NCBI GenBank assembly: GCA_017454675.1
Contig: JAFTCN010000053.1
Location: forward strand, 1 to 64,000
Length of the DNA: 64,000 nucleotides
Source: Clostridia bacterium
GTDB lineage: Bacteria; Bacillota; Clostridia; Oscillospirales; CAG-272
Direction of reading: 5' to 3'
Positions 1-64,000 of this stretch are shown piece by piece. Numbering within the stretch: the first letter of the stretch is position 1; the number at the start of each line of letters is the position of its first letter. A program made the translations under genes and the position numbers. The notes beneath the pieces are model-generated. The model was given only the letters and a program-made list of their open reading frames with translations, was not told the origin of the DNA and made no database searches.

Positions 1-152
1 AGCGGCTTTTCACCCCGTGAGAAACGGAAAACAACGAGGATCTCCGCGCAAGGATCCGAAATCGCCGCATTGCGTCCGTGTGATCAATCGCGGTTGGGGC
101 ACTGCATTCTCCCCGGAAAGCGATTCGAAAGAATCGCCCTCATTTCTATTAG

Positions 153-389
153 GTGCGGTGGCGCGGGCACCTGAAGATTGCAGACCGCGCGCATTTCTTT
201 TTCTGCCTAAACAGATACGGGATGTACGAAAAAAACGACCCGACCGCGGCAAAGATGCTCGATCTCATCCGCGACACCCTGAGATTCGACTTTGCCATGA
301 CATTCACGAACGCGATCGGACTCGTCTACTCGGTCATGGGCGACAATCTCCAGAACGCGAAGGAGAACATCACCTCTTCTCTCCGCTAG
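153..389 (+). pseudogene. relic of a solute-binding protein gene (C-terminal fragment)
   Basis: The frame here reads as the C-terminal end of an ABC sugar-binding protein. From about position 210 it gives a charged stretch, then a MLDLIRD-type helix, an aromatic/hydrophobic stretch and an asparagine/lysine-rich end. The intact binding protein on the other strand (643-2184) ends in the same style with MYDLIRG. An in-frame stop is followed by more in-frame residues of the expected C-terminal helix (EKLDRT) and a second stop. There is no signal peptide, ribosome site or upstream domain. I read it as a degraded copy. The rest of 1-570 holds nothing I can assign apart from a small hairpin at 120-137 (7-bp stem, GAAA loop). 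Confidence 0.5.
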
Positions 390-578
390 CATGAGAAGCT
401 GGACAGGACGGAAGGACCTGGCAGATGACTGTTTCCGCATATTCCTACGACCTTCCGACGGTCCGCTTTGTCGTCGGGAGGATGCTTGAGGATATCGTCT
501 TCGGCCTGCCGGCCGCATGACAAATATGATTATTGCAGACGCTGCAGCCGATAAAACATCAAACAAAGCAAAAACATC

Positions 579-624
579 GCAGGCGCCAGCCTCCGGAAGG
601 AGGCTGGCGCCTGCGTGTTTTTTT
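579..624. terminator. bidirectional rho-independent terminator
   Basis: A perfect 16-bp GC-rich stem (579-594 with 599-614) closes on a GGAA loop. On the plus strand it is followed by seven T in a row (618-624). On the minus strand it is followed by GATGTTTTTG. It lies just past the stop of the minus-strand binding-protein gene at 643 and can stop transcription from both sides. Confidence 0.85.
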
Positions 625-642
625 GATCACGGTTCTTCTTCT

Positions 643-2184
643 TCAGCCGTTCAGGGCGGCAAAGGTCTGGTTGAGGTCGTCAAGCTTGCGTTTCGCCTCT
701 TCCCTGACAACAGCGGCTTTGGCCAACCATGCCGTCGATCCCGATTTGAACTGATCGTTGTAGGTCTTGGTGAAGATATCGTCGAGGACTCCCGAGAATA
801 TCCTTCCGTTGTCAAATACTACCCCGCCGCGGATCAGGTCGTACATCCTCGAGGTGTTGTAGTCGTCGGCGTATCTGACCTTCATTGCCACTTCGAATAC
901 GGTAGGCGACACCGAACGGTAACCCTCGGAGCAGAGGGCCTCGAGTACCGCCGAGCAGAGATCCGGGTCTGTACCGTCTGAATTCTCGAGGGCGTAGAGC
1001 GTGAAGGCGTTGCCCTCGACCGAATAGTATCTGTCCTGGTCGGTGTTGTATTTCGGAGGCGGGAGCAGACCGAACGAAATGCCTGCTTCTTTGAATTTTG
1101 ACATGGCGTATGAGGCGATGTTGCAGAAGAAGAGACATCTTCCCTCAGCGAAGGCCGTGTTGCCTGTCCCGGTGGACGAGGCCCGCAGGCCGTCGTTGGT
1201 ATCGTTGATGAATCCGAACAGCTTTTCCTGAACATCCTGCATCTTTTCGCCGAAGAAAACGTCGGATTCCGTCATGCGGCCGTCGATGTCGGTGTTTACC
1301 GCCGTGATCCCGCAGCCCCACACGATCGGCTGGGACTGTGTGTTGGCGCAGATGAAGCCGAAGCGGTCTCCGTCGCTCTTCTTTCCGTCGCGGTCGAGGT
1401 CGTCGTATGTCCCGGCGCAGAGAGAGATCATCTTATCGAGGGTCCATTCTCCGCTGTCGACAAGTCTGTATATGCTGTCGGGGCCGATCTTGAAATCCTT
1501 CGCCATTTCCTTGTTGAAATAGATAACGTCCAGGTTGTGGAACAGCGAGAGTGATATGTCGCCCGAGCAGAAATAAAGCTTCCCGCCGATTGTGGACTGC
1601 TCTGTGAGAGTTTTAGGCCACCACGGCTTTTCGATATCGAAATAAGCTGTCGTGAGCAGATCTTTCGCGAGACCCATATAGGCGCACATGGCGGTGGTGC
1701 GGCTGTACGCGGCGAGTATGTCGTATTCGCTTCCGGTCCCGGCGGAAATATCGCCCTTGACCGCTGTTGTGTAGGCCTGGTAATCCGAGCTGCCGCCTTT
1801 AGTTTTCTTTACATTGATCCGGACGCCGAGCCTCCCCTCGACGCGGATGTTGCGGTCGAATATCGCGTCGTCGATTATGTCACCGCTGGGCTGTTCCACA
1901 CTGAACTCCTCATAGGACTGTCCGTCCCAGGCAAGGAAAGTGATTTCCTGATCTCCGAAATTCAGTTTATCCGGCAGATCGTCGAGAAGGAAGCCTTCCG
2001 CGTCGGTCCGGGCCGCCTCGGCGGTCGACTCCGGGCTCTCCTGTGAGGAGGTATTGTCTCCCGCTGCGGAAGAACCGCCGGCTGTTTTCCCGACTGTCGC
2101 ACAGGAGGTTATCAGAATGGCAAGCGCCATCATCATGGCAACGGAAAATAACAATTTCTCTTTTTTCATTCTCTTGCTTTTCAT
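643..2184 (-). CDS. extracellular solute-binding lipoprotein (sugar-type ABC family)
   Basis: 513-residue binding lipoprotein. It begins with a basic stretch and a hydrophobic segment ending in the lipobox ITSC (Cys28), followed by a Ser/Gly/Glu-rich linker. The rest resembles the COG1653-type carbohydrate-binding fold, with a CSGDISLSLFHNLDVIYFNK-like middle and a helical C-terminus. The start is supported by AAAGGG eight bases upstream of the ATG. It is the last gene of the unit GntR regulator - Asp-box protein - aldolase - binding protein. No permease or ATPase gene is nearby, so it either borrows a membrane partner encoded elsewhere or acts as a receptor. The ligand is unknown; the context suggests a sugar or sugar acid. 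Confidence 0.82.
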   Translation of the reverse strand: MKSKRMKKEKLLFSVAMMMALAILITSCATVGKTAGGSSAAGDNTSSQESPESTAEAARTDAEGFLLDDLPDKLNFGDQEITFLAWDGQSYEEFSVEQPSGDIIDDAIFDRNIRVEGRLGVRINVKKTKGGSSDYQAYTTAVKGDISAGTGSEYDILAAYSRTTAMCAYMGLAKDLLTTAYFDIEKPWWPKTLTEQSTIGGKLYFCSGDISLSLFHNLDVIYFNKEMAKDFKIGPDSIYRLVDSGEWTLDKMISLCAGTYDDLDRDGKKSDGDRFGFICANTQSQPIVWGCGITAVNTDIDGRMTESDVFFGEKMQDVQEKLFGFINDTNDGLRASSTGTGNTAFAEGRCLFFCNIASYAMSKFKEAGISFGLLPPPKYNTDQDRYYSVEGNAFTLYALENSDGTDPDLCSAVLEALCSEGYRSVSPTVFEVAMKVRYADDYNTSRMYDLIRGGVVFDNGRIFSGVLDDIFTKTYNDQFKSGSTAWLAKAAVVREEAKRKLDDLNQTFAALNG

Positions 2185-2232
2185 TGATCGAACCCTTTCT
2201 TATTGTGGTTTATGGTGATTTTTCACTCAAGG

Positions 2233-3015
2233 TCAGCAGTTCCGTGAAAGGCTTCTCAGACCGTCGAGGACCGACACTGCTCCGTCGTGAACGTATCCGA
2301 CGTCGTTCCCGGCAAAGATCATTCCGGCGCCGCGGGCGAGCCACTGCTTTATGACTTCGGGAACAAATCCCATTGAGACACCGAAGAGCTTCCCGTGTTC
2401 CTTCATCTTCCGGCCGATCAGGTCGTATACCGGCATCATTTCGGGGTGGTCCACACGGCCGATGTGTCCCATCGACGCCGACAGATCGTTAGGTCCGACG
2501 ACGAAGGCGTCGATGCCGTCGACGGCGAGTATCTCGTCGAGGGCGTTTACCGCGTCGATATGCTCGATCTGGATTATCCGCCACATCCTCCGGTAGATAC
2601 GGTCGACGAAATCCGTCTGAGCGATTCCTCCGTAGTCGAGGGCCCTGAGAGGGCCGTAGCCTCTCTCGCCGGCGGGCGGATACTCGCAGGCCGCGACGGC
2701 GGCGCGGGCGTCGTCCGCCGAGCGGATATAGGGAAAGATGATCCCCTCCGGTCCCATGTCGATCACCGGCTTCGCGAGGACCTTGTCGTTCCAGGGGATC
2801 CTGACGAAGGCGGGGGTGCCGCCGGCGCGGGCGGCGATGAGGTTGTTCTGCAGACTCTCGATGCCGATGGCGGTGTGCTCCATGTCGATCCAGATCATAT
2901 CGAAGCCGGCGAGCGACAGAGCCTCGGTCAGCGGCGGGGCGCCGCAGAAGACATGTGTCCCGAAGAGGACTTCGCCTCTTTTCAGTTTTTCACCGATCCT
3001 TCCGAAGTTGTACAT
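2233..3015 (-). CDS. HpcH/HpaI-family aldolase
   Basis: 260-residue class II (metal-dependent) aldolase of the HpcH/HpaI family, which cleaves 2-keto-3-deoxy acids to pyruvate and an aldehyde. Visible family features are IDMEH (His47, the position of the family's catalytic base), FVRIPWND (Arg72), GIIFPYIRS and the YPPAGERGYGP loop. The length matches the family. GGAGG six bases upstream overlaps the stop region of the preceding gene, indicating coupled translation. 2-Keto-3-deoxy-L-rhamnonate aldolase belongs to this family and a rhamnose isomerase lies across the divergent promoter, so rhamnonate use is possible. The substrate cannot be read from the sequence. Confidence 0.85.
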   Translation of the reverse strand: MYNFGRIGEKLKRGEVLFGTHVFCGAPPLTEALSLAGFDMIWIDMEHTAIGIESLQNNLIAARAGGTPAFVRIPWNDKVLAKPVIDMGPEGIIFPYIRSADDARAAVAACEYPPAGERGYGPLRALDYGGIAQTDFVDRIYRRMWRIIQIEHIDAVNALDEILAVDGIDAFVVGPNDLSASMGHIGRVDHPEMMPVYDLIGRKMKEHGKLFGVSMGFVPEVIKQWLARGAGMIFAGNDVGYVHDGAVSVLDGLRSLSRNC

Positions 3016-3016
3016 T

Positions 3017-4009
3017 TCATACCTCCGCGCAGAAATAGCAGATCATTTTTCTGTTCCATGTATAAGTGACGTGCAGCCTGCCCTCCCGGTATCTGACCGA
3101 GGGGTAGGCGAAGGTGCCGTCGCCGGTTGCGATCTCGGTCAGGCGGGAAAATGAGTCGCCTCCGTCCTCCGAGACCAGGACCGACAGCGGCGTGCGCTTC
3201 CCCCAGATCTTTCCCTCGGGCACGCCGACCGGATTGCAGACAAGGAAGATCCTTCCGTCAGGCGAGACGTCAAGATCGATCCCCGAGTTGTTGTTCTTCA
3301 CCGGTGTGGCGGAGGCCGGGCCGAAGCTCCGGCCGAAGTCGCGCGATTCAGCGCGGTAAACGCGTCCCTCGGTCGATCGCATAAATGCGATGACGCGTCC
3401 CGGGCGGGCGGGATCCTCACAGAAGGCGGGCTGTATCAGCCCTCTTCTGTTTTCCTCCGCGGGAACGCCGGGACGGAGATCCTCAGGCGGGAGAGCAATG
3501 TCGGCGCTCCTCGCCCAGCTTGCCCCCCCGTCTTCTGATCGGTCGGCAAAGCACTTCCAGCCGTCGTATTCGGTCGATCCCGGCGCCAGAAGCGCGCCGT
3601 CGGACAGCCGGAGTATCCGGTTCCTGACCGGACCGCGGCCGCCGCTCCTGTCGCCGGGGACCATCTCCCGCGACGGAGAGAAGGTCTTTCCGCCGTCGTG
3701 CGATTCAATGATTTCGGTGCGCCATCCGCCGATCGTTTCGCCGATCTTATAGTAGATCCGCAGGCAGCCGCTGTTAAGATCCACGACCGGATTCCAGTGA
3801 GGAATGCCGTCGTCGGCGGTCAGAGGCCGCGGTTCCGACCATTTTCCGCCCTCGCGCTTCGCTCCGAAGATGCGGACGTCGCCTGCCCCCTCGGCGCTTC
3901 CGCGGAACCAGGCTGCAAATATGCTTCCGTCGGGTAGGATATCGAAGCTCGAAGCGTGGCAGGAGGTTTCGTCCGGCGGATAGATGTATTCGTTGGCTAT
4001 GACAGTCAT
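3017..4009 (-). CDS. Asp-box (BNR) six-bladed beta-propeller, sialidase-superfamily protein
   Basis: 330-residue protein with four Asp-box motifs (S-x-D-x-G-x-S/T-F/W): SHDGGKTF 103-110, SEDGGASW 158-165, SRDFGRSF 222-229 and SEDGGDSF 280-287. These mark a sialidase-type propeller. No signal peptide is seen, so it is probably cytoplasmic. I do not see the N-terminal FRIP motif of true exo-sialidases. No sialic acid catabolic gene is nearby, so the sialidase label should not be taken literally; relatives of this fold include lyases and other sugar enzymes. Its start overlaps the stop of the GntR gene (ATGA), and it ends one base before the aldolase start codon, so the three are translated together. 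Confidence 0.75.
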   Translation of the reverse strand: MTVIANEYIYPPDETSCHASSFDILPDGSIFAAWFRGSAEGAGDVRIFGAKREGGKWSEPRPLTADDGIPHWNPVVDLNSGCLRIYYKIGETIGGWRTEIIESHDGGKTFSPSREMVPGDRSGGRGPVRNRILRLSDGALLAPGSTEYDGWKCFADRSEDGGASWARSADIALPPEDLRPGVPAEENRRGLIQPAFCEDPARPGRVIAFMRSTEGRVYRAESRDFGRSFGPASATPVKNNNSGIDLDVSPDGRIFLVCNPVGVPEGKIWGKRTPLSVLVSEDGGDSFSRLTEIATGDGTFAYPSVRYREGRLHVTYTWNRKMICYFCAEV

Positions 4010-4713
4010 ACACTCGTGTCCCTTCTTCTCTGTTCGGCGTTCCTCATGAATATGAGTATATGATTCCGCATGAGTTCTGAAGCTCTTTCAGGAGATCCCG
4101 ATGCGATCGCTTCGGTGATCTTCTCATGATAACTGACAGCGTCGGAGTCCGCCCCCTCCAGGACAAGGTTGTGTTCGATCATACCTGAAATCTGCGAGTT
4201 CAGGGAACCGATGAAAATGCGGAGGATCCGGTTGCCGCCGACAGACGCTATCTCATTGTGAAATGCGACATCGAGCCCTGCAAACGCGGACCTGTCTCCG
4301 GCCGCGGAACGCATCTCCGCAGTCAGTCTCCGCAGACGCATCACGTCGTCAGACGAGGCTCTGAGGGCGGCGAGAGCCGCGGACTGGACCTCCAGTGCGA
4401 TCCTTGCCTCGAACAGCGAGAGGATATCGGTATTCTCCAGCGATACCATGCGCTTTATCATTTTTGAAAGATCCTCACCCGACGGCGAGGAGACGTAGGA
4501 GCCGTCTCCGTTTCTCTGAGATATGAGTCCGCGGGCGTTGAGGAGCATGAGAGCCTCCCGGATCACCGGCCTGCTGACTCCGAAACTCGAAGCGAGAGCC
4601 GCCTCTCCCGGTAGTTTTGCGTCGGATTTTATCTCGTCCGAAAGGATCATCTCCTCCAGACGGTCGGCGATCTCTTCGTACATGTTTGATTTTTTCATAG
4701 TCTTTCCGGACAT
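4006..4713 (-). CDS. FadR/GntR-family transcriptional regulator
   Basis: 235-residue regulator. The N-terminal winged helix (about residues 10-75) includes LPGEAALASSFGVSRPVIRE and a GDGSYV wing. A helical FCD-type ligand domain with acidic and histidine residues follows (about 95-225). An upstream in-frame extension exists, but the ATG at 4713 has AAGAGGA about nine bases upstream, and the family normally begins this close to the winged helix, so I start there. It is the first gene of its own operon, and a perfect palindrome sits at its promoter, so autoregulation in response to a sugar-acid-like metabolite is the likely mode. Confidence 0.88.
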   Translation of the reverse strand: MSGKTMKKSNMYEEIADRLEEMILSDEIKSDAKLPGEAALASSFGVSRPVIREALMLLNARGLISQRNGDGSYVSSPSGEDLSKMIKRMVSLENTDILSLFEARIALEVQSAALAALRASSDDVMRLRRLTAEMRSAAGDRSAFAGLDVAFHNEIASVGGNRILRIFIGSLNSQISGMIEHNLVLEGADSDAVSYHEKITEAIASGSPERASELMRNHILIFMRNAEQRRRDTSV

Positions 4714-4800
4714 ACTTCGTGATCCTCTTTTTTTCAGGATTCGGCGCGGACAGCCATGAAGCGGGGAGCCTTTTCCGTTTGATTCGCATAAATGACAGCG

Positions 4801-4817
4801 CACCTGTATTACAGGTG
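4801..4817. promoter_or_regulatory. candidate GntR operator palindrome
   Basis: CACCTGTA-T-TACAGGTG is a perfect 8+1+8 inverted repeat. It starts six bases downstream of the -10 box of the GntR operon promoter, covering the likely transcription start. The size and the TGT-N-ACA core fit FadR-type dimer sites. I see no second perfect copy upstream of rhaA. Confidence 0.7.
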
Positions 4818-4822
4818 GCGTA

Positions 4823-4852
4823 ATTATACCACACTCAACCGCTGTTTGTCAA
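4823..4852 (-). promoter_or_regulatory. promoter of the GntR-BNR-aldolase-SBP operon
   Basis: On the minus strand TTGACA (4847-4852) and TATAAT (4823-4828) are separated by 18 bp. Both boxes match the consensus fully. The gene-free stretch 4714-5082 otherwise contains only the operator and the divergent rhaA promoter. Confidence 0.85.
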
Positions 4853-4975
4853 TATCGCTCTGAAAAAACAGTATGACCGGACAGTAAAGCACTTCTCAAG
4901 CAGAAAGCATCCGCGCCGGGATTCGCCTTATGTTCTTCCGGACCCTAAAAACCCCCCGCAACCGTAACAAAAGCC

Positions 4976-5004
4976 TTGAAAAATCCGGCTGAATACACTA
5001 TAAT
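4976..5004 (+). promoter_or_regulatory. rhaA promoter
   Basis: TTGAAA (4976-4981) and TATAAT (4999-5004) with 17-bp spacing, about 80 bp upstream of the rhamnose isomerase start. A run of C and A tracts lies upstream, but no clear operator is visible. Confidence 0.75.
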
Positions 5005-5082
5005 ATGAATCGTAATCAATAAAAGATCCGCGCATGTCCGGCAAGCCGGAAAGCGGACGCAACGAAAGGCGGTATACAGGTC

Positions 5083-6339
5083 ATGGTCTCAGAGATCTAC
5101 GGATACGCGAGAGAATACTACGCGAGATACGGCATCGATACAGAAGCGGCTCTCGATAAGCTTCTGACCGTACCGGTCTCGCTCCACTGCTGGCAGGGCG
5201 ACGACGTCCGGGGATTCGACGGCTCCGTTTCCCTCGACGGAGGCATACAGACGACCGGCAACTACCCGGGAGCCGCGAGGACTCCCGAAGAACTGATGTC
5301 GGACCTCGACTTCTCACTGAAGCTGATGCCCGGTACAAAGCGAATCAATCTCCACGCTTCATACGCCATAGCCGCGACGGGCGAGAAGATCAGCCGCGAC
5401 CGCATAGAGCCGCGTCATTTCGAACCCTGGGTACGGTTCGCGAAGGAGCACGGCGTCGCACTCGATTTCAACCCCACCTTCTTCTCGCATCCCATGGTGG
5501 CGGACAATCTGACGCTTTCGAGCCCCGACCCCGAGGTCAGGAACTACTGGATAAGACACGGGATCTGCTGCCTCCGCATCGCCGAATACTTTGCGCGGGA
5601 GCTCGGCTCGCAGTCGCTCGTCAATTTCTGGATGCCCGACGGATACAAGGAGACCCCGGCTGACAGATATTCGCCGCGGAAGCGGATGGCCGACTCGCTC
5701 GACAGGATCCTCGATGCGGGATACGACAGAGATCTCGTTGCGGTATCGCTCGAATCAAAGGTGTTCGGCATCGGACTCGAATCGTATACCGTAGGTTCGG
5801 CCGAATTCTGCACCGGATACTCGCTGAAGAACCGGCTGGTACCGCTGATGGACAACGGGCACTATCACCCCACCGAATCGGTGGCGGACAAGATCCCGTC
5901 GATGCTCCTCTTCTCCGATAAAGTGGCTCTGCACGTCACGAGGGGAGTCAGATGGGACAGCGATCACGTCGTAAGGACCGACGACACCGTGAACGACATC
6001 GCTCTCGAGGCGGTGAGAGGAGGTCTCGACCGCTTCTTCCTTGCCCTCGACTATTTCGACGCCGCAATAAACCGCGTCGCGGCGTGGGTGACCGGCTACC
6101 GGGCCTTTGAGAAATCGCTTCTCACCGCCCTGCTCTGGCCTCACAAAATGGGGCGCGAATATCAGGACGCAGCCGATTTCACCGATATGTTCGTCATCTC
6201 CGAGGAAATCAAGACCGCTCCGTTCGGAGCGGTATGGGACGAATACTGCCGCAGGGCGGGAGTACCGGCCGAGGGCGAATGGATGCCCCTGGTCAGAAAA
6301 TACGAAAAAGAAGTCCTTTTCAAAAGAGAGAAGGCGTGA
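5083..6339 (+). CDS. rhaA: L-rhamnose isomerase
   Basis: 418 residues, close to the 419 of E. coli RhaA. The enzyme interconverts L-rhamnose and L-rhamnulose with a metal cofactor in the cytoplasm. The sequence shows the family's VPVSLHCWQGDDVRGF, GGIQTTGNYPG, LNLHA-like INLHASYA, LDFNPTFFSHP and LVNFWMPDG blocks along its whole length. A weak AGG sits just before the ATG. The GH106-like gene follows after 15 bp, with its ribosome site overlapping the end of rhaA. No rhamnulokinase or rhamnulose-phosphate aldolase is in the window, so the rest of the pathway must be elsewhere. Confidence 0.95.
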   Translation: MVSEIYGYAREYYARYGIDTEAALDKLLTVPVSLHCWQGDDVRGFDGSVSLDGGIQTTGNYPGAARTPEELMSDLDFSLKLMPGTKRINLHASYAIAATGEKISRDRIEPRHFEPWVRFAKEHGVALDFNPTFFSHPMVADNLTLSSPDPEVRNYWIRHGICCLRIAEYFARELGSQSLVNFWMPDGYKETPADRYSPRKRMADSLDRILDAGYDRDLVAVSLESKVFGIGLESYTVGSAEFCTGYSLKNRLVPLMDNGHYHPTESVADKIPSMLLFSDKVALHVTRGVRWDSDHVVRTDDTVNDIALEAVRGGLDRFFLALDYFDAAINRVAAWVTGYRAFEKSLLTALLWPHKMGREYQDAADFTDMFVISEEIKTAPFGAVWDEYCRRAGVPAEGEWMPLVRKYEKEVLFKREKA

Positions 6340-6354
6340 TTGAGAGGTCGAAAG

Positions 6355-9300
6355 ATGCTTTACAGGAAAAACTCCGCGAAGGAGCTCGACCGCGGGCTCT
6401 TTGAAAATCCGACGTCGGAATACCGCGGCGCGCCTTTCTGGGCGTGGAACTGCAGGCTCGACGGAAAAGAACTGGAACGCCAGATCGAGATACTGAAGGA
6501 AATGGGCTTCGGCGGGTTCCACATGCACGTGAGGTCGGGCCTCGAGACCGAATATCTCGGCGACGAATTCATGGACCTGGTGAAGGAGTGCACCGACAAG
6601 GCCGAAAAAGAAAAGATGCTCGCCTGGCTCTACGACGAGGACAGGTGGCCTTCGGGCTTTGCCGGAGGGCTCGTCACGAAAGAGGAAAAATACCGCATAA
6701 GGTACCTGCTCTTCACCCGCAGGCCGTATGACGGTAACGAGAGCGGCGGGGCGATCCATCATAACGAGCAGAACGTCGCCTCACGCAGCAACAACTGCAG
6801 CAGGCTCATAGCGAGATTCTCGGTGAAGCTCACTCCCGACGGCTTTCTCGCGGACTACAGGATGCTGGGCGAAGGAGACAGCGGCGACGGCGACATCTGG
6901 TACGCCTACATCGAGTCGCCGAAGAACAATCCCAGATACAACGGGTATACATACGCGAACCTCATGGACAAGGCGACGATCGACCGCTTCATCGAGGTGA
7001 CACACGAGAAATACTACAAGGCGGTCGGAGACAGGTTCGGGACCGTCGTGCCCTCGATCTTCACCGACGAGCCTCAGATGACCTTCAAGAACACGCTTCC
7101 CTACCCCGACTCTGACAAGGACATCACTCTGCCCTGGACCGACGACATCGAAGAAAGCTTCAGCGCCGCTTACGGGACATCGCTCACCGGAGCGATCCCC
7201 GAGCTCATCTGGGAGCTTCCGTCGGGCGTCTCGCAGACCCGCTACCGCTTTCACGACCACGTTTGCCGGCGGTTTGCCGACGCCTTCGCACTCAACATCG
7301 GCTCCTGGTGCGACAGCCACGGCATAAAGCTCACGGGACATATGATGCGCGAGCCCAGCCTTACGTCGCAGACCACTGCGGTGGGCGAGGTCATGAGATC
7401 ACTCTCGGCCTTCTCACTTCCGGGTATCGACATGCTGGCCGACCGGAGGGAGTTCACGACGGCCAAGCAGGCTGCGTCGGTAGCCCACCAGTACGGGCGC
7501 GAGGGCGTCATGAGCGAGCTGTACGGCGTAACCGACTGGAACTTCGACTTCCGCGGACACAAACTGCAGGGCGACTGGCAGGCCGCTCTCGGTGTGACTG
7601 TCAGGGTCCCCCACCTCGCCTGGGTGTCGATGAAGGGCGAGGCAAAGCGCGACTATCCCGCCAGCATCAACTATCAGTCGTCGTGGTACAAAAAATACTC
7701 GTACGTCGAGGACCATTTCGCAAGGCTCAACACCGCCCTGACCAGGGGCAGGCCGCTCATCCGCGTCGGCGTCATACACCCCGTGGAATCGCTCTGGATC
7801 CACTGGGGGCCTTCGCTCCAGACCGAGGCCGCCAGAGCCCGTCTCGACGGCAACTTCGAGAACGTAACGAACTGGCTCATCTTCGGCGGCATCGACTTCG
7901 ACTATATCTCCGAATCGCTGCTGCCGTCGCAGTGCGGCAAGGCCGGCTGTCCGCTGAAAGTCGGCAGCATGAGCTACGACGCCGTCATCGTGCCGGGCTG
8001 CGAGACGCTGAGAAAGACGACGGTCGAGCGTCTGTCCGACTTCAGAGCGGCAGGAGGAAAGCTCATATTCATGGGCGACGCCCCCGAATACATGGATGCC
8101 GCGAAATCGGACGCTCCGTCGAAGCTGGCCTCCGCCTCGGAAAAGATAGAGTTCAGCAGATCGGCGCTGCTCGAAGCCCTTGAAGACGTCCGCGATATCT
8201 CTATCCGCAATTCGAACGGAACTCTCACAACGAACCTTCTCACCCAGCTGCGCTCCGACGGCGGCTGCCGCTGGCTCTTCATCTGCCAGGGCACGAAACC
8301 GTACAGCGACGACATATCCTCCCGCCAGCAGATCGACATCGTTCTCCGCGGGCTGTGGCGTCCCGAACTCTGGAACACGCTCGACGGAAGCGTCTCGGCG
8401 ACAGGTTTCAGGTGCGAGGGCGGGCGGACTTACATAGGCGCCGTACTTTACAACCACGACAGCCTGCTGCTGAAGCTCCTCCCCGCAGCAGAGGGCGATT
8501 CGTACACGGCCGCGTCATCGAAGCCCGAACGCGTCAAGGAGCACAGCGGGCTTCAGATAAGACACGCAGAATATACCGTCGACGAGCCCAACGCCCTGCT
8601 GCTTGACATATGCAGATACCGGCTCGACGGAGCCGGGATTCAGGGCCCTGAGGAGGTACTGCGCGCCGACACGGCGATCAGGCGCGCCCTCGGATGGGGA
8701 CCGTGGGGCGGCGGAGCAAACCAGCCGTGGTGCATGCCCGACATACCCGCAGAGCATACCGTCGAAATGAGCTTCGACATCGTGTGCCGTCGGAGCCTGT
8801 CCGGCGTAAAACTCGCTCTGGAGAACGCCGGGATCACAAAGATCGTGCTCAACGGCACACCGGTGACGGCCGCGGCCGACGGATGGTATACCGACAGATC
8901 GATCGAGACCGTGCCGCTTCCGGAACTGCCGGCCGGAAAGTCGGAGCTTGTTCTCACCTTCCCGTACGGCGAGCGCACCGCGGCGGAGCGCGTATATCTG
9001 CTGGGCGACTTCGGAGTTGAACTCAAAGGAAGCGAGGCCGCGATCACGGAGAGACCTGCTGACGTCGGCTTCGGCGATCTTTCGGAAATGGGCTTCCCGT
9101 TCTACGGCGGCGCGTTCACATACAGATTCGAATTCGATACCGAAGAAAAGAATGTGGAGATCAGGATCCCGCAATACCGCGCGGCGGTATACGAGGTATC
9201 GCTCGACGGCGGAGAGCCGGCGACTGTGGCATACGCTCCGTACAGCACCGTCTTCCGCGACATCAGACCGGGCAGGCACTTCGCCGAGGTGAAGATCTAC

Positions 9301-9465
9301 CTGTCGAGGTACAACGGATTCGGCAGGATACACTGCGCCGACACGAAAGTCGCATATCCCTCCCCGGGATACTGGAGGACATCCGGCGACTCCTGGTGCT
9401 ACGAGTACAGGCTCACCGAGCAGGGGATCCTTTCATCCCCCGTCATCAGAGAATTCTCCGATTGA
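6355..9465 (+). CDS. GH106-like glycoside hydrolase (putative alpha-L-rhamnosidase family)
   Basis: 1036-residue cytoplasmic-looking enzyme with no signal peptide. The N-terminus (APFWAWNCRLDGKELERQI, then MGFGGFHMHVRSGLET) is typical of the large GH106-related family: a TIM barrel with WAWN near the start and a long accessory C-terminus with beta-sandwich modules. The ATG at 6355 is preceded by GAGAGG with seven bases spacing; an earlier in-frame TTG is less likely. Placement directly behind rhaA supports release of L-rhamnose from imported oligosaccharides or glycosides, because the product feeds the isomerase. Family membership is clearer than the exact bond cleaved. Confidence 0.8.
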   Translation: MLYRKNSAKELDRGLFENPTSEYRGAPFWAWNCRLDGKELERQIEILKEMGFGGFHMHVRSGLETEYLGDEFMDLVKECTDKAEKEKMLAWLYDEDRWPSGFAGGLVTKEEKYRIRYLLFTRRPYDGNESGGAIHHNEQNVASRSNNCSRLIARFSVKLTPDGFLADYRMLGEGDSGDGDIWYAYIESPKNNPRYNGYTYANLMDKATIDRFIEVTHEKYYKAVGDRFGTVVPSIFTDEPQMTFKNTLPYPDSDKDITLPWTDDIEESFSAAYGTSLTGAIPELIWELPSGVSQTRYRFHDHVCRRFADAFALNIGSWCDSHGIKLTGHMMREPSLTSQTTAVGEVMRSLSAFSLPGIDMLADRREFTTAKQAASVAHQYGREGVMSELYGVTDWNFDFRGHKLQGDWQAALGVTVRVPHLAWVSMKGEAKRDYPASINYQSSWYKKYSYVEDHFARLNTALTRGRPLIRVGVIHPVESLWIHWGPSLQTEAARARLDGNFENVTNWLIFGGIDFDYISESLLPSQCGKAGCPLKVGSMSYDAVIVPGCETLRKTTVERLSDFRAAGGKLIFMGDAPEYMDAAKSDAPSKLASASEKIEFSRSALLEALEDVRDISIRNSNGTLTTNLLTQLRSDGGCRWLFICQGTKPYSDDISSRQQIDIVLRGLWRPELWNTLDGSVSATGFRCEGGRTYIGAVLYNHDSLLLKLLPAAEGDSYTAASSKPERVKEHSGLQIRHAEYTVDEPNALLLDICRYRLDGAGIQGPEEVLRADTAIRRALGWGPWGGGANQPWCMPDIPAEHTVEMSFDIVCRRSLSGVKLALENAGITKIVLNGTPVTAAADGWYTDRSIETVPLPELPAGKSELVLTFPYGERTAAERVYLLGDFGVELKGSEAAITERPADVGFGDLSEMGFPFYGGAFTYRFEFDTEEKNVEIRIPQYRAAVYEVSLDGGEPATVAYAPYSTVFRDIRPGRHFAEVKIYLSRYNGFGRIHCADTKVAYPSPGYWRTSGDSWCYEYRLTEQGILSSPVIREFSD

Positions 9466-9506
9466 GACCCGTCGAGAAAAAATTTCGATTCTTTTTCGAA
9501 AAAGGC

Positions 9507-9535
9507 TTGCATTTATTCCGCGGTTGTGATATAAT
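9507..9535 (+). promoter_or_regulatory. tRNA-Val promoter
   Basis: TTGCAT (9507-9512), 17-bp spacer, TATAAT (9530-9535), followed 12 bp later by the first base of the tRNA. Confidence 0.8.
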
Positions 9536-9547
9536 ATTGCTCGTTTC

Positions 9548-9621
9548 GGAGGCATAGCTCAGCTGGTTAGAGCGCTACGTTGACATCGTAGAGGTCATTG
9601 GTTCAATTCCAATTGTCTCCA
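9548..9621 (+). tRNA. tRNA-Val (anticodon GAC)
   Basis: 74-nt cloverleaf. The acceptor GGAGGCA pairs with TGTCTCC (one G-U). The D-arm is GCTC...GAGC. The anticodon stem CTACG/CGTAG encloses the loop TTGACAT with anticodon GAC. The T-arm is ATTGG-TTCAATT-CCAAT, and A is the discriminator. The 3' CCA is not encoded. Confidence 0.95.
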
Positions 9622-9632
9622 CCGCGGAAGGC

Positions 9633-9672
9633 GGCGGCCGGATCCAAGTGATCCGACCGCCACTGTTTTATT
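9633..9672 (+). terminator. terminator of the tRNA gene
   Basis: GGCGGCCGGATC (9633-9644) pairs with GATCCGACCGCC (9650-9661), with one mismatch, around a CAAGT loop. It is followed by ACTGTTTTATTATTTG. Confidence 0.7.
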
Positions 9673-9680
9673 ATTTGTAT

Positions 9681-9709
9681 TTGACATAGTCTCTTCTTTA
9701 TGATAAAAT
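9681..9709 (+). promoter_or_regulatory. promoter of the beta-helix lipoprotein / oxidoreductase operon
   Basis: TTGACA (9681-9686), 17-bp spacer, TAAAAT (9704-9709), about 45 bp before the lipoprotein start. Confidence 0.8.
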
Positions 9710-9754
9710 TATTATTTGAATAATTATTCGTGTAAAAGGCAGGTGCTTATCATA

Positions 9755-11935
9755 ATGACAAATGCTCGCTACAGAGCAAAAAACCGTGCTCTGATCCTTC
9801 TGGCAGTCCTTATCGCGGTCATGCCGGTCACAGGATGCGTCGGAGGAGGCCCCGGCGGCGTCACGACGGCGGTCTCTCCTGACACGTCAGACTCCCCGGA
9901 AGATATCATATCCGATACCGGCAGTGTCACGTCCCTGTCTCCCGGGACATCGCTTGAGCCGGCCGTCACGACTTCCCCCGCCGCGACTACAGTCGAAGTC
10001 ACGACCGACAGTCCCGACGCGCTCAGAGCCGGCAGCGACGTCATAGGATTCATACCTTTTTCCGCCAGGGTAACCGACGGCGAATCGGTCTCTGTCAGGA
10101 TAGACAGCGATACAGCCGTTATAAATCCGCTGAAGGCGGGCTCGGCGGTGATCGAATTCCGCAATATATACGGAGAGACTGCCGGAGCAGATGTCACCGT
10201 CTCGACGGATCTCAAAGCGACTGCAGTCTATATCCCGTTCGACGCTCCCAAGGTCAGCTTCAACCTGGCCGATCTCGGGGTCAAACCCACCGCCAACGCC
10301 GATATAACGACGCAGCTCCAGGGCCTTGTCAACAAGGCGAGCGAAGCCGGAGGCGGAACCGTATACGTACCTTCGGGCAATTACAGGATAAGCTCTATCA
10401 CGATGAAGCCGGGAGTCGATCTGAAGTTCGCCGGTTTCGTCCCCGACGCGACCGTCGGATATACGACCGAGGTGAAGCGATATGTCAGCAGCGGAAAGCC
10501 TGCAGTCATAACCGCGGGATCCGCCCCGCGCAACAATATCTTCTTCTACAACACTCCCCTGCCTCAGGCATACTGCACCGACGGAATGTCCGACTTCTCG
10601 ATATCCGGCGGTGTGTTCAACTGCCAGGCAAAGATGAAGCTGCTTGCCTTCGCATGCGGCAGCAACATCAGAGTATCTGATATGATCGTCAAGGATCTGC
10701 CGGACAACCACGCTCTCCAGATCGACGGCTGCACCGGCCTAACAGTAGACAACGTCATGTTCGCGGGATACTATTATCCGGCGAACAACCCCGTTCTCAC
10801 CCGCGAGACGATCCAGCTCGAGCCCACCACACCGGGATCGATCACCAGCGACTACGCGGGTTCGCCGATCCTCGCGACCGCCGGCGACTATCACACAAAC
10901 AGCGACATATCCGTCCTGAACTGCTATTTCGGCAAGAGCGACTTCTACGGCCCGCAGCTGGTGGCTGTCGGTCATCACAGCACGGCTGGCTCGATCTCAT
11001 GCGACGGGTTCCGCTTCATAGGAAACGTCGTAGACAACCCGCTGTACTGCGGACTGCACCTTCCCAATGTATCGAACGCCGAGATACGGGACAATACATT
11101 CATTTCGGCCGATAAACTGACATCCGGCCGTCTGGCGGACGACTCCGCTCTTATCTCGCTCTACTCGTTCAACAGCGATACAAAACTCACCATAGACGGT
11201 AAAAATGTAGTATACGCCTTCTCGTATGAGCATTTCGGCGACCGGAACTACATAATCGAGAACAACAGCTTCGTCCTGGGCGGCAAGACTTATCTGCGGG
11301 CTCTGTATTTCACCGGCGCTTCGGCCGACAACACCCAGAACGCAGCCTATGTGTCGTCGTCAGCCTACAGATACGAGACGTTCGGCGGAGAGCTGTTCCA
11401 GATAAAAGGCTACCTGATAAAGAACAACTGCTGCGCCGGCATCACCGTCAGAAACAATTCTATCGAATACACATCGGCGGCCTCGTACAAGGATTGTTTC
11501 TGCTATGCCAACAACGTCAACGGCTTTTTCTTCGAAAACAACGAGATTAAACTTGCCGACGGAGTCAGTTTCTCCCGCAAATACGGCGACATCAAGGGTA
11601 TCAGCACAAGCGGCACCGTATCGTCCGACAGGGCCGAGGTCGCCACGAGGCGGATAAATCTCATATCTACGACAGAGGTCCCGGTGACCGTTAACGCGGG
11701 CGGCACGAGCTTCACGCTGAAGAAGTCCGACGTAAACATGACTCTGACACTCACGCCGACTGATGGCGGCAGGATCGTGCTCAACGCCGACAGAAGAGGA
11801 AACCTCACTGTCGACATAATACCCGACGAAGGATACGTTTTCTCTGGATTCACCGACGAGAACGGGAACCCGGCCGACCTTGCGAACATCGTTTTCAAAC
11901 GCAGCACCAGGATAGGAGCCGTATTTAAAAAGTGA
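9755..11935 (+). CDS. lipoprotein with right-handed beta-helix (pectate-lyase-like) domain
   Basis: 726 residues from the ATG at 9755, which has GGCAGGTG upstream; a TTG further upstream lacks a ribosome site. A basic hydrophobic leader ends in lipobox VTGC (Cys28), followed by a Thr/Ser/Pro linker to about residue 85. A short beta-sandwich segment comes next, then a pectate-lyase-superfamily entry (GGGTVYVPSGNYRISSI) and a long beta-helix with many N-N turns. The last about 75 residues (LTPTDGGRIVLNAD, then GYVFSGFTDENG) look like an InlB-type B-repeat. It is probably displayed at the cell surface to bind or cut plant or mucin glycans. No catalytic residues can be assigned, so it may be a binding protein. 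Confidence 0.72.
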   Translation: MTNARYRAKNRALILLAVLIAVMPVTGCVGGGPGGVTTAVSPDTSDSPEDIISDTGSVTSLSPGTSLEPAVTTSPAATTVEVTTDSPDALRAGSDVIGFIPFSARVTDGESVSVRIDSDTAVINPLKAGSAVIEFRNIYGETAGADVTVSTDLKATAVYIPFDAPKVSFNLADLGVKPTANADITTQLQGLVNKASEAGGGTVYVPSGNYRISSITMKPGVDLKFAGFVPDATVGYTTEVKRYVSSGKPAVITAGSAPRNNIFFYNTPLPQAYCTDGMSDFSISGGVFNCQAKMKLLAFACGSNIRVSDMIVKDLPDNHALQIDGCTGLTVDNVMFAGYYYPANNPVLTRETIQLEPTTPGSITSDYAGSPILATAGDYHTNSDISVLNCYFGKSDFYGPQLVAVGHHSTAGSISCDGFRFIGNVVDNPLYCGLHLPNVSNAEIRDNTFISADKLTSGRLADDSALISLYSFNSDTKLTIDGKNVVYAFSYEHFGDRNYIIENNSFVLGGKTYLRALYFTGASADNTQNAAYVSSSAYRYETFGGELFQIKGYLIKNNCCAGITVRNNSIEYTSAASYKDCFCYANNVNGFFFENNEIKLADGVSFSRKYGDIKGISTSGTVSSDRAEVATRRINLISTTEVPVTVNAGGTSFTLKKSDVNMTLTLTPTDGGRIVLNADRRGNLTVDIIPDEGYVFSGFTDENGNPADLANIVFKRSTRIGAVFKK

Positions 11936-11936
11936 C

Positions 11937-13310
11937 ATGAAAAAAGAAATTCGGAAAGAAAACGGCGGGACACGTGACGGTATCCCGCGCGGCGTGCCGA
12001 AGAGCATCGCCGAATTCGACCGGATAAACGAACTGACCGGAGCCGGGCTTCCCCGCACCGGCGATCTTTCCATACTTTCCTCCGCTTACAGGATCGGGCA
12101 GTTCACCGTGCCCAACAGGCTCGTCTGCCAGCCTATGGAGGGATGCGACGGCTGCCCCGACGGCTCACCCGGCGAGCTCACAGTAAGACGCGCGCGCAAG
12201 CTCGCGTCATCGGGCGCCGGGATCATATGGTTCGAAGCGACGGCCTGCCTTCCCGAGGCGAGAGCCAATCCGCGGCAGCTCATGCTGACCGAGGACAACA
12301 TCTCCTCCTTCGCCCGGCTCGCCGACGAGATGCGCGAGATCTCCGTGCGCGAGAACGGTTTCGCCCCGCTCATCATGCTTCAGCTCACTCACAGCGGCCG
12401 GTACAGCCGTCCTCACGGCGCTCCTGCGCCGATCAGGGCATACAGCTGGCCCGAGGCCGAACGGGGCTCAGAAACGCTTCCTGCCCTCATCACGGACGAT
12501 GAGCTCGACGAAGTGCGGGAGGCGCTCTTAAGATCATCGGCTCTCACCGAAAAGGCCGGCTTCGACGGAGCCGACATCAAATGCTGCCACAGATATCTGA
12601 GTTCCGAGCTGCTGTCGGCATACACAAGAGAAAACAGCCGCTACGGCGGGGACTTCGATGGAAGGACAAGGCTCATTCGCGAAACGCTGGCAGGGGCTGT
12701 CGCGAACTCGTCTCACGGATTCATCGTCGGGACGAGGATAAACATATACGACGGCATCGCCTACCCATACGGTTTCGGCTGCAGGACCGACGGGACACTT
12801 GAACCCGACATGAGCGAGCCGGTAAAACTCATCCGCATGCTGTACGGCGCCGGGGCGTCGCTCATCGATATAACGGCGGGCAATCCGTATTTCAACCCGC
12901 ACGTCAACCGCCCGTTCGCCGCGGGGCCCTACATGCCTGAAGAGCACCCCGCCGCCGGAGTCGCTCGCTTGCTGGAGCTAACTGCCGAAGTAAAGCGCGA
13001 ACTTCCGGAAGACCTGCCGGTGATTTCGTCGGGCCTGTCCTGGCTTGGAGCCGCATCGCCGGGAGTCGCCGCCGCATACATAGGAAAAGGCGGCTTCGAC
13101 TTCGCGGGATTCGGAAGACTGACGCTTGCCTGCCCCGGATTCGCGAAAAAGATACTCGGCGGAGAAGGTCTCCGTCCCTCGGACCTCTGCGCCGCATGTT
13201 CGGGCTGCACATCGCTCATGCGGCTTCCGGGCGGCACGCCGGGATGCATACTGAAAGACAGGCTGTACACCGATATCTACAGAAAAATGAGATCAGCGGA
13301 GGCAAAATGA
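11937..13310 (+). CDS. NADH:flavin oxidoreductase, Old Yellow Enzyme family, with Fe-S-type cysteines
   Basis: 457-residue FMN TIM-barrel enzyme. Family markers are VPNRLVCQPMEGCDG, LQLTHSGRYSRP (His152, ring-substrate binding), a CCHRYLSSELLSAYTRENSR stretch and ENSRYGGDFDGRTRL. Near the C-terminus Cys418, 421, 424 and 437 (C-x2-C-x2-C-x12-C) recall the 4Fe-4S site of 2,4-dienoyl-CoA-reductase-type members. The FAD/NAD domain those enzymes carry is absent: the protein stops 20 residues after the last cysteine. It probably reduces an activated C=C bond with electrons supplied by a partner, perhaps the flavoprotein encoded two genes on. The start codon is one base past the lipoprotein stop. 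Confidence 0.85.
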   Translation: MKKEIRKENGGTRDGIPRGVPKSIAEFDRINELTGAGLPRTGDLSILSSAYRIGQFTVPNRLVCQPMEGCDGCPDGSPGELTVRRARKLASSGAGIIWFEATACLPEARANPRQLMLTEDNISSFARLADEMREISVRENGFAPLIMLQLTHSGRYSRPHGAPAPIRAYSWPEAERGSETLPALITDDELDEVREALLRSSALTEKAGFDGADIKCCHRYLSSELLSAYTRENSRYGGDFDGRTRLIRETLAGAVANSSHGFIVGTRINIYDGIAYPYGFGCRTDGTLEPDMSEPVKLIRMLYGAGASLIDITAGNPYFNPHVNRPFAAGPYMPEEHPAAGVARLLELTAEVKRELPEDLPVISSGLSWLGAASPGVAAAYIGKGGFDFAGFGRLTLACPGFAKKILGGEGLRPSDLCAACSGCTSLMRLPGGTPGCILKDRLYTDIYRKMRSAEAK

Positions 13311-13311
13311 T

Positions 13312-14073
13312 ATGTCACGAAAGACCGCAATGATAACCGGCTGCCACGGCGGGATAGGCATGGCGGCGGTAAAGAGATTCCTCTCCGATGGCTGGAACGT
13401 CTGCGGACTCGACATGGCACCTCTACCCGAAGGGAGCGGACTTGCGGAATGCGGAAGCTATATCTTCGTCCGGGGCAGCATCTCGGACGGTAAAGACAGG
13501 AAGGATTTCCTGCAGAGCGCCCTGTCGTTCACCGGCCGTATCGATGCGCTCGTCAACGTCGCGGGCGTCGCGCCGAAGGTGCGGAACGACATCCTCGAGA
13601 TGACCGAGGAGAGTTACGACAGAGTCATGGATATCAACACGAAGGGGACATTCTTCCTCACACAGCTCGTCGCAAACCTGATGAAGGACAACGGGCCCGA
13701 GGGCGAAGACATGATTCGCGGGTACATATGCAATATATCGTCGATGTCGGCGTACACGAGCTCGACTTCTCGAGGCGAATACTGCATATCCAAAGCGGGA
13801 GTCTCGATGATAACGAAGCTCTTCGCCGACCGCATGGCGGAATTCGGCATACCTGTTAACGAGATCAGACCCGGCATCATCCGCACCGGCATGACGGCGG
13901 CTGTAAAGGAAAAATACGACAGACTGATAGGCGGAGGCCTGCTGCCGATAGCCAGATGGGGGAGGCCGGAGGACGTCGCCGAGGTCATATATTCTCTGTG
14001 CTCGGGCAGGCTCCCCTACGTTACCGGGCAGTCGATCGACGTCGACGGCGGCTTCCACATCCGGCGTCTCTGA
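13312..14073 (+). CDS. short-chain dehydrogenase/reductase (SDR)
   Basis: 253-residue classical SDR. Features are the nucleotide-binding TGCHGGIG (9-16), NVAGV (82-86), catalytic Ser143/144, Tyr157 and Lys161 (YCISK), and C-terminal GQSIDVDGGF. It interconverts an alcohol and a ketone with NAD(P). GGAGG lies upstream and the start follows the Old Yellow Enzyme stop directly, so the two are co-translated. The substrate is not readable from the sequence. The flanking ene-reductase and flavoprotein make a cyclic or aromatic-derived ketone plausible. Confidence 0.9.
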   Translation: MSRKTAMITGCHGGIGMAAVKRFLSDGWNVCGLDMAPLPEGSGLAECGSYIFVRGSISDGKDRKDFLQSALSFTGRIDALVNVAGVAPKVRNDILEMTEESYDRVMDINTKGTFFLTQLVANLMKDNGPEGEDMIRGYICNISSMSAYTSSTSRGEYCISKAGVSMITKLFADRMAEFGIPVNEIRPGIIRTGMTAAVKEKYDRLIGGGLLPIARWGRPEDVAEVIYSLCSGRLPYVTGQSIDVDGGFHIRRL

Positions 14074-14077
14074 TAAA

Positions 14078-16000
14078 ATGAAGACGGAATACATAAAGCT
14101 CAACACATGCGTCGTAGGCTCCGGCGCTGCCGGATTTGCCGCGGCGGTAAGACTCCGGCAGGCTGGATGCCGGGACGTCGCGATCCTCACCGAAAACGTG
14201 TGTTCGGGGACATCCAGGAACACGGGATCCGACAAGCAGACATACTACAAGCTCGGAATGTGCGGCGATGTCCCCGACAGCGTTGCCGCGATGGCCCGCG
14301 ACCTTTTCTCGTGCGGCTGCACCGACGGAGACAGCGCGCTATGCGAAGCCGCCCTGTCGGCCAGATGCTTCTTCTTCCTGTGCGACCTCGGCGTCCCCTT
14401 CCCGTGCGACGCGAACGGCCAGTATGCCGGATACAAGACCGACCACGACACCGCCGGAAGGGCATCCTCGTGCGGCCCGCTGACGTCGAAGAAGATGACT
14501 GAATGCCTCGAGCAGCGCGCCGCGGAGCTGGGCATCAGAGTCTTCTCAGGGCGGACAGCCGTCGACATACTGAAAAAAGACGGCGGAGGGGAGATCTGCG
14601 GACTTGTCGCGGTATCCCGCGACGGAAGCGGAGGCCCGGACAGCTATACCGTCACGATCGTCAACTGCAAAAACATAATCTGGGCGACCGGAGGCCCCGC
14701 GGGGATCTATTCCGACTCGGTCTATCCCGTGAGCCAGACCGGCTCCAGCGGCGTGCTGCTCGCGGCCGGTGCAAAGGCTCAGAACCTCACAGAATGGCAG
14801 TACGGACTCGCGTCGATAAAACCGCGGTGGAACGTTTCGGGCAGCTACATGCAGGTGCTGCCGAGTTTCATATCGGTAGGAGACGACGGCTCGGAACACG
14901 AATTTCTGACAAGTCACTACGGGGATATTTCAGACGTTTGCTCTTCGGTATTCCTCAAGGGATACGAGTGGCCGTTCAACTGCGGGAAACTGGGGCCCCG
15001 GGGCTCGTCGCTCATCGATCTTCTCGTATACAGGGAGAAGAACATATACGGGAGACGTGTCTATCTCGATTTCAGGAACAATCCGGGCGGCAGGGACGTT
15101 GATTTCTCCTCCCTAATTCCCGAGGCCCGCGAATATCTCGGGCGTGCCGGCATCTGCTTCGGCCGGCCGGTCGACAGGCTGCGGAAGATGAATCGCCCGG
15201 CATACGAGCTCTATCTGTCGAAAGGCGTCGACCTTGAAAAAGAGCCGCTCGAGATCTCTCTGTGCGCTCAGCACTGCAACGGTGGCATCGCCGTCGACAG
15301 ATGGTGGCAGACCGGTATCGCCGGTCTGTTCGTATGCGGAGAGGCGGCAGGGACACACGGAATCCGCCGCCCCGGCGGCTCCGCCCTCAATTCGGGGCAG
15401 GTGGGTGCACTTCGTTCAGCGACATATGCCGCGGTGAAGCGCTCAGGAGAGCCCATGGACGACGGAGACTTTCTGAAGCTCGCGATGCCGGAAGTCAGAC
15501 GTCATATGGAATTCATAAACAACGCCGCGTGCGTCCCCGGAAACGTGAAGGAGATCATAGCGGAGCGCGCCTCCGGGATGAGCAGAATCGCGGCCGCGGT
15601 CCGGAACACGTCGGAGCTCGGTCCTTTCTGCGAGAGCGCCCGCGGACTTCTGCGCTCGCTCGGCGGACTTCACGGTGAGCCGCTCGACCTCTACCGCCTG
15701 CGCGACATGCTGATCACTCAGATCACCGTCGCGGGGGCGATGGCGGACTACGCAGGATACGCCGGATGCAGCCGGGGCTCGGCGGTCTATCTCGACAGAG
15801 AAGGCATCGTGCCCGAAGGTTTCGACGGAAGCTTTTCTTATCTCGCTCCCGGCGACGGCATGCCGGATCTGATACAGGAAGCCGAATACCGCGACGGATA
15901 CGGCGTATATGAAAAAAGGCCGGTCCGTCCGATACCTGACGGCGACCTTTTCTTCGAGAATGTCTGGAACAGATTCATGGAGACCGGCGGAGTCTTCTGA
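14078..16000 (+). CDS. FAD-dependent oxidoreductase, fumarate reductase / succinate dehydrogenase flavoprotein-like
   Basis: 640 residues. The N-terminal dinucleotide fold has CVVGSGAAGFAAAVRL, followed by GTSRNTGSDKQTYYK. Near residue 400, CNGGIAVDRWWQTGIAGLFV and a GEAAGTHGIRRPGG segment match the FrdA/SdhA/NadB flavoprotein superfamily. It lacks a Tat signal and FMN or haem domains, so it should be soluble. The gene begins four bases after the SDR stop and ends the operon. Such proteins often reduce alpha,beta-unsaturated acids or ketones. Whether it is a reductase, or an electron partner for the Old Yellow Enzyme, is open. Confidence 0.82.
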   Translation: MKTEYIKLNTCVVGSGAAGFAAAVRLRQAGCRDVAILTENVCSGTSRNTGSDKQTYYKLGMCGDVPDSVAAMARDLFSCGCTDGDSALCEAALSARCFFFLCDLGVPFPCDANGQYAGYKTDHDTAGRASSCGPLTSKKMTECLEQRAAELGIRVFSGRTAVDILKKDGGGEICGLVAVSRDGSGGPDSYTVTIVNCKNIIWATGGPAGIYSDSVYPVSQTGSSGVLLAAGAKAQNLTEWQYGLASIKPRWNVSGSYMQVLPSFISVGDDGSEHEFLTSHYGDISDVCSSVFLKGYEWPFNCGKLGPRGSSLIDLLVYREKNIYGRRVYLDFRNNPGGRDVDFSSLIPEAREYLGRAGICFGRPVDRLRKMNRPAYELYLSKGVDLEKEPLEISLCAQHCNGGIAVDRWWQTGIAGLFVCGEAAGTHGIRRPGGSALNSGQVGALRSATYAAVKRSGEPMDDGDFLKLAMPEVRRHMEFINNAACVPGNVKEIIAERASGMSRIAAAVRNTSELGPFCESARGLLRSLGGLHGEPLDLYRLRDMLITQITVAGAMADYAGYAGCSRGSAVYLDREGIVPEGFDGSFSYLAPGDGMPDLIQEAEYRDGYGVYEKRPVRPIPDGDLFFENVWNRFMETGGVF

Positions 16001-16013
16001 AACGATATGCATC

Positions 16014-16057
16014 ATGACAGCAAAAAACGGCCGATTTGGGCCGTTTTTTGCTGTCAT
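16014..16057. terminator. bidirectional terminator
   Basis: A perfect 19-bp inverted repeat (16014-16032 with 16039-16057) around GATTTG, with six-base A and T tracts inside the arms. It separates the flavoprotein gene from the convergent gene ending at 16066. Confidence 0.92.
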
Positions 16058-16065
16058 TCGGTCGA

Positions 16066-17046
16066 TCATCCGAACTTTACATGAGTGAGCGGCTCTCCGT
16101 CGGTGCCGACGATGTCAGTGTCATAAACGGTATTTCCTTCGCTGTCGGAAGTCCCGTAGAACTGACGCCTTCCCTCCGACATTGAGGAAAGATACCATAT
16201 GCCCTGAGCCACCGTCGATCCGCTGACCTTTACCGCCGCCTGTTCGCCGTAGATATCGACCTTCGCGCGGCTGTCGATCATAAGGACGCTCCCGCTCGAT
16301 TCCGCATTCAGCAGTATCCCGTATTCGTATTCGCCGTCGGGATCGCTGACCGTTAGCTGCCCTCTTCCGGTTATCAGCATGCTTCCGCCGTAATGGAAGC
16401 CCCAAACCGTTATTGATCTCAGCGTGTTTTTCCCGACGAGCTTCAGCTTGAAACCGTTGCCCATAAGGTTTACGTCGAGGTGTCCTCCGTCGACATTGTT
16501 GAGGGTAAGCGTGTTGGTGTCCCGGTCGTATGAGACTCCCTCGGGTACCGTGCCCTGTCTGTCTCCGGGATCACGCGAGGGGTTCATATAGACGACAGCA
16601 TGTCCGTTCTCGCCGTCAAGCAGAATATATTCCTCGTCTACCGCGCCGTATTCCTCTACGGTCCCGTTCGGATCCTGGTTGTCAAGCTCCGGGAAAGCTC
16701 CGTCGGGATAGTCCCGGTCAGGGTCGAAATGATGGTCGTGCGGCTCTTCGAAAAAGATCGGACTTCCCTCTTCGCTGAAAAGATCGAAGCCCAGAAGATC
16801 GAAACCGAAAGACGAATAAACGAGATTTGCTACGACCGCAACGGCGACAAAGGCGGCAATACTGCTCCGTTTGAGCATACTGATGAATCCGCCTTTTTTC
16901 TTCTGTTTCTTTATTTCCCAGTGGTCGCCGTTCATCTCGTCCGTAGTTCTGAATTCATCTGTCGGACGGATGTATTCGGGGGTCACGATGCCGCCGAATT
17001 CCTCGGGAACGCCGAACTCCGGGTCACGTTTGTACGTACTGCCCAA
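16066..17046 (-). CDS. membrane-anchored beta-rich protein, function unknown
   Basis: 326 residues from a TTG codon at 17046. GGAGG seven bases upstream favours this over later ATGs. A charged N-terminal 60 residues and one membrane segment (about 61-80) are followed by an Asp/Glu/Pro-rich linker and a C-terminal domain of short beta strands (TNTLTLNNVDGGHLDVNLMG, then KLVGKNTLRSITVWG, ITGRGQLTV). That pattern suggests a small beta-solenoid held outside the membrane. It is the last gene of the minus-strand series that begins with oppA. I do not recognise a functional family. Confidence 0.65.
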   Translation of the reverse strand: MGSTYKRDPEFGVPEEFGGIVTPEYIRPTDEFRTTDEMNGDHWEIKKQKKKGGFISMLKRSSIAAFVAVAVVANLVYSSFGFDLLGFDLFSEEGSPIFFEEPHDHHFDPDRDYPDGAFPELDNQDPNGTVEEYGAVDEEYILLDGENGHAVVYMNPSRDPGDRQGTVPEGVSYDRDTNTLTLNNVDGGHLDVNLMGNGFKLKLVGKNTLRSITVWGFHYGGSMLITGRGQLTVSDPDGEYEYGILLNAESSGSVLMIDSRAKVDIYGEQAAVKVSGSTVAQGIWYLSSMSEGRRQFYGTSDSEGNTVYDTDIVGTDGEPLTHVKFG

Positions 17047-17103
17047 CGGTCTGCCTCCTTTCTCTTCTCTGTATATGACCGCAAAAACGAAAGAAGAACG
17101 GTA

Positions 17104-17994
17104 TCAGCCGATATTGTGAACGTCGAGCTGCGGGAAGGGGCATTCGACTCCGAGTTTGCGGAAGCCGAGAAGCAGGTCGTGATTGAGCACGCGTGAGCCT
17201 GAATAGATGTCTTTTTCGTCGACATCGACAACGAAGCGCAGCACGACGGAACTGTCGGCAAGCGACTGTACTCCGAGATACCGCGGAGCGCTCTTGAAGA
17301 TGTCTGTTCTCACAGCGTATATCTCCTCCATGAGCTGCGGGATCCCGGCCTCGAGGGCGGCAAGATCGGTCGCATAGGGGATCGCGATATCGCTGAGGCT
17401 GCGCGAGATCCTGTCGGATCTGTTGAGTATGTTCTTCATGTCAGAGTTGTTGACGATCTTGACGTTGTCGCCGGTGTCTGTGATGCTGGTCGTGCGGATC
17501 CCGATATTGGTGACCGTTCCTCTGAATCCGTCGACTTCCACGATATCGCCCACGTTATACTGGTTCTCGAAGAGCATGAAAGCTCCCGTCACAACGTCGC
17601 TGATGAGGCTCTCGGCGCTGAAACCGACGACAAGAGCTACGATCCCGACGCTCGCGACGATAGTCGAGACGTTGACTCCGATGATCGACAGGCCCCAGCA
17701 GATTATCACTATGATGGCGACGTACTTGAGCAGGCTCGAGATGATAGACAGGATCGAGCGGGCTCTGTGATTGGTCGGCCTGGGGATCTGAAGGATCAGA
17801 TAAAGGCCGGTCTGGATACCGATGACAAGGGCCGCCATGACGATGAGTTTGAGTATATTCGACAGGTTGATCGTCACATTCTGGAACGACTGGGCGCTGA
17901 ATACGCTTGTTAGAAAGCCGACCGGGATCAGCACCGTGAGCAGACCTGCGCACACGATCAGCCTGATCAGCATGTTTTTCCTGTTCTTGTTCAT
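17104..17994 (-). CDS. MscS-family small-conductance mechanosensitive channel
   Basis: 296 residues with three hydrophobic segments in the first about 120 residues, the Gly/Ala/Val-rich pore helix (IVASVGIVALVVGFSAESLI) and the MscS beta domain (QYNVGDIVEVDGFRGTVTNI, then VKIVNNSDMKNILNRS). It releases solutes when membrane tension rises. GGAGAG lies five bases upstream of the ATG. It sits between two proteins of unknown function downstream of the opp genes. A YggB-like length without long extensions fits a plain MscS. Confidence 0.93.
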   Translation of the reverse strand: MNKNRKNMLIRLIVCAGLLTVLIPVGFLTSVFSAQSFQNVTINLSNILKLIVMAALVIGIQTGLYLILQIPRPTNHRARSILSIISSLLKYVAIIVIICWGLSIIGVNVSTIVASVGIVALVVGFSAESLISDVVTGAFMLFENQYNVGDIVEVDGFRGTVTNIGIRTTSITDTGDNVKIVNNSDMKNILNRSDRISRSLSDIAIPYATDLAALEAGIPQLMEEIYAVRTDIFKSAPRYLGVQSLADSSVVLRFVVDVDEKDIYSGSRVLNHDLLLGFRKLGVECPFPQLDVHNIG

Positions 17995-18063
17995 TTTTCT
18001 CTCCGTGATATAAAAATTTTTATAATTCTCATCATGATCATGACGTCGGCGCCGGCTCCTGTG

Positions 18064-19245
18064 TCAGGGCCTGTATTCGCAGCCGTCGGAAGGGATGCAG
18101 GAGACCGAATCCCCGTCGAGATATACGAGTCCCGCCTCACCGTCCCCGCCGAATTCCCGGCATCTGTCGGACATATAGAGCGGGAGAAGTCTGAGCAGAA
18201 GATCAGAGCAGCCGAGCCGGGTCGAAAAAGCCGTTGCAGGACCGGAGGCGTCGTGAGGCAGCAGATCAGAGACGCCGATATACCGGGAGACCACGGTGCC
18301 GTCTCTGTATGTGTAGCAGAAGTTCTCCTCGAATCCGTCGAGAGCGAACCGGCGCAGCGAGCAGAAGGCAACTCCGCCTCCGTATACGAGGCCTCCGGCG
18401 GATACCGTCTTTCCGTCCTTTTCGATATAGAACCCGGACACGTAACGCGTGTCCGACGAATCGAAATTGCGGGCAAAACCGTCCTTCGAGGCGATCGCGC
18501 CGTGTCTGTATCCGAGCGATACGAGACCGTCGGCAAGCAGGTCGACGATATACGCGTTCTTCATCCAGCAGAAATCGACGAAAGCTTCGATCCCCCGCTC
18601 TTCCGCGAAGGCGAGATATTCGTCGCTGACACGGAGAACGACCTTGCCGTCGCCCCTGAACTCAAGGCTCACATGTTCGTCGGAGCGGACGAAGGGGATG
18701 AGAGCGTCGTAGAAGGAACGCATCTGCGTGTTTCTGGCAGGGTCCCAGGTAGCGGCGTCCTCGTCGTACGATGACGACCACAGGGTCTCATAATAGGCAA
18801 AAGCCGGAGCAAGAAAAATATTTCGCCCCGGATCGGATGCCGCTTTTTCAAGAGACGAGCAGAGTTCCGCGGGAAGTACGATCTCGGTGTTCGGAGAAGA
18901 ATTCAGCGAAGCGAGATTTACGGTATCCGAAAAAGAAAGAGTCGGATGGAAAAGCCGGTAGTAATATGTGGTTTTTTCGGTATAAATGTTTCGAAGCGCT
19001 TTGTATTCGGCTGTGGAGGACATGCCAGACACTCCAAGCTCGTATGTGAATACGAGCTCAGGTGCGCAACCGACAGCCCCGTCATGTGCCTCGACCGTCT
19101 TAACGCCCTTGCCGGTCGTGAGCAGACCGCCGATGCCGATCGCGATGCCCGAGGCCCCGACGGCCGCCAGCACTATGACCGCGATCAGCCGCAGGACCGT
19201 TTTTTTGTCCCGAAAAAGCTTTTTATCTTCTTTTTTATCTTCCAT
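18064..19245 (-). CDS. membrane-anchored ApbE-like protein lacking the flavin-transferase motifs
   Basis: 393 residues with a charged N-terminus, one membrane segment (about 18-40) and an extracytoplasmic domain. The order of segments follows FAD:protein FMN transferase (ApbE). NIFLAPAFAYYETLW is where ApbE has its G-P-L-W segment. KNAYIVDLLADGLVSLGY stands in place of the AKGYAVD helix. RYIGVSDLLPHDASG replaces the H-x-I-D-P-x-T-G motif, and a final S-D-LLLRLLP helix ends the domain. The diagnostic glycines and the HxxDPxTG motif are not conserved, so enzymatic activity is doubtful. This is a fold-level inference from reading. The gene lies downstream of oppF. Confidence 0.45.
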   Translation of the reverse strand: MEDKKEDKKLFRDKKTVLRLIAVIVLAAVGASGIAIGIGGLLTTGKGVKTVEAHDGAVGCAPELVFTYELGVSGMSSTAEYKALRNIYTEKTTYYYRLFHPTLSFSDTVNLASLNSSPNTEIVLPAELCSSLEKAASDPGRNIFLAPAFAYYETLWSSSYDEDAATWDPARNTQMRSFYDALIPFVRSDEHVSLEFRGDGKVVLRVSDEYLAFAEERGIEAFVDFCWMKNAYIVDLLADGLVSLGYRHGAIASKDGFARNFDSSDTRYVSGFYIEKDGKTVSAGGLVYGGGVAFCSLRRFALDGFEENFCYTYRDGTVVSRYIGVSDLLPHDASGPATAFSTRLGCSDLLLRLLPLYMSDRCREFGGDGEAGLVYLDGDSVSCIPSDGCEYRP

Positions 19246-19253
19246 TTTAAAGC

Positions 19254-19266
19254 CTGCCCCCCTGTC
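19254..19266 (-). repeat. G-rich leader motif, copy 2 (copy 1 at 20676-20688)
   Basis: GACAGGGGGGCAG on the minus strand lies directly upstream of the ApbE-like gene. An identical 13-mer precedes oppF, followed in both places by (G)CTTT and the start codon. It may serve as an extended ribosome site or be the trace of a duplicated junction. Confidence 0.6.
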
Positions 19267-19277
19267 TGACGCCGTCT

Positions 19278-19301
19278 GCGGAACGGGAGTACCCGTTCCG
19301 C
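19278..19301 (-). other. intergenic hairpin after oppF
   Basis: A perfect 10-bp stem GCGGAACGGG/CCCGTTCCGC around AGTA lies between oppF and the ApbE-like gene. It is not followed by a U tract on the minus strand, so an RNA-processing or stabilising element is more likely than a terminator. Confidence 0.55.
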
Positions 19302-19342
19302 GGATAGCGTGTCCGGTACGTCGGAGGCCCTTTACGGTATCG

Positions 19343-20671
19343 TCAGATGACCGCGAGGAGCAGCAGGATCAGGAAAATGACCAGCAGCGCTCCCCTGAAC
19401 GCCAGGCCTATGAACGAGCCCTTGCGGCAGGATCTGCGGTTGCGCATATAATTGTGCTTGCGGAAGACCGCGGCGGCGATGAGCCCGAGTATCGGGAAAA
19501 GGAAGGCAAGGACTCCGAGCCAGGCATTGCCGGTGTCGTGGAGAGGAGTGTCGAGGATCGGTTCGTTCGAAACGTTGTAATCCGCGTCATCCTTCTCCTT
19601 TTCCTGACCGTCGGCGGGAGCGTTGACGTCCTTGATAGTGACCGGCTTGAGCGGGATGCCCGCTTCGCGGATCTTCTTGTATTCCTCTATCTCGGAGAGA
19701 CTTCCGAATACATAGTGATCGTGCCCGATCGGACGGAGCTCCGGAGTCTCGCTGCTGTAGTCATGTATCGAGGGATCATAGGTAAAGAGCACCTTGTTCT
19801 TCTCAAGCAGCGGATCGGGAATCGGTATGGCCGAGATTAGCGATCTCGTGTAGGGATGGAGCGGGAAATTGAAGAGTTCCTCGGACGACGCGACCTCGAC
19901 GATGTCGCCCTTGTAAATGACGCCTATCCTGTCGGAGATGAATCTGACGATCGAAAGGTCGTGGGCGATGAAGAGGTAGGTGGTACCGCGTTCCTCCTGG
20001 AACTTCTTCATCAGATTGAGCACCTGTGCTCTGATCGAAATGTCGAGCGCGGAGATCGGCTCGTCGGCGATGACGAGCTCCGGCTCCATTACCATGGCTC
20101 TCGCAAGACCGATCCTCTGGCGCTGGCCGCCCGAAAACTCGTGTGGATAGCGCGTCAGGTGCTCGGGGAGCAGGCCGACCTCGTCGATGATCTTCTCGAC
20201 CTTCGCGACTCTCTCGGCCTCGTTCTTGAAGAGATGGAAGTTGTATAGTCCTTCGGAGATGATGTAATCCACCGTCGCGCGCTCGTTGAGCGAGGCGGCG
20301 GGATCCTGGAAGACCATCTGGATGTTCCTGATGACTTCCCTGTCGACCGACTTCGGGATCTTTCCCGAGATCCGTACGCCCTTGTAGTCGATCTCGCCGG
20401 CGGCGCAGGGGTTGACTCTGATTACGGCTCTGCCTATCGTGGTCTTCCCGGAGCCCGACTCTCCGACGAGCGAGAAGGTCTCGCCCCTGTAGATGTCGAA
20501 CGAGGCGTTCTTTACGGCCTTGACGGCCCTGTCGCCCTTTCCGAATGTGATGTCGACATTCTTCAGCGACAGAAGTATCTCGCGGCCGTTTTCGTCGAAC
20601 GGACCGTTTGCGGGGAGATGTTTGGCTTTTGAAAGATCGGCGGCGCCGTTGTGATTAAGCTGTTCGTTCAT
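19343..20671 (-). CDS. oppF: oligopeptide ABC transporter ATPase OppF with added C-terminal membrane segments
   Basis: 442-residue ATPase energising peptide uptake. Walker A GESGSGKT (70-77), a [13 protein letters not shown]-loop, [17 protein letters not shown] signature, ADEPISALD Walker B and an AHDLS switch are all intact. The usual C-terminal oligopeptide region ([16 protein letters not shown]) follows. Family members normally end at about 320-350 residues. Here an acidic linker leads to two hydrophobic segments (about 384-403 and 420-442) separated by a basic loop with one Cys. This tail resembles a small two-helix membrane domain fused to the ATPase, so the subunit could be anchored on its own. 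Confidence 0.93.
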
Positions 20672-20675
20672 AAAG

Positions 20676-20688
20676 CTGCCCCCCTGTC
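20676..20688 (-). repeat. G-rich leader motif, copy 1
   Basis: GACAGGGGGGCAG directly follows, and partly overlaps, the oppD stop codon and sits just before the oppF ATG. It is identical to 19254-19266. Confidence 0.6.
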
Positions 20689-22486
20689 AGATATTGAAAG
20701 CTTCGATAAGCTTTTCATGGATGTTCCTGATCGCTTCGGGCTTTTCGATCTTCGGTGATCTGGGATCGAGCAGCCAGGTCTTGGCATAGTGGGTGTCGGT
20801 GATCCGGAACATCGGAGGATCGAGAAGAGTGTCGATCTTCAGGCAGTAGGGATTTCTCGGAGCGAACGGGTCGCCAACGATAGTGTTGTAGAGGCTCGGA
20901 GGAGTACCGGTGATCGAATAGAGTTTGGTATTCCTCTTGGCAAGCTGCGGCAGCGACGAAAGCAGCGCCCAGGTGTAGGGATGACGCGGATCGAAGAAAA
21001 TCTCGTTTACGTGTCCGACCTCGACGATCTGTCCGGCGTAAAGCACCGCGACTCTGTCCGCTATGTTGGCCACGACTCCCAGATCGTGCGTGATGAATAC
21101 GATGGTGTAGTTGAATTCTCTCTGAAGATCCTTGAGCAGCTTGAGTATCTGAGCCTGGATCGTGACGTCGAGAGCTGTGGTGGGCTCGTCGCAGATAAGG
21201 ATCTTGGGCTGGCAGGACAGCGCGATGGCAATGACTATCCTCTGCCTCATTCCGCCGGAATACTGGAAGGGGTAATCGTCGAACCTCTTCTCCGCCTCGG
21301 GGATGCCGACCTTCTTCATAAGGATGAGAGCGCGCTCCCTGGCTTCGAATTCAGAGCACTTCTGGTGCTTCAGAATGACCGACGTGATCTGCTTTCCTAT
21401 CGTGATGATGGGGTTGAGCGAGGTCATCGGGTCCTGGAAAACGGTGGCGATCTTCTTTCCTCTGATCTGGGTCCAGTCGGTCTGTTCCTTGATCTTGGCG
21501 AGGTTGAGGATGCATTCGCCGTGCAGCGTTTCTTCGGTCTCGTCGATGTACCTTACCCTGAATATTACCCTGTCGAACACCTTGTTGCGCTCGGACATAT
21601 CGGACAGGTCGATGCCCGTCTTCATGGCCTCAGTGCAGCATTTTACGAGCCTGCGTCGCATGTTCGCACCGCGGAGGCCTCCGATGCGGCCGGTCGAGAG
21701 CAGTATCTCCTTCGCGAGGATGAGATTGCGCTCAGAGATGCTCTCGGGGACGGTGACATTCGCCATCTCGATGTATTTCTTACCGAGCTCGAGTCTTTTC
21801 TTCTCATACTCGGTGTTGTACGAAACGTCGCCGGCGGCCTTTGCCTTTTTCTCGGCAGCCTTTATCTTTTTCTGCGCCTCGATCTTCTTTATCTCTTCGG
21901 AGAACTTCGCGATCCTGGCGTCGGCCTCTTTAATGGCCTCTTTTTCTTTAGAGGAGTCGAGAGTGAGTTTGTGGTTGTAGACTTCGGTCTTCTGGAACAG
22001 CAGTTCCTTCAGCTGGACGTCGAACTCGGCGGATTCCTCGGGAGTGAGCTTCGCGCGGCTCTCCTTCTCTTTTTTGAGCCTGTCGAGCTCGACCCAGACC
22101 GGAGAGGCGAACTCACGGCCGTAGTTCCGGTCGAGTTCTTTTCGAATGGATTCGACGGTCTTGCGATGCTTCCTGCTGTTTGAGACGTTCGTCGTGACGA
22201 GTTCTTCGTCGTTGTAGATGATGTCGCCGCTGTCGATGAAACCGTTGCTGTCGAGCATCCCGGCGAAGGTCTTGGTGAAGACGGATTTGCCCGAGCCTGA
22301 CTCGCCGACTATGGCGATCGACTCGTTCTCCATGACGTCGAGCGAGATGCCGCGTATAGCGGTCAGCACTCTGCCTCTGACGTGGAATTTGACTACAAGA
22401 TCCCTGACCGAAAGGAGCACCTTCTCCTTTTTGTCAACAGTGTTTTCAGTGACGGCGTTCATGCCTGCGTCTTTGTATTCAGCCAT
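20687..22486 (-). CDS. oppD: oligopeptide ABC transporter ATPase OppD with large internal insertion
   Basis: 599 residues from the ATG at 22486, which has GAGG six bases upstream; an earlier GTG is less likely. Walker A GESGSGKS is at 61-68, but the Q-loop FQDPMTSLNP is at 350-359. About 225 extra residues (roughly 100-330) sit between them, where typical OppD (about 330-350 residues) has a short link. The insert is Lys/Glu/Ala-rich and probably coiled coil in its middle, then has a Cys-Cys and basic segment. YSGGMRQR (409-416), CDEPTTALD (432-440) and THDLG follow normally, as does the C-terminal oligopeptide region. The catalytic motifs are intact, so the ATPase should be active. Confidence 0.93.
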   Translation of the reverse strand: MAEYKDAGMNAVTENTVDKKEKVLLSVRDLVVKFHVRGRVLTAIRGISLDVMENESIAIVGESGSGKSVFTKTFAGMLDSNGFIDSGDIIYNDEELVTTNVSNSRKHRKTVESIRKELDRNYGREFASPVWVELDRLKKEKESRAKLTPEESAEFDVQLKELLFQKTEVYNHKLTLDSSKEKEAIKEADARIAKFSEEIKKIEAQKKIKAAEKKAKAAGDVSYNTEYEKKRLELGKKYIEMANVTVPESISERNLILAKEILLSTGRIGGLRGANMRRRLVKCCTEAMKTGIDLSDMSERNKVFDRVIFRVRYIDETEETLHGECILNLAKIKEQTDWTQIRGKKIATVFQDPMTSLNPIITIGKQITSVILKHQKCSEFEARERALILMKKVGIPEAEKRFDDYPFQYSGGMRQRIVIAIALSCQPKILICDEPTTALDVTIQAQILKLLKDLQREFNYTIVFITHDLGVVANIADRVAVLYAGQIVEVGHVNEIFFDPRHPYTWALLSSLPQLAKRNTKLYSITGTPPSLYNTIVGDPFAPRNPYCLKIDTLLDPPMFRITDTHYAKTWLLDPRSPKIEKPEAIRNIHEKLIEAFNI

Positions 22487-22494
22487 GCCGCACC

Positions 22495-23496
22495 TCACAT
22501 ATGTGTTCTCGGGTCGGAGGCGTCACCGAGGTTCTGTCCCACGACGTAGAGAACTATCGTAATGATCGAAGCGATCGCGACCGGAGCCCAGAATTCGAGC
22601 TGCATACCGGGCGTGAACATAGAGGGCTGCGCGGTACCGATGAGTTTGCCGAGCGAAATATCGGACATCGTAAGTCCGATGTAGCTGAGGAATACTTCAT
22701 ATGAAATATATGAAGGGATCTCTGTGGCGGCGAGAGTTACGATGACCGACACCATGAAGGGCAGTATGTTCTTCATGGCTATACGGAAGATCGATGTCCC
22801 GAGGCAGCGCGATGCCAGATTGTACTCACGGTCGCGGATTATTACGACCTGGGTCCTGATAAAATACGCGATGCCGAGCCAGCCGGTGACAGTCAGAGCG
22901 AAGACCAGCGACCAGAAACTGGCCGAGAGCAGCATGACTATGACCGAGATGAGGAGTATGTACGGCACATTGCCGATGATATTGTAGACCTCCTGCATGA
23001 TGAGGTCGAACCGCTTGGAGAATCCCCAGACCGCGCCGAGCACGACGCCGATGGCCATATTGATTATGGCACAGATGAAGGCGAGCGAAAGCGAGATCCG
23101 GGAACCGGTCCAGATGGCGTCAAACGTGGATTCGCCGACGCCGCCCGAGCCGAGTATCCAGTGGATCTTCGCGTCGTCCGGATGGAGCTCCATCGCCTTT
23201 TCGGGAGTGAGATGCTTTCCGCCCTCGGTCAGGACGCTCGAGAAGCGGTCGTAATTTGAGAACATGGGATAAATGTAGGCAAATACCACGATAACAGCAA
23301 GCAGGCCGAGTATAACGATATTGATCTTCTTTCTGAAGAAGACTCTGAACACAGAATGCCAGTAGCTGTATCTGGGTGCCGTGATCTTTTCTGCCGCGAG
23401 TTTGTCGCTTTCGACTCTGCTGAAGAGTTCCTCTTCGGGAATTCCGAGAGACGAGAGGTCCTGAAGTTTTTCAGTTTCGGTCGTATTTCCGTTCAT
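22495..23496 (-). CDS. oppC: oligopeptide ABC transporter permease OppC
   Basis: 333-residue inner-membrane permease of near-normal length. A cytoplasmic N-terminal region is followed by a first membrane segment (IVILGLLAVIVVFAYIYPMF). The external loop has WILGSGGVGES, in place of the usual LGTDxLGRD, and then about five membrane segments with the ATPase-coupling EAA loop (ASRCLGTSIFRIAMKNILP). GAGGTGA overlaps the end of oppB and spaces well to the ATG. The gene ends eight bases before the oppD start. It is the least altered subunit of this transporter. Confidence 0.93.
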   Translation of the reverse strand: MNGNTTETEKLQDLSSLGIPEEELFSRVESDKLAAEKITAPRYSYWHSVFRVFFRKKINIVILGLLAVIVVFAYIYPMFSNYDRFSSVLTEGGKHLTPEKAMELHPDDAKIHWILGSGGVGESTFDAIWTGSRISLSLAFICAIINMAIGVVLGAVWGFSKRFDLIMQEVYNIIGNVPYILLISVIVMLLSASFWSLVFALTVTGWLGIAYFIRTQVVIIRDREYNLASRCLGTSIFRIAMKNILPFMVSVIVTLAATEIPSYISYEVFLSYIGLTMSDISLGKLIGTAQPSMFTPGMQLEFWAPVAIASIITIVLYVVGQNLGDASDPRTHM

Positions 23497-23502
23497 TTCA
23501 GG

Positions 23503-25143
23503 TCACCTCGCTTTGCTTGTGAATGAGATACGCGGATCGACGGCTCCCATGAGAATGTCGCCGAGGATAAGCGAAACGATCGAGAGCAGCGAATAGAACA
23601 GTGTAAGTCCGACGATGACTCCGTTGTCGTTTGCGTTGATGGCGTTGGTCAGCAGGTTCCCCGTGCCGGGAACCAGGTACACACGCTCGGTGATGATGCC
23701 TCCGACGAGAGATCCGAGAACGCTGCCGGGAATGCCGTGTATGATCGGGATCGCGGCGTTTTTAAGGATATGCTTCGTGAAGATCTCACCTTCTGAAAGA
23801 CCGCCCGACCTCGCGAACCTTACGTAATCGGAGTTCATCTGGTCTATCATGTATCTGCGCAGCCATTTCATAAGTCCTGCGATCGACGGCAGAGACAGCG
23901 AAACGATCGGAAGGACATACATCTTCCAGCTCTCGTTGTTGACGTCGAGCGTGCTCGGCAGTCCGATGCTCCGCCCTATCGCCTGAAACATGAAGATATA
24001 TGCCAGAGACGGCACGGCTATGATGAATATCACGTAGATAGTGCCGAGATTGTCGATCACCGTATCCTTTTTCTTTGCTATCAGTATCCCGAGCGGAACG
24101 CCGAGAAAATAAGATATGACGGTGGATATGATGCCTATGACGAACGAGAATCCTATCTTGGATTTGCTCGAGAGCCGGAGGTCGGTATTGGTGTAATCGT
24201 CGGTATAGCGTTCAATGGCGATCGGGTTCAGCTCCCTGGAGTTCTCCTGATAGGTGGCTGAGTGGAGGTCGTCGGCGCTGATCTCGGAGAAACCGGTCGG
24301 ATAGTATGTGAACGCTTTGACCTGAGCGCCCTGCGAGACCGTCATAGTCTTGAAGACGTCGACGTCCTTGTTGACCGAATAGGAGGTACCCATACGGATG
24401 TTCAGGAGATTCTGATGGATGAACGGGAATCTGTTGTCGCAATAGACCAGATACTTGTGAAGAGTTCCGTTTCCGGTGATGGCGGGAGAGAATTTCACTT
24501 TCCCGTCGGGACCGGTATATGCAGGATCGTGAAGAGTAAACGAAAGCTTCCTCTCCCCGATATCAATTTCGGAGTTTACATAGTGGATGTTGTCCACCCA
24601 GAAGATGCGCGTGAAATATTTGAACATGCGGCTGATCAGAGGCACGTCTTTATAGGCAAACAGTACCTGCTTGCCTCCGTTTGCCAGCTGCTGTGTTTTT
24701 GCCGAGTAGTAGTCGGCGTTAAGGCGCACGATCGTATATCCCTTCGACTGATAGGCGTCAGCGAATTTACGGATGTATTCGGAAGCCTTCGGACTGTCGT
24801 CGGGAGCGAAGATATCGACAAATCTCTCTCCGTTTTTAACGGTCACCTTTGCTGTCGGAGCGATCTCGACGGCGGAAGCGCGTTCCTCCTCTGTGATCTC
24901 ACCCGATCTTGTCAGCGACGCAAGGTAATCGTTGTATGTGACGTAATCGAGATAGCCGTATTTTTCCCACTGTTCGTATTTGTAGGTCGTCCTGACGTTG
25001 CTGGATTTTTTGCTGAAAAGCGGGTCGCTGCCGAAGATCTTTTCTCTGTCTGTCAGCGAATATATCAGCAGCATGACGATGGCGACGACTATTATCACCG
25101 AGATCAGGCCGTGCAGCAGACGTCTTAGCAAATACTTTGTCAT
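23503..25143 (-). CDS. oppB: oligopeptide ABC transporter permease OppB with large external domain
   Basis: 546 residues, against about 300-330 in ordinary OppB. Membrane segment 1 is at about 8-30 and segment 2 starts at about 329, leaving roughly 298 residues outside the membrane. Ordinary family members have a loop of under 100. The end of the loop keeps a recognisable OppB-like stretch (HQNLLNIRMGTSYSV). Segments 2-6 and the EAA coupling loop (SDYVRFARSGGLSEGEIF) are normal. The extra domain includes a Tyr-rich part and a beta-rich part (GERKLSFTLHDPAYTG). It faces the binding protein and may dock it or pre-bind peptides. The gene lies 137 bp downstream of oppA behind a hairpin. Confidence 0.92.
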   Translation of the reverse strand: MTKYLLRRLLHGLISVIIVVAIVMLLIYSLTDREKIFGSDPLFSKKSSNVRTTYKYEQWEKYGYLDYVTYNDYLASLTRSGEITEEERASAVEIAPTAKVTVKNGERFVDIFAPDDSPKASEYIRKFADAYQSKGYTIVRLNADYYSAKTQQLANGGKQVLFAYKDVPLISRMFKYFTRIFWVDNIHYVNSEIDIGERKLSFTLHDPAYTGPDGKVKFSPAITGNGTLHKYLVYCDNRFPFIHQNLLNIRMGTSYSVNKDVDVFKTMTVSQGAQVKAFTYYPTGFSEISADDLHSATYQENSRELNPIAIERYTDDYTNTDLRLSSKSKIGFSFVIGIISTVISYFLGVPLGILIAKKKDTVIDNLGTIYVIFIIAVPSLAYIFMFQAIGRSIGLPSTLDVNNESWKMYVLPIVSLSLPSIAGLMKWLRRYMIDQMNSDYVRFARSGGLSEGEIFTKHILKNAAIPIIHGIPGSVLGSLVGGIITERVYLVPGTGNLLTNAINANDNGVIVGLTLFYSLLSIVSLILGDILMGAVDPRISFTSKAR

Positions 25144-25166
25144 AATAAAAATCTTCCCGAAAAATC

Positions 25167-25224
25167 ACACAGTAAGAGGACTCGGCGGAGACTACAGGTC
25201 TCACTCTTCATCCCCTTACTGTGT
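25167..25224 (-). promoter_or_regulatory. oppA-oppB intergenic hairpin, candidate attenuator/stabiliser
   Basis: ACACAGTAAG (25167-25176) pairs with CTTACTGTGT (25215-25224), and the stem extends inward to 25180/25211 with one mismatch. Inside is a second stem, GAGAC-TACAG-GTCTC (25188-25202). On the minus strand the outer stem is followed by GATTTTTCGG, a short U tract. It could partly terminate and so leave more oppA message than oppBCDF. Confidence 0.6.
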
Positions 25225-25280
25225 TGCATTATTTAATCAGTATGTTATTTCCCGGCAGGACCGGGAGATAAGCTCACCGA

Positions 25281-27449
25281 TCAATACAGACCGATGTTCT
25301 TGGCCATGCCGCCGGCCTGCGGAAGCATGGTGTCGAGGTAGGTCTGGGGATCGCCGAAGTCAGGGCCCCAGCCGCAGACGTCGACGATGTTGTAGTTCAT
25401 GGTGTCACCGGTCTCCGGATAGTAGCCGGCGTTATACCAGTTGAGAGCGTTCGAACCGCCGGTCTTTACGAGAACGACCTCGACGAGTTTGCCGAGAGAG
25501 GTCTCGATCGACTGCTTGAGAGCGTTGGCTCTGGCGGTGTAGATCTCGTTGATGTCATAGTACGGAATCTCAAGCTTTATCGGGGTCTTCTCGGTGACGG
25601 TGATGCCCTGCTCCGCAAGCTCTTCGACAGCCTTGGCCATGTAAGCCTTCGCGTTCTCGGCATTGTACCATCCGTCAAATCCGGCAGAGGAGCCTGCGCC
25701 CTCTTCCTTGGTGGGATCCCAGACCTTGATCTTGATGCCGTCGGCATCGATCTGGTCCTGCATGATCTGTCCGTAGTAGGTTCCGGCGGCGTAGGTCTTG
25801 TCGGTGCCGTTGATCTTTACGGTCGCGGCCTCGGGAAGAGATACGAAGTTGCCGGGAGTGTAGGAGTTAACGAGCGACGTGAGCTTGAGTTCGTCGCCGG
25901 TCGTCGTGGCGTTGTAGGCGCCGCGGTCGAGAGCGGTGCAGACGGCAAGCCTGAAGTTCTGGTTGCCCATCGCGATGTTGGTACGGTTCTTCTGGTTGTC
26001 AGAGAGAGTCGTCGGAGCGATCGTGGGATCGTCGTAGTTGCCGTACTGAGCGCGGTAGAGGTTGAGGAACATCGGGTAGGAAGTCGCATCGGTGGCGGAG
26101 ACGTAGGCGTACTCGTCAAAGAGTCCGTCGGCCTTGCACTTCGCGAGAGCCTGGGTGTTGAGGCCGGCGCCGGCGAATTTGCCTTCCTTGAACTTGTCGT
26201 AGCCGAATGTCGGGTTGGAACCGTCGGAGAATGTCCAGGTGATCTTCTTGAGCGTGACGGCGTCCTTGGCGTAGAACTTGTCATTGAGCTCGAAGACGAT
26301 GCTGTTCTTCTCGGTGGCGGAAGTTACGAGATAAGCGCCGCAGTAAGCGATATCGTTCGGGGTCTTGCCGTAGGTGTAAGCGTCGCTCTTGGCCTTTTCG
26401 GCAAATTCGTCAACGCCGAACACACCGCCCTTGGCAGCAAACTGGACCTCGCTCAGAGGAGCGAAGATGTTGTAGCCGAACATGGTGAGGAAGTAGGTGC
26501 AGGGGGCCTCGAGAGTATACTCAAGAGTATAATCGTCAACAGCCTTTACGCCGACCTGCGAGAAGTCGGTGATCTCCTTGCTCATGTAGGCGTCGGCATT
26601 CTTGATGATGCCGCTGACGAGGTACTCAAGTCCGCCCTGGGCGTCGAGCATGTGGTGCATGGCGGCCACGAAGGACTTGGCGGTAACGGGCTCAAGAACT
26701 CTGCCCTGAGAGTCGACCCAGTCGACGCCCTGGCGGATCTTGAAGGTGTAGGTAAGACCGTCGGCGGAAACGGTGGGCATCTCGGCGGCGAGAGCGGGCT
26801 TCAGCTCATTCTCAACATCATACTCGAGAAGTCCGGTATAGGTGTTGATGATGGCTTCGGAGTCAGCCGAACGGTAGGTGTTGAAGGCGTCCCAGGTCTG
26901 AGGGTCAGAGGTGTAGCCGTACTCGTAGGTATCCTGGAAGGTGTAGCCCTTTCCGGTGAGGTACTTCTTGGCTTCCTCATAGTAGGTGCCGGTGCCCTTC
27001 TTGGCGTTCCAGAGAGCTTTGAGTTCGTTTCTCTCGGCAGCCTTGATCGGCTTGTCGCCCGCAACGATCAGGAGCCTGTAGTATCTGTAGGAGTCATTGC
27101 CCCACAGAACAGGCGTCGCGGTATAGGGAGCGACTTTGGAGATGGCGTAGTTGCCGCCCTTGGAAGTGGACGGGAGCATAACGCCGGATTCGAGAAGCTT
27201 TGCCTCGGCGATGGCCATGAGGGCAAATCTTTCGGCAACGGTCTTGGCTTCCTTTGCAGCCTTGTAAGCGGTATCGAACTCGCCGAGAACCTTCTCGTAG
27301 ATTTCGTCGGAGATCTCAGCATGGGTCTTTCCCGCGTAAGGATCGGAAACAATACCGCCTGCCTTCTCGGGATCGCTGCAGGCCGCGAATGACGCCGCAA
27401 GCATCACAAGCACGAGAGCGACCGAGATCAGTTTCATGAGTTTCTTCAT
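25281..27449 (-). CDS. oppA: peptide-binding lipoprotein OppA, apparently circularly permuted
   Basis: 722-residue lipoprotein with AGGAGG 11 bases upstream and lipobox Cys24. Family 5 binding proteins normally begin with a DPxT...YEGLxEYD segment soon after the signal and end with an A-E-x-LL...P helix region. Here that C-terminal-type region is at the front (about 43-155: TVAERFALMAIAEAKLLESG, then MLP and APYT). The N-terminal-type region starts near 178 (TSDPQTWDAF, then TYTGLLEYD). The protein stops about 16 residues after GDPQTYLD, where relatives usually continue. All parts seem present but in rotated order. It leads the opp operon and should capture peptides for OppBCDF. Confidence 0.88.
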   Translation of the reverse strand: MKKLMKLISVALVLVMLAASFAACSDPEKAGGIVSDPYAGKTHAEISDEIYEKVLGEFDTAYKAAKEAKTVAERFALMAIAEAKLLESGVMLPSTSKGGNYAISKVAPYTATPVLWGNDSYRYYRLLIVAGDKPIKAAERNELKALWNAKKGTGTYYEEAKKYLTGKGYTFQDTYEYGYTSDPQTWDAFNTYRSADSEAIINTYTGLLEYDVENELKPALAAEMPTVSADGLTYTFKIRQGVDWVDSQGRVLEPVTAKSFVAAMHHMLDAQGGLEYLVSGIIKNADAYMSKEITDFSQVGVKAVDDYTLEYTLEAPCTYFLTMFGYNIFAPLSEVQFAAKGGVFGVDEFAEKAKSDAYTYGKTPNDIAYCGAYLVTSATEKNSIVFELNDKFYAKDAVTLKKITWTFSDGSNPTFGYDKFKEGKFAGAGLNTQALAKCKADGLFDEYAYVSATDATSYPMFLNLYRAQYGNYDDPTIAPTTLSDNQKNRTNIAMGNQNFRLAVCTALDRGAYNATTTGDELKLTSLVNSYTPGNFVSLPEAATVKINGTDKTYAAGTYYGQIMQDQIDADGIKIKVWDPTKEEGAGSSAGFDGWYNAENAKAYMAKAVEELAEQGITVTEKTPIKLEIPYYDINEIYTARANALKQSIETSLGKLVEVVLVKTGGSNALNWYNAGYYPETGDTMNYNIVDVCGWGPDFGDPQTYLDTMLPQAGGMAKNIGLY

Positions 27450-27492
27450 GATTGGGTTTATTCCTCCTGAGAATAATATTGGTTTTCGAAGT

Positions 27493-27521
27493 ATTATACC
27501 TCAAACGCAACAGAATGTCAA
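27493..27521 (-). promoter_or_regulatory. opp operon promoter
   Basis: On the minus strand TTGACA (27516-27521) and TATAAT (27493-27498), 17-bp spacer: a perfect consensus, about 45 bp upstream of oppA. The gene-free stretch 27450-27895 holds this promoter, the divergent valS promoter and the valS leader. I see nothing else between 27522 and 27727. Confidence 0.9.
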
Positions 27522-27727
27522 GAATAAAATGATAAAAATGAAAGTACGGTACTAAAATTATTCACCGGGAGACTCTTTTTTTGACTGAAACGGGGCAAAT
27601 ACCCGGTTTTCGCTGCCGCCTGCGGATAATCAGCCGCCCGTCCTGGTCTTTCTCCGGCCTGCGGCAGGTCCCGCACACCGGCGACTCACCGTCCGTTCGG
27701 ACACCGTATGAAATAAAGCAAAAACAG

Positions 27728-27756
27728 TTGACAAATAACCGGAAAAAGTATATACT
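27728..27756 (+). promoter_or_regulatory. valS promoter
   Basis: TTGACA (27728-27733), 17-bp spacer, TATACT (27751-27756). A second TATAAT overlaps at 27756-27761 but is too far from the -35. Confidence 0.75.
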
Positions 27757-27798
27757 ATAATCAGAAAAAAATTTATAAACGAAGCCGCCGTGTGTTTC

Positions 27799-27866
27799 AG
27801 GGATCCTTCCCTAACCAGGAACATGCCGGAGCGGTCCGCAGGTGCGGATCCGTGACGGTCCGCACC
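27799..27866 (+). promoter_or_regulatory. structured valS leader, not a recognisable T-box
   Basis: The roughly 130-nt leader contains AGGGA-TCCT-TCCCT (27799-27812) and a strong stem GGTGCGGA/TCCGCACC (27841-27848 with 27859-27866). I do not find the conserved T-box sequence or a terminator U tract, so the control mode is open. Confidence 0.45.
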
Positions 27867-27895
27867 GAAGACGCGCGGCTGCGAAAGGAACCCGT

Positions 27896-30571
27896 ATGAA
27901 CGATTCAGCACACGAGCTGCCGAAGACCTACGACCCCGCGGGATTCGAAGACCGCATTTACGCGATGTGGATGGAAAAGGGCTACTTCACGCCCGATCCC
28001 GCCGACACGAGACCTCCCTTCTGCGTCGTCATCCCGCCTCCCAACGTGACGGGACAGCTCCACATGGGCCACGCCCTCGACGAGACCCTTCAGGACATAC
28101 TCGTAAGATACAAAAGAATGAAAGGTTTCGACACCCTCTGGGTGCCGGGGACCGACCACGCCGGCATCGCCACCCAGATCAAGGTTGAAGAACGCCTGAG
28201 AGTCGAAGAGGGACTTTCACGCTTCGACCTGGGACGCGAGGAATTCCTCCGCAGAGTCTGGGACTGGAAGGCGAAATACGGCACGAGGATCATAAGCCAG
28301 CTCCAGAAGCTCGGATCGTCGTGCGACTTCACCAGAGAAGCCTTCACGATGTCCGACAGACTTTCCGCCGCCGTAAAAAAGGTATTCGTAAAGCTTTATA
28401 ACGACGGCCTTATCTACAGAGGACTCCGCATAACAAACCTCTGCCCGCACTGCAACACCGTCATTTCCGACGCCGAGGTCGACTACCGCGAGATAGAAGG
28501 CGCCTTCTGGCATATCAGATATCCCGTCAAGGGAGAGCCCGGACATTATGTGACCGTCGCGACGACGAGGCCCGAGACTATGCTCGGCGACACCGCCGTG
28601 GCCGTCGCTCCCGGGGACGCCCGCTTCTCGGATCTCGTCGGAAAGACGCTCATACTCCCGCTCGTAGGGCGCGAGATACCCGTCATCGAGGACGAGAACG
28701 TCGATCCCGGATTCGGCACCGGCTGCGTCAAGATCACGCCCGCCCACGACCCGAACGACTATGAGACCGGGCTCCGCCACGGACTCGAGAACATCATCGT
28801 CATAGACAACACCGCACACATCAACGAGAACGGCGGAAAATACGCCGGCCTCGACAGATTTGAGGCGAGGAAGAAGATCGTCGCAGATCTCGAGGCGGAG
28901 GGACTGCTCGTCAAGGTCGAGAAGTGCATGCACAGCGTCGGCCACTGCTACAGATGCGGCACGGTCCTCGAACCCGTCGCGTCCCGTCAGTGGTTCGTGA
29001 AGATGAAGCCGCTCGCCGAACCGGCGATCGAGTGCGTGCGCCGCGGCGATACCTCATTTATCCCGGAGAGATTCTCGAAGAACTACTTCAACTGGATGGA
29101 GAACATCAAGGACTGGTGCATCTCAAGGCAGCTCTGGTGGGGCCACCGCATTCCCGCTTACTACTGCGGACACTGCGGCGAGGTCACGGTCTCCGAAGAC
29201 GACGTCACGGTCTGCCCGAAGTGCGGCGGACACGATATCAGACAGGACGACGACGTGCTCGACACCTGGTTCTCCTCCGCTCTGTGGCCTTTCACGACGC
29301 TCGGATGGCCCGATTCCGATGCCGACCTGAAAAAATACTATCCCACTTCCGTCCTCGTCACCGGATACGACATCATAACCTTCTGGGTCTCGAAAATGAT
29401 CTTCATGGGACTGAAGTTCATGGGCGAGAAGCCGTTCTCGCACGTCTTCATCCACGGTCTTGTCCGCGACGCCGAAGGCAGAAAAATGTCAAAATCGCTC
29501 GGCAACGGCATAGACCCGCTCGAGATCATCGACAAGTACGGCGCCGACGCCCTGCGCTTCGCGCTTGCCACCGGAAACAGCCCCGGAAACGACATGCGCT
29601 TCTCCAACGAGAAGATCGAAGCGGCGAGGAATTTCGCGAACAAGCTCTGGAACGCGTCGAGATTCGTTCGAATGAACCTGAAGGGTGACGAGGAAGGTCT
29701 TCCCTCCCCCGGCGCGATGTCGGCCGAGGACAGATGGATACTCGACCGCTTCGAACGCCTGACCGCATCGGTGACGTCGAACCTCGACAGATACGAGATA
29801 GGCATAGCCCTGTCGTCGGTATACGATTTCACCTGGGACATCTTCTGCGACTGGTACATCGAACTGTCGAAATCAAGACTCACCGGCAGGACCGGCACCG
29901 AAGCCGACAGGGACGCCGCCGCGAGAGTGCTGCTCTTCGTGCTCCGCGGGATCCTCAAGCTGCTGCATCCGTTCATGCCGTTCATCACCGAAGAGATCTA
30001 CATGTCGCTGCCGAGGCCGGCTTCCGAGCCCGAGAGCATCATGATCTCCTCTTTCCCCGAATTCGACGAAAAGCTCCTCTTCCCTGAGGATTCCGGCGAC
30101 ATCGAGAGGATCATAGCCGTCATCAAGGCAGTCAGGGCCCGCAGAAAAGAGATGAACGTGCCGGCGTCGAAGAAAACGCGCATGTTCATAAAGAGCACCT
30201 TCCCCTGCTTCGGACGCCGCTCGTATCCCTTCTTCGAGCGTCTGGCTTCGGTCTCCGAGGCGGCGGACGCCGGGAGTGCGGATGAGATCGGCGGGGACGG
30301 CTTCGTCCAGATCGTCACCGATTCGGCGACCGTTTTCCTCCCGCTCGACGAGCTCGTCGACACCGAAAAGGAAAAGGCAAGGCTCACGGCCGAGACCGAG
30401 CGTCTGAAGGGAGAGATCGCGAGGGCCGAGGCAAAGCTCGCGAATCCCGGATTCACATCGAAAGCCCCCGAAAAAGTCGTCGAGAACGAACGCGGCAAGC
30501 TTCTCAGGCTCAAAGAAACATACGCCGCGTCACTGGACGCCCTGTCAAAACTCGGACACCCAAATCACTAA
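27896..30571 (+). CDS. valS: valyl-tRNA synthetase
   Basis: 891 residues from the ATG at 27896 (AAAGGA six bases upstream). The frame continues upstream, but that part is leader sequence. This class I synthetase charges tRNA-Val and edits threonine errors. HMGH (56-59, after PPPNVTGQL), KMSKS in AEGRKMSKSLGNG, the editing-domain TTRPETMLGDTAVAV block and a zinc-ribbon-like YYCGHCGEV...CPKCGG segment before DTWFSSALWP are visible. The C-terminal arm ends in a Glu/Lys-rich coiled coil (ARLTAETERLKGEIARAEAK), as expected. It is the first gene of a short plus-strand unit; a surface protein follows after 27 bp. Confidence 0.97.
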   Translation: MNDSAHELPKTYDPAGFEDRIYAMWMEKGYFTPDPADTRPPFCVVIPPPNVTGQLHMGHALDETLQDILVRYKRMKGFDTLWVPGTDHAGIATQIKVEERLRVEEGLSRFDLGREEFLRRVWDWKAKYGTRIISQLQKLGSSCDFTREAFTMSDRLSAAVKKVFVKLYNDGLIYRGLRITNLCPHCNTVISDAEVDYREIEGAFWHIRYPVKGEPGHYVTVATTRPETMLGDTAVAVAPGDARFSDLVGKTLILPLVGREIPVIEDENVDPGFGTGCVKITPAHDPNDYETGLRHGLENIIVIDNTAHINENGGKYAGLDRFEARKKIVADLEAEGLLVKVEKCMHSVGHCYRCGTVLEPVASRQWFVKMKPLAEPAIECVRRGDTSFIPERFSKNYFNWMENIKDWCISRQLWWGHRIPAYYCGHCGEVTVSEDDVTVCPKCGGHDIRQDDDVLDTWFSSALWPFTTLGWPDSDADLKKYYPTSVLVTGYDIITFWVSKMIFMGLKFMGEKPFSHVFIHGLVRDAEGRKMSKSLGNGIDPLEIIDKYGADALRFALATGNSPGNDMRFSNEKIEAARNFANKLWNASRFVRMNLKGDEEGLPSPGAMSAEDRWILDRFERLTASVTSNLDRYEIGIALSSVYDFTWDIFCDWYIELSKSRLTGRTGTEADRDAAARVLLFVLRGILKLLHPFMPFITEEIYMSLPRPASEPESIMISSFPEFDEKLLFPEDSGDIERIIAVIKAVRARRKEMNVPASKKTRMFIKSTFPCFGRRSYPFFERLASVSEAADAGSADEIGGDGFVQIVTDSATVFLPLDELVDTEKEKARLTAETERLKGEIARAEAKLANPGFTSKAPEKVVENERGKLLRLKETYAASLDALSKLGHPNH

Positions 30572-30598
30572 TATACAGTTAAAAAGGAGAACGCTCTG

Positions 30599-31600
30599 AT
30601 GAAAAAAGCACTTTCTTCGATCCTGGCCGTCATAATGCTCGTCGCGCTCCTCATTCCTGCCGCCGCGACCGAGACTTCCCCCGAGATCGACCTCTACACC
30701 CCCGCCGCCGACGGCGACCTGCTCTACACCGTCAACTTCACGGGCGACAGCATGTACGAGCCCGGAAGATCCGTCTTCGCGGACGCCGACGTCGAGGTGA
30801 CTCTTGACCAGCTCGACACCGGCAAAGTCACACTCAAGGGCCTGACTGACAAAGCTCAGGGCCGCTGGGGCGCCGAAGTCAAGGGACTCCCGCTCAACGA
30901 GAAGACAGCCTACACGCTCTACTACACCGTCACCAGATCGAGCACGATCAACGAGAAGGATCCCGCGCTCGGGATCGCCGTCGACGACGTCTTCGGATTC
31001 TACGGCTATTCATACAACACGAGATTCCTTGAGAAAGGCAAGACGCTCGCCGGCCACAGCACCATCAAGTACGTCGACTCCGGCATCGCCGCCGAAGGCG
31101 ATACCTACTCCACCGGCGAGAGCGTTCAGCACTACGCCCTCGAAGTAAACGGCCAGAAGGTCACGATGAAACTCTTCGTCATGGACAACACCGGAGCCTG
31201 GGTCCTCGCCGACGAGACGAAGGAAGGCGAAGTCCTTGTGTTCTACACAGATAACATCGGCGTATTCTTCTACGTTTATTACATCAACATGGCCGTGACG
31301 ATCAGCGACGTCACCATCCACAAGGGCATGAACATCTCGAAGGAGAAACTCCTCGATGTCGTCGAAACCGATCCGCCCGCGACAACAAAGACTCCGAAGA
31401 CCGAAGCTCCGGTCACCACATCCGCCCCCGGGACCGATGCGCCGACCGAAGCAGGCGACGTCACCACTGCCGCTCCTGTCGTCACCACTGCAGCACCCGC
31501 CAGGGAAGAGGGCGGCTGCAAGTCGTTCGCCGCTCCCTCGGCCATCGTATTTGCGATAGCCGCCGGCGCGATCATGATCGGCAAAAAGAAACGCCGCTGA
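30599..31600 (+). CDS. secreted, C-terminally anchored surface protein, function unknown
   Basis: 333 residues with AAGGAG upstream. A signal peptide (MKKALSSILAVIMLVALLIP, cleavage near AAAT) is followed by a beta-rich domain of about 230 residues with many Tyr and Asp. A Thr/Pro/Ala linker (about 255-300) comes next. The tail GGCKSF is followed by a hydrophobic helix and KKKRR. There is no LPXTG motif. The Gly-Gly-Cys before the helix plus basic end looks like a membrane-anchor or sorting tail. It may be read through from valS, since no terminator separates them. I do not recognise the main domain. Confidence 0.68.
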   Translation: MKKALSSILAVIMLVALLIPAAATETSPEIDLYTPAADGDLLYTVNFTGDSMYEPGRSVFADADVEVTLDQLDTGKVTLKGLTDKAQGRWGAEVKGLPLNEKTAYTLYYTVTRSSTINEKDPALGIAVDDVFGFYGYSYNTRFLEKGKTLAGHSTIKYVDSGIAAEGDTYSTGESVQHYALEVNGQKVTMKLFVMDNTGAWVLADETKEGEVLVFYTDNIGVFFYVYYINMAVTISDVTIHKGMNISKEKLLDVVETDPPATTKTPKTEAPVTTSAPGTDAPTEAGDVTTAAPVVTTAAPAREEGGCKSFAAPSAIVFAIAAGAIMIGKKKRR

Positions 31601-31620
31601 CCGAAGCGCCGCATAGCTGA

Positions 31621-31658
31621 AACATCCCCGCCTGATGATCCGGCGGGGATGTTTATTT
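31621..31658. terminator. bidirectional terminator
   Basis: AACATCCCCGCC (31621-31632) pairs with GGCGGGGATGTT (31642-31653), followed by TATTTT on the plus strand. It separates the surface-protein gene from the convergent oadA-type gene. Confidence 0.88.
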
Positions 31659-31672
31659 TAAGAGGAAGTGAT

Positions 31673-33181
31673 TCAAACGGTGTGGACACCGAGCGCGGGG
31701 TCTGAGTGGCTGCCGTCGAGCGCATATCTGCGGGCCTTGCGGTATTCAAAGAACTCCTTTGCGGTATTCTCGAACAGCGCGTATGTCAGCACGTCCTCCT
31801 CCTGCTCGTACCAGGGCTCTATCTCCCCGCGCAGCCTGTCGAGCTCGGACAGAGGCGAGTCGGCCTGACTCTCTGTCTTCACCGCCTCATTTTCCGTCAT
31901 GACCGCGTCGTCTCCCACTACGGCAAAGAGCACATCGCTCTTAATCCTTGCGGGAGTCCTTCCGTATTCTCCGCGAAGCAGAGCCTTGAATTCCTTGGTC
32001 ACGACCTTGTATCTCGACCCGGAGATCACGTTGAGCACAGCCTGGGTACCCACGATCTGCGACGAAGGAGTGACGAGCGGCGGATATCCGGCGTCGGCCC
32101 GCACCCTCGGCACCTCGTCGAGGACGGCCGGCAGGAGGTCAGACTTGCCCTGCGACGCCAGCTGTGACACCAGGTTCGACAGCATGCCTCCCGGCACCTG
32201 ATAGCGCAGAGCGTTGACGTCGACTCCGAGCACCTTGTCGCTGATAAGGCCTTCCGCGATATACTTCTTCCGCAGTCCGGCGAAATACTCGGCCACCGGC
32301 CCGAGCTTCGAGAGCGAGAGCCCGGTGTCGTATGGGGTGCCGGCGAGTGCCGCGACGAGCGATTCGGTCGACGGATGCGAAGTCCCCTGCGAGAGCGGGG
32401 ATATCGCGCAGTCGACGACGTCGGCGCCGGCTTCGATGGCCTTCAGCTGGGTCATCGAGGCAAGACCTGCCGTCGCGTGCGTGTGAACGGTCACATCGAG
32501 AGACACCGCCTTCTTTATCTCTGTCACGAGCTCGTAAGCATCGTACGGCCGGAGCAGACCAGCCATGTCCTTTATGCATATCGAATCGGCGCCCATTTCC
32601 TGCAGGACCTTCGCGTAGGCGGCAAAAGACCCGTTGCTGTGCACCGGACTCGTGGTATAGCTTATGGCGGCCTGGCAGTGTCCGCCGTATTTTTTTATCG
32701 CCTTTATCGAAGTCTCAAGATTGCGCGGGTCGTTGAGCGCGTCGAAGATCCTGATGATGTCGATCCCGTTGTCGATCGACTTTGCCGCGAAGGCCTCGAC
32801 GACCTCGTCGGGATAGTGACGGTATCCCAGGATGTTCTGCCCGCGGAAGAGCATCTGCAGCTTCGTGTTTTTCACATGAGTCCTGATGGTCCGCAGACGC
32901 TCCCAGGGGTCTTCGTGAAGAAAACGCAGGCAGGCGTCGAAGGTGGCTCCTCCCCAGCATTCGAGCGAATAAAATCCCGCTTCGTCGAGCATCTCGAGCA
33001 CAGGCAGCATGTCGGCCGTGCTCATTCTCGTCGCCAGCAGCGACTGATGGGCGTCGCGCAGGGCGGTCTCGGTTATCCTGATCCTTTTTCCGGCAGCCGG
33101 GGAAACGGTTCCTCCGTCCCGGCCGGCATCACGGGCTTCGGTCAGTTTTTCGTCGGATCCGGTGATATCTGGTATTTCCAT
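31673..33181 (-). CDS. oadA: oxaloacetate decarboxylase alpha / pyruvate carboxylase B-type carboxyltransferase subunit
   Basis: 502-residue DRE-TIM carboxyltransferase that moves CO2 between a 2-oxoacid and carrier biotin. ITETALRDAHQSLLATRM, LECWGGATFDACLRFLHEDP, LFRGQNILGYRHYPD, a CIKDMAGLL segment and HTHATAGLA metal-site histidines are present. The C-terminal biotin domain of full-length OadA is missing, and a separate carrier is encoded upstream at 34471-34842. It is the last gene of a minus-strand unit with the Na+-pumping beta subunit, so oxaloacetate decarboxylation coupled to Na+ export is likely. AAAGGA precedes the ATG. Confidence 0.93.
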   Translation of the reverse strand: MEIPDITGSDEKLTEARDAGRDGGTVSPAAGKRIRITETALRDAHQSLLATRMSTADMLPVLEMLDEAGFYSLECWGGATFDACLRFLHEDPWERLRTIRTHVKNTKLQMLFRGQNILGYRHYPDEVVEAFAAKSIDNGIDIIRIFDALNDPRNLETSIKAIKKYGGHCQAAISYTTSPVHSNGSFAAYAKVLQEMGADSICIKDMAGLLRPYDAYELVTEIKKAVSLDVTVHTHATAGLASMTQLKAIEAGADVVDCAISPLSQGTSHPSTESLVAALAGTPYDTGLSLSKLGPVAEYFAGLRKKYIAEGLISDKVLGVDVNALRYQVPGGMLSNLVSQLASQGKSDLLPAVLDEVPRVRADAGYPPLVTPSSQIVGTQAVLNVISGSRYKVVTKEFKALLRGEYGRTPARIKSDVLFAVVGDDAVMTENEAVKTESQADSPLSELDRLRGEIEPWYEQEEDVLTYALFENTAKEFFEYRKARRYALDGSHSDPALGVHTV

Positions 33182-33257
33182 GGTAAATGATTCCTTTCGG
33201 AGCTGCGAGGCCGGGATGATCCCGGTCGGTATTCAGGTGATGACGCGTTTCCGCCGG

Positions 33258-34448
33258 TCAGCCGAAGAATGTGATGAACACGCCGGCGGCTACCGCCGAG
33301 CCGATGACTCCGGCGACGTTCGGTCCCATCGCGTGCATCAGAAGGAAGTTCGTCGGGTCCTCCCTCTGCCCTTCCGACTGCACGACCCTCGCCGCCATCG
33401 GGACCGCCGAGACTCCGGCGGCTCCTATGATGGGATTGATCCTGCCGCGGGTGACGACGCACATGAGCTTGGCAAAGAGGATACCGCCGGCAGTCGCGAC
33501 CATGAACGACAGGCTGCCGAGGCCGACAATGAGCAGTGTCTTGAGGTTCAGGAAGTTCTCAGCCGAAGCAGTAGCGCCGACCGAAACGCCAAGGAACACG
33601 GTGATCGTGTTCATCAGGCCGTTCTTTGCTGTCGTCGAAAGCCTGTCGGTGACACCGCTGACGCTGAGCAGATTCCCGAACATCATAAAACCCACGAGCG
33701 GAGCGGATTCCGGTACTATCAGGCAGACGATCAGCGCGACGAGTATCGGGAAAAGGATCTTCTCCAGCTTCGACACCTGCCTCGGGGTCTCCATGCGGAT
33801 GCGGCGCTCCTTTTTCGTGGTGAGTAGCCTGATTATCGGAGGCTGGATCATCGGTATGAGGGCCATGTAGATGTAAGCCGCGATGGCCACCGCCGACAGG
33901 AGCGTCGGCGCGAGGATCTTGGTCGCGTGGATGGCAGTCGGGCCGTCGGCTCCGGCGATCGTTCCTATCGATGCGGCTTCGTTGATCGTAAAGACACCCG
34001 ATGAATAGGCTCCGAAGAAAGCGGCGAAAACTCCGAACTGGGCGGCGCCGCCGATCAGGACCGTCTTCGGGTTGGCGATGAGCGGCGTGAAGTCCGTCAT
34101 CGCGCCGAGCCCCATGAAGATCAGCGACGGATACAGGCCGAGCTTGATCCCGATGTAAAGGTAATCGAGAAGTCCTCCCTTGGCGAAGACCTCGCCGATA
34201 TTGAGTTCGCCCTCGCCGATGAACAGGTCGATGTGGAACAGATCGGCGCCGGGGAGGTTGGCCATCAGCATGCCGATGGCGATCGGGAGCAGCAGCAGGG
34301 GCTCGTATTTCTTTACCACGGCGCAGTATATCAGAGCGCCGACGATTATATACATGACCAGCGTCTTGAGCGGCATGAGCGGGTCGTCAGACCCGAAGAG
34401 CTTTGCTATGCCGGTCGTCTCAAAGACCTGTATGAGTTTGTCTATCAT
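33258..34448 (-). CDS. oadB: sodium-translocating decarboxylase beta subunit
   Basis: 396-residue polytopic membrane protein of the OadB/GcdB/MmdB family. It decarboxylates carboxybiotin and exports Na+. Visible blocks include MGLGAMTDFTPLIANPKTVL, GAAQFGVFAAF, NEAASIGTIAGADGPTAIHA and a C-terminal GRINPIIGAAGVSAVPMAAR. About nine to eleven membrane spans match the family. It lies directly after the biotin carrier. Its ribosome site is weak, suggesting translational coupling. The same pump could serve either of the two carboxyltransferases in this operon. Confidence 0.95.
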   Translation of the reverse strand: MIDKLIQVFETTGIAKLFGSDDPLMPLKTLVMYIIVGALIYCAVVKKYEPLLLLPIAIGMLMANLPGADLFHIDLFIGEGELNIGEVFAKGGLLDYLYIGIKLGLYPSLIFMGLGAMTDFTPLIANPKTVLIGGAAQFGVFAAFFGAYSSGVFTINEAASIGTIAGADGPTAIHATKILAPTLLSAVAIAAYIYMALIPMIQPPIIRLLTTKKERRIRMETPRQVSKLEKILFPILVALIVCLIVPESAPLVGFMMFGNLLSVSGVTDRLSTTAKNGLMNTITVFLGVSVGATASAENFLNLKTLLIVGLGSLSFMVATAGGILFAKLMCVVTRGRINPIIGAAGVSAVPMAARVVQSEGQREDPTNFLLMHAMGPNVAGVIGSAVAAGVFITFFG

Positions 34449-34470
34449 GATTTCAGATGCCGGCGGAGGA

Positions 34471-34842
34471 TCAGACCGTCGGGTCGATCGTAAAGAGGAC
34501 CTTCCCCTCTTCTGCCGTCTCGCCCTTTGTGACCGACGCGGTCACGACGGTCCCGTCAGCGGGCGACATGACGTCGTATTCCATCTTCATGGCCTCAAGG
34601 ACGCAGAGTTTGCTTCCCTTCGAGACCTTATCGCCTGCCGAGGCAGAGATGCCGACTATCCTGCCCTGTATCGGAGATCTCACCTCTACAGAGCCTTTCC
34701 CTGCGGCCGGAGAGGCCGCAGCGGGCGCCGAAGGTGCCGCCGTGACGGCAGCGGCGGGAGCTGCATTCGCGGCCGCTCCGGTGTCCTCTTCTATCTCGAC
34801 GACATATTCCCTGCCGTTTACCTTTACGTTGAATCTTCGCAT
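34471..34842 (-). CDS. biotin carboxyl carrier (biotin/lipoyl attachment) protein
   Basis: 123 residues. An N-terminal beta segment and an Ala/Pro-rich flexible linker (about 22-50) are followed by the biotinyl domain. EAMKMEYD places the biotinylated lysine at residue 86, and SPADGTVV and GETAEEGKVLFTI complete the fold. It shuttles CO2 from the carboxyltransferase to the membrane decarboxylase. AAGGAG is six bases upstream. The Ala/Pro linker is typical of GcdC/MmdC-type carriers. Confidence 0.95.
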   Translation of the reverse strand: MRRFNVKVNGREYVVEIEEDTGAAANAAPAAAVTAAPSAPAAASPAAGKGSVEVRSPIQGRIVGISASAGDKVSKGSKLCVLEAMKMEYDVMSPADGTVVTASVTKGETAEEGKVLFTIDPTV

Positions 34843-34884
34843 GTTTTGCTCCTTTTATTCAAAAGCTGTATTGCCTTAATTCCG

Positions 34885-34901
34885 GCCCGCCGGAAGCGGG
34901 C
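34885..34901. other. small intergenic hairpin in the decarboxylase operon
   Basis: A GCCCGC-CGGAA-GCGGGC stem-loop lies in the 97-bp gap between the gamma-subunit and biotin-carrier genes. It has no U tract, so it is a possible mRNA processing or stability element. Confidence 0.4.
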
Positions 34902-34939
34902 AGCGCCGGGAAACGTGATCAGCGGAAGTCAGATGCCGT

Positions 34940-35332
34940 TTATCTGACGAACCGGTCCGAACGCCTGAAATTGACGACACGGAAGCCCGTCCCGCAATCC
35001 GGTCTGTCCGACGACCGCCGCTCCTCCTCAAGCAGCAGCGCGACCGCCGCAGTGACCGCTGCGATCTCCTCCTCATCCGTATTCCCGTCAGCAGCCTGTC
35101 CCGTGCCGGGGTCGTCAGCGCCGGGGACATTCTTTCTTTTCTTCCGCTTTGCAAGCAGACCGTCGACGCCGAAAAAGAGATGCACTATCTCGAGAACTCC
35201 CCAGATAAACGCGAGAACCAGAAAAACGACAGCGATGCCAAGCCCGGCATAAAGTCCGGCCTCACCCGCCCTGCCGGCGAATAGCGCGGCAGCCGTCATC
35301 CGCCCGGCGGCGGAAACAAGTACATTGATCAT
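34940..35332 (-). CDS. oadG: OadG-family decarboxylase gamma subunit
   Basis: 130-residue single-span membrane protein. One hydrophobic helix (about 28-50: GLGIAVVFLVLAFIWGVLEI) is followed by a basic stretch, an acidic Asp/Glu-rich linker and an EEEIAAVTAAVALLLEEE helix. The C-terminal end FRVVNFRRSDRF is typical of the family. It is thought to assemble the carboxyltransferase with the membrane pump. The position between the carboxyltransferase and biotin-carrier genes is the usual one. Confidence 0.88.
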   Translation of the reverse strand: MINVLVSAAGRMTAAALFAGRAGEAGLYAGLGIAVVFLVLAFIWGVLEIVHLFFGVDGLLAKRKKRKNVPGADDPGTGQAADGNTDEEEIAAVTAAVALLLEEERRSSDRPDCGTGFRVVNFRRSDRFVR

Positions 35333-35358
35333 CGGCTTTTCCTCTCAATCACCGCGGG

Positions 35359-36861
35359 TCATCTATTCCGGCGGCTCTTTTCGCCGCGGTCTCTTCCGAG
35401 AAGCATATACAGCGCGGAGACGATCTTCGGGCGCGCGCCGGCGGGACTCACGATATCGTCGATATCGCCGGAGAGAGCCGCCTCGGCGGGCGAATGTTCC
35501 TCTTTCCACTCCCTCTCGAGCATCTCCCGGGACGAATCCAGATCGCCCGCCTTTATCTTTTCGTTCCAGACGAAGGCGACGGACGACTCGGGGGACAGCG
35601 CGCTGATGCAGGCGTCGGGCAGCGCGTATACGATGTCCGCGCCGAGAGCCTTCGATCCCAGGAGGATATAACCCGCGCCGTAGGCGCGACCGGTATAGAG
35701 CGTAACGACGGGCGCGGAGAAAGCCGCGGAGGCCGCCGAGAGCGCCGAGAGCGAGGCAAGGTATGCGGCGCCTGTACCGGTCGCAGCCGGGTCGCCGTCA
35801 CCGGTATATACACCTGAGCCGGGTATGCCGGTCGAGTCGGTGAGATATACCGCCGGGATACCGAACCTGTCAGCAAACCCCAGTGCCTTGACAAGTGAGT
35901 CGCAGCCGCTTCCTGTCAGTGCTCCGCCTCCCGTAGATCTGTCACCAGCGACGATGAGGCAGGAAACGCCTCCAACTCTGGCCAGAGCCAGCGCCAGGCC
36001 GTCGGAGAAGCCCCGGTAAAGCGGGAAAGAAGCGCCGGCGTCTGCTATCTCTCCTATTAGCGGGAAGCCGTAAAGGCCGGTTATATCGGGAGCTCTGCTC
36101 TCCTCCGCTTCATCGTGAGGAGCGGCGGCTGGTATATCGCGGGACGATGACGGAATCAGCGAGATCAGCCTGCAGGCGGCGGAAGCGAGTTCCGCCTCCG
36201 ATGCGGCACGGAAGCACGACAGTCCTTCTGCCGCGGGATCGATGCTCTTCCCGGTGAGGAACGGCGACACGGCGAAAAGGTCGGTCCCGGTGCCGTCTGG
36301 CCTTGACAGCGTTAGCATGAAGTCGAACGACGCGGCAAGCGCCGCCTCGATGCCCCCGCATACTCCGGGAACCAGCGCGATCCGCGGGATAACTCCCCCG
36401 GCTTCGGAAAGTGCGCTCATCACACCGCCCATGGACGAGAGCGCCTGCGCTCCCTCGAATACCGAGAAACCGTCGGAATCGAATATGCCGACGAGCGGCG
36501 AGAGATTGTCGACGGCTGCGCGGATGAGCAGGGCGATCTTCCTTCCCGTCGATGCGTCGAAGGCGCCCTTCATGCGCGAGCGGTCGAAGGCGAACGCAAA
36601 GCAGAGTCTGCCGTCCACCGAACCGTAGCCCGTGATCACTCCGGTCGCACCGTCGGGATCCGAGCTGCGCTGCATGAAACGCCCGGTCTCGGAGAAGGTC
36701 CCCCTGTCAAACAGTGCCGTCAGGCGCGCTCTTGCAGTATATTCTCCTTCTTTTACTGCTCCGGCGGCCGACACATCGATCTCCTTGAGCATCTCGGAGA
36801 GTCTTTCGGACGTCAGCCGGCTGAGAAGGCTCTTTTTCTTTTTTACCGTTTCGTTTGGCAT
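35359..36861 (-). CDS. mmdA: acyl-CoA carboxyltransferase subunit (methylmalonyl-CoA decarboxylase alpha-like)
   Basis: 500-residue two-domain crotonase-fold carboxyltransferase. The N-terminal half has the TARARLTALFDRGTFSETG start and a GATGVITGYGSVDGR block. The C-terminal half has LIVAGDRSTGGGALTGSGCD, SLSALSAASAAFSAPVVTLY and GAGYILLGSKALGADIVYAL. Compared with typical MmdA/PccB sequences the C-terminal part is divergent: SPESSVAFVW replaces the common GPEGAANIIF. The substrate is therefore uncertain (methylmalonyl-, glutaconyl- or another acyl-CoA). It heads the Na+-pump gene group, with AAAGGG upstream. Confidence 0.8.
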   Translation of the reverse strand: MPNETVKKKKSLLSRLTSERLSEMLKEIDVSAAGAVKEGEYTARARLTALFDRGTFSETGRFMQRSSDPDGATGVITGYGSVDGRLCFAFAFDRSRMKGAFDASTGRKIALLIRAAVDNLSPLVGIFDSDGFSVFEGAQALSSMGGVMSALSEAGGVIPRIALVPGVCGGIEAALAASFDFMLTLSRPDGTGTDLFAVSPFLTGKSIDPAAEGLSCFRAASEAELASAACRLISLIPSSSRDIPAAAPHDEAEESRAPDITGLYGFPLIGEIADAGASFPLYRGFSDGLALALARVGGVSCLIVAGDRSTGGGALTGSGCDSLVKALGFADRFGIPAVYLTDSTGIPGSGVYTGDGDPAATGTGAAYLASLSALSAASAAFSAPVVTLYTGRAYGAGYILLGSKALGADIVYALPDACISALSPESSVAFVWNEKIKAGDLDSSREMLEREWKEEHSPAEAALSGDIDDIVSPAGARPKIVSALYMLLGRDRGEKSRRNR

Positions 36862-36895
36862 TTTTACAAGCCCTTTCGAGCTCTTGCGGTCGGGA

Positions 36896-39448
36896 TCAGA
36901 AGTAAAGGCTGCTCCCTCTCTCCATGTCGACCGTGAGTTTGACGGGCAGGTCGATCGCGCCCACCATGCATTCCTTCAGGAGCTCCGCCGCCCTGTCGGC
37001 GCATTCGGGCGCCGAATCGAGCACGAGTTCGTCGTGTATCTGAAGGACGAGACGCGCGTCAAGCCCCTCATAGGCAAGACGTCTGCCTATCCTGATCATG
37101 GCTATCTTGATGATGTCGGCGGCGCTGCCCTGAATCGGGCTGTTCCGCGCGACCCTCTCGCCGAACCTTCGTATGTTGGCGTTCGAGGCGGAGAGCTCGG
37201 GAATATATCTGCGCCTGCCGCAGAGAGTCTCGGTGTATCCCTTTTCCTTCGCGTCGCGCACGACGCCGGTCAGGTATTCGCCTACGCCCGGATAGGCGGC
37301 AAGGTAGCTCTTTATGTAGTCGCCGGCCTGCTTCACCGTTATTCCCAGGTCCTGGGAGAGCGAATACTCGCCTATTCCGTAAACTATCCCGAAGTTTACC
37401 GCCTTCGCGCGCTTCCGGAGTTCGGGAGTGACCTCGTCCGGGCTCACGCCGAACACGGCGGACGCGGTGGATGTGTGTATGTCGACGCCCGACGCGAAAG
37501 CCCCGGTCATTGCCCTGTCGCCCGATATGGCGGCGAGCAGCCGCAGCTCGATCTGAGAATAGTCGGCGTCGATGAGCACGTGCCCCTCGCGCGGCAGGAA
37601 GTAGCGGCGCAGCTCGCGCCCTTCGTCGGTCCTGATCGGTATGTTCTGAAGATTCGGCTCGGCCGACGACAGCCTGCCAGTCGCGGTGCCTGTCTGTCTG
37701 AAGCAGGTGTGGACGAATCCGTTTGCGTCGGCGACCTTGAGAAGCCCCTCGACGTAGGTCCCGACGAGCTTGGTCAGCTTGCGGTATTCGAGTATGTCGC
37801 TGACGATAGGATAGAACGGAGCCAGTTTTTCGAGTATCTCGGCGGAAGTGGAAAAGCCGTTTGAGTTCTTCTTGCCCGAAGGGATCCCCATCCTGACGAA
37901 AAGGACCTCTCCGAGCTGCTTTGGCGAGTTCAGGTTGAACTCGTATCCGGCGGCCTCGAAGACCTCGCGCTTTTTCTTCTCCGCCTCTGCCGAGATCGCC
38001 TCGCCGTAGCGCCGGAGTCCTTCGGTATCGATGCGGAATCCCTCTTCCTCCATGTCGGTGAGGATATCGGACAGCGGCATCTCGATGTCGCGGAAGAGCG
38101 CTTCCGACGATCTTTTCTTCAGTTCGGCGGACAGCTTCCGGTAGAGTCTCATGACATATACCGCCTCGGGAATACCGGGCGACATTATGTCGTCGAGAAA
38201 ATAATTGACGAGTTCGAACAGGCCGGGCTTGAGCTGCGGATCGATGACATATGCCGCGAGCATGACATCGAATCCCGGCTCCCTGATCCTGACGCCGGCG
38301 GCATCCGACGAACGGAAGAACGACTTCGCGTCGTGGAAGACGAGCTTCCGGTGCTTCTCCGCCAGCATGTTCAGCGTGCCGGAGTCGAACGGAAGGCTCG
38401 CTGTCTTTTCTCCGTCTTCCGCGCACAGCCATACCGCCGCGCCGTCATATGACACGGCGATCATGCCTTCTTCGGTAAGCGGATCGAATGTGCCTGATGC
38501 GGCTGCGCCTTCGCTCTTTTCGTTATCGGCCGCTGTCGCGTCTTCCGGGTTGAAAGACCGGCTCTCGGCCCTGTCCAGGCCGAATTTCTTTATGTATCCC
38601 GAGAATTCAAGCTCGGTAAAGAGCTTTCTTGCGGCGCCCCTGTCGATACTCGCCTCGCCAAGCGAAGAAAGTTTCGGGATATCCGGGACCGAGCGGCAGA
38701 TGGTCGCGAGCTCTCGCGAGAGAAATGCGGAGTCGTATCCGGCCTCGAGCTTTGATATCATAGCGGGTTTGAGTCCCGCCCCGGGCGCACGGTAGGCGCC
38801 GTCTCTGTATATCGCGTCAAGGCTGCCGAATTTTGAGATGAGCATCACGGCGCCCTTCTCGCCGATCCCGGGAACTCCGGGGATGTTGTCGGAAGAGTCG
38901 CCCATGACGGCCTTTAGGTCGACGTACTGCCCGGGCTCGACTCCGAATCTCGCCATGAAGGCGGCGGGGTCGTAGTCGGTGTACTCGCCTCCTGACGGAT
39001 AGCGCACGTATGTGCTGCCGCTGATCAGCTGGAACGAGTCGCGGTCTCCGGTGAGAAGGCAGGTCCTGTATCCGCCGTCGGCGTCGGCCTCGGCGGAATA
39101 GGTGCCGAGGATGTCGTCGGCCTCGTAGCCTTCCTTCTCGACGACAGTCATGCCGAGCACTTCGGCAGCCCTTACGATATACGGCATCTGTCTGCACAGC
39201 GCCTCGTCCATCGGTTTTCGCGTGCCCTTGTAGCCTTCGAACATCCGGTGTCTGAAGGTGGGCGCGTGGACATCGAAGGCCGCGACGGCAACGCAGGGCG
39301 CGAGCCGTTCGAGCTCGCGTGACACGATGCCGATAAAACCGAACACAGCCGCTGTGGGGAGTCCGGCACGTGTGGAAAGGTTGGACTTCAGTCCGTAGTA
39401 CGCGCGGTTCGCTATGCTGTTGCCGTCGATGACGAGAAGATTCTTCAT
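36896..39448 (-). CDS. polA: DNA polymerase I
   Basis: 850 residues from the ATG at 39448 (MKNLLVIDGNSIANRAYYG). A 12-residue upstream extension is not typical of the family. The 5'-3' exonuclease domain occupies about 1-290 (VKAVMGDSSDNIPGVPGIGE). The 3'-5' exonuclease region (about 310-470) reads MIAVSYDGAAVW and lacks the D-x-E metal ligands, so proofreading is probably lost, as in other Gram-positive Pol I. The polymerase domain has DADYSQIELRLLA, KAVNFGIVYG and LQIHDELV. It repairs gaps and removes RNA primers. It lies in line between ddh and the carboxyltransferase gene. Confidence 0.97.
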   Translation of the reverse strand: MKNLLVIDGNSIANRAYYGLKSNLSTRAGLPTAAVFGFIGIVSRELERLAPCVAVAAFDVHAPTFRHRMFEGYKGTRKPMDEALCRQMPYIVRAAEVLGMTVVEKEGYEADDILGTYSAEADADGGYRTCLLTGDRDSFQLISGSTYVRYPSGGEYTDYDPAAFMARFGVEPGQYVDLKAVMGDSSDNIPGVPGIGEKGAVMLISKFGSLDAIYRDGAYRAPGAGLKPAMISKLEAGYDSAFLSRELATICRSVPDIPKLSSLGEASIDRGAARKLFTELEFSGYIKKFGLDRAESRSFNPEDATAADNEKSEGAAASGTFDPLTEEGMIAVSYDGAAVWLCAEDGEKTASLPFDSGTLNMLAEKHRKLVFHDAKSFFRSSDAAGVRIREPGFDVMLAAYVIDPQLKPGLFELVNYFLDDIMSPGIPEAVYVMRLYRKLSAELKKRSSEALFRDIEMPLSDILTDMEEEGFRIDTEGLRRYGEAISAEAEKKKREVFEAAGYEFNLNSPKQLGEVLFVRMGIPSGKKNSNGFSTSAEILEKLAPFYPIVSDILEYRKLTKLVGTYVEGLLKVADANGFVHTCFRQTGTATGRLSSAEPNLQNIPIRTDEGRELRRYFLPREGHVLIDADYSQIELRLLAAISGDRAMTGAFASGVDIHTSTASAVFGVSPDEVTPELRKRAKAVNFGIVYGIGEYSLSQDLGITVKQAGDYIKSYLAAYPGVGEYLTGVVRDAKEKGYTETLCGRRRYIPELSASNANIRRFGERVARNSPIQGSAADIIKIAMIRIGRRLAYEGLDARLVLQIHDELVLDSAPECADRAAELLKECMVGAIDLPVKLTVDMERGSSLYF

Positions 39449-39461
39449 GTGTGCCCGTGTA

Positions 39462-40442
39462 TTACAGAAGATGCGCGACGGCATCCTCGCGTTCGCCGGG
39501 AAGCAGCTTCACCGGCGGTATGTCGAAAGCGGTGACGCAGCCGGTCTTCCCTTCGGCGCGCAGTCTGCATACCGCTCTGGCGAAGGCGGTGAGCACGCTT
39601 CCGGTGAATCCGGGATTCGAATCGAGCTTCAGCGAGAATTCCATGCGCTGGGACTCCGTCCCGCCGCGCGTGGAGCCGGTCCTTATGACCGAACCTCCGT
39701 GAGGCAGTCCGCCGTGATCTCTCTTCATCTCTTCCGCGGAGATGAAGTGAACGGTAGTTCTGTAATCGGCGAAATAAGCCGGCATGTTCACTATCTCTTC
39801 ACGTATGCGGTCGGTGTCGGCCCCCTCTTCCGCGACGACATAGCATTCCCTCGTATGCTTCTCACCGGCAGAGAGCACCGGACGCTCGCCGTTCCTCACA
39901 CGCGCGACCGCCTCCTCCACCGGGACCGTGTACTGCCTCGCGTCTGCGACGCCTTCGATCCTGCGGACCGCGTCCGAATGGCCCTGGCTCACTCCGCGGC
40001 CCCAGAAGGTATAGTCGCTGCCCTCGGGCAGGACAGCGTTCATATACAGTCTCGCCAGCGAGAAGAGTCCCGGATCCCATCCGACCGAGACGAGGGCTAG
40101 GTTGCCGCCTTCTTCGGCGGCTCTTCCCATCGCCGCCAGATGTTCGGGAATATGCGAATGGTTGTCGAAGCTGTCGACGACGTTGAAGAACGCCGCGATC
40201 TCTGGCGTCGTCACCGGCAGGTCGGTAGCGCTTCCGCCGCAGTTGACGACCACGTCGAAGCAGCCCCTGAACCGGGGCAGATCGGCGTATGAATAGACCT
40301 TTACTCCGTCGCGGACCGGCTTTACGGTCTCCGGGCCGCGGCGGGTGAATATCGCCGTGAGCTGTATGTCACGGCTTTCGTTCATCGCGGCCTCGACTCC
40401 CTTTCCGAGGTTGCCGTAGCCGCATATAGCTGCTTTAATCAT
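39462..40442 (-). CDS. ddh: meso-diaminopimelate D-dehydrogenase
   Basis: 326 residues from the ATG at 40442 (MIKAAICGYGNLGKGVEAAM); sequence further upstream in this frame is antisense to dapB. The enzyme makes meso-diaminopimelate in one NADPH-dependent step from tetrahydrodipicolinate and ammonia. Blocks seen are GYGNLGKG, CGGSATDLPV, SFDNHSHIPEH, SVGWDPGLFSLARLYMN, TFWGRGVSQGHSDAVRRIEG and LDSNPGFTGSVL. It follows dapA-dapB, so this cell has the short dehydrogenase route for lysine and peptidoglycan precursors. GGAAAG precedes the start. Confidence 0.96.
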   Translation of the reverse strand: MIKAAICGYGNLGKGVEAAMNESRDIQLTAIFTRRGPETVKPVRDGVKVYSYADLPRFRGCFDVVVNCGGSATDLPVTTPEIAAFFNVVDSFDNHSHIPEHLAAMGRAAEEGGNLALVSVGWDPGLFSLARLYMNAVLPEGSDYTFWGRGVSQGHSDAVRRIEGVADARQYTVPVEEAVARVRNGERPVLSAGEKHTRECYVVAEEGADTDRIREEIVNMPAYFADYRTTVHFISAEEMKRDHGGLPHGGSVIRTGSTRGGTESQRMEFSLKLDSNPGFTGSVLTAFARAVCRLRAEGKTGCVTAFDIPPVKLLPGEREDAVAHLL

Positions 40443-40504
40443 CTTTCCGTTCTCTGCTCTTTCTTCCCTGATCGATAATCCTGTCCGCGCTCTCCGACGG
40501 GGTC

Positions 40505-41260
40505 TCAGTCGGGATCCGCCGCCACGGCGAGGTCGCTCATGCCGTAGAGCCCGGGGCCCTTCCCTGCGATGAACCGGGCGGCCGATATCGCGCCCTCTGC
40601 GAAAAGCGTCCTTGAGTGCGCCTCGTGCTTCAGCGTCAGCGTCTGGCTGTCGGTGGAGATCAGTATCTCGTGGATGCCGGTGATTCCGCCCCGCCTCACC
40701 GAGCTGATCCCGATCTCGTTCCTGTCGCGAAGGCCGCGCGTCCCCGATTCGGCGCAAATATGAGAGCCGGGACGTGCGCGAGAGATCGCTTCTGCCAGCA
40801 TCAGGGCGGTGCCGCTGGGAGCGTCCTTCTTGCGGTTGTGATGGGTCTCGACGATCTCTATGTCGGCTTCGGGAAATGCCGACGCGGCGGTGACGGCGAG
40901 CTTCGCGAGCACGGCGACGCCGAGCGACATGTTGGCCGAAAAGAACACGGGAATCTTCTCCGACGCTTCTCTTATAAGTTCTTTCTCCTCTGCCGTGTGG
41001 CCGGTCGTCGCTATGACGGCAGGGATGTTCCGCGAGACGGCGCACGACAGGACGTCATGCACGGCGCTGTGGTGCGAAAAATCGATTATCACGTCGGCGG
41101 CAGTCGATGCCGGGATATCGGCAAGGGATCGGAAGCAGGAAACTCCGTCGCCCGAAATGTCGGAGAGCGCCGCGACCATTATTCCGTCGTCGCCCGCCGC
41201 GATCTTCTCGACCTCGACTCCCATCCTTCCGTTCGCGCCGTTGACTATGATCCTGATCAT
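40505..41260 (-). CDS. dapB: 4-hydroxy-tetrahydrodipicolinate reductase
   Basis: 251 residues. The N-terminal NAD(P)-binding motif VNGANGRMG, a VIIDFSHHSA segment and PVFFSANMSLGVAVL are followed by the catalytic ETHHNRKKDAPSGTA block. It is the second common step of lysine and diaminopimelate synthesis. The start overlaps the dapA stop by four bases (ATGA), so the pair is translationally coupled. Length is slightly below the about 265-270 norm but all motifs are present. Confidence 0.96.
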   Translation of the reverse strand: MIRIIVNGANGRMGVEVEKIAAGDDGIMVAALSDISGDGVSCFRSLADIPASTAADVIIDFSHHSAVHDVLSCAVSRNIPAVIATTGHTAEEKELIREASEKIPVFFSANMSLGVAVLAKLAVTAASAFPEADIEIVETHHNRKKDAPSGTALMLAEAISRARPGSHICAESGTRGLRDRNEIGISSVRRGGITGIHEILISTDSQTLTLKHEAHSRTLFAEGAISAARFIAGKGPGLYGMSDLAVAADPD

Positions 41261-42153
41261 TTTATCAGCCCCTCGGCGCGCATCAGGCCGTAAAGATGCT
41301 CTCTGTGAGCATCCTCCATCTCGGTGAGCGGAAGGCGTACGTAATTCCTGCAGAAGCCCATTGCTGCCATGGCTGCCTTGACCGGTATCGGGTTGACCTC
41401 GCAGAAGAGGGCCGATATGAGAGGCATGTATTTCAGCTGGAGCCTTCTCGCGCCGGCCGAGTCTCCGTCCAGATACATATGGCAGAGCGCGGACGTCTCG
41501 GCCGGGAGCAGATTCGAGAGCACGGAAATGACTCCCTTGCCGCCGAGAGACATGATGGGAACGATCTGGTCGTCGTTGCCCGAATAAATGTCGAGCCTGC
41601 CCTCAACGAGTGAGGCGGTCTCGGCGATCTTCGATATGTTGCCTCCGGCCTCCTTGATCCCGCTTATCATCGGGTGATCGGCCAGGGCGGCGTAGGTGGA
41701 AGGCTCGATGTTCACACCGGTCCTCGACGGTACATTGTACAGGATGCAGGGCTTCGTGCTGGCGTCCGCGACGGTCGTGAACGACTTTATGAGCCCTTTC
41801 TGTGTCGCCTTGTTGTAGTAAGGGGTAACGAGGAGCATGCCGTCGTATCCGACGCCGCACGCGTATCTCGTGAGATCGACGGCGTAGGCAACGTCGTTCG
41901 ATCCCGTGCCGGCAATCATCGGAACTCTTCCGGCAGCCCTGCGCACGGCGAAATCGAGCACCGCGCGGTGCTCCTCATCGCTGAGGGTGGAGCCTTCGCC
42001 CGTGGTACCGCAGATGACCAGAGCGTCGATGCCCCGTTCGATCTGCCAGTCAATCAGGCGCCCGAACTGTACAAAATCCACGCCCTTTTCGTCGAGCGGC
42101 GTGATGAGAGCCGTGGCGGCCCCTATGAAAACACTCTGCTTTTCCATTTGCAC
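41257..42153 (-). CDS. dapA: 4-hydroxy-tetrahydrodipicolinate synthase
   Basis: 298 residues from a GTG at 42153, seven bases after AGGAAAGG. The ATG two codons later is the alternative but is further from the ribosome site. This class I TIM-barrel aldolase condenses pyruvate with aspartate semialdehyde. ATALITPLDEKGVDF, CGTTGEGSTLSDEEH, LYNVPSRTGVNI (active-site Tyr) and ISGIKEAGGNISKI (Schiff-base Lys) are clear. It follows argD after about 45 bp of AT-rich sequence, so it may have its own weak promoter. Confidence 0.96.
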   Translation of the reverse strand: MQMEKQSVFIGAATALITPLDEKGVDFVQFGRLIDWQIERGIDALVICGTTGEGSTLSDEEHRAVLDFAVRRAAGRVPMIAGTGSNDVAYAVDLTRYACGVGYDGMLLVTPYYNKATQKGLIKSFTTVADASTKPCILYNVPSRTGVNIEPSTYAALADHPMISGIKEAGGNISKIAETASLVEGRLDIYSGNDDQIVPIMSLGGKGVISVLSNLLPAETSALCHMYLDGDSAGARRLQLKYMPLISALFCEVNPIPVKAAMAAMGFCRNYVRLPLTEMEDAHREHLYGLMRAEGLIK

Positions 42154-42199
42154 TACCGTACCTTTCCTGAATCGAACATATTGCTTTAATTTAATAAAG

Positions 42200-43375
42200 T
42201 CAGTGTTTTCCCGCGCAGACCGAAAGGATGACTTCCGCTCCTTCGCGGAGCAGGTCCGACGGGATGTTGAGAGCCGGCAGGAGCCTTATCCTGTCCTTTG
42301 CCGTCAGGCATAACACGCCGCGGTCGATGCATTCCCTGACGCACTCGGCGGCGGGGCGCTCGCACGCGATCCCCAGCATGAGTCCCATTCCGCTGATACC
42401 GGACACGCCGGGAGCGCCTTCCATGATCTTTCGCAGCATCTCTCCCTTTTCCCTCACTCCGGCGAGCAGTTCGTCGTCGATCCGGTCTATGATACTTACC
42501 GCGCCGGCGCAGCATACCGGATTCCCGCCGAAGGTCGAGCCGTGGTCGCCGGGCGAAAACACGCCGGCGCACTTCTCTCCGAGGAGCGTCGCTCCGATCG
42601 GAAGGCCTCCCCCGAGTCCCTTGGCCGTCGTGACTATATCGGGCATTATGCCGAAATTCATATATGAATAGAGGGCTCCGGTGCGGCCGTTTCCGGTCTG
42701 TACCTCGTCGACCGCGAGGAGAACGTCGTTCTTTGCGCACCAGGCGGAAAGGGCGCGGAGATATCCGCCGTCGAGCGGGATGACTCCGCCCTCGCCCTGT
42801 ATGCACTCGACCATCACGGCGGCGGGAAGACCGTCCTCTGAGATTTTCTCCAGCGCTTCGAGGTCACCGGCAGCGACACTGGCAAAGCCGGGTGTGAGCG
42901 GACGGAACAGGGTGTGGAACCTGTCCTGACCGGTGGCAGCGAGAGTAGTCAGCGTCCGGCCGTGGAAGCTGTTCTTCAGCGTCACGATGAGATGCCTCTG
43001 CTCGCCGTATCTGTCGGCGGCGTACTTCCTCGCGGCTTTGATAGCGCACTCGTTCGCTTCGGCGCCGGAATTCGAGAAGAACACCTTCTTCATCCCGGTG
43101 CGTTCGCACAGGCGTTCCGCGAGGGCGACGCAGGGATCGGTATAGTAAAGGTTCGACATATGCTGCACGGCATAGAGCTGGCGGACGACGGCGTCGCGCC
43201 AGACGGGATCGGAGATGCCGAATGATGTCACCCCGATACCCGATCCGAGGTCGATATATCTCTTTCCGTCGGGGCCGTACGCGAGAGAGCCCTCGCCGCG
43301 GACGATCTCGACGGGAAAGCGTCCGTATGTGCCCGCAATATAGCGGCTGTCGCGCTCAAAGATCGAATTATCCAT
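42200..43375 (-). CDS. argD: acetylornithine aminotransferase
   Basis: 391-residue fold-type I PLP enzyme that transfers the amino group to N-acetylglutamate semialdehyde. Features are FFSNSGAEANECAIKAARKY, KNSFHGRTLTTLAATGQ, ECIQGEGGVIP, AVDEVQTGNGRTG and PLP-binding Lys252 in TTAKGLGGGLPIGA, then STFGGNPV. CAGGTGA sits close to the ATG. It is the last arginine gene of argC-argJ-argB-argD and precedes dapA. A role as succinyl-diaminopimelate aminotransferase is not needed here, because ddh is present. Confidence 0.95.
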   Translation of the reverse strand: MDNSIFERDSRYIAGTYGRFPVEIVRGEGSLAYGPDGKRYIDLGSGIGVTSFGISDPVWRDAVVRQLYAVQHMSNLYYTDPCVALAERLCERTGMKKVFFSNSGAEANECAIKAARKYAADRYGEQRHLIVTLKNSFHGRTLTTLAATGQDRFHTLFRPLTPGFASVAAGDLEALEKISEDGLPAAVMVECIQGEGGVIPLDGGYLRALSAWCAKNDVLLAVDEVQTGNGRTGALYSYMNFGIMPDIVTTAKGLGGGLPIGATLLGEKCAGVFSPGDHGSTFGGNPVCCAGAVSIIDRIDDELLAGVREKGEMLRKIMEGAPGVSGISGMGLMLGIACERPAAECVRECIDRGVLCLTAKDRIRLLPALNIPSDLLREGAEVILSVCAGKH

Positions 43376-43439
43376 ATTTCACCTGTTTTTCCGGTTTTAT
43401 AGGAAATGACTGTTTGCCGGTCGCAGCTCCGGCACGGTC

Positions 43440-44309
43440 TCACAATGGATCGGAGGTGACGAGCGTGCCGGCGCCCTCGTCGGTGAGCAGCTCCATGAGT
43501 ATCGAATGCGGGACCCTGCCGTCCATAATGACGGCGTTCTTCACGCCCGCGACGATTGCCTCGATGCAGCAGTCGACCTTGGGGACCATGCCTCCGGAGA
43601 TGATCCCGTCGCTGTAAAGCCGGCGTGCCTCCGACACCGTTATCTCCGGGATGAGCGACGACTTGTCGTCCCTGTCCCTCATGATCCCGGCAACATCGGT
43701 CATGAGTATCAGCCTCTCTGCTCCGAGCGCTCCGGCGATCTTGGCGGCGGCGGTGTCGCCGTTGATGTTGTATGTGTTGCCTGCCCTGTCGCAGCCGAGC
43801 GTGGATATGACCGGGATATAGCCGCCCGAGAGCACGTTGTCGACCGGCTTCGTGTCGATCCCGGTGATCCTGCCGACGTATCCGAGGCGCTCGTCGAGCT
43901 TTTCGGCCAGTATCATCCGGCCGTCGATGCCCGAAAGCCCGACAGCCTTGCCGCCCTTCATTCCGAGCATGCCGACGAGCGTCTTGTTGATCTTTCCGGC
44001 GAGCACCATCTGGGCTATGTCGACGGTCTCGCGGTCGGTCACACGCAGGCCGTCGATGAACATCGGCTTCTTGCCGAGCCTCGACATCATGTCGCTGATC
44101 TCGGGTCCTCCGCCGTGCACCAGCACGACGCGTACTCCGACGAGCCAGAGCAGCACGATGTCCTCCATCACCTGCTCCTTGAGGGCGTCGTCGGTCATGG
44201 CGTTCCCGCCGTATTTCACGACGACGGTCTTGCCTCTGTATCTTCTGATGTAAGGGAGCGCCTGGGTCAGGACCTCTGCGCGCTCCATGTTTGAGAGCTG
44301 TTCTGTCAT
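43440..44309 (-). CDS. argB: acetylglutamate kinase
   Basis: 289-residue amino-acid-kinase-fold enzyme that phosphorylates N-acetylglutamate. TVVVKYGGNAMTDDALKE, VLVHGGGPEISDMMSRLGKK, GLRVTD, an AGKINKTLVGML segment and NINGDTAAAKIAGALGAERL are present. The N-terminal helix (SNMERAEVLTQALPYIRRYR) is the type found in arginine-inhibited, hexameric forms, so feedback inhibition is plausible. An internal Met eight residues in is an alternative start. It sits between argJ and argD. Confidence 0.97.
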   Translation of the reverse strand: MTEQLSNMERAEVLTQALPYIRRYRGKTVVVKYGGNAMTDDALKEQVMEDIVLLWLVGVRVVLVHGGGPEISDMMSRLGKKPMFIDGLRVTDRETVDIAQMVLAGKINKTLVGMLGMKGGKAVGLSGIDGRMILAEKLDERLGYVGRITGIDTKPVDNVLSGGYIPVISTLGCDRAGNTYNINGDTAAAKIAGALGAERLILMTDVAGIMRDRDDKSSLIPEITVSEARRLYSDGIISGGMVPKVDCCIEAIVAGVKNAVIMDGRVPHSILMELLTDEGAGTLVTSDPL

Positions 44310-44373
44310 CTTCTCATGCCGGTCCGCGGCGTATGTGTGCCCGGAAACGCTCCGGATATTACCCGGCGTCCGC

Positions 44374-45597
44374 TCAGGTGCGGTAGTCGCCGTTGATCTT
44401 TACGTAGTCGTATGTCAGGTCGCAGCCGAGCGCACGGGCGCTGTATTTTCCGTTGCCGAGTCCGACTTCGATCGTTATTTCGCTGCCGGAGAGTATCTTT
44501 TTAGCCTCTTCTTCGGAAAAATCGACTCCGCATCCTCCTCGGCAGACTTCTATCCTGCCCGCTTCTCCCGAGAAGAAGACCGAACACTCCGACGGATCGA
44601 ACGACGCGCCGCTGTAGCCTGCCGCGCACAGCACCCTGCCCCAGTTGGCGTCGGCGCCGAACATCGCCGCCTTGAGAAGGTTCGAGCTGATCACGCTCCT
44701 CGCGGCGAGCCGCGCGTCCTTCAGCGTCGCGGCGCCCGACACCTCGCATACGAGGAGCCTCGACGCGCCTTCGCCGTCGGCCGCGATCATGCGGCACAGG
44801 TCGTCCGTGACACGCGAGAGCGCCTCGCGGAAGGCGTCAAATCCCGGGCCTTCGGCATCGATGAGGGCATTTCCGGCGGCTCCGTTCGCCATCACCGAGA
44901 CCATATCGTTCGTCGATGTGTCGCCGTCGATGCTGATCATGTTGAAACTGCCGTCGATATCGTCTGAGAGCGCCCGCTCCAGCATGGCGGGAGAGACCGC
45001 CGCGTCTGTCGTGATGAACACGAGCATGGTCGCCATGTTCGGGTGTATCATTCCGCTGCCTTTGGCGCAGCCGCCTATGCGGCAGACGGTATCACCGACG
45101 GAAAACTCGTAGGCTGTCTCCTTTCGGCGGGTATCGGTAGTCATGATCGCCTCGGCGGCGAGCGGTCCGCCGTCGGGGCTGAGGCCGGATACGAGCTCCG
45201 GGATCGCCCGCACGATGACACCGGGGTCGAGCGGCTGACCTATGACGCCGGTCGAAGCGACGATCACCCTGTCTTCAGGGATGCCGAGCGCGCCGGCCAG
45301 GGCGCGGCACTCGGTGTCGGCCGCGAGGACTCCGCCCTCGCAGCAGGTGTTCGCGATGCCGCTGTTGCATATGGCGGCCCTCGCCGTTCCGCCGGTTCCG
45401 TCGAGATGCCTTTTCGTCACCGTCAGGGGCGCGCCCTTTACGAGATTCGTCGTATAGACCGCGGCCGCGGCCGCGTCCCGGTCGCTGAGTATGAGCGCCA
45501 GGTCTTTTTTCGTTTTGTTCTTTCTTATGCCGCAGCGCATTCCGAAGGCCGAAAAACCGGCCGCGGCGCACACGCCGCCTTCCGTCTTTTTTATCAT
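44374..45597 (-). CDS. argJ: bifunctional ornithine acetyltransferase / N-acetylglutamate synthase
   Basis: 407-residue precursor that self-cleaves into two chains before Thr190 in the NMATMLVF motif; the new N-terminal threonine is the nucleophile. It recycles the acetyl group from acetylornithine to glutamate. GFSAFGMRCGIRKNKTKKDLALI at the start, CNSGIANTC, ASTGVIGQPL, GCAKGSGMIHPN and the family ending (DLTYDYVKINGDYRT) confirm it. GGGAGG is eight bases upstream. Its presence predicts a cyclic arginine pathway without a separate argA or argE. Confidence 0.97.
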   Translation of the reverse strand: MIKKTEGGVCAAAGFSAFGMRCGIRKNKTKKDLALILSDRDAAAAAVYTTNLVKGAPLTVTKRHLDGTGGTARAAICNSGIANTCCEGGVLAADTECRALAGALGIPEDRVIVASTGVIGQPLDPGVIVRAIPELVSGLSPDGGPLAAEAIMTTDTRRKETAYEFSVGDTVCRIGGCAKGSGMIHPNMATMLVFITTDAAVSPAMLERALSDDIDGSFNMISIDGDTSTNDMVSVMANGAAGNALIDAEGPGFDAFREALSRVTDDLCRMIAADGEGASRLLVCEVSGAATLKDARLAARSVISSNLLKAAMFGADANWGRVLCAAGYSGASFDPSECSVFFSGEAGRIEVCRGGCGVDFSEEEAKKILSGSEITIEVGLGNGKYSARALGCDLTYDYVKINGDYRT

Positions 45598-45616
45598 GGC
45601 AGAGACCTCCCTTCAA

Positions 45617-46603
45617 TCAGATGACAAGTCCTTCTTTTTCGTCGAGACCGAGCGCGATGTTCATGTTCTGTATCGCCGCGCCCGAAGCGCCCTTGCCGAG
45701 GTTGTCGAACCTCGACACGAGGAGTATGCGGTCCTTTCCGTCCGCGGCCGACACCTCCATGGTGTCCTTCCCGCGCATCGACGCCGCCGAGAGCGTTCCG
45801 TCACCGTCTCCGGTGACGCCGGTGTCGACCGCCCGGACCATGCCGTCTTTACCGTAATACTCCGCGTAGGCTGCCGAAATGTCGGCGCCGCACGCCTTCG
45901 TCTCATCCTTCGGGATCTGGACTATGACCTCCATTCCCGAATAAAATGACGAAACCACCGGCAGGAAGAGAGGCTCGCGGGATAGGCCGCACACCTTCGT
46001 CATCTCGGGAAGGTGCTTGTGCCCTCCGCCGAGGCCGTAAAGCCTCGGGGCCTGCAGCCTGCCGAAGCTCTCGCCGCGCGGCGCGCCGCCGTCCGCGGAG
46101 CGTGCGGCGTTCATGTTGTCATACGCGTCGGAATAATCGGCTATCATTTTCTTTCCGCCTCCCGAATATCCGGTGAGCGAAGTACACTGGAGCCTTATAT
46201 CCTCAGAGATCAGGCCGTAAAAAACAAGAGGGCGGACGAGCGCGATAAACCCGCCGGCGTGACAGCCGGGATTCGCTATCCTCTTCGAAGACGCGATCCG
46301 CTCCCGCTGTCCGTCAAGCTCGGGAAAACCGTATGTCCAGCCCTCTTTTGTCCTGTGGACCGTTGATGTGTCGATGATGACCGAAGCGCAGTCTCGTGCA
46401 GCCTCCGCGATCTCGGCCGCTGCTGCGTCGGGAAGGCACAGAAAAGCGACGTCGGCGCGCGATATCGCCTCCGCCCTCGCGGAGACGTCGTGCCTCTTCT
46501 CTTCACTGAGCTGCAACAGTCTTATGTCCTGTCTTCCGGACAGCCTTTCGCGTATGCGAAGCCCCGTCGTGCCTGAGCTGCCGTCGATGAATACGTCTGC
46601 CAT
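45617..46603 (-). CDS. argC: N-acetyl-gamma-glutamyl-phosphate reductase (type 2)
   Basis: 328 residues, the shorter type 2 form. It reduces N-acetylglutamyl phosphate with NADPH. An N-terminal FIDGSSGTTGLRIRERL motif, VIIDTSTVHRT, the active-site cysteine in IANPGCHAGGF, TGYSGGGKKMI and a GHKHLPEM segment match the family. It is first in the arginine group; a good promoter lies 40-70 bp upstream, and argJ follows after 19 bp. Genes argF, argG and argH are not in the window. Confidence 0.95.
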   Translation of the reverse strand: MADVFIDGSSGTTGLRIRERLSGRQDIRLLQLSEEKRHDVSARAEAISRADVAFLCLPDAAAAEIAEAARDCASVIIDTSTVHRTKEGWTYGFPELDGQRERIASSKRIANPGCHAGGFIALVRPLVFYGLISEDIRLQCTSLTGYSGGGKKMIADYSDAYDNMNAARSADGGAPRGESFGRLQAPRLYGLGGGHKHLPEMTKVCGLSREPLFLPVVSSFYSGMEVIVQIPKDETKACGADISAAYAEYYGKDGMVRAVDTGVTGDGDGTLSAASMRGKDTMEVSAADGKDRILLVSRFDNLGKGASGAAIQNMNIALGLDEKEGLVI

Positions 46604-46641
46604 TCCTCTGACCCCCGGCCGAATAAAAATGAGTTTAGTAT

Positions 46642-46670
46642 ATTATATCACATAAATAATATCACGTCAA
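46642..46670 (-). promoter_or_regulatory. argC operon promoter with possible ARG half-site
   Basis: TTGACG (46665-46670), 17-bp spacer, TATAAT (46642-46647) on the minus strand. Between it and argC, GAATAAAAAT (46621-46630) resembles half of an ArgR box; the other half is not conserved. Regulation by ArgR is therefore only suggested. Confidence 0.7.
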
Positions 46671-46735
46671 CTGTTTTTTCGGTCCCGGGAAGACCGGAGC
46701 CGCCGGTAAGGCTATACGCGAGAGACGTACGTCAG

Positions 46736-48028
46736 TCAGCGCTGCCCGCCCGCTTCGGTGTTCTCCGGCAGACGTCTTGCCGTCTTGCCCTCGGGCTTTG
46801 TTTCTATATCGCCCGCCCTTGTGAGCGCGAAGCGGGTGAGCGACGGACCGACGATCTCGTATATCAGCACTCCGAAGAGCACTATGTTGCGGATCAGTCC
46901 GCCCTCTTCGCCCAGCGCTCCGACGCTGTTCGCCATACCGAGCGCGACTCCAGCCTGAGGCAGAAGGGTGAGGCCGAGATTCCGCTTCACCGCCGGATCG
47001 CACTTCATGAAGCCGGCGCTGATGCCGGCGCCGAAATACTTGCCGAGCGAACGGAAGATGATGTAGACAAGTCCGATGAGGACGACGGTCAGATCGGCGA
47101 AGACCGAGAGGTCGAGCTCCGAGCCGCTTATAACGAAGAAGAGTATGAACAGCGGGTAGGTCCATCTGTCGGTCCTCTCCATAATCTCGGGCGAGAAATC
47201 GCAAATATTGCAGAAGACGGTTGCCAGCATCATGCATACAAGGAGCGTCGAGAAGCCGAACCTGACCCTCCCCGCGGTGAATTCGAGCTGAGACAGAGCG
47301 ACGGTCAGGATCACCGCCGTGACGGCCAGCGACAGACGCTTGCTGCGCGACTGGAAAAACCGCTCGAAGAACGAGAACAGGAAGCCCATCACCGCGCCGA
47401 GCACCAGCGACAGCACGATCTCGATGATGGGGTTCACCGCCACCGAGACGATGTCGATGCTCGACGAGCTCATGGCCTTCGCGATGCCTATCGACACCGA
47501 GAAGATGACGAGCCCGACAGCGTCGTCGAGAGCGACGATCGGCAGGAGCAGATCGGTGAGCTTTCCCTTCGCCTTGTACTGGCGCACGACCATGAGCGTC
47601 GCGGCGGGGGCCGTCGCCGACGCGATGGCTCCGAGAGTCAGAGCGAGCGGGACCGTCACCTTGCCGCCGGCGATCACGTGGAGGAGCAGGAGCGCGGCAT
47701 CGACGAGCACCGTCGCGGCCACCGACTGAAATACTCCGATGACCAGGGCCTGGCGTCCGATCTTTTTGATCTCGGAGAGCCGGAACTCGTTGCCTATCGC
47801 GAAGGCTATGAAGCCGAGCGCGACATCGCTTATGAGCTTCAGTGAACCGACCTCTTCAAATGATGTGAAGCCGAGTCCGGATATCCCGAGCCTTCCCAGG
47901 CAGAAGGGGCCGATCAGTATACCCGCGACAAGGTATGACGTGACAGCCGGAAGGCCTATAAGTTTGGCGGGTCTTGACAGAGCAAGTCCCGCCGCAAGAG
48001 CTACCGCAATGCTGAGAAGAACAGTCAT
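46736..48028 (-). CDS. Kef/CPA2-type cation:proton antiporter
   Basis: 430-residue polytopic membrane protein with about 12 spans. PAKLIGLPAVTSYLVAGILIGP, a LGFIAFAIGNEFRLSEIKK segment and PIVALDDAVGLVIF (the conserved Asp-Asp pair in the ion path) mark the Na+/H+ exchanger superfamily, CPA2 branch. No TrkA-N or UspA domain follows, so regulation would need separate proteins. The C-terminal 30 residues are basic and cytoplasmic. It has its own promoter and a roughly 135-nt leader. With a Na+ pump 12 kb away, Na+ homeostasis is a reasonable role, but K+ is equally possible. Confidence 0.88.
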   Translation of the reverse strand: MTVLLSIAVALAAGLALSRPAKLIGLPAVTSYLVAGILIGPFCLGRLGISGLGFTSFEEVGSLKLISDVALGFIAFAIGNEFRLSEIKKIGRQALVIGVFQSVAATVLVDAALLLLHVIAGGKVTVPLALTLGAIASATAPAATLMVVRQYKAKGKLTDLLLPIVALDDAVGLVIFSVSIGIAKAMSSSSIDIVSVAVNPIIEIVLSLVLGAVMGFLFSFFERFFQSRSKRLSLAVTAVILTVALSQLEFTAGRVRFGFSTLLVCMMLATVFCNICDFSPEIMERTDRWTYPLFILFFVISGSELDLSVFADLTVVLIGLVYIIFRSLGKYFGAGISAGFMKCDPAVKRNLGLTLLPQAGVALGMANSVGALGEEGGLIRNIVLFGVLIYEIVGPSLTRFALTRAGDIETKPEGKTARRLPENTEAGGQR

Positions 48029-48163
48029 CGGTAATATAACATCTCACTTTCATGAACGGGAATAGGTTAAACGTTCGATTCGGGGATCCCGTTCTCACAG
48101 AGCGCTCCGCGGCCCTGCCGCGCCGCGGTCCGGTCGAAACCGTTTCCCCGAAAAACGGATAAT

Positions 48164-48192
48164 ATAATAGCACTAAATCGTTTTTTTGTCAA
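48164..48192 (-). promoter_or_regulatory. antiporter promoter
   Basis: On the minus strand TTGACA (48187-48192), 17-bp spacer, TATTAT (48164-48169). The gene-free stretch 48029-48381 holds this promoter, its leader (with a small CCGTTT/AAACGG stem) and the divergent ylxM promoter. I recognise no riboswitch. Confidence 0.75.
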
Positions 48193-48285
48193 CCTGAAAA
48201 CAGCAGTTTAAACAAATTTAGCCGCAAAAAACTGTTCAATCCGACGAACGTGGACAGACCGCTGCCGTTTTTTTGAGGAAAAAGC

Positions 48286-48314
48286 TTGACATGGGCCGGA
48301 GTCTGTGGTATAAT
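48286..48314 (+). promoter_or_regulatory. ylxM-ffh promoter
   Basis: TTGACA (48286-48291), 17-bp spacer, TATAAT (48309-48314), a perfect consensus 67 bp before the ylxM start. Confidence 0.9.
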
Positions 48315-48381
48315 GTGTAAACCAAAACACTTTACACCGTTCCGCGGACAGCCGGAGCGGCCGCGGGAGGCCTGACGCAAA

Positions 48382-48714
48382 GTGATCGAAAAGAACATCG
48401 AAGCCGGATATCTCCTCGACTTTTACGGAGGTCTCCTCTCGGAGCGCCGGAAGAACGTCACCGACATGTACTACAACAGCGACATGTCGCTCTCCGAGAT
48501 CGCGGAGGAACTGGGGATTTCGAGGCAGGCGGTCCGGGAGATCATAGTAAGGGCCTCGGCCGAGCTCGCCATGTACGAGGAAAAGCTGGGCATGGCAGAA
48601 AAGTTCAGGACAGTAAAGGAAAAAGCCGGGATGGCGGCGTCACTCGCGAGAGAGATCGGAAACGAGGAAATTGCCATGCTCGCCGAAGGGATATCCGAAG
48701 CGATAGAGCGCTGA
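48382..48714 (+). CDS. ylxM: YlxM/UPF0122 helix-turn-helix protein
   Basis: 110 residues from a GTG with GGGAGG 11 bases upstream. The helix-turn-helix resembles sigma factor region 4 (MSLSEIAEELGISRQAVREI). The N-terminal YLLDFYGGLLSERRKNVTDMYY is the family hallmark. In Bacillota this gene almost always precedes ffh, and the protein modulates the signal recognition particle. Here ffh starts about 70 bp downstream with no terminator between them. Confidence 0.95.
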   Translation: MIEKNIEAGYLLDFYGGLLSERRKNVTDMYYNSDMSLSEIAEELGISRQAVREIIVRASAELAMYEEKLGMAEKFRTVKEKAGMAASLAREIGNEEIAMLAEGISEAIER

Positions 48715-48783
48715 TTCGGGTTCCCGACCGGCAACGCACCCGCACAGCCGTACCGAATAATTCAAAGAGAAAAGAAACGAACA

Positions 48784-50127
48784 ATGTTCCAGTCACTAAC
48801 AGACAAGCTCTCAGCCGCTTTCAGAAAGTTCCGCGGCAAGGGCAAACTCACCGAGGCCGACGTCAGGTCCGGGATGCGTGAGATCAAGCTCGCGCTGCTC
48901 GAGGCCGACGTCTCCTTCAGGGTGGTGAAGGAATTTATAAACCGTGTGAGCGAGCGGGCCGTCGGTTCCGAAGTCCTCGAATCGCTCCTTCCCGCCCAGC
49001 AGATAGTCAAGATCGTAAACGAGGAACTGACGGAGATCATGGGCAGCAGTCAGTCGAAACTGACCGTCTCCCCCTCCCCGCCCACAGTCATAATGATGTG
49101 CGGCCTTCAGGGCGCCGGCAAGACCACTCACGCCGCCAAGCTCGCGGCGATGTACAAAAAGCAGGGCAAGCGCCCGATGCTCGCCGCCTGCGACGTCTAC
49201 CGTCCCGCCGCGGTAAAGCAGCTCGAGGTCCTCGGCGAACAGATCGGCGTCCCTGTCTTCTCGATGGGCACCGGCGTCTCTCCCGTCGAGATCGCGAAGC
49301 GCAGCCTCGAAGCCGCGAAGGACAGTTTCTGCGACATGCTGTTCATCGATACCGCGGGACGGCTGCACATCGACGAGGCCCTCATGGAAGAGCTTCGTCA
49401 GATCAAGGCCGTGACGGATCCCGACGAGATACTGCTCACCGTCGACGCCATGATAGGACAGGACGCGGTGAACGTCGCCGAGAAGTTCAACGAGCTGCTC
49501 GATATCACGGGAGTGATACTCACGAAGCTCGACGGCGACACGAGAGGCGGTGCCGCGCTGTCGGTCAGATACATCACAGGCAAGCCGATAAAGTTCATCG
49601 GGACCGGCGAGAAGATCGAGAATATTGAGCCGTTCTACCCCGACCGCATGGCATCGAGAATACTCGGGATGGGCGACATCCTGACTCTCATTGAGAAGGC
49701 GGAGCAGGCCTACGACGAAAAGCAGGCCGCCGAGCTCGAACGCAAGGTGAGAGAGGCAAGTTTCACGCTCGACGACTACCTCGAACAGTTCGGGCAGCTG
49801 AAGAACATGGGCGACCTCGACCAGCTCCTCGGACTTATGCCGGGGATCGACCGCTCGGCGCTGAAGGGAGCTCACGTCGACGAAAAGGCCGTAGCGAGGA
49901 CCGAGGCCATAATCAAGTCCATGACGCCCGCCGAACGGGCAAGGCCCGACATCCTCAACTACTCGAGGAAGCAGCGTGTCGCGAAAGGAAGCGGCACCTC
50001 CATACAGGAGGTGAACCGCCTTCTCAAGCAGTTCGAACAGACACAGAAGCTCATGAAGCAGTTAGGGTCTGGCGGACGCGGATTCGGAAAAAACAAAAAA
50101 CGCGGTATGCCGCGCTTCCCGTTCTGA
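48784..50127 (+). CDS. ffh: signal recognition particle protein Ffh (SRP54)
   Basis: 447 residues. The N domain occupies 1-100. The GTPase G domain has P-loop GLQGAGKTT (107-115), DVYRPAAVKQLEVL, DTAGRLHIDEALMEEL and a TKLDGDTRGGAALS block. The Met-rich M domain (from about 300) has the RNA-binding RVAKGSGTSIQEVNRLLKQF motif. It targets ribosomes making membrane proteins to the translocon together with 4.5S RNA and FtsY. The short Gly/Lys/Arg end is normal. Confidence 0.98.
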   Translation: MFQSLTDKLSAAFRKFRGKGKLTEADVRSGMREIKLALLEADVSFRVVKEFINRVSERAVGSEVLESLLPAQQIVKIVNEELTEIMGSSQSKLTVSPSPPTVIMMCGLQGAGKTTHAAKLAAMYKKQGKRPMLAACDVYRPAAVKQLEVLGEQIGVPVFSMGTGVSPVEIAKRSLEAAKDSFCDMLFIDTAGRLHIDEALMEELRQIKAVTDPDEILLTVDAMIGQDAVNVAEKFNELLDITGVILTKLDGDTRGGAALSVRYITGKPIKFIGTGEKIENIEPFYPDRMASRILGMGDILTLIEKAEQAYDEKQAAELERKVREASFTLDDYLEQFGQLKNMGDLDQLLGLMPGIDRSALKGAHVDEKAVARTEAIIKSMTPAERARPDILNYSRKQRVAKGSGTSIQEVNRLLKQFEQTQKLMKQLGSGGRGFGKNKKRGMPRFPF

Positions 50128-50215
50128 CGGCCATCCTGCCGCGGAACACGTCCGGACCCGAGCCGGGCGGATATTTCACAGTAATCAAATTTTTACTTCA
50201 AAAGGAGAATAAACC

Positions 50216-50455
50216 ATGGTCAGAATCAGACTTTCGCGTTTCGGCGCGAAGAAACAGCCGTGCTACCGCATCGTCGTAGCCGATCAGCGCACACCCAGAG
50301 GCGGCAACTTCATCGATGAGATCGGGACCTACAATCCGCTCAAAGAGGGCGACCTGAAGATCGACGCCGAAAAGGCTTCCGACTGGCTGAAGAAGGGCGC
50401 GCAGCCGACTGAACAGGTAATGGCGCTGCTCAAGAAGGCCGGAGTCACAGAGTGA
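50216..50455 (+). CDS. rpsP: ribosomal protein bS16
   Basis: 79-residue ribosomal protein of the small subunit. [30 protein letters not shown] and [11 protein letters not shown] are the family signature. AAAAGGAG is spaced well to the ATG. It follows ffh by about 90 bp and is 13 bp ahead of khpA. Confidence 0.98.
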
Positions 50456-50468
50456 ACCGTCAGCCGCG

Positions 50469-50702
50469 ATGGATATCGAAAAGATACTGTTCGACATCGT
50501 CTGCGCAATAGTCGACTCACCCGATCAGGTCTCCATAACCCGCAGCGATTCGGATGACGAGGTGAGATTCGTCCTCACCGTCGCCCCCGAGGAGATGGGA
50601 ATGGTCATCGGCAGACACGGCAAGATCGCCAAAGCGATACGCACTCTCGTCAAAGCGGCGGCCACGGGATCCGGCAAAAAGGTTACCGTAGACATACGCT
50701 GA
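50469..50702 (+). CDS. khpA: KH-domain RNA-binding protein KhpA
   Basis: 77 residues: a single KH domain with the GxxG loop in VIGRHGKIAKAIR and a KKVTVDIR end. KhpA pairs with KhpB/Jag and binds RNAs linked to cell-wall and division control in Gram-positive bacteria. It is the last gene of ylxM-ffh-rpsP-khpA. A strong terminator follows at once, so the usual neighbours rimM, trmD and rplS are not here. Confidence 0.96.
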   Translation: MDIEKILFDIVCAIVDSPDQVSITRSDSDDEVRFVLTVAPEEMGMVIGRHGKIAKAIRTLVKAAATGSGKKVTVDIR

Positions 50703-50711
50703 GACAGCTCA

Positions 50712-50753
50712 AGGCAGACAAAAAACCCGCTTTTGCGGGTTTTTTGTCTGCCT
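50712..50753. terminator. bidirectional terminator
   Basis: A perfect 19-bp inverted repeat (50712-50730 with 50735-50753) around TTTT, with six-base A and T tracts in the arms. It lies between khpA and the convergent oxidoreductase gene. Confidence 0.94.
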
Positions 50754-50758
50754 GAAAG

Positions 50759-51829
50759 TCAGAGAGTGATCTCCTTCTTCTGTTCGGCCGAGCGGTACAG
50801 ATAATCCAGCAGCTTCGCGCTCTCGAGTATGTTCACTATGTTAGAGCGGTTCGGGATCCCCGAGCGGCAGGATTCGAGGAAGGCGCGGTCCTCCCTCGCG
50901 TACATGTTCGGAATGTCGTATTCGGGCGATATCTCGACGAATTCGCCGTCCTTTTCGGTAAAAAGTGTGTATCCGGCGCAGTATTTCATCCTGACTCCGC
51001 CTCTGTCTCCGAGAAAGTCGATGAACATCTCGTCTCTGTCGATGTTCTGCGCCCAGGCTCCGTTGAAGGAGATGCTCGCGGCGTCGGTCCTGACGTATCC
51101 GCTGACGAAGTCCTCGACGTCGTTTGTTCCGGACAGGTCGGCGGTGTCGCGCGCCCACATCGAGCGGTATCTGTACGCGCTCATGTCCTTCGCCATCTCG
51201 GAGTATGTGTCGCATGTGACCGTCCGGAGCTTCGGTCCGCCGAGGATATAGAGTATCAGGTCAAGGAAATGTATGCCCCAGTCGATGAGCACTCCGCCGC
51301 CCGACATCGCCTTCGTCGTGAAAGCGCCTCCGAGTCCGGGGATCGAGCGGAAGCTCCGGAACGAGCAGTATACGTGGTAGATCTTTCCGAATTCGCCGCG
51401 GCGGTTCATCTCTTCGAGGATCTCCACGGTCTTATGGTATCTGTTGCAGACCCCTATGTTGAGGATCTTCCCGCATTTTTCAGCCTGTTCGGCCATTTCG
51501 AGCGAGAGAGGGTAGTTGACGGTGATAGGCTTCTCGCAGAAGACGTTCTTCCCCGCAGCCAGCGCGTCCATCGTCACGGTGTAGTGAACGTAGTTCGGGG
51601 TGAGGACGAACACAGACTCGACCTCCGGGTCGGCGAGGACCTCCCTGTAGTCAGTCACCGCGCGTTCGGCTCCGAATTTTTCCACCATACCCGCGGCTTT
51701 TTCGGGGATGAGGTCGCACGCGTATTTGATCCTCACATCTTCCATTTTCGAGAGTGCGGGAAAATGCTGCCCGCGAGCTATCCTGCCGCAGCCGACGACG
51801 GCCACGGTGTATCTTCCGCTTTCAATCAT
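50759..51829 (-). CDS. Gfo/Idh/MocA-family oxidoreductase
   Basis: 356 residues from the ATG at 51829, with GGAGG 10 bases upstream; an upstream in-frame ATG overlaps the promoter and is rejected. The NAD(P)-binding N-terminus (YTVAVVGCGRIARGQHFPAL), VFVLTPNYVHY, the GKNVFCEKPITVNY block with the catalytic Lys, and a SGGGVLIDWGIHFLDLILYI segment with His are typical. It oxidises or reduces a sugar or cyclitol ring position; the substrate is unknown. It is transcribed divergently from a sugar isomerase/epimerase, a common pairing for inositol- or keto-sugar use. Confidence 0.92.
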   Translation of the reverse strand: MIESGRYTVAVVGCGRIARGQHFPALSKMEDVRIKYACDLIPEKAAGMVEKFGAERAVTDYREVLADPEVESVFVLTPNYVHYTVTMDALAAGKNVFCEKPITVNYPLSLEMAEQAEKCGKILNIGVCNRYHKTVEILEEMNRRGEFGKIYHVYCSFRSFRSIPGLGGAFTTKAMSGGGVLIDWGIHFLDLILYILGGPKLRTVTCDTYSEMAKDMSAYRYRSMWARDTADLSGTNDVEDFVSGYVRTDAASISFNGAWAQNIDRDEMFIDFLGDRGGVRMKYCAGYTLFTEKDGEFVEISPEYDIPNMYAREDRAFLESCRSGIPNRSNIVNILESAKLLDYLYRSAEQKKEITL

Positions 51830-51883
51830 TAAAACCGGTCCTCCGAAAGAGCAAATCCGGAACGCCTGGGCGCCCGTGCCACC

Positions 51884-51912
51884 ATTATACACTCAGGAGG
51901 CGGACTTGTCAA
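51884..51912 (-). promoter_or_regulatory. Gfo/Idh/MocA gene promoter
   Basis: On the minus strand TTGACA (51907-51912), 17-bp spacer, TATAAT (51884-51889): a perfect consensus, 40 bp from the divergent promoter. Confidence 0.88.
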
Positions 51913-51952
51913 CAGCCGCCGCGCCGTAAGCGCCGTTTTTTTGCACTCAAGG

Positions 51953-51981
51953 TTGATTTATCGCCGTACGTGTGATATAAT
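51953..51981 (+). promoter_or_regulatory. sugar isomerase gene promoter
   Basis: TTGATT (51953-51958), 17-bp spacer, TATAAT (51976-51981), about 57 bp before the start codon. Confidence 0.82.
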
Positions 51982-52038
51982 TGTTTTGCATTATTTTTCG
52001 ACACGCGGCGCGGTCAGCGCGGCGGCAGGAGGAAAGAC

Positions 52039-52890
52039 ATGTACTCTTTCAGGATCGGGGCCATGCTCGAGTCATTCAGGCTTCCCGTCCCCGAGGCGAT
52101 TAAAAAAGCTGCGGAGCTCGGCGTCGACGGACTTCAGATGTTCGCGACGACCGGAGACTACGCCCCCGAGAACATCACGTCGGACAGAAAGAAGGAACTG
52201 CTGTCGCTGACGGACGGCTGCGGTCTCTCCTTCTCCGCCCTGTGCGGGGATCTCGGCATGAGCTTCGACGTCCCGGAGCGGAATCCCTCGCTTATAGAAA
52301 AATCAGAGAGGATCCTCGACCTCGCGAACGAACTCGGCACGAATATCGTAACGACTCACATAGGTCTCATTCCGGAGGACACGGGCGACCGCAGATACAG
52401 GATCATGCAGGACGCCTGCTACGAGCTCTGCCGATACGCCGACTCGACAGGCTCTCACTTCGCTATCGAGACGGGTCCCGAGAAGGCGGAGACGCTGCGG
52501 GACTTCCTCGATCCCTTCGGATCGACAGGAATGGCGGTCAATCTCGATCCGGCGAATTTCGTCATGGTCACCGGGACCGATCCCGTCGAATCGGTGAGGA
52601 TACTCTCGAAATACATCGTTCACACGCACGCGAAGGACGGAAGGAAGCTGAACGACGCGACGCCGGCGCAGATATTCGGCCTTGTCCCGAAGACAGAGGA
52701 GCAGAAAAAGGGCCGGGCGTTCGAGGAGCTCCCGCTCGGACAGGGCGACGTCGATTTCGAAACCTATCTGCGCGTGCTTGACGGAACAGGCTACCATGGC
52801 TATCTTACGATAGAGCGCGAATGCGGCAGCGACCCCGTGCACGACATCGCGCTCGCCGTGAACTTTCTCAGAGAGGCTGTCTCCCGCTGA
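52039..52890 (+). CDS. sugar phosphate isomerase/epimerase (xylose-isomerase-like TIM barrel)
   Basis: 283 residues with AGGAGG seven bases upstream. The AP-endonuclease-2/xylose-isomerase-like barrel shows AAELGVDGLQMF, NELGTNIVTTHIG, HFAIETGPE (metal ligand Glu), VNLDPANF (Asp), IVHTHAKDG (His) and TIERECG (final Glu). These give a full metal-binding set. It probably interconverts keto-sugars, cyclitols or their phosphates, perhaps with the divergent oxidoreductase. glpK follows 78 bp downstream on the same strand. Confidence 0.9.
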   Translation: MYSFRIGAMLESFRLPVPEAIKKAAELGVDGLQMFATTGDYAPENITSDRKKELLSLTDGCGLSFSALCGDLGMSFDVPERNPSLIEKSERILDLANELGTNIVTTHIGLIPEDTGDRRYRIMQDACYELCRYADSTGSHFAIETGPEKAETLRDFLDPFGSTGMAVNLDPANFVMVTGTDPVESVRILSKYIVHTHAKDGRKLNDATPAQIFGLVPKTEEQKKGRAFEELPLGQGDVDFETYLRVLDGTGYHGYLTIERECGSDPVHDIALAVNFLREAVSR

Positions 52891-52968
52891 CGGTCCGGAC
52901 TCGGGCAGACGGGGCAGCGACAGTTACCTGAACAGATTCAAACAAACAGTCTTAAGAAGGACAGCAAA

Positions 52969-54465
52969 ATGAAAGAAAAGAAGTACCTACTTGCACTCGA
53001 CCAGGGAACGACGTCGTCCCGCGCGATCGTCTTCACGACCGACGGCAGGCCCGTCGCGACCTCGCAAAAGGAATTCAGGCAGTACTTCCCTCACGAGGGA
53101 TGGGTCGAACACGACGCCCTTGAGATCAGGGACACGCAGTTCGAAGTCGCCCGCGAAGCGCTCGCGGCGGCAGGCTCGGACGCCGGCGAGATATACGGCA
53201 TCGGCATCACTAACCAGCGCGAGACGACCGTCGTCTGGGACAGAAAGACAGGTGTCCCGATCTGCCCCGCCATAGTCTGGCAGTGCCGCAGGACTGCCGA
53301 ATACTGCGACTATCTCAGATCCGAAGGTCTCACCGAGTTCATCCGCAGAAAGACGGGACTCATTCCCGATCCCTACTTCTCCGGCACGAAGCTTCGCTGG
53401 ATACTTGAGAACGTTCCGGGAGCGAGAGCGCGCGCCGAAGCCGGCGAACTCTGCTTCGGGACCGTCGACTGCTGGCTGATTTACTGCCTGACCGGCGGGC
53501 GCACTCACGCGACTGACGTCTCGAACGCATCGCGCACGATGCTGTACAACATAAACACGATGGACTGGGACGGCGAGCTGCTCGAACTCCTCGGCATCCC
53601 GGAGAGCATCCTTCCGAAAGTCATGCCGTCGTCGGGACTCTTCGGCATGACCGACCCCGCCGTGTTCGGCGAGACGATCCCGGTCGCGGGAGTCGCCGGC
53701 GACCAGCAGGCCGCCCTCTTCGGCCAGTGCTGCTACGAGCGCGGGAGCGTCAAAAACACCTACGGGACCGGCGGATTCCTGCTCATGAACACGGGCGACC
53801 GTCCGGTGCTCTCGAAGAACGGACTGCTCTCGACCGTCGCGTGGCAGATCGGCGGAAAGACGACATACGCGCTGGAAGGTTCGGTATTCATCTGCGGCGC
53901 CGCGATCCAGTGGCTCCGCGACGGACTGGGACTTGTAGGATACGCCGGAGAAAGCGAAAAGATCGCCTCTTCCGTCGAGAACACCGGCGGAGTCTATTTC
54001 GTTCCCGCTTTCGTCGGACTCGGAGCCCCCTACTGGAACCCTCACGTCCGCGGCGCCGCGTTCGGAATCACCAGAGGCACGACGCGCGCGCATCTGGTCC
54101 GCGCCGTGCTCGAATCGATGGCATTCCAGACCGCCGACCTCATCGGCGTGATGCAGAGCGACTCCGGCACGTTCATCCCCTCTCTGGCGGTCGACGGCGG
54201 AGCCTCGGCAAACGATCTGCTGCTCCGGATGCAGGCCGACCTGCTCGGGAAAAAGATCATAAGGCCGGGATGCGTCGAAACGACGGCCATGGGCGCCGCT
54301 TTCCTCGCGGGACTTGCCACGGGAGCCATAAGCTCTGCCGCCGACATCGTCAGGGAGCGGCATATCGCTGCCGAATTCTCGCCGCAGATCTCGCCGGCCG
54401 AACGCCAGGACAGGCTCGACAGCTGGCACAGGGCGGTAAAGGCGGCGGCTGTATTCAGCGAATAG
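52969..54465 (+). CDS. glpK: glycerol kinase
   Basis: 498-residue FGGY kinase, the standard size. LALDQGTTSSRAIVF, GITNQRETTVVWDRKTG, AIVWQCRRTAEYC, ATDVSNASRTMLYNI and the FGGY signature MAFQTADLIGVMQ region are glycerol-kinase specific. It makes glycerol-3-phosphate for lipids or catabolism. AAGGA is upstream of the ATG. No glpF or glpO is adjacent. The following YhhN-type gene suggests a link to glycerol moieties from plasmalogens. Confidence 0.97.
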   Translation: MKEKKYLLALDQGTTSSRAIVFTTDGRPVATSQKEFRQYFPHEGWVEHDALEIRDTQFEVAREALAAAGSDAGEIYGIGITNQRETTVVWDRKTGVPICPAIVWQCRRTAEYCDYLRSEGLTEFIRRKTGLIPDPYFSGTKLRWILENVPGARARAEAGELCFGTVDCWLIYCLTGGRTHATDVSNASRTMLYNINTMDWDGELLELLGIPESILPKVMPSSGLFGMTDPAVFGETIPVAGVAGDQQAALFGQCCYERGSVKNTYGTGGFLLMNTGDRPVLSKNGLLSTVAWQIGGKTTYALEGSVFICGAAIQWLRDGLGLVGYAGESEKIASSVENTGGVYFVPAFVGLGAPYWNPHVRGAAFGITRGTTRAHLVRAVLESMAFQTADLIGVMQSDSGTFIPSLAVDGGASANDLLLRMQADLLGKKIIRPGCVETTAMGAAFLAGLATGAISSAADIVRERHIAAEFSPQISPAERQDRLDSWHRAVKAAAVFSE

Positions 54466-54502
54466 ACCTCTTCTGCCGATCCGGAGACGAAAGGAGCCGC
54501 TC

Positions 54503-55165
54503 ATGGAAAAGAAGAACACGGCCCCCGGCAAAGGCGGGAAATATCCGCGTTTACCTGCGAAAAAAAAGTCGCATCTCATTATTACACTCTCGCTCTCGCT
54601 TTACGGAATACTCCTCGCGGCCTTTGCGCCGCACCCGGCGCCCGACAGATATCTATGTGCCGCCGCCATGCTGCTATCCTCGCTGGGAGACATCGTGCTC
54701 ATGAACTTCCGGCCGGTCACCGACAGGCTCCGCCTTCACGGGTTCGTCGCCGGAGGAGCGGTCTTCGGCATCTCGCATATCATTTACGCCGCGGGATTCG
54801 CCGTCCTGAATCTCGTCCGCGGCGGAAGTTTTTCAAATGCCGGGCTCCTCGCGGCAGTGGCGGTGTGGGCTGCGCTCATAACTTTCGGAGCGTTCAGATA
54901 CAGGGATGCCGGCGGATCGAAGCCGCTGTTCCTGCCTGTCGCGGGTTATCTCACGCTGATATGCGCCGACTGCGCGTCGGTCTGGGCGGCCGCCGTATCG
55001 CTCGGCGGGCTGAGGTGGATCTCCGCCGCGGGAATATTCCTCTTTCTCGCATCTGACCTGTTCATCTTCTTCGACAAGCTGCTCGGCGTCAGGACGAAAA
55101 ACAACGACCTCGCGATCTGGATACTCTATCCCGCGGGCCAGTTCCTGCTCCTCGCCGGAGGATGA
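54503..55165 (+). CDS. YhhN-family membrane protein (lysoplasmalogenase-type)
   Basis: 220 residues with about eight hydrophobic segments. LLSSLGDIVLM, GISHIIYAAGF and GIFLFLASDLFIFFDKLLG match the conserved acidic and serine positions of the YhhN/TMEM86 family. Characterised members cleave the vinyl-ether bond of lysoplasmalogens. Anaerobic Clostridia make plasmalogens, so the activity fits the predicted host. AAAGGAG is six bases upstream. It follows glpK by 38 bp and probably shares its transcript. Confidence 0.82.
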   Translation: MEKKNTAPGKGGKYPRLPAKKKSHLIITLSLSLYGILLAAFAPHPAPDRYLCAAAMLLSSLGDIVLMNFRPVTDRLRLHGFVAGGAVFGISHIIYAAGFAVLNLVRGGSFSNAGLLAAVAVWAALITFGAFRYRDAGGSKPLFLPVAGYLTLICADCASVWAAAVSLGGLRWISAAGIFLFLASDLFIFFDKLLGVRTKNNDLAIWILYPAGQFLLLAGG

Positions 55166-55202
55166 CGGCGGAACGGGCCGTGATACCGGCAGGTATAAGC
55201 AT

Positions 55203-55243
55203 CATAAAAACGCCGCGGATGACGCATCCGGGGCGTTTTTATG
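55203..55243. terminator. bidirectional terminator
   Basis: CATAAAAACGCC (55203-55214) pairs with GGCGTTTTTATG (55232-55243), and an inner CGGATG/CATCCG stem continues after one unpaired G on each side, around ACG. It separates the YhhN gene from convergent dxs. Confidence 0.9.
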
Positions 55244-55277
55244 TTACGTTCGGTTTTTTCGGGCGATCCGCGGGGGC

Positions 55278-57179
55278 TCACCTGTCTCTGGAGACGAGTG
55301 GCATGATCTTCCGAAGGATGCTGTCGACGTCGACTCCGGCAGCTCTGGCGGCGGTCATGCCGCTCTTCGGCACCGCGAAGGTGTCGTCGGTCCCGATCAC
55401 TGCAAAGGAGAACCTCTCTCTGTCCGCCGCGTCGCGGACGGCGTCGGACAGATTCATACCGAAGCCGCCCTGCTTTATCTCCTCCTCGATGAATATGATC
55501 CGGCGGACCGTCGCGGGAAGCCTTCTCACGATCAGTTCTGCCGGGACCGAATACGGCTTTATCAGCTCGCAGAGCGCGAGACCGCATCCGATGCCGGCGG
55601 CCTTCAGTCTGTCGGCGGCCTCGACAGCCACCGAGGCCATCCTGCCGTGACATACGATGACTGTAACCGCCCCGTCGAGGCGCGAAAAGCGCACACCCGT
55701 GAGCGACCGGAAACCGTCGGGATAAAACTCTGACACGACGCGCGGGTCTTCGCTTCCGTTCGGATACCTCACGGCTGCGGTCGTTCCCGATGCCAGCGCC
55801 GCGCGAAGAGATGCCCTGAGCGAGTCGTATGTCGCCGGAGCGAATATCTCGACACCCGGTATCGACGAAAGGAAAGCCACGTCGAAGATCCCGTGGTGCG
55901 TCGCGCCGTCGGTCTCGTTCAGGCCCGCCCGGTCGATGCAGAGCGTGAGTGGAAGCCCCTGGAGAGCGGCGTCGTGAAGTATGCTGTCGTATGCCCTCTG
56001 GAGAAAAGTGGAATAGATCGCGCATACCGGCTTCATGCCGTCGGAGGCAAGTCCGGCGGCAAACGTCACGGCGTGAGCCTCGGCTATTCCGACATCGAAA
56101 AAGCGCTCGGGGAACATGCGGTGGAACTTGTCGAGAGAAGTGCCCTTCTCCATAGCGGCGGTAACGGCGCAGACGGTGCTGTCGACCGTCGCGGCCCTGC
56201 ACAGCGCTTCGCCGAACTCGGCCGAAAAGCCGTTCGTACCGGAAAAGCCGGAGGCCGGGACCGAATGCCAGTCGTCCGGATTCTCCTCGGCGGGCGGATA
56301 GCCCTTTCCCTTCACCGTTTTTATGTGTATGACCGCGCTCTCTCCGTGCTTCACCGCCTCGCGGAAGGCGGTCTCGAGCTTGCGCCTGTCGTGGCCGTCG
56401 ACCGGCCCGACGTAGTAAAGGCCAAGGTCCTCGAACAGATTAGAGCCGTAAAGGCCGTCCTTGAGTTTCTTCTTGAAAGCGGTGAGAAAACGCAGTACCG
56501 GCTTTCCGATCAGCGGGATAGCCGACAGGATCTTTCTCGTCACGAGTTTGGTCCTGAAGTATCCTGGCGTCGTGCGTATGTTCGACAGACTGCGCGCGAA
56601 ACTGCCGATGTTCTTCGAGATCGACATCTCGTTCTCGTTTATGACTATGAGCAGCTTAAGGTCGCCAGCCTGCGGGCAGTTGTTGAGCGCCTCGTGCACC
56701 ATGCCTCCGGTGAAGGCGCCGTCGCCGATCACCGCGACCGTCCAGTTGCCGCTGCCCGACAGCTTTTCCGCCTCGGCGATGCCGAGCGCCGCTGACAGCG
56801 CCGTTGAACTGTGTCCTGCGCCGAACGGGTCGTACACGCTCTCGGAGCGTTTGGTGAAGCCGGAGATCCCGCCCGGTCTGCGAAGTGTGTCAAAGCTGTC
56901 GAACCTGCCGGTGAGCAGTTTGTGGACGTAGCTCTGATGACCGACGTCAAATATTATCCTGTCGTCCGGCGCGTCAAAGACGCGGTGCAGCGCGAGAGTC
57001 AGCTCTACGACCCCCAGGTTCGAAGCCAGGTGACCGCCGTTCTCGCTCACTCGCTCGACGAGGCACTCCCTTATCTCGTCGGCAAGGCTGTCCGTGTCTT
57101 CGTCGCTCAGCAGCTTGAGGTCTGCCGGCGACGAGATCCCCGAAAGAATGGGGTATTTTTTTCTTTGAATCTTATCCAT
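55278..57179 (-). CDS. dxs: 1-deoxy-D-xylulose-5-phosphate synthase
   Basis: 633-residue thiamine-diphosphate enzyme at the entry of the MEP isoprenoid pathway. HLASNLGVVELTLALHRVFD, FDVGHQSYVHKLLTGR, GDGAFTGGMVHEALNN (cofactor motif), VAEAHA-like GIAEAHAVTFAAGLA and DRAGLNETDGATHHG are all present. It is the last gene of metF-metH-dxs, with 30 bp between metH and dxs. GGAAAG lies about 11 bases upstream of its ATG. Confidence 0.97.
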   Translation of the reverse strand: MDKIQRKKYPILSGISSPADLKLLSDEDTDSLADEIRECLVERVSENGGHLASNLGVVELTLALHRVFDAPDDRIIFDVGHQSYVHKLLTGRFDSFDTLRRPGGISGFTKRSESVYDPFGAGHSSTALSAALGIAEAEKLSGSGNWTVAVIGDGAFTGGMVHEALNNCPQAGDLKLLIVINENEMSISKNIGSFARSLSNIRTTPGYFRTKLVTRKILSAIPLIGKPVLRFLTAFKKKLKDGLYGSNLFEDLGLYYVGPVDGHDRRKLETAFREAVKHGESAVIHIKTVKGKGYPPAEENPDDWHSVPASGFSGTNGFSAEFGEALCRAATVDSTVCAVTAAMEKGTSLDKFHRMFPERFFDVGIAEAHAVTFAAGLASDGMKPVCAIYSTFLQRAYDSILHDAALQGLPLTLCIDRAGLNETDGATHHGIFDVAFLSSIPGVEIFAPATYDSLRASLRAALASGTTAAVRYPNGSEDPRVVSEFYPDGFRSLTGVRFSRLDGAVTVIVCHGRMASVAVEAADRLKAAGIGCGLALCELIKPYSVPAELIVRRLPATVRRIIFIEEEIKQGGFGMNLSDAVRDAADRERFSFAVIGTDDTFAVPKSGMTAARAAGVDVDSILRKIMPLVSRDR

Positions 57180-57209
57180 AAGCCGGTTCTTTCCGGGCCG
57201 TACGCCCGC

Positions 57210-59696
57210 TCATTCCTGTCTGTTTTCCGGTCCGTGCACGTCGGCGCTGCCGTATACCTCCGCCGCGTATCTCACGGTCGACATCGCGTCGGGGGAATAC
57301 CTGTCGGCGCCTATCATCTTTGCGTATTCTGCCGTGAGCACGGCGCCTCCGACGACAGTCTTTACACCGGGGCAGCGCTCATTCAGCATACGCACGGTAC
57401 GCTCCATCGACGGAACGGTAGTCGTCATGAGAGCCGAGAGCCCGACGAGCTTCGCGCCGCTCTCCTCCGCCGCGAGGCATACTCTCTCCGGAGGTACGTT
57501 CTTTCCGAGATCGATGACCTCGTAACCGTAGCTGCGAAGCATCACCCCGACGATATTCTTTCCGATGTCGTGTATATCGCCCTCGACGGTCGCGAGGACC
57601 ACCTTTCCGGCGCTCTCACGCTTCTGCCCGCCGGAGCGACTCTCCATGCAGTCGGTGATCACGCCGAGCGCGGCGATCGCCGCGTCGGCAGCGGCGAGCA
57701 GGCCCGGCAGAAAGATGAGCGATCTCTCAAAGTCCGATCCAACCCTGTCGAGCGCCGGTATGACCTCGTCTGTTATTACGCTCTGAGGGTCGCGGACGGA
57801 GCACAGTTTCTCCGCTTCCGCGCGTGCGGCGGACGGCATGCCGCATATCACGGCCTCCTTCAGCGTCAGAGTCCCGGGACCCGCCTGCGCCGAGGTCTGA
57901 TCCCTGTTTTCTCCAGTCGCCGTAACGGCAAATGCCTCCTCGTCGGCGGCTGCGCTTCCGGGGTCCTTGGCGAAACGCATCATCGGAGCGCAGGAGGGGT
58001 TCATGATGGCGGCGTCGAGTCCCGCCGCGGCCGCGGAGCGCAGAAAACCGTAGTTGACTCTTTCCCTGTCGGGAAGACCGAAGGATATGTTCGACACGCC
58101 GAGAGAAGTCAGCACTCCGAGTTCGGACTTTATCAGCCTCAGGGCCGCGAGCGTCTTCTCGGCGGCTAGGCTGTCAGCGCCGAGAGTCAGGGCGAGCGGA
58201 TCGACGATGATCCTCTCCCTGCCTATACCGTATTCCGCCGCCCGGCAGACGATCCTCCGGGCGATCTCCAGCCTTCCCTCGGGCGAGTCGGGTATACCTT
58301 CGCCGTCGAGCGTCAGCGCGATGACGGTACCGCCGTATTTCGCGGCGAGCGGAAGGATCGCGGACATCGATTTTTCGCTGCCGTTAACTGAATTGATGAG
58401 AGGCAGGCCGTCGTATATTCTCAGCGCCGCCTCCATGGCCGCGGGAGACGAGGTATCGATCTGCAGCGGGAGCTGACAGACGCGCTGGATGTCCTCCACT
58501 GTCTTACACAGGACGGCCGGTTCGTCGATGCCGGGTATTCCGACGTTGACGTCGAGTATGTCGGCACCGAGAGATGCCTGCGAGAGCGCCTCGGACACCG
58601 CGTAGTCGCCGTCTCCGGCGAGCAGCGCCTCCCTGAACCGCTTCTTTCCCGTCGGGTTTATCCTCTCGCCTATGACGGCGACACCGGCAGAACAGCGCGC
58701 GGCATATCCGGGGCCTGAACCTGTGTCGCCCCCGTCTCCGAAGACGAATATCTCCGAACGGCTGGTTATCCTGCACCTGGCGTGCTTTTCCCGCACCGCG
58801 GGTCTTATACCGGAGAGCGCCGAACGGAGCGCCCTTATGTGCTCCGGCGTCGTGCCGCAGCACCCGCCGAGCAGTACGGCGCCCCGCCTTGCGATCTCCT
58901 TCATCGTTCCGGAAAATTCTTCGGGGCCGCAGTCGTATACCGCCCTGCCGCTCCGGCCGGCGGAAGGAAGTCCCGCGTTGGGGTTCACGCAGACCGGTAT
59001 GTTCACCGAATCGAGCACCGACGGCAGGATGTCGAGCATCGAATCCGGCCCGAACGAACAGTTCATGCCGACCGCGTCGGCTCCGAGCCCCTCAAGAGCC
59101 GCCGACATGACCGATGCCGGAGTACCGGTGAAGCTCCGCCCGTCCTTCCCGTATGCGCAGGTGACGACCGCGGGAAGATCGCAGTTCTCCTTCACGGCGA
59201 GGAGCGCGGCCCTGATCTCGGAAAGATCGCCGAAGGTCTCGAGCAGTATGAGGTCGTATCCGCCTGCAGCGACGGCTGCCCTCACGGACTCCGCGAAGAC
59301 CTCGCAGGCGCGATCGAAGGTGATGTCGCTCCCGATCAGCCTGCCGCAGGGACCTATGTCGTACGCCGCGTATACTTCCCTTCCTGCAAGCTCTGACGCA
59401 CGCCTGATGTTACGCAGTCCGGCCGAGGCGAGGCGGGCGACAGTGATCCCTCCGCCGTCCGGGTAGTTCAGGCTGTTCGCCCCGAAGGTGTTCGACTTGA
59501 TGATATCGGCTCCGGCCTCGATGTAGCTCCGGTGTATGTCGCAGACGGCGTCGGGACGTGTGAGCCCCCACACCTCCGGTGCGACGCCCGCGGGAAGTCC
59601 GCGGCTGTGAAGAAGGGTACCCGTCGCGCCGTCGAAGAGCAGAAAGCCCCCTCCCCTTCCCCCGCACCCGGTGAGCGCTGTCCTGAAGTCTTTCAC
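57210..59696 (-). CDS. metH: cobalamin-dependent methionine synthase lacking the reactivation domain
   Basis: 828 residues. The N-terminal homocysteine domain has the zinc motif GGCCGTTPEH near residue 280. The pterin (methyltetrahydrofolate) domain follows (GERINPTGKKRFREALLAGD, a DVNVGIPGIDE segment). The C-terminal cap and B12 domain have the cobalt-ligand motif GDIHDIGKN. The protein ends about 20 residues after the Rossmann fold, so the roughly 350-residue SAM-dependent activation domain of E. coli MetH is absent. Another protein must rescue oxidised cobalamin. Its start overlaps the metF stop (ATGA). Confidence 0.95.
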   Translation of the reverse strand: MKDFRTALTGCGGRGGGFLLFDGATGTLLHSRGLPAGVAPEVWGLTRPDAVCDIHRSYIEAGADIIKSNTFGANSLNYPDGGGITVARLASAGLRNIRRASELAGREVYAAYDIGPCGRLIGSDITFDRACEVFAESVRAAVAAGGYDLILLETFGDLSEIRAALLAVKENCDLPAVVTCAYGKDGRSFTGTPASVMSAALEGLGADAVGMNCSFGPDSMLDILPSVLDSVNIPVCVNPNAGLPSAGRSGRAVYDCGPEEFSGTMKEIARRGAVLLGGCCGTTPEHIRALRSALSGIRPAVREKHARCRITSRSEIFVFGDGGDTGSGPGYAARCSAGVAVIGERINPTGKKRFREALLAGDGDYAVSEALSQASLGADILDVNVGIPGIDEPAVLCKTVEDIQRVCQLPLQIDTSSPAAMEAALRIYDGLPLINSVNGSEKSMSAILPLAAKYGGTVIALTLDGEGIPDSPEGRLEIARRIVCRAAEYGIGRERIIVDPLALTLGADSLAAEKTLAALRLIKSELGVLTSLGVSNISFGLPDRERVNYGFLRSAAAAGLDAAIMNPSCAPMMRFAKDPGSAAADEEAFAVTATGENRDQTSAQAGPGTLTLKEAVICGMPSAARAEAEKLCSVRDPQSVITDEVIPALDRVGSDFERSLIFLPGLLAAADAAIAALGVITDCMESRSGGQKRESAGKVVLATVEGDIHDIGKNIVGVMLRSYGYEVIDLGKNVPPERVCLAAEESGAKLVGLSALMTTTVPSMERTVRMLNERCPGVKTVVGGAVLTAEYAKMIGADRYSPDAMSTVRYAAEVYGSADVHGPENRQE

Positions 59697-60601
59697 GGCA
59701 GCTCTCGCTTTCCGTCGGATCCGGGGCCGGAGACGGCCGCCGGGATCATCGACATGAACGCGTCATGGATCCTGCCCGCGACGTACGCGCTGTTCATCGT
59801 ATAGAGGTGTATCCGCTTCACTCCGGCCGACAGCAGTCCCCGTATCTGTCCGACGGCAAAATCGATGCCCGCTTCGCGCATCGATCCGGGGTCGCCGCCG
59901 TATTTATCGGCGATAGCCGCAAGGCTTTCCGGCACGAAGGAGTTCGAGAGCGAGACTATCCTGTTTATCTGGCCGGGCGTCGTCACCGGCATGATGCCGG
60001 CAGTTATCGGGATAGTGATCCCCGCCGCGGCCGCCCTTTCAGCGAAATCAAGATAAAACGAGTTGTCGAAGAAAAGCTGCGTAGTGAGGAAATCACAGCC
60101 GGCGTCGGCCTTGCGCTTCAGATTGAGCAGATCCTCTTCGGGCGATGCCGCCTCGGGATGGACCTCGGGATAGCATGCGCCTCCGACGCAGAAGTCGCCG
60201 CGGCTTTTGATGTGCGAGACCAGGGCGTCTGCGTGCATGAAGGCCCACTCCGATGGGTCAGAACCTTCGGGGATGTCGCCCCGCAGCGCGAGAACGTTCT
60301 CGACGCCCACCATTCTCATGAAGACGAGGCGTTCGTCTATGTTCTCGGCAGTCGATCCGACGCATGTCAGATGGTGGATCACAGGGACGCCGTATTTCTG
60401 CTCGATGTTTGCCGCGATCGGGAGGGTGTACCTCGCTCCGCTTCCGCCCGCGCCGAAGGTGACGCTCATGTAGGCGGGATGCAGTCCGGCTATCTTTTCG
60501 GTCGCGTCCCTCGTCGAGTCGAACCGGTCGTACGTCTTCGGAGGAAACACCTCGAAGGAGAGTGTGTATTCGTTATTCTCAAATATATCAGTGATCTTCA
60601 T
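59693..60601 (-). CDS. metF: 5,10-methylenetetrahydrofolate reductase
   Basis: 302 residues from the ATG at 60601; an upstream in-frame start adds an atypical basic leader. The FAD TIM barrel begins SFEVFPPKTYDRFDS and shows YMSVTFGAGGSG, HLTCVGSTAENIDERL, LALRGDIP and FLTTQLFFDNSFYLDF. It makes methyltetrahydrofolate for the overlapping methionine synthase. A good promoter lies about 80 bp upstream. The leader is too short for a SAM riboswitch. Confidence 0.96.
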   Translation of the reverse strand: MKITDIFENNEYTLSFEVFPPKTYDRFDSTRDATEKIAGLHPAYMSVTFGAGGSGARYTLPIAANIEQKYGVPVIHHLTCVGSTAENIDERLVFMRMVGVENVLALRGDIPEGSDPSEWAFMHADALVSHIKSRGDFCVGGACYPEVHPEAASPEEDLLNLKRKADAGCDFLTTQLFFDNSFYLDFAERAAAAGITIPITAGIMPVTTPGQINRIVSLSNSFVPESLAAIADKYGGDPGSMREAGIDFAVGQIRGLLSAGVKRIHLYTMNSAYVAGRIHDAFMSMIPAAVSGPGSDGKRELP

Positions 60602-60681
60602 CCTGGATTCTCTTTTCCTGTGATGCGCTTTCCGCTTCATTACGCGCGGGCGGTCAGACCGCAGTTCCTCCGGCACTTTAT

Positions 60682-60710
60682 ATTATATAATATTTGCTCC
60701 TGTTTGTAAA
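60682..60710 (-). promoter_or_regulatory. metF-metH-dxs promoter
   Basis: On the minus strand TTTACA (60705-60710), 17-bp spacer, TATAAT (60682-60687). Confidence 0.82.
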
Positions 60711-60749
60711 GTTTTGTTTTTCGGGACGCGCAGGCATCGCAAAACGCAC

Positions 60750-60778
60750 TTGAATTTTTCTGCCGAGTGTGATATACT
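60750..60778 (+). promoter_or_regulatory. HAD phosphatase / sulfatase unit promoter
   Basis: TTGAAT (60750-60755), 17-bp spacer, TATACT (60773-60778), divergent from the metF promoter. Confidence 0.7.
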
Positions 60779-60849
60779 TTTTTTATCCGCGACGAAGTCC
60801 CGCCAGAGCGCGGACAGGACAATGCCGGCGGGGAGACAACGGAGATAAT

Positions 60850-61518
60850 ATGGACCGAAAGATAAAGCTTTGTGTATTCGACCTCGACGGCACCACCGCG
60901 GACACGCTGCCAAGCATCATATATCACCTCAACGGAGTGCTTGTGTCGCACGGCTACCCCGAAGTGCCCGTCGAGTCTCACAAGTCACTTCCGGGAGGCG
61001 GTGCCCGCAGCCTCTTCGTAAAGGTATCGGCTATGGATGGCTACGCGGGCATCGATATAGACGGAATGACGGCCGAGTGGATAAGCCGCTATTCCGCCGA
61101 CCCCGTATACCTCACCTCTCCGTTCGACGGCATTGCCGACATGCTCCGCGAACTCCGGGAGGCGGGTATCCGCACCGCGGTGCTGACGAACAAGAACGAA
61201 CTTCTGGCAAGGTCCGTGGTCTCCGCACTGTACGGAGACCTCATAGAAAAGACCGTCGGAGACGCTCCGGGTCGCGCCCTCAAACCCGATCCCGGAGAGC
61301 TGCTCGCCCTGTGTTCCGGATTCGGAGCGGATCCGTCGGAGTGCATCCACAGCGGCGATCATATGATCGATATACGCACCGCCAAAGCCGCCGGGACACT
61401 CTCCTGCGGCGTATCGTGGGGATTCAATCCGCCGGAGACGCTGGCCGCCGAAGGAGCGTCATTCATAGCTGAAAAGCCGGCAGACATATCGGCGGCCGCG
61501 CTCGGCGGAGCAGTATAA
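60850..61518 (+). CDS. HAD-family hydrolase (phosphoglycolate-phosphatase-like)
   Basis: 222 residues from the ATG at 60850 with GGAG six bases upstream; the frame extends upstream into the promoter. HAD motif I is FDLDGTTADT (nucleophile Asp11, acid Asp13), motif II is AVLTNK, and motif III/IV is the KPDPGELL and GDHMIDIRTAKAAG pair. A helical cap follows motif I. It is a cytoplasmic phosphatase of the Gph/PGMB type; the substrate is unknown. It leads a plus-strand group with the sulfatase and a second HAD protein. Confidence 0.88.
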   Translation: MDRKIKLCVFDLDGTTADTLPSIIYHLNGVLVSHGYPEVPVESHKSLPGGGARSLFVKVSAMDGYAGIDIDGMTAEWISRYSADPVYLTSPFDGIADMLRELREAGIRTAVLTNKNELLARSVVSALYGDLIEKTVGDAPGRALKPDPGELLALCSGFGADPSECIHSGDHMIDIRTAKAAGTLSCGVSWGFNPPETLAAEGASFIAEKPADISAAALGGAV

Positions 61519-61666
61519 AACAGCGCAGACGATACCGGACTTCCTCCGCGCCGGAACGTACCGGCAGGAAGGCGGCGTCAGCAGATAACAGGTAATTGTT
61601 CCGGACGCGGACCCGCCGTGACCGTGCGGATCCGGACTGAGAGAACATTCACCGGAAGGAGCACAA

Positions 61667-63166
61667 ATGGCAGAAAACGACCGCAGAGCCCGCGGCGCGG
61701 GGAACGGAGCGGAACGTCCGAACGTCCTATTCATCTTCACCGATCAGCAGAGGCGCGACACGATATCCGCGCTCGGCAATCCCTGTATCGTGACTCCGGC
61801 ACTCGACTCGATCGCGACCGCCCCGGATACATCCGTCTTCGACAGATGCTACACTCCGTCTCCGGTCTGCGTGCCGGCGAGGCTCGCGCTGTTCGCCGGG
61901 CAGTACTGCTCGAGGACCGGCAACAACAATAACAACGCCGTGAGCGTATACGAAGGTGAAGGCTTCTTCAAAAGGTTCACCGATGCCGGATACGACACCT
62001 GCTGCATCGGAAAGATGCACTACAAAAAGGACCCATACGGCCCCATGGGCTTCAGACGCCGAATAGTCCAGGAGGAGATGGCGGACCCGCGCGACGACTA
62101 TATGAAATGGCTCCGCGGAACTCCATACCGGAACGTCTTCGACTACAACGGACAGCGCACCGAGCTCTATTACATCCCGCAGGTGTCGCAGCTCCCTGCC
62201 GAGGCGCATCCGACGCAGTGGATCGGCGACCGGGCAGTCGAGTTCATAAACGGGGCAGGCAGGTCCGGCGAGCCATTCTTCCTTTTCGCCTCGTTCATAC
62301 ACCCGCACCCGCCATTTGCCCCGCCTTCACCGTGGAACAAGCTGTACCGTTCCCGCGTGAGACCGGCATTCGTACCGGAGGACGAGGACTCCTACCGGGA
62401 TCTGCTCAGAAACAGATACACGCTCGACGCCCTGGCGATCTCGCCGCGCCGCCGCGAACTGCTCGTGCAGCACTATTACGCCTGCGTCTCATTCGTCGAT
62501 TACCAGATCGGCAGGATCGTCGCTGCGCTGAAGGAGCGCGGACTGTATGATAATACGATAATCGTCTTTTCGTCTGACCACGGCGAACTGCTCGGAGACT
62601 ACCGATCGATGGGCAAGCGCACGATGCTCGACGCTGCGTCGAACATCCCGCTGCTCATTCGAGTTCCCGGATGCACGGGAGGCATAAGACACGATCCCGC
62701 GTCGCTCGTCGACATGGCCCCGACGCTCCTGTCCGCTTGCGGCATCGGCTACCCCGGCGGCGAGTTCGACGGCGTCGATCTCATGAGCGACAGACACGAC
62801 TTCGTATTCTCGCAGTACGAAAGCGGCCCGGCAGAGACATGTATGGCCGCATCCGGGACCGACAAGCTCGTATGGTCCGCGATCGGCGGACGGTATTTCT
62901 ATTTCGATTCCTTCCCCGACGGGAAGGACAGATTCGACCTCTCTCTACCCCGCGTAAGGGAACTGAAGGAGCGCCTCGACGCCTACATGTCATCAGACAG
63001 ATGCCCTGCCCCGACTGAAGGTCCGGCGCGCACGAGCCCGCTGCTCCAGGAATACGGCTCCTTCTATGCGCCCCTCGACGACCACTGCAGCACGATGGAC
63101 GAGGAGCGGGCGAGGATGCCGGAGGGATACCCGATCACGCTCGGCTGCAAACATACCGATTACTGA
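61667..63166 (+). CDS. Cys-type sulfatase
   Basis: 499 residues, AAGGAG six bases upstream, no signal peptide. NVLFIFTDQQRRDT supplies metal ligands. CVPAR (Cys68 to Arg72) is the C-x-P-x-R core whose cysteine is converted to formylglycine. GKMHYKK, FSSDHGELLGDY and FRRR-type positions complete the fold. Being Cys-type in an apparent anaerobe, it needs a radical-SAM maturase (anSME) or similar, which is not in the window. It probably desulfates a sugar or glycan fragment inside the cell. The flanking HAD phosphatases fit carbohydrate turnover. Confidence 0.9.
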   Translation: MAENDRRARGAGNGAERPNVLFIFTDQQRRDTISALGNPCIVTPALDSIATAPDTSVFDRCYTPSPVCVPARLALFAGQYCSRTGNNNNNAVSVYEGEGFFKRFTDAGYDTCCIGKMHYKKDPYGPMGFRRRIVQEEMADPRDDYMKWLRGTPYRNVFDYNGQRTELYYIPQVSQLPAEAHPTQWIGDRAVEFINGAGRSGEPFFLFASFIHPHPPFAPPSPWNKLYRSRVRPAFVPEDEDSYRDLLRNRYTLDALAISPRRRELLVQHYYACVSFVDYQIGRIVAALKERGLYDNTIIVFSSDHGELLGDYRSMGKRTMLDAASNIPLLIRVPGCTGGIRHDPASLVDMAPTLLSACGIGYPGGEFDGVDLMSDRHDFVFSQYESGPAETCMAASGTDKLVWSAIGGRYFYFDSFPDGKDRFDLSLPRVRELKERLDAYMSSDRCPAPTEGPARTSPLLQEYGSFYAPLDDHCSTMDEERARMPEGYPITLGCKHTDY

Positions 63167-63193
63167 CACGGACCAAGAAAGGATACAGACGAT

Positions 63194-63898
63194 ATGAAAA
63201 AGCTGATAGGCTTCGACCTCGACGGCACGCTGTCACAGCACCGTTCACCTCTCCCCGCCGAAAACCGCGAACTGCTCGACCGTCTGGGAAAAAAATACAG
63301 CCTGGTCATGGTCGCAGCCGGCAACTGTCCGCGCGTATACGGACAGATGGATCACTATCCGATCGACATAATAGGCAACTACGGGATGCAGGAGAGCACG
63401 GTAAAAGACGGGAGGTTCGAGATCATACGCACCGACTTTACCGAGCCGGACAGAGAATGCTTCCTCGCGGTCACGTCATACCTTCGGAAAAAATACGGGT
63501 ATACCGAATACGCCGGCGACCCGGTGGAGTTCCACCAGTCGGGCATGGTGACCTTCCCGCTGCTCGGCACCGCCGCGAAGATCGAAGACAAGCTCGTCTT
63601 CGACCCAGACAGGTCGAAGAGGCGCCGCATGTACGGCGAAGTCCTGGCGCTCTTCCCCAACTACTCGGTATACATAGGCGGGTCGTCTTCCTTCGATTTT
63701 TCGGCAAAGCGGTACAACAAATACGATTCGCTGATGAGATACGCCGCCGAACACGGATTCACGAAGGACGAGATCCTGTACGTCGGAGACGATTTCGGCG
63801 ACGGAGGCGGCGACAGCCATATCCGGCTCTTCGGAATGGATTACGTCAGGGTCGACGACTACCGCAGAACGCCCGACCTTCTGCGTTTCCTGCTCTGA
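63194..63898 (+). CDS. HAD-family hydrolase (Cof/sugar-phosphatase-like)
   Basis: 234 residues, AAAGGA about nine bases upstream. Motif I is IGFDLDGTLSQH (Asp8, Asp10). VMVAAGN serves as motif II, a lysine is found in the KRYNKYDSL region, and VGDDFGDGGGDSHI is motif IV. A type C2-like cap with aromatic residues lies between. The order resembles phosphomannomutase and sugar-phosphate phosphatases of the Cof class. It follows the sulfatase by 28 bp and probably shares its transcript. Confidence 0.85.
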   Translation: MKKLIGFDLDGTLSQHRSPLPAENRELLDRLGKKYSLVMVAAGNCPRVYGQMDHYPIDIIGNYGMQESTVKDGRFEIIRTDFTEPDRECFLAVTSYLRKKYGYTEYAGDPVEFHQSGMVTFPLLGTAAKIEDKLVFDPDRSKRRRMYGEVLALFPNYSVYIGGSSSFDFSAKRYNKYDSLMRYAAEHGFTKDEILYVGDDFGDGGGDSHIRLFGMDYVRVDDYRRTPDLLRFLL

Positions 63899-63957
63899 AC
63901 CGGCAAGCGCGCATGGCTCGATGAGCAGTGCCGCTCATGCCTGGCGCAACGTCATAA

Positions 63958-64000
63958 TGTCACAGACCCCGGAAGATCCGATCTCCCGGGGTCTGTGACA
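63958..64000. terminator. terminator hairpin at the window edge
   Basis: TGTCACAGACCCCGG (63958-63972) pairs perfectly with CCGGGGTCTGTGACA (63986-64000). The U tract, if any, lies beyond the window. A smaller ATGAGC/GCTCAT stem lies just upstream, near 63920-63938. Confidence 0.7.

Follow-up and report, generated by a model that had tools for sequence, protein, structure and literature searches.

The locus examined here raises the question of whether a peptide-binding surface lipoprotein of a gut or rumen bacterium carries the C-terminal part of its lobe at the front of the chain. The gene lies in a stretch of 64,000 nucleotides (the window) and is a single uninterrupted open reading frame of 722 aa on the minus strand (25281–27449). 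The landmarks that led the initial annotation to propose this rearrangement were all correctly placed when checked on the translation: a lipobox (FAAC, with Cys24 as the lipobox cysteine), a AEAKLLESGVMLP...APYT block at about residues 80–110, WGND at 116–119, LKALW at 143–147, SDPQTWDAF at 181–189, TGLLEYD at 205–211, and GDPQTYLD at 699–706, after which 16 residues remain to the end at 722. The features of the gene and of its operon neighbours are as follows.

25281–27449, minus strand: gene for the permuted AmiA/OppA-type binding lipoprotein, 722 aa (PF00496 at 119.5 bits; Ami/Ali alignments)
27378–27449, minus strand: signal peptide and lipobox FAAC with the predicted lipid-modified Cys24, residues 1–24 (sequence; pattern)
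27324–27377, minus strand: flexible linker, residues 25–42 (low pLDDT around 20–30; relatives vary in length and sequence)
26955–27323, minus strand: moved C-terminal block, residues 43–165, with two lobe-2 helices, the end strands of domain I and the helix equivalent to Ami/Ali alpha19 (alignments; model helices)
26952–27059, minus strand: alpha19-like helical bridge, residues 131–166, linking the former C-terminus with the former N-terminus (aligned with the end of the AmiA/AliB chain; model helices)
25284–26942, minus strand: old N-terminal body, residues 170–722, with domains I and II and the larger part of domain III (lobe 2) (alignments; AliD domain limits of PMC11192437)
25359–25370, minus strand: WGPD motif, residues 694–697, equivalent of AliB W500/D503 (alignment; PMC11192437)
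23503–25143, minus strand: OppB/AmiC-type permease with an extracytoplasmic insertion of about 300 residues after TM1
22495–23496, minus strand: OppC/AmiD-type permease
20687–22498, minus strand: OppD-type ATPase whose ATPase domain contains a long insertion
19343–20671, minus strand: OppF-type ATPase with a hydrophobic C-terminal extension

A family-5 (SBP_bac_5, cluster C) core is present, since PF00496 scored 119.5 bits against a gathering score of 32.4. This match spans residues 215–712 only and Pfam is silent on the front block, a pattern that taken by itself would fit an unrelated or duplicated domain (residues 43–165) added before a truncated binding protein. Comparison with solved proteins argues strongly against this reading. 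The best four PDB sequence matches were the pneumococcal proteins AmiA, AliB, AliC and AliD (E 1e-61 to 4e-57; next-best match E 9e-24), and window residues 170–721 aligned to positions 4–501 of these proteins while residues 50–162 aligned to their C-terminal positions 504–636; in the PDB chain numbering this second piece fell at 519–631 and equivalent positions. The two-part, swapped match thus spans nearly the whole chain. A profile of 21 sequences likewise matched the front block to the C-terminus of the solved proteins (i-E 7e-8 for AmiA, 4.5e-9 for AliC and 3.5e-7 for AliB), and the hits of residues 43–166 in 11 canonical AmiA-like proteins (i-E 4e-8 to 1e-4) all fell at the C-terminal end; shuffling the front block 50 times gave no match to the canonical proteins. 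In the reverse comparison, those canonical AmiA-like tails that gave a match touched the window protein only at about residues 46–152. We found no second copy of the C-terminal block inside the protein and none downstream of the gene, where the stop codon and oppB are only 137 bp apart. Such a block closes the chain in all four solved relatives, and the front block is homologous to exactly the canonical C-terminal block that is missing from the end, making an added domain very unlikely; at the sequence level, the swapped and reverse matches exclude residues 43–155 being an unrelated domain with a complete C-terminal lobe elsewhere in the chain.

The C-terminal block therefore precedes the core, at residues 46–165, and its two parts match a single parent the other way round, no large piece being absent. 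With a probability of roughly 0.93 in our estimate, the window protein arose by natural circular permutation of an oligopeptide-binding lipoprotein of AmiA/Ali type that serves an OppABCDF importer. The parent had been named as a generic OppA/DppA protein; its assignment to family 5 stands, but the best PDB sequence matches show it to be of the AmiA/Ali type.

A scan of GTDB genome contigs yielded 19 loci with 41–100% identity to the window protein. Full-length matches were found in 11 of 295 genomes of the same order, the window's own included, and a sample of the phylum (399 genomes) returned the window's genome and one more (G436). In every full-length relative (27/27, all from metagenome-assembled genomes; 40–77% identity, plus one near-identical) the block came first and the core second, and permuted order was also met in other family-5 lineages, as described below. 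A lipobox-type signal was recognized by pattern in 23 of the 27. The window gene is linked to OppB, OppC, OppD and OppF, and in the relatives oppB, C, D and F follow the permuted gene wherever the contig is long enough. The window itself is part of a metagenome-assembled genome split into 87 contigs, a source in which misassembly, a frameshift or a pseudogene could join pieces of tandem oppA genes. Such an artefact is very improbable here: the frame is uninterrupted, and the same order and the same operon recur in 27 full-length relatives from other assemblies. On these comparisons the permutation is real and old, and it looks functional. Two further peculiarities of the operon were noted. The OppD-type ATPase (603 aa) owes its length to some 200 residues of charged, coiled-coil-like character inserted between Walker A and the Q-loop and kept in relatives, and the hydrophobic end of the OppF-type ATPase resembles two transmembrane helices.

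The AlphaFold model of the window protein is confident (pLDDT 90, pTM 0.86; low pLDDT around residues 20–30), with helices at 43–66, 71–87, 137–150 and 156–166 in the moved block. AmiA was the best clean PDB structure match (TM 0.73 of target, 556 columns, 3.3 Å, by Foldseek in sequence order only), a result that omission of the displaced block from such an alignment would predict. In AliD, lobe 1 consists of domain I (29–63, 191–296, 583–617) and domain II, lobe 2 spans 297–582, and an extra C-terminal helix, alpha19 (622–652), packs on lobe 1 (PMC11192437). Mapped onto AliB through the offset chain W474 = W500, the cut falls at about AliB 527–530, in lobe 2, so that the moved block comprises the last lobe-2 helices, the end strands of domain I and alpha19; by the same mapping the end of the old N-terminal body falls inside lobe 2. 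The alpha19 feature is thus present in the window protein, as an aligned region with predicted helices at 137–150 and 156–166, but it is internal. In AliB, W500 and D503 hold the peptide N-terminus (PMC11192437). These Ami/Ali-type residues are kept as W694 and D697, which together with P696 were invariant in 21 sequences, suggesting that peptide holding is retained.

This mapping supports a placement of both termini in lobe 2 instead of lobe 1, and the lipid anchor has probably shifted from lobe 1 to lobe 2 with them. A changed presentation of the mouth of the binding protein to OppB/OppC, as the initial annotation had also suggested, is conceivable. In the Ami model, extracellular domain 2 of AmiC contacts lobe 1 only and AmiD contacts lobe 2 (PMC11192437); given these contacts and the large insertion after TM1 of the window OppB, which is of the same kind as in AmiC, we infer that the tether would change sides.

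An ancestral gene of normal order was probably rearranged, with tandem duplication followed by fusion and trimming of the outer parts as the simplest putative route. The former C-terminus, alpha19-like helix included, now continues into the former N-terminus, and new ends opened in a lobe-2 loop just past the peptide-holding WGPD...DPQTYLD segment. Such a protein should fold and close on peptides like AmiA, going by the predicted fold and the conserved motif, and would be tethered to the membrane via lobe 2 and not lobe 1. No duplication intermediate with the block at both ends was found among the relatives examined. Canonical AmiA-like proteins with a front extension were considered as such intermediates and rejected, the one extension compared resembling no other part of its own chain at a significant level; by eye, the extension of about 160 residues (L058, L060, L061, L064) resembles a domain of the copper-amine-oxidase N-terminal type. 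A 1115-residue open frame (L132) was similarly rejected as a fused dimer, its first half looking like an unrelated upstream open frame.

Another permuted family-5 protein (P0002), of OppA type and without the alpha19-like part, is encoded beside an AmiA-type permutant in L003, which thus holds both kinds a few kilobases apart. Searches with P0002 and with a junction alignment (A2) revealed further permutants. Those cut at the same structural place as the window protein (cut 1) are of OppA type (L003 at 1–1446 on the minus strand, L082, L083, L084, L089 and L130; the L083 gene contains an internal stop). In a second group the cut comes some 90 residues nearer the N-terminus of the canonical chain (cut 2; L087, L088, L090–L094), and in a third it lies near the border of lobes 1 and 2 (cut 3; L096, L098, L138). 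The cut-2 and cut-3 proteins are ~70% identical to proteins in canonical order (L102, L103, L105, L106). With canonical L103 as the tblastn reference, rotated pieces were found in L117 (q335–623 then q40–334, 66–71% identity), L116 (q338–622 then q47–334, 74%) and L118–L123 (about q435–623 then q45–430, 60–78%), and L138 was likewise rotated; L112–L114 matched in canonical order (69–75%). Alignment of L103 to solved OppA, using the usual OppA domain limits, puts all three cuts inside the lobe-2 domain or at its margin. A further permuted clade from more distant Bacillota families (L168–L172, L175, L176) is cut close to cut 2, its signal being of secretion type without an obvious lipobox. An AlphaFold model of a cut-2 protein, made with 7 close sequences, had a pLDDT of 50, too low for a structural claim. 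Directly downstream of a cut-3 permuted gene, at L116 6538–7089 on the plus strand (the same place as L096 2618–3262), lies part of another binding protein, its C-terminal half (31% identity), possibly a remnant of a tandem copy.

The number of origins was assessed on a tree of 63 proteins rotated in silico to one register; L007, whose contig starts inside the gene, was left out. The AmiA-type permutants of the window form one clade of single origin (support 100/99) beside canonical AmiA-like proteins. The L168 clade (100/100) and the cut-2 clade (98/85) were also recovered, and cut 3 adjoins cut 2 with canonical proteins nearby, one clade mixing canonical order with two different cuts at about 70% identity. 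Six changes between the permuted and canonical states were needed on this tree. A single clade of AmiA-type and cut-1 OppA-type permutants was rejected (dlnL 275, p 5e-85), as was a single clade of all permutants (dlnL 822, p 1e-4). One clade of cut 2 and cut 3 was not rejected (p 0.35), making a stepwise path from canonical order to cut 3 to cut 2, with one origin, possible. Canonical L085 is nested in the OppA-type cut-1 group (p 0.025 against one clade), reflecting either a reversal or several origins. With the root not fixed and sampling partial, the tree suggests a minimum of about four origins and one cut shift for family-5 permutants.

The window protein is a genuine, conserved circular permutant, made more interesting by recurrence. 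What the recurrence means bears on the purpose of the permutation and not on its existence. It could be neutral: the permuted chain would fold equally well, have become fixed through drift and leave anchoring and transport unaffected. Another family-5 clade, in which canonical and permuted relatives coexist at about 70% identity and nothing is evidently lost, fits this possibility. We place it somewhat below even odds: in every separate origin the new N-terminus lies within lobe 2 or at its margin, and an anchoring adaptation was also suggested for an earlier permuted binding protein (PMC4990184). We lean towards a reading in which family-5 peptide-binding proteins of Bacillota were permuted repeatedly (~4 origins or more, plus cut shifts) at three places within lobe 2 or on its border, in one lineage apparently step by step (canonical to cut 3 to cut 2), and in which the recurrent outcome, an exported and usually lipid-anchored N-terminus on lobe 2, may be selected for docking or anchoring. 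Near relatives, some canonical and others cut at different places, form an unusual natural series. It allows a direct test of whether import depends on where the membrane anchor sits on the binding protein, and of the ways in which circular permutants originate and go to fixation. The displaced tails escape standard family models, Pfam having seen the core only.

Our search of an open-access library found no report of permuted OppA or other family-5/cluster C proteins. The window protein shares its domain content and fold class with the OppA/DppA proteins of PF00496, in which, unlike here, the A-E-x-LL...P block comes last. It resembles AmiA, AliB, AliC and AliD (PDB 8a42, 8qlj, 8qlh and 8qlc; PMC11192437) over nearly its whole length, including the alpha19-like helix, the WGPD peptide-holding motif and its lipoprotein nature, and its OppB/AmiC with a large extracytoplasmic part recalls the pneumococcal Ami system; it differs in carrying about 120 residues of the C-terminal block at the front, and in a chain that starts and ends in lobe 2, not lobe 1. 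The closest precedent is TpMglB-2 (Tp0684), a circularly permuted glucose-binding lipoprotein for which 'Cluster Bc' was proposed, whose relatives occur in gut Gram-positives and whose authors suggested an adaptation of anchoring (PMC4990184). Both are naturally permuted binding lipoproteins of ABC importers, but TpMglB-2 has the Cluster B (type I) sugar-binding fold, which the model of the window protein does not show, its 50 best PDB structure matches being of family-5 type with peptide-binding proteins first. In TpMglB-2 the strands from the N-terminus now stand at the end, and the chain crosses the hinge a fourth time, whereas in the window protein the tail has moved to the front. With the window protein, natural circular permutation is found in two fold classes among the binding proteins of ABC importers.
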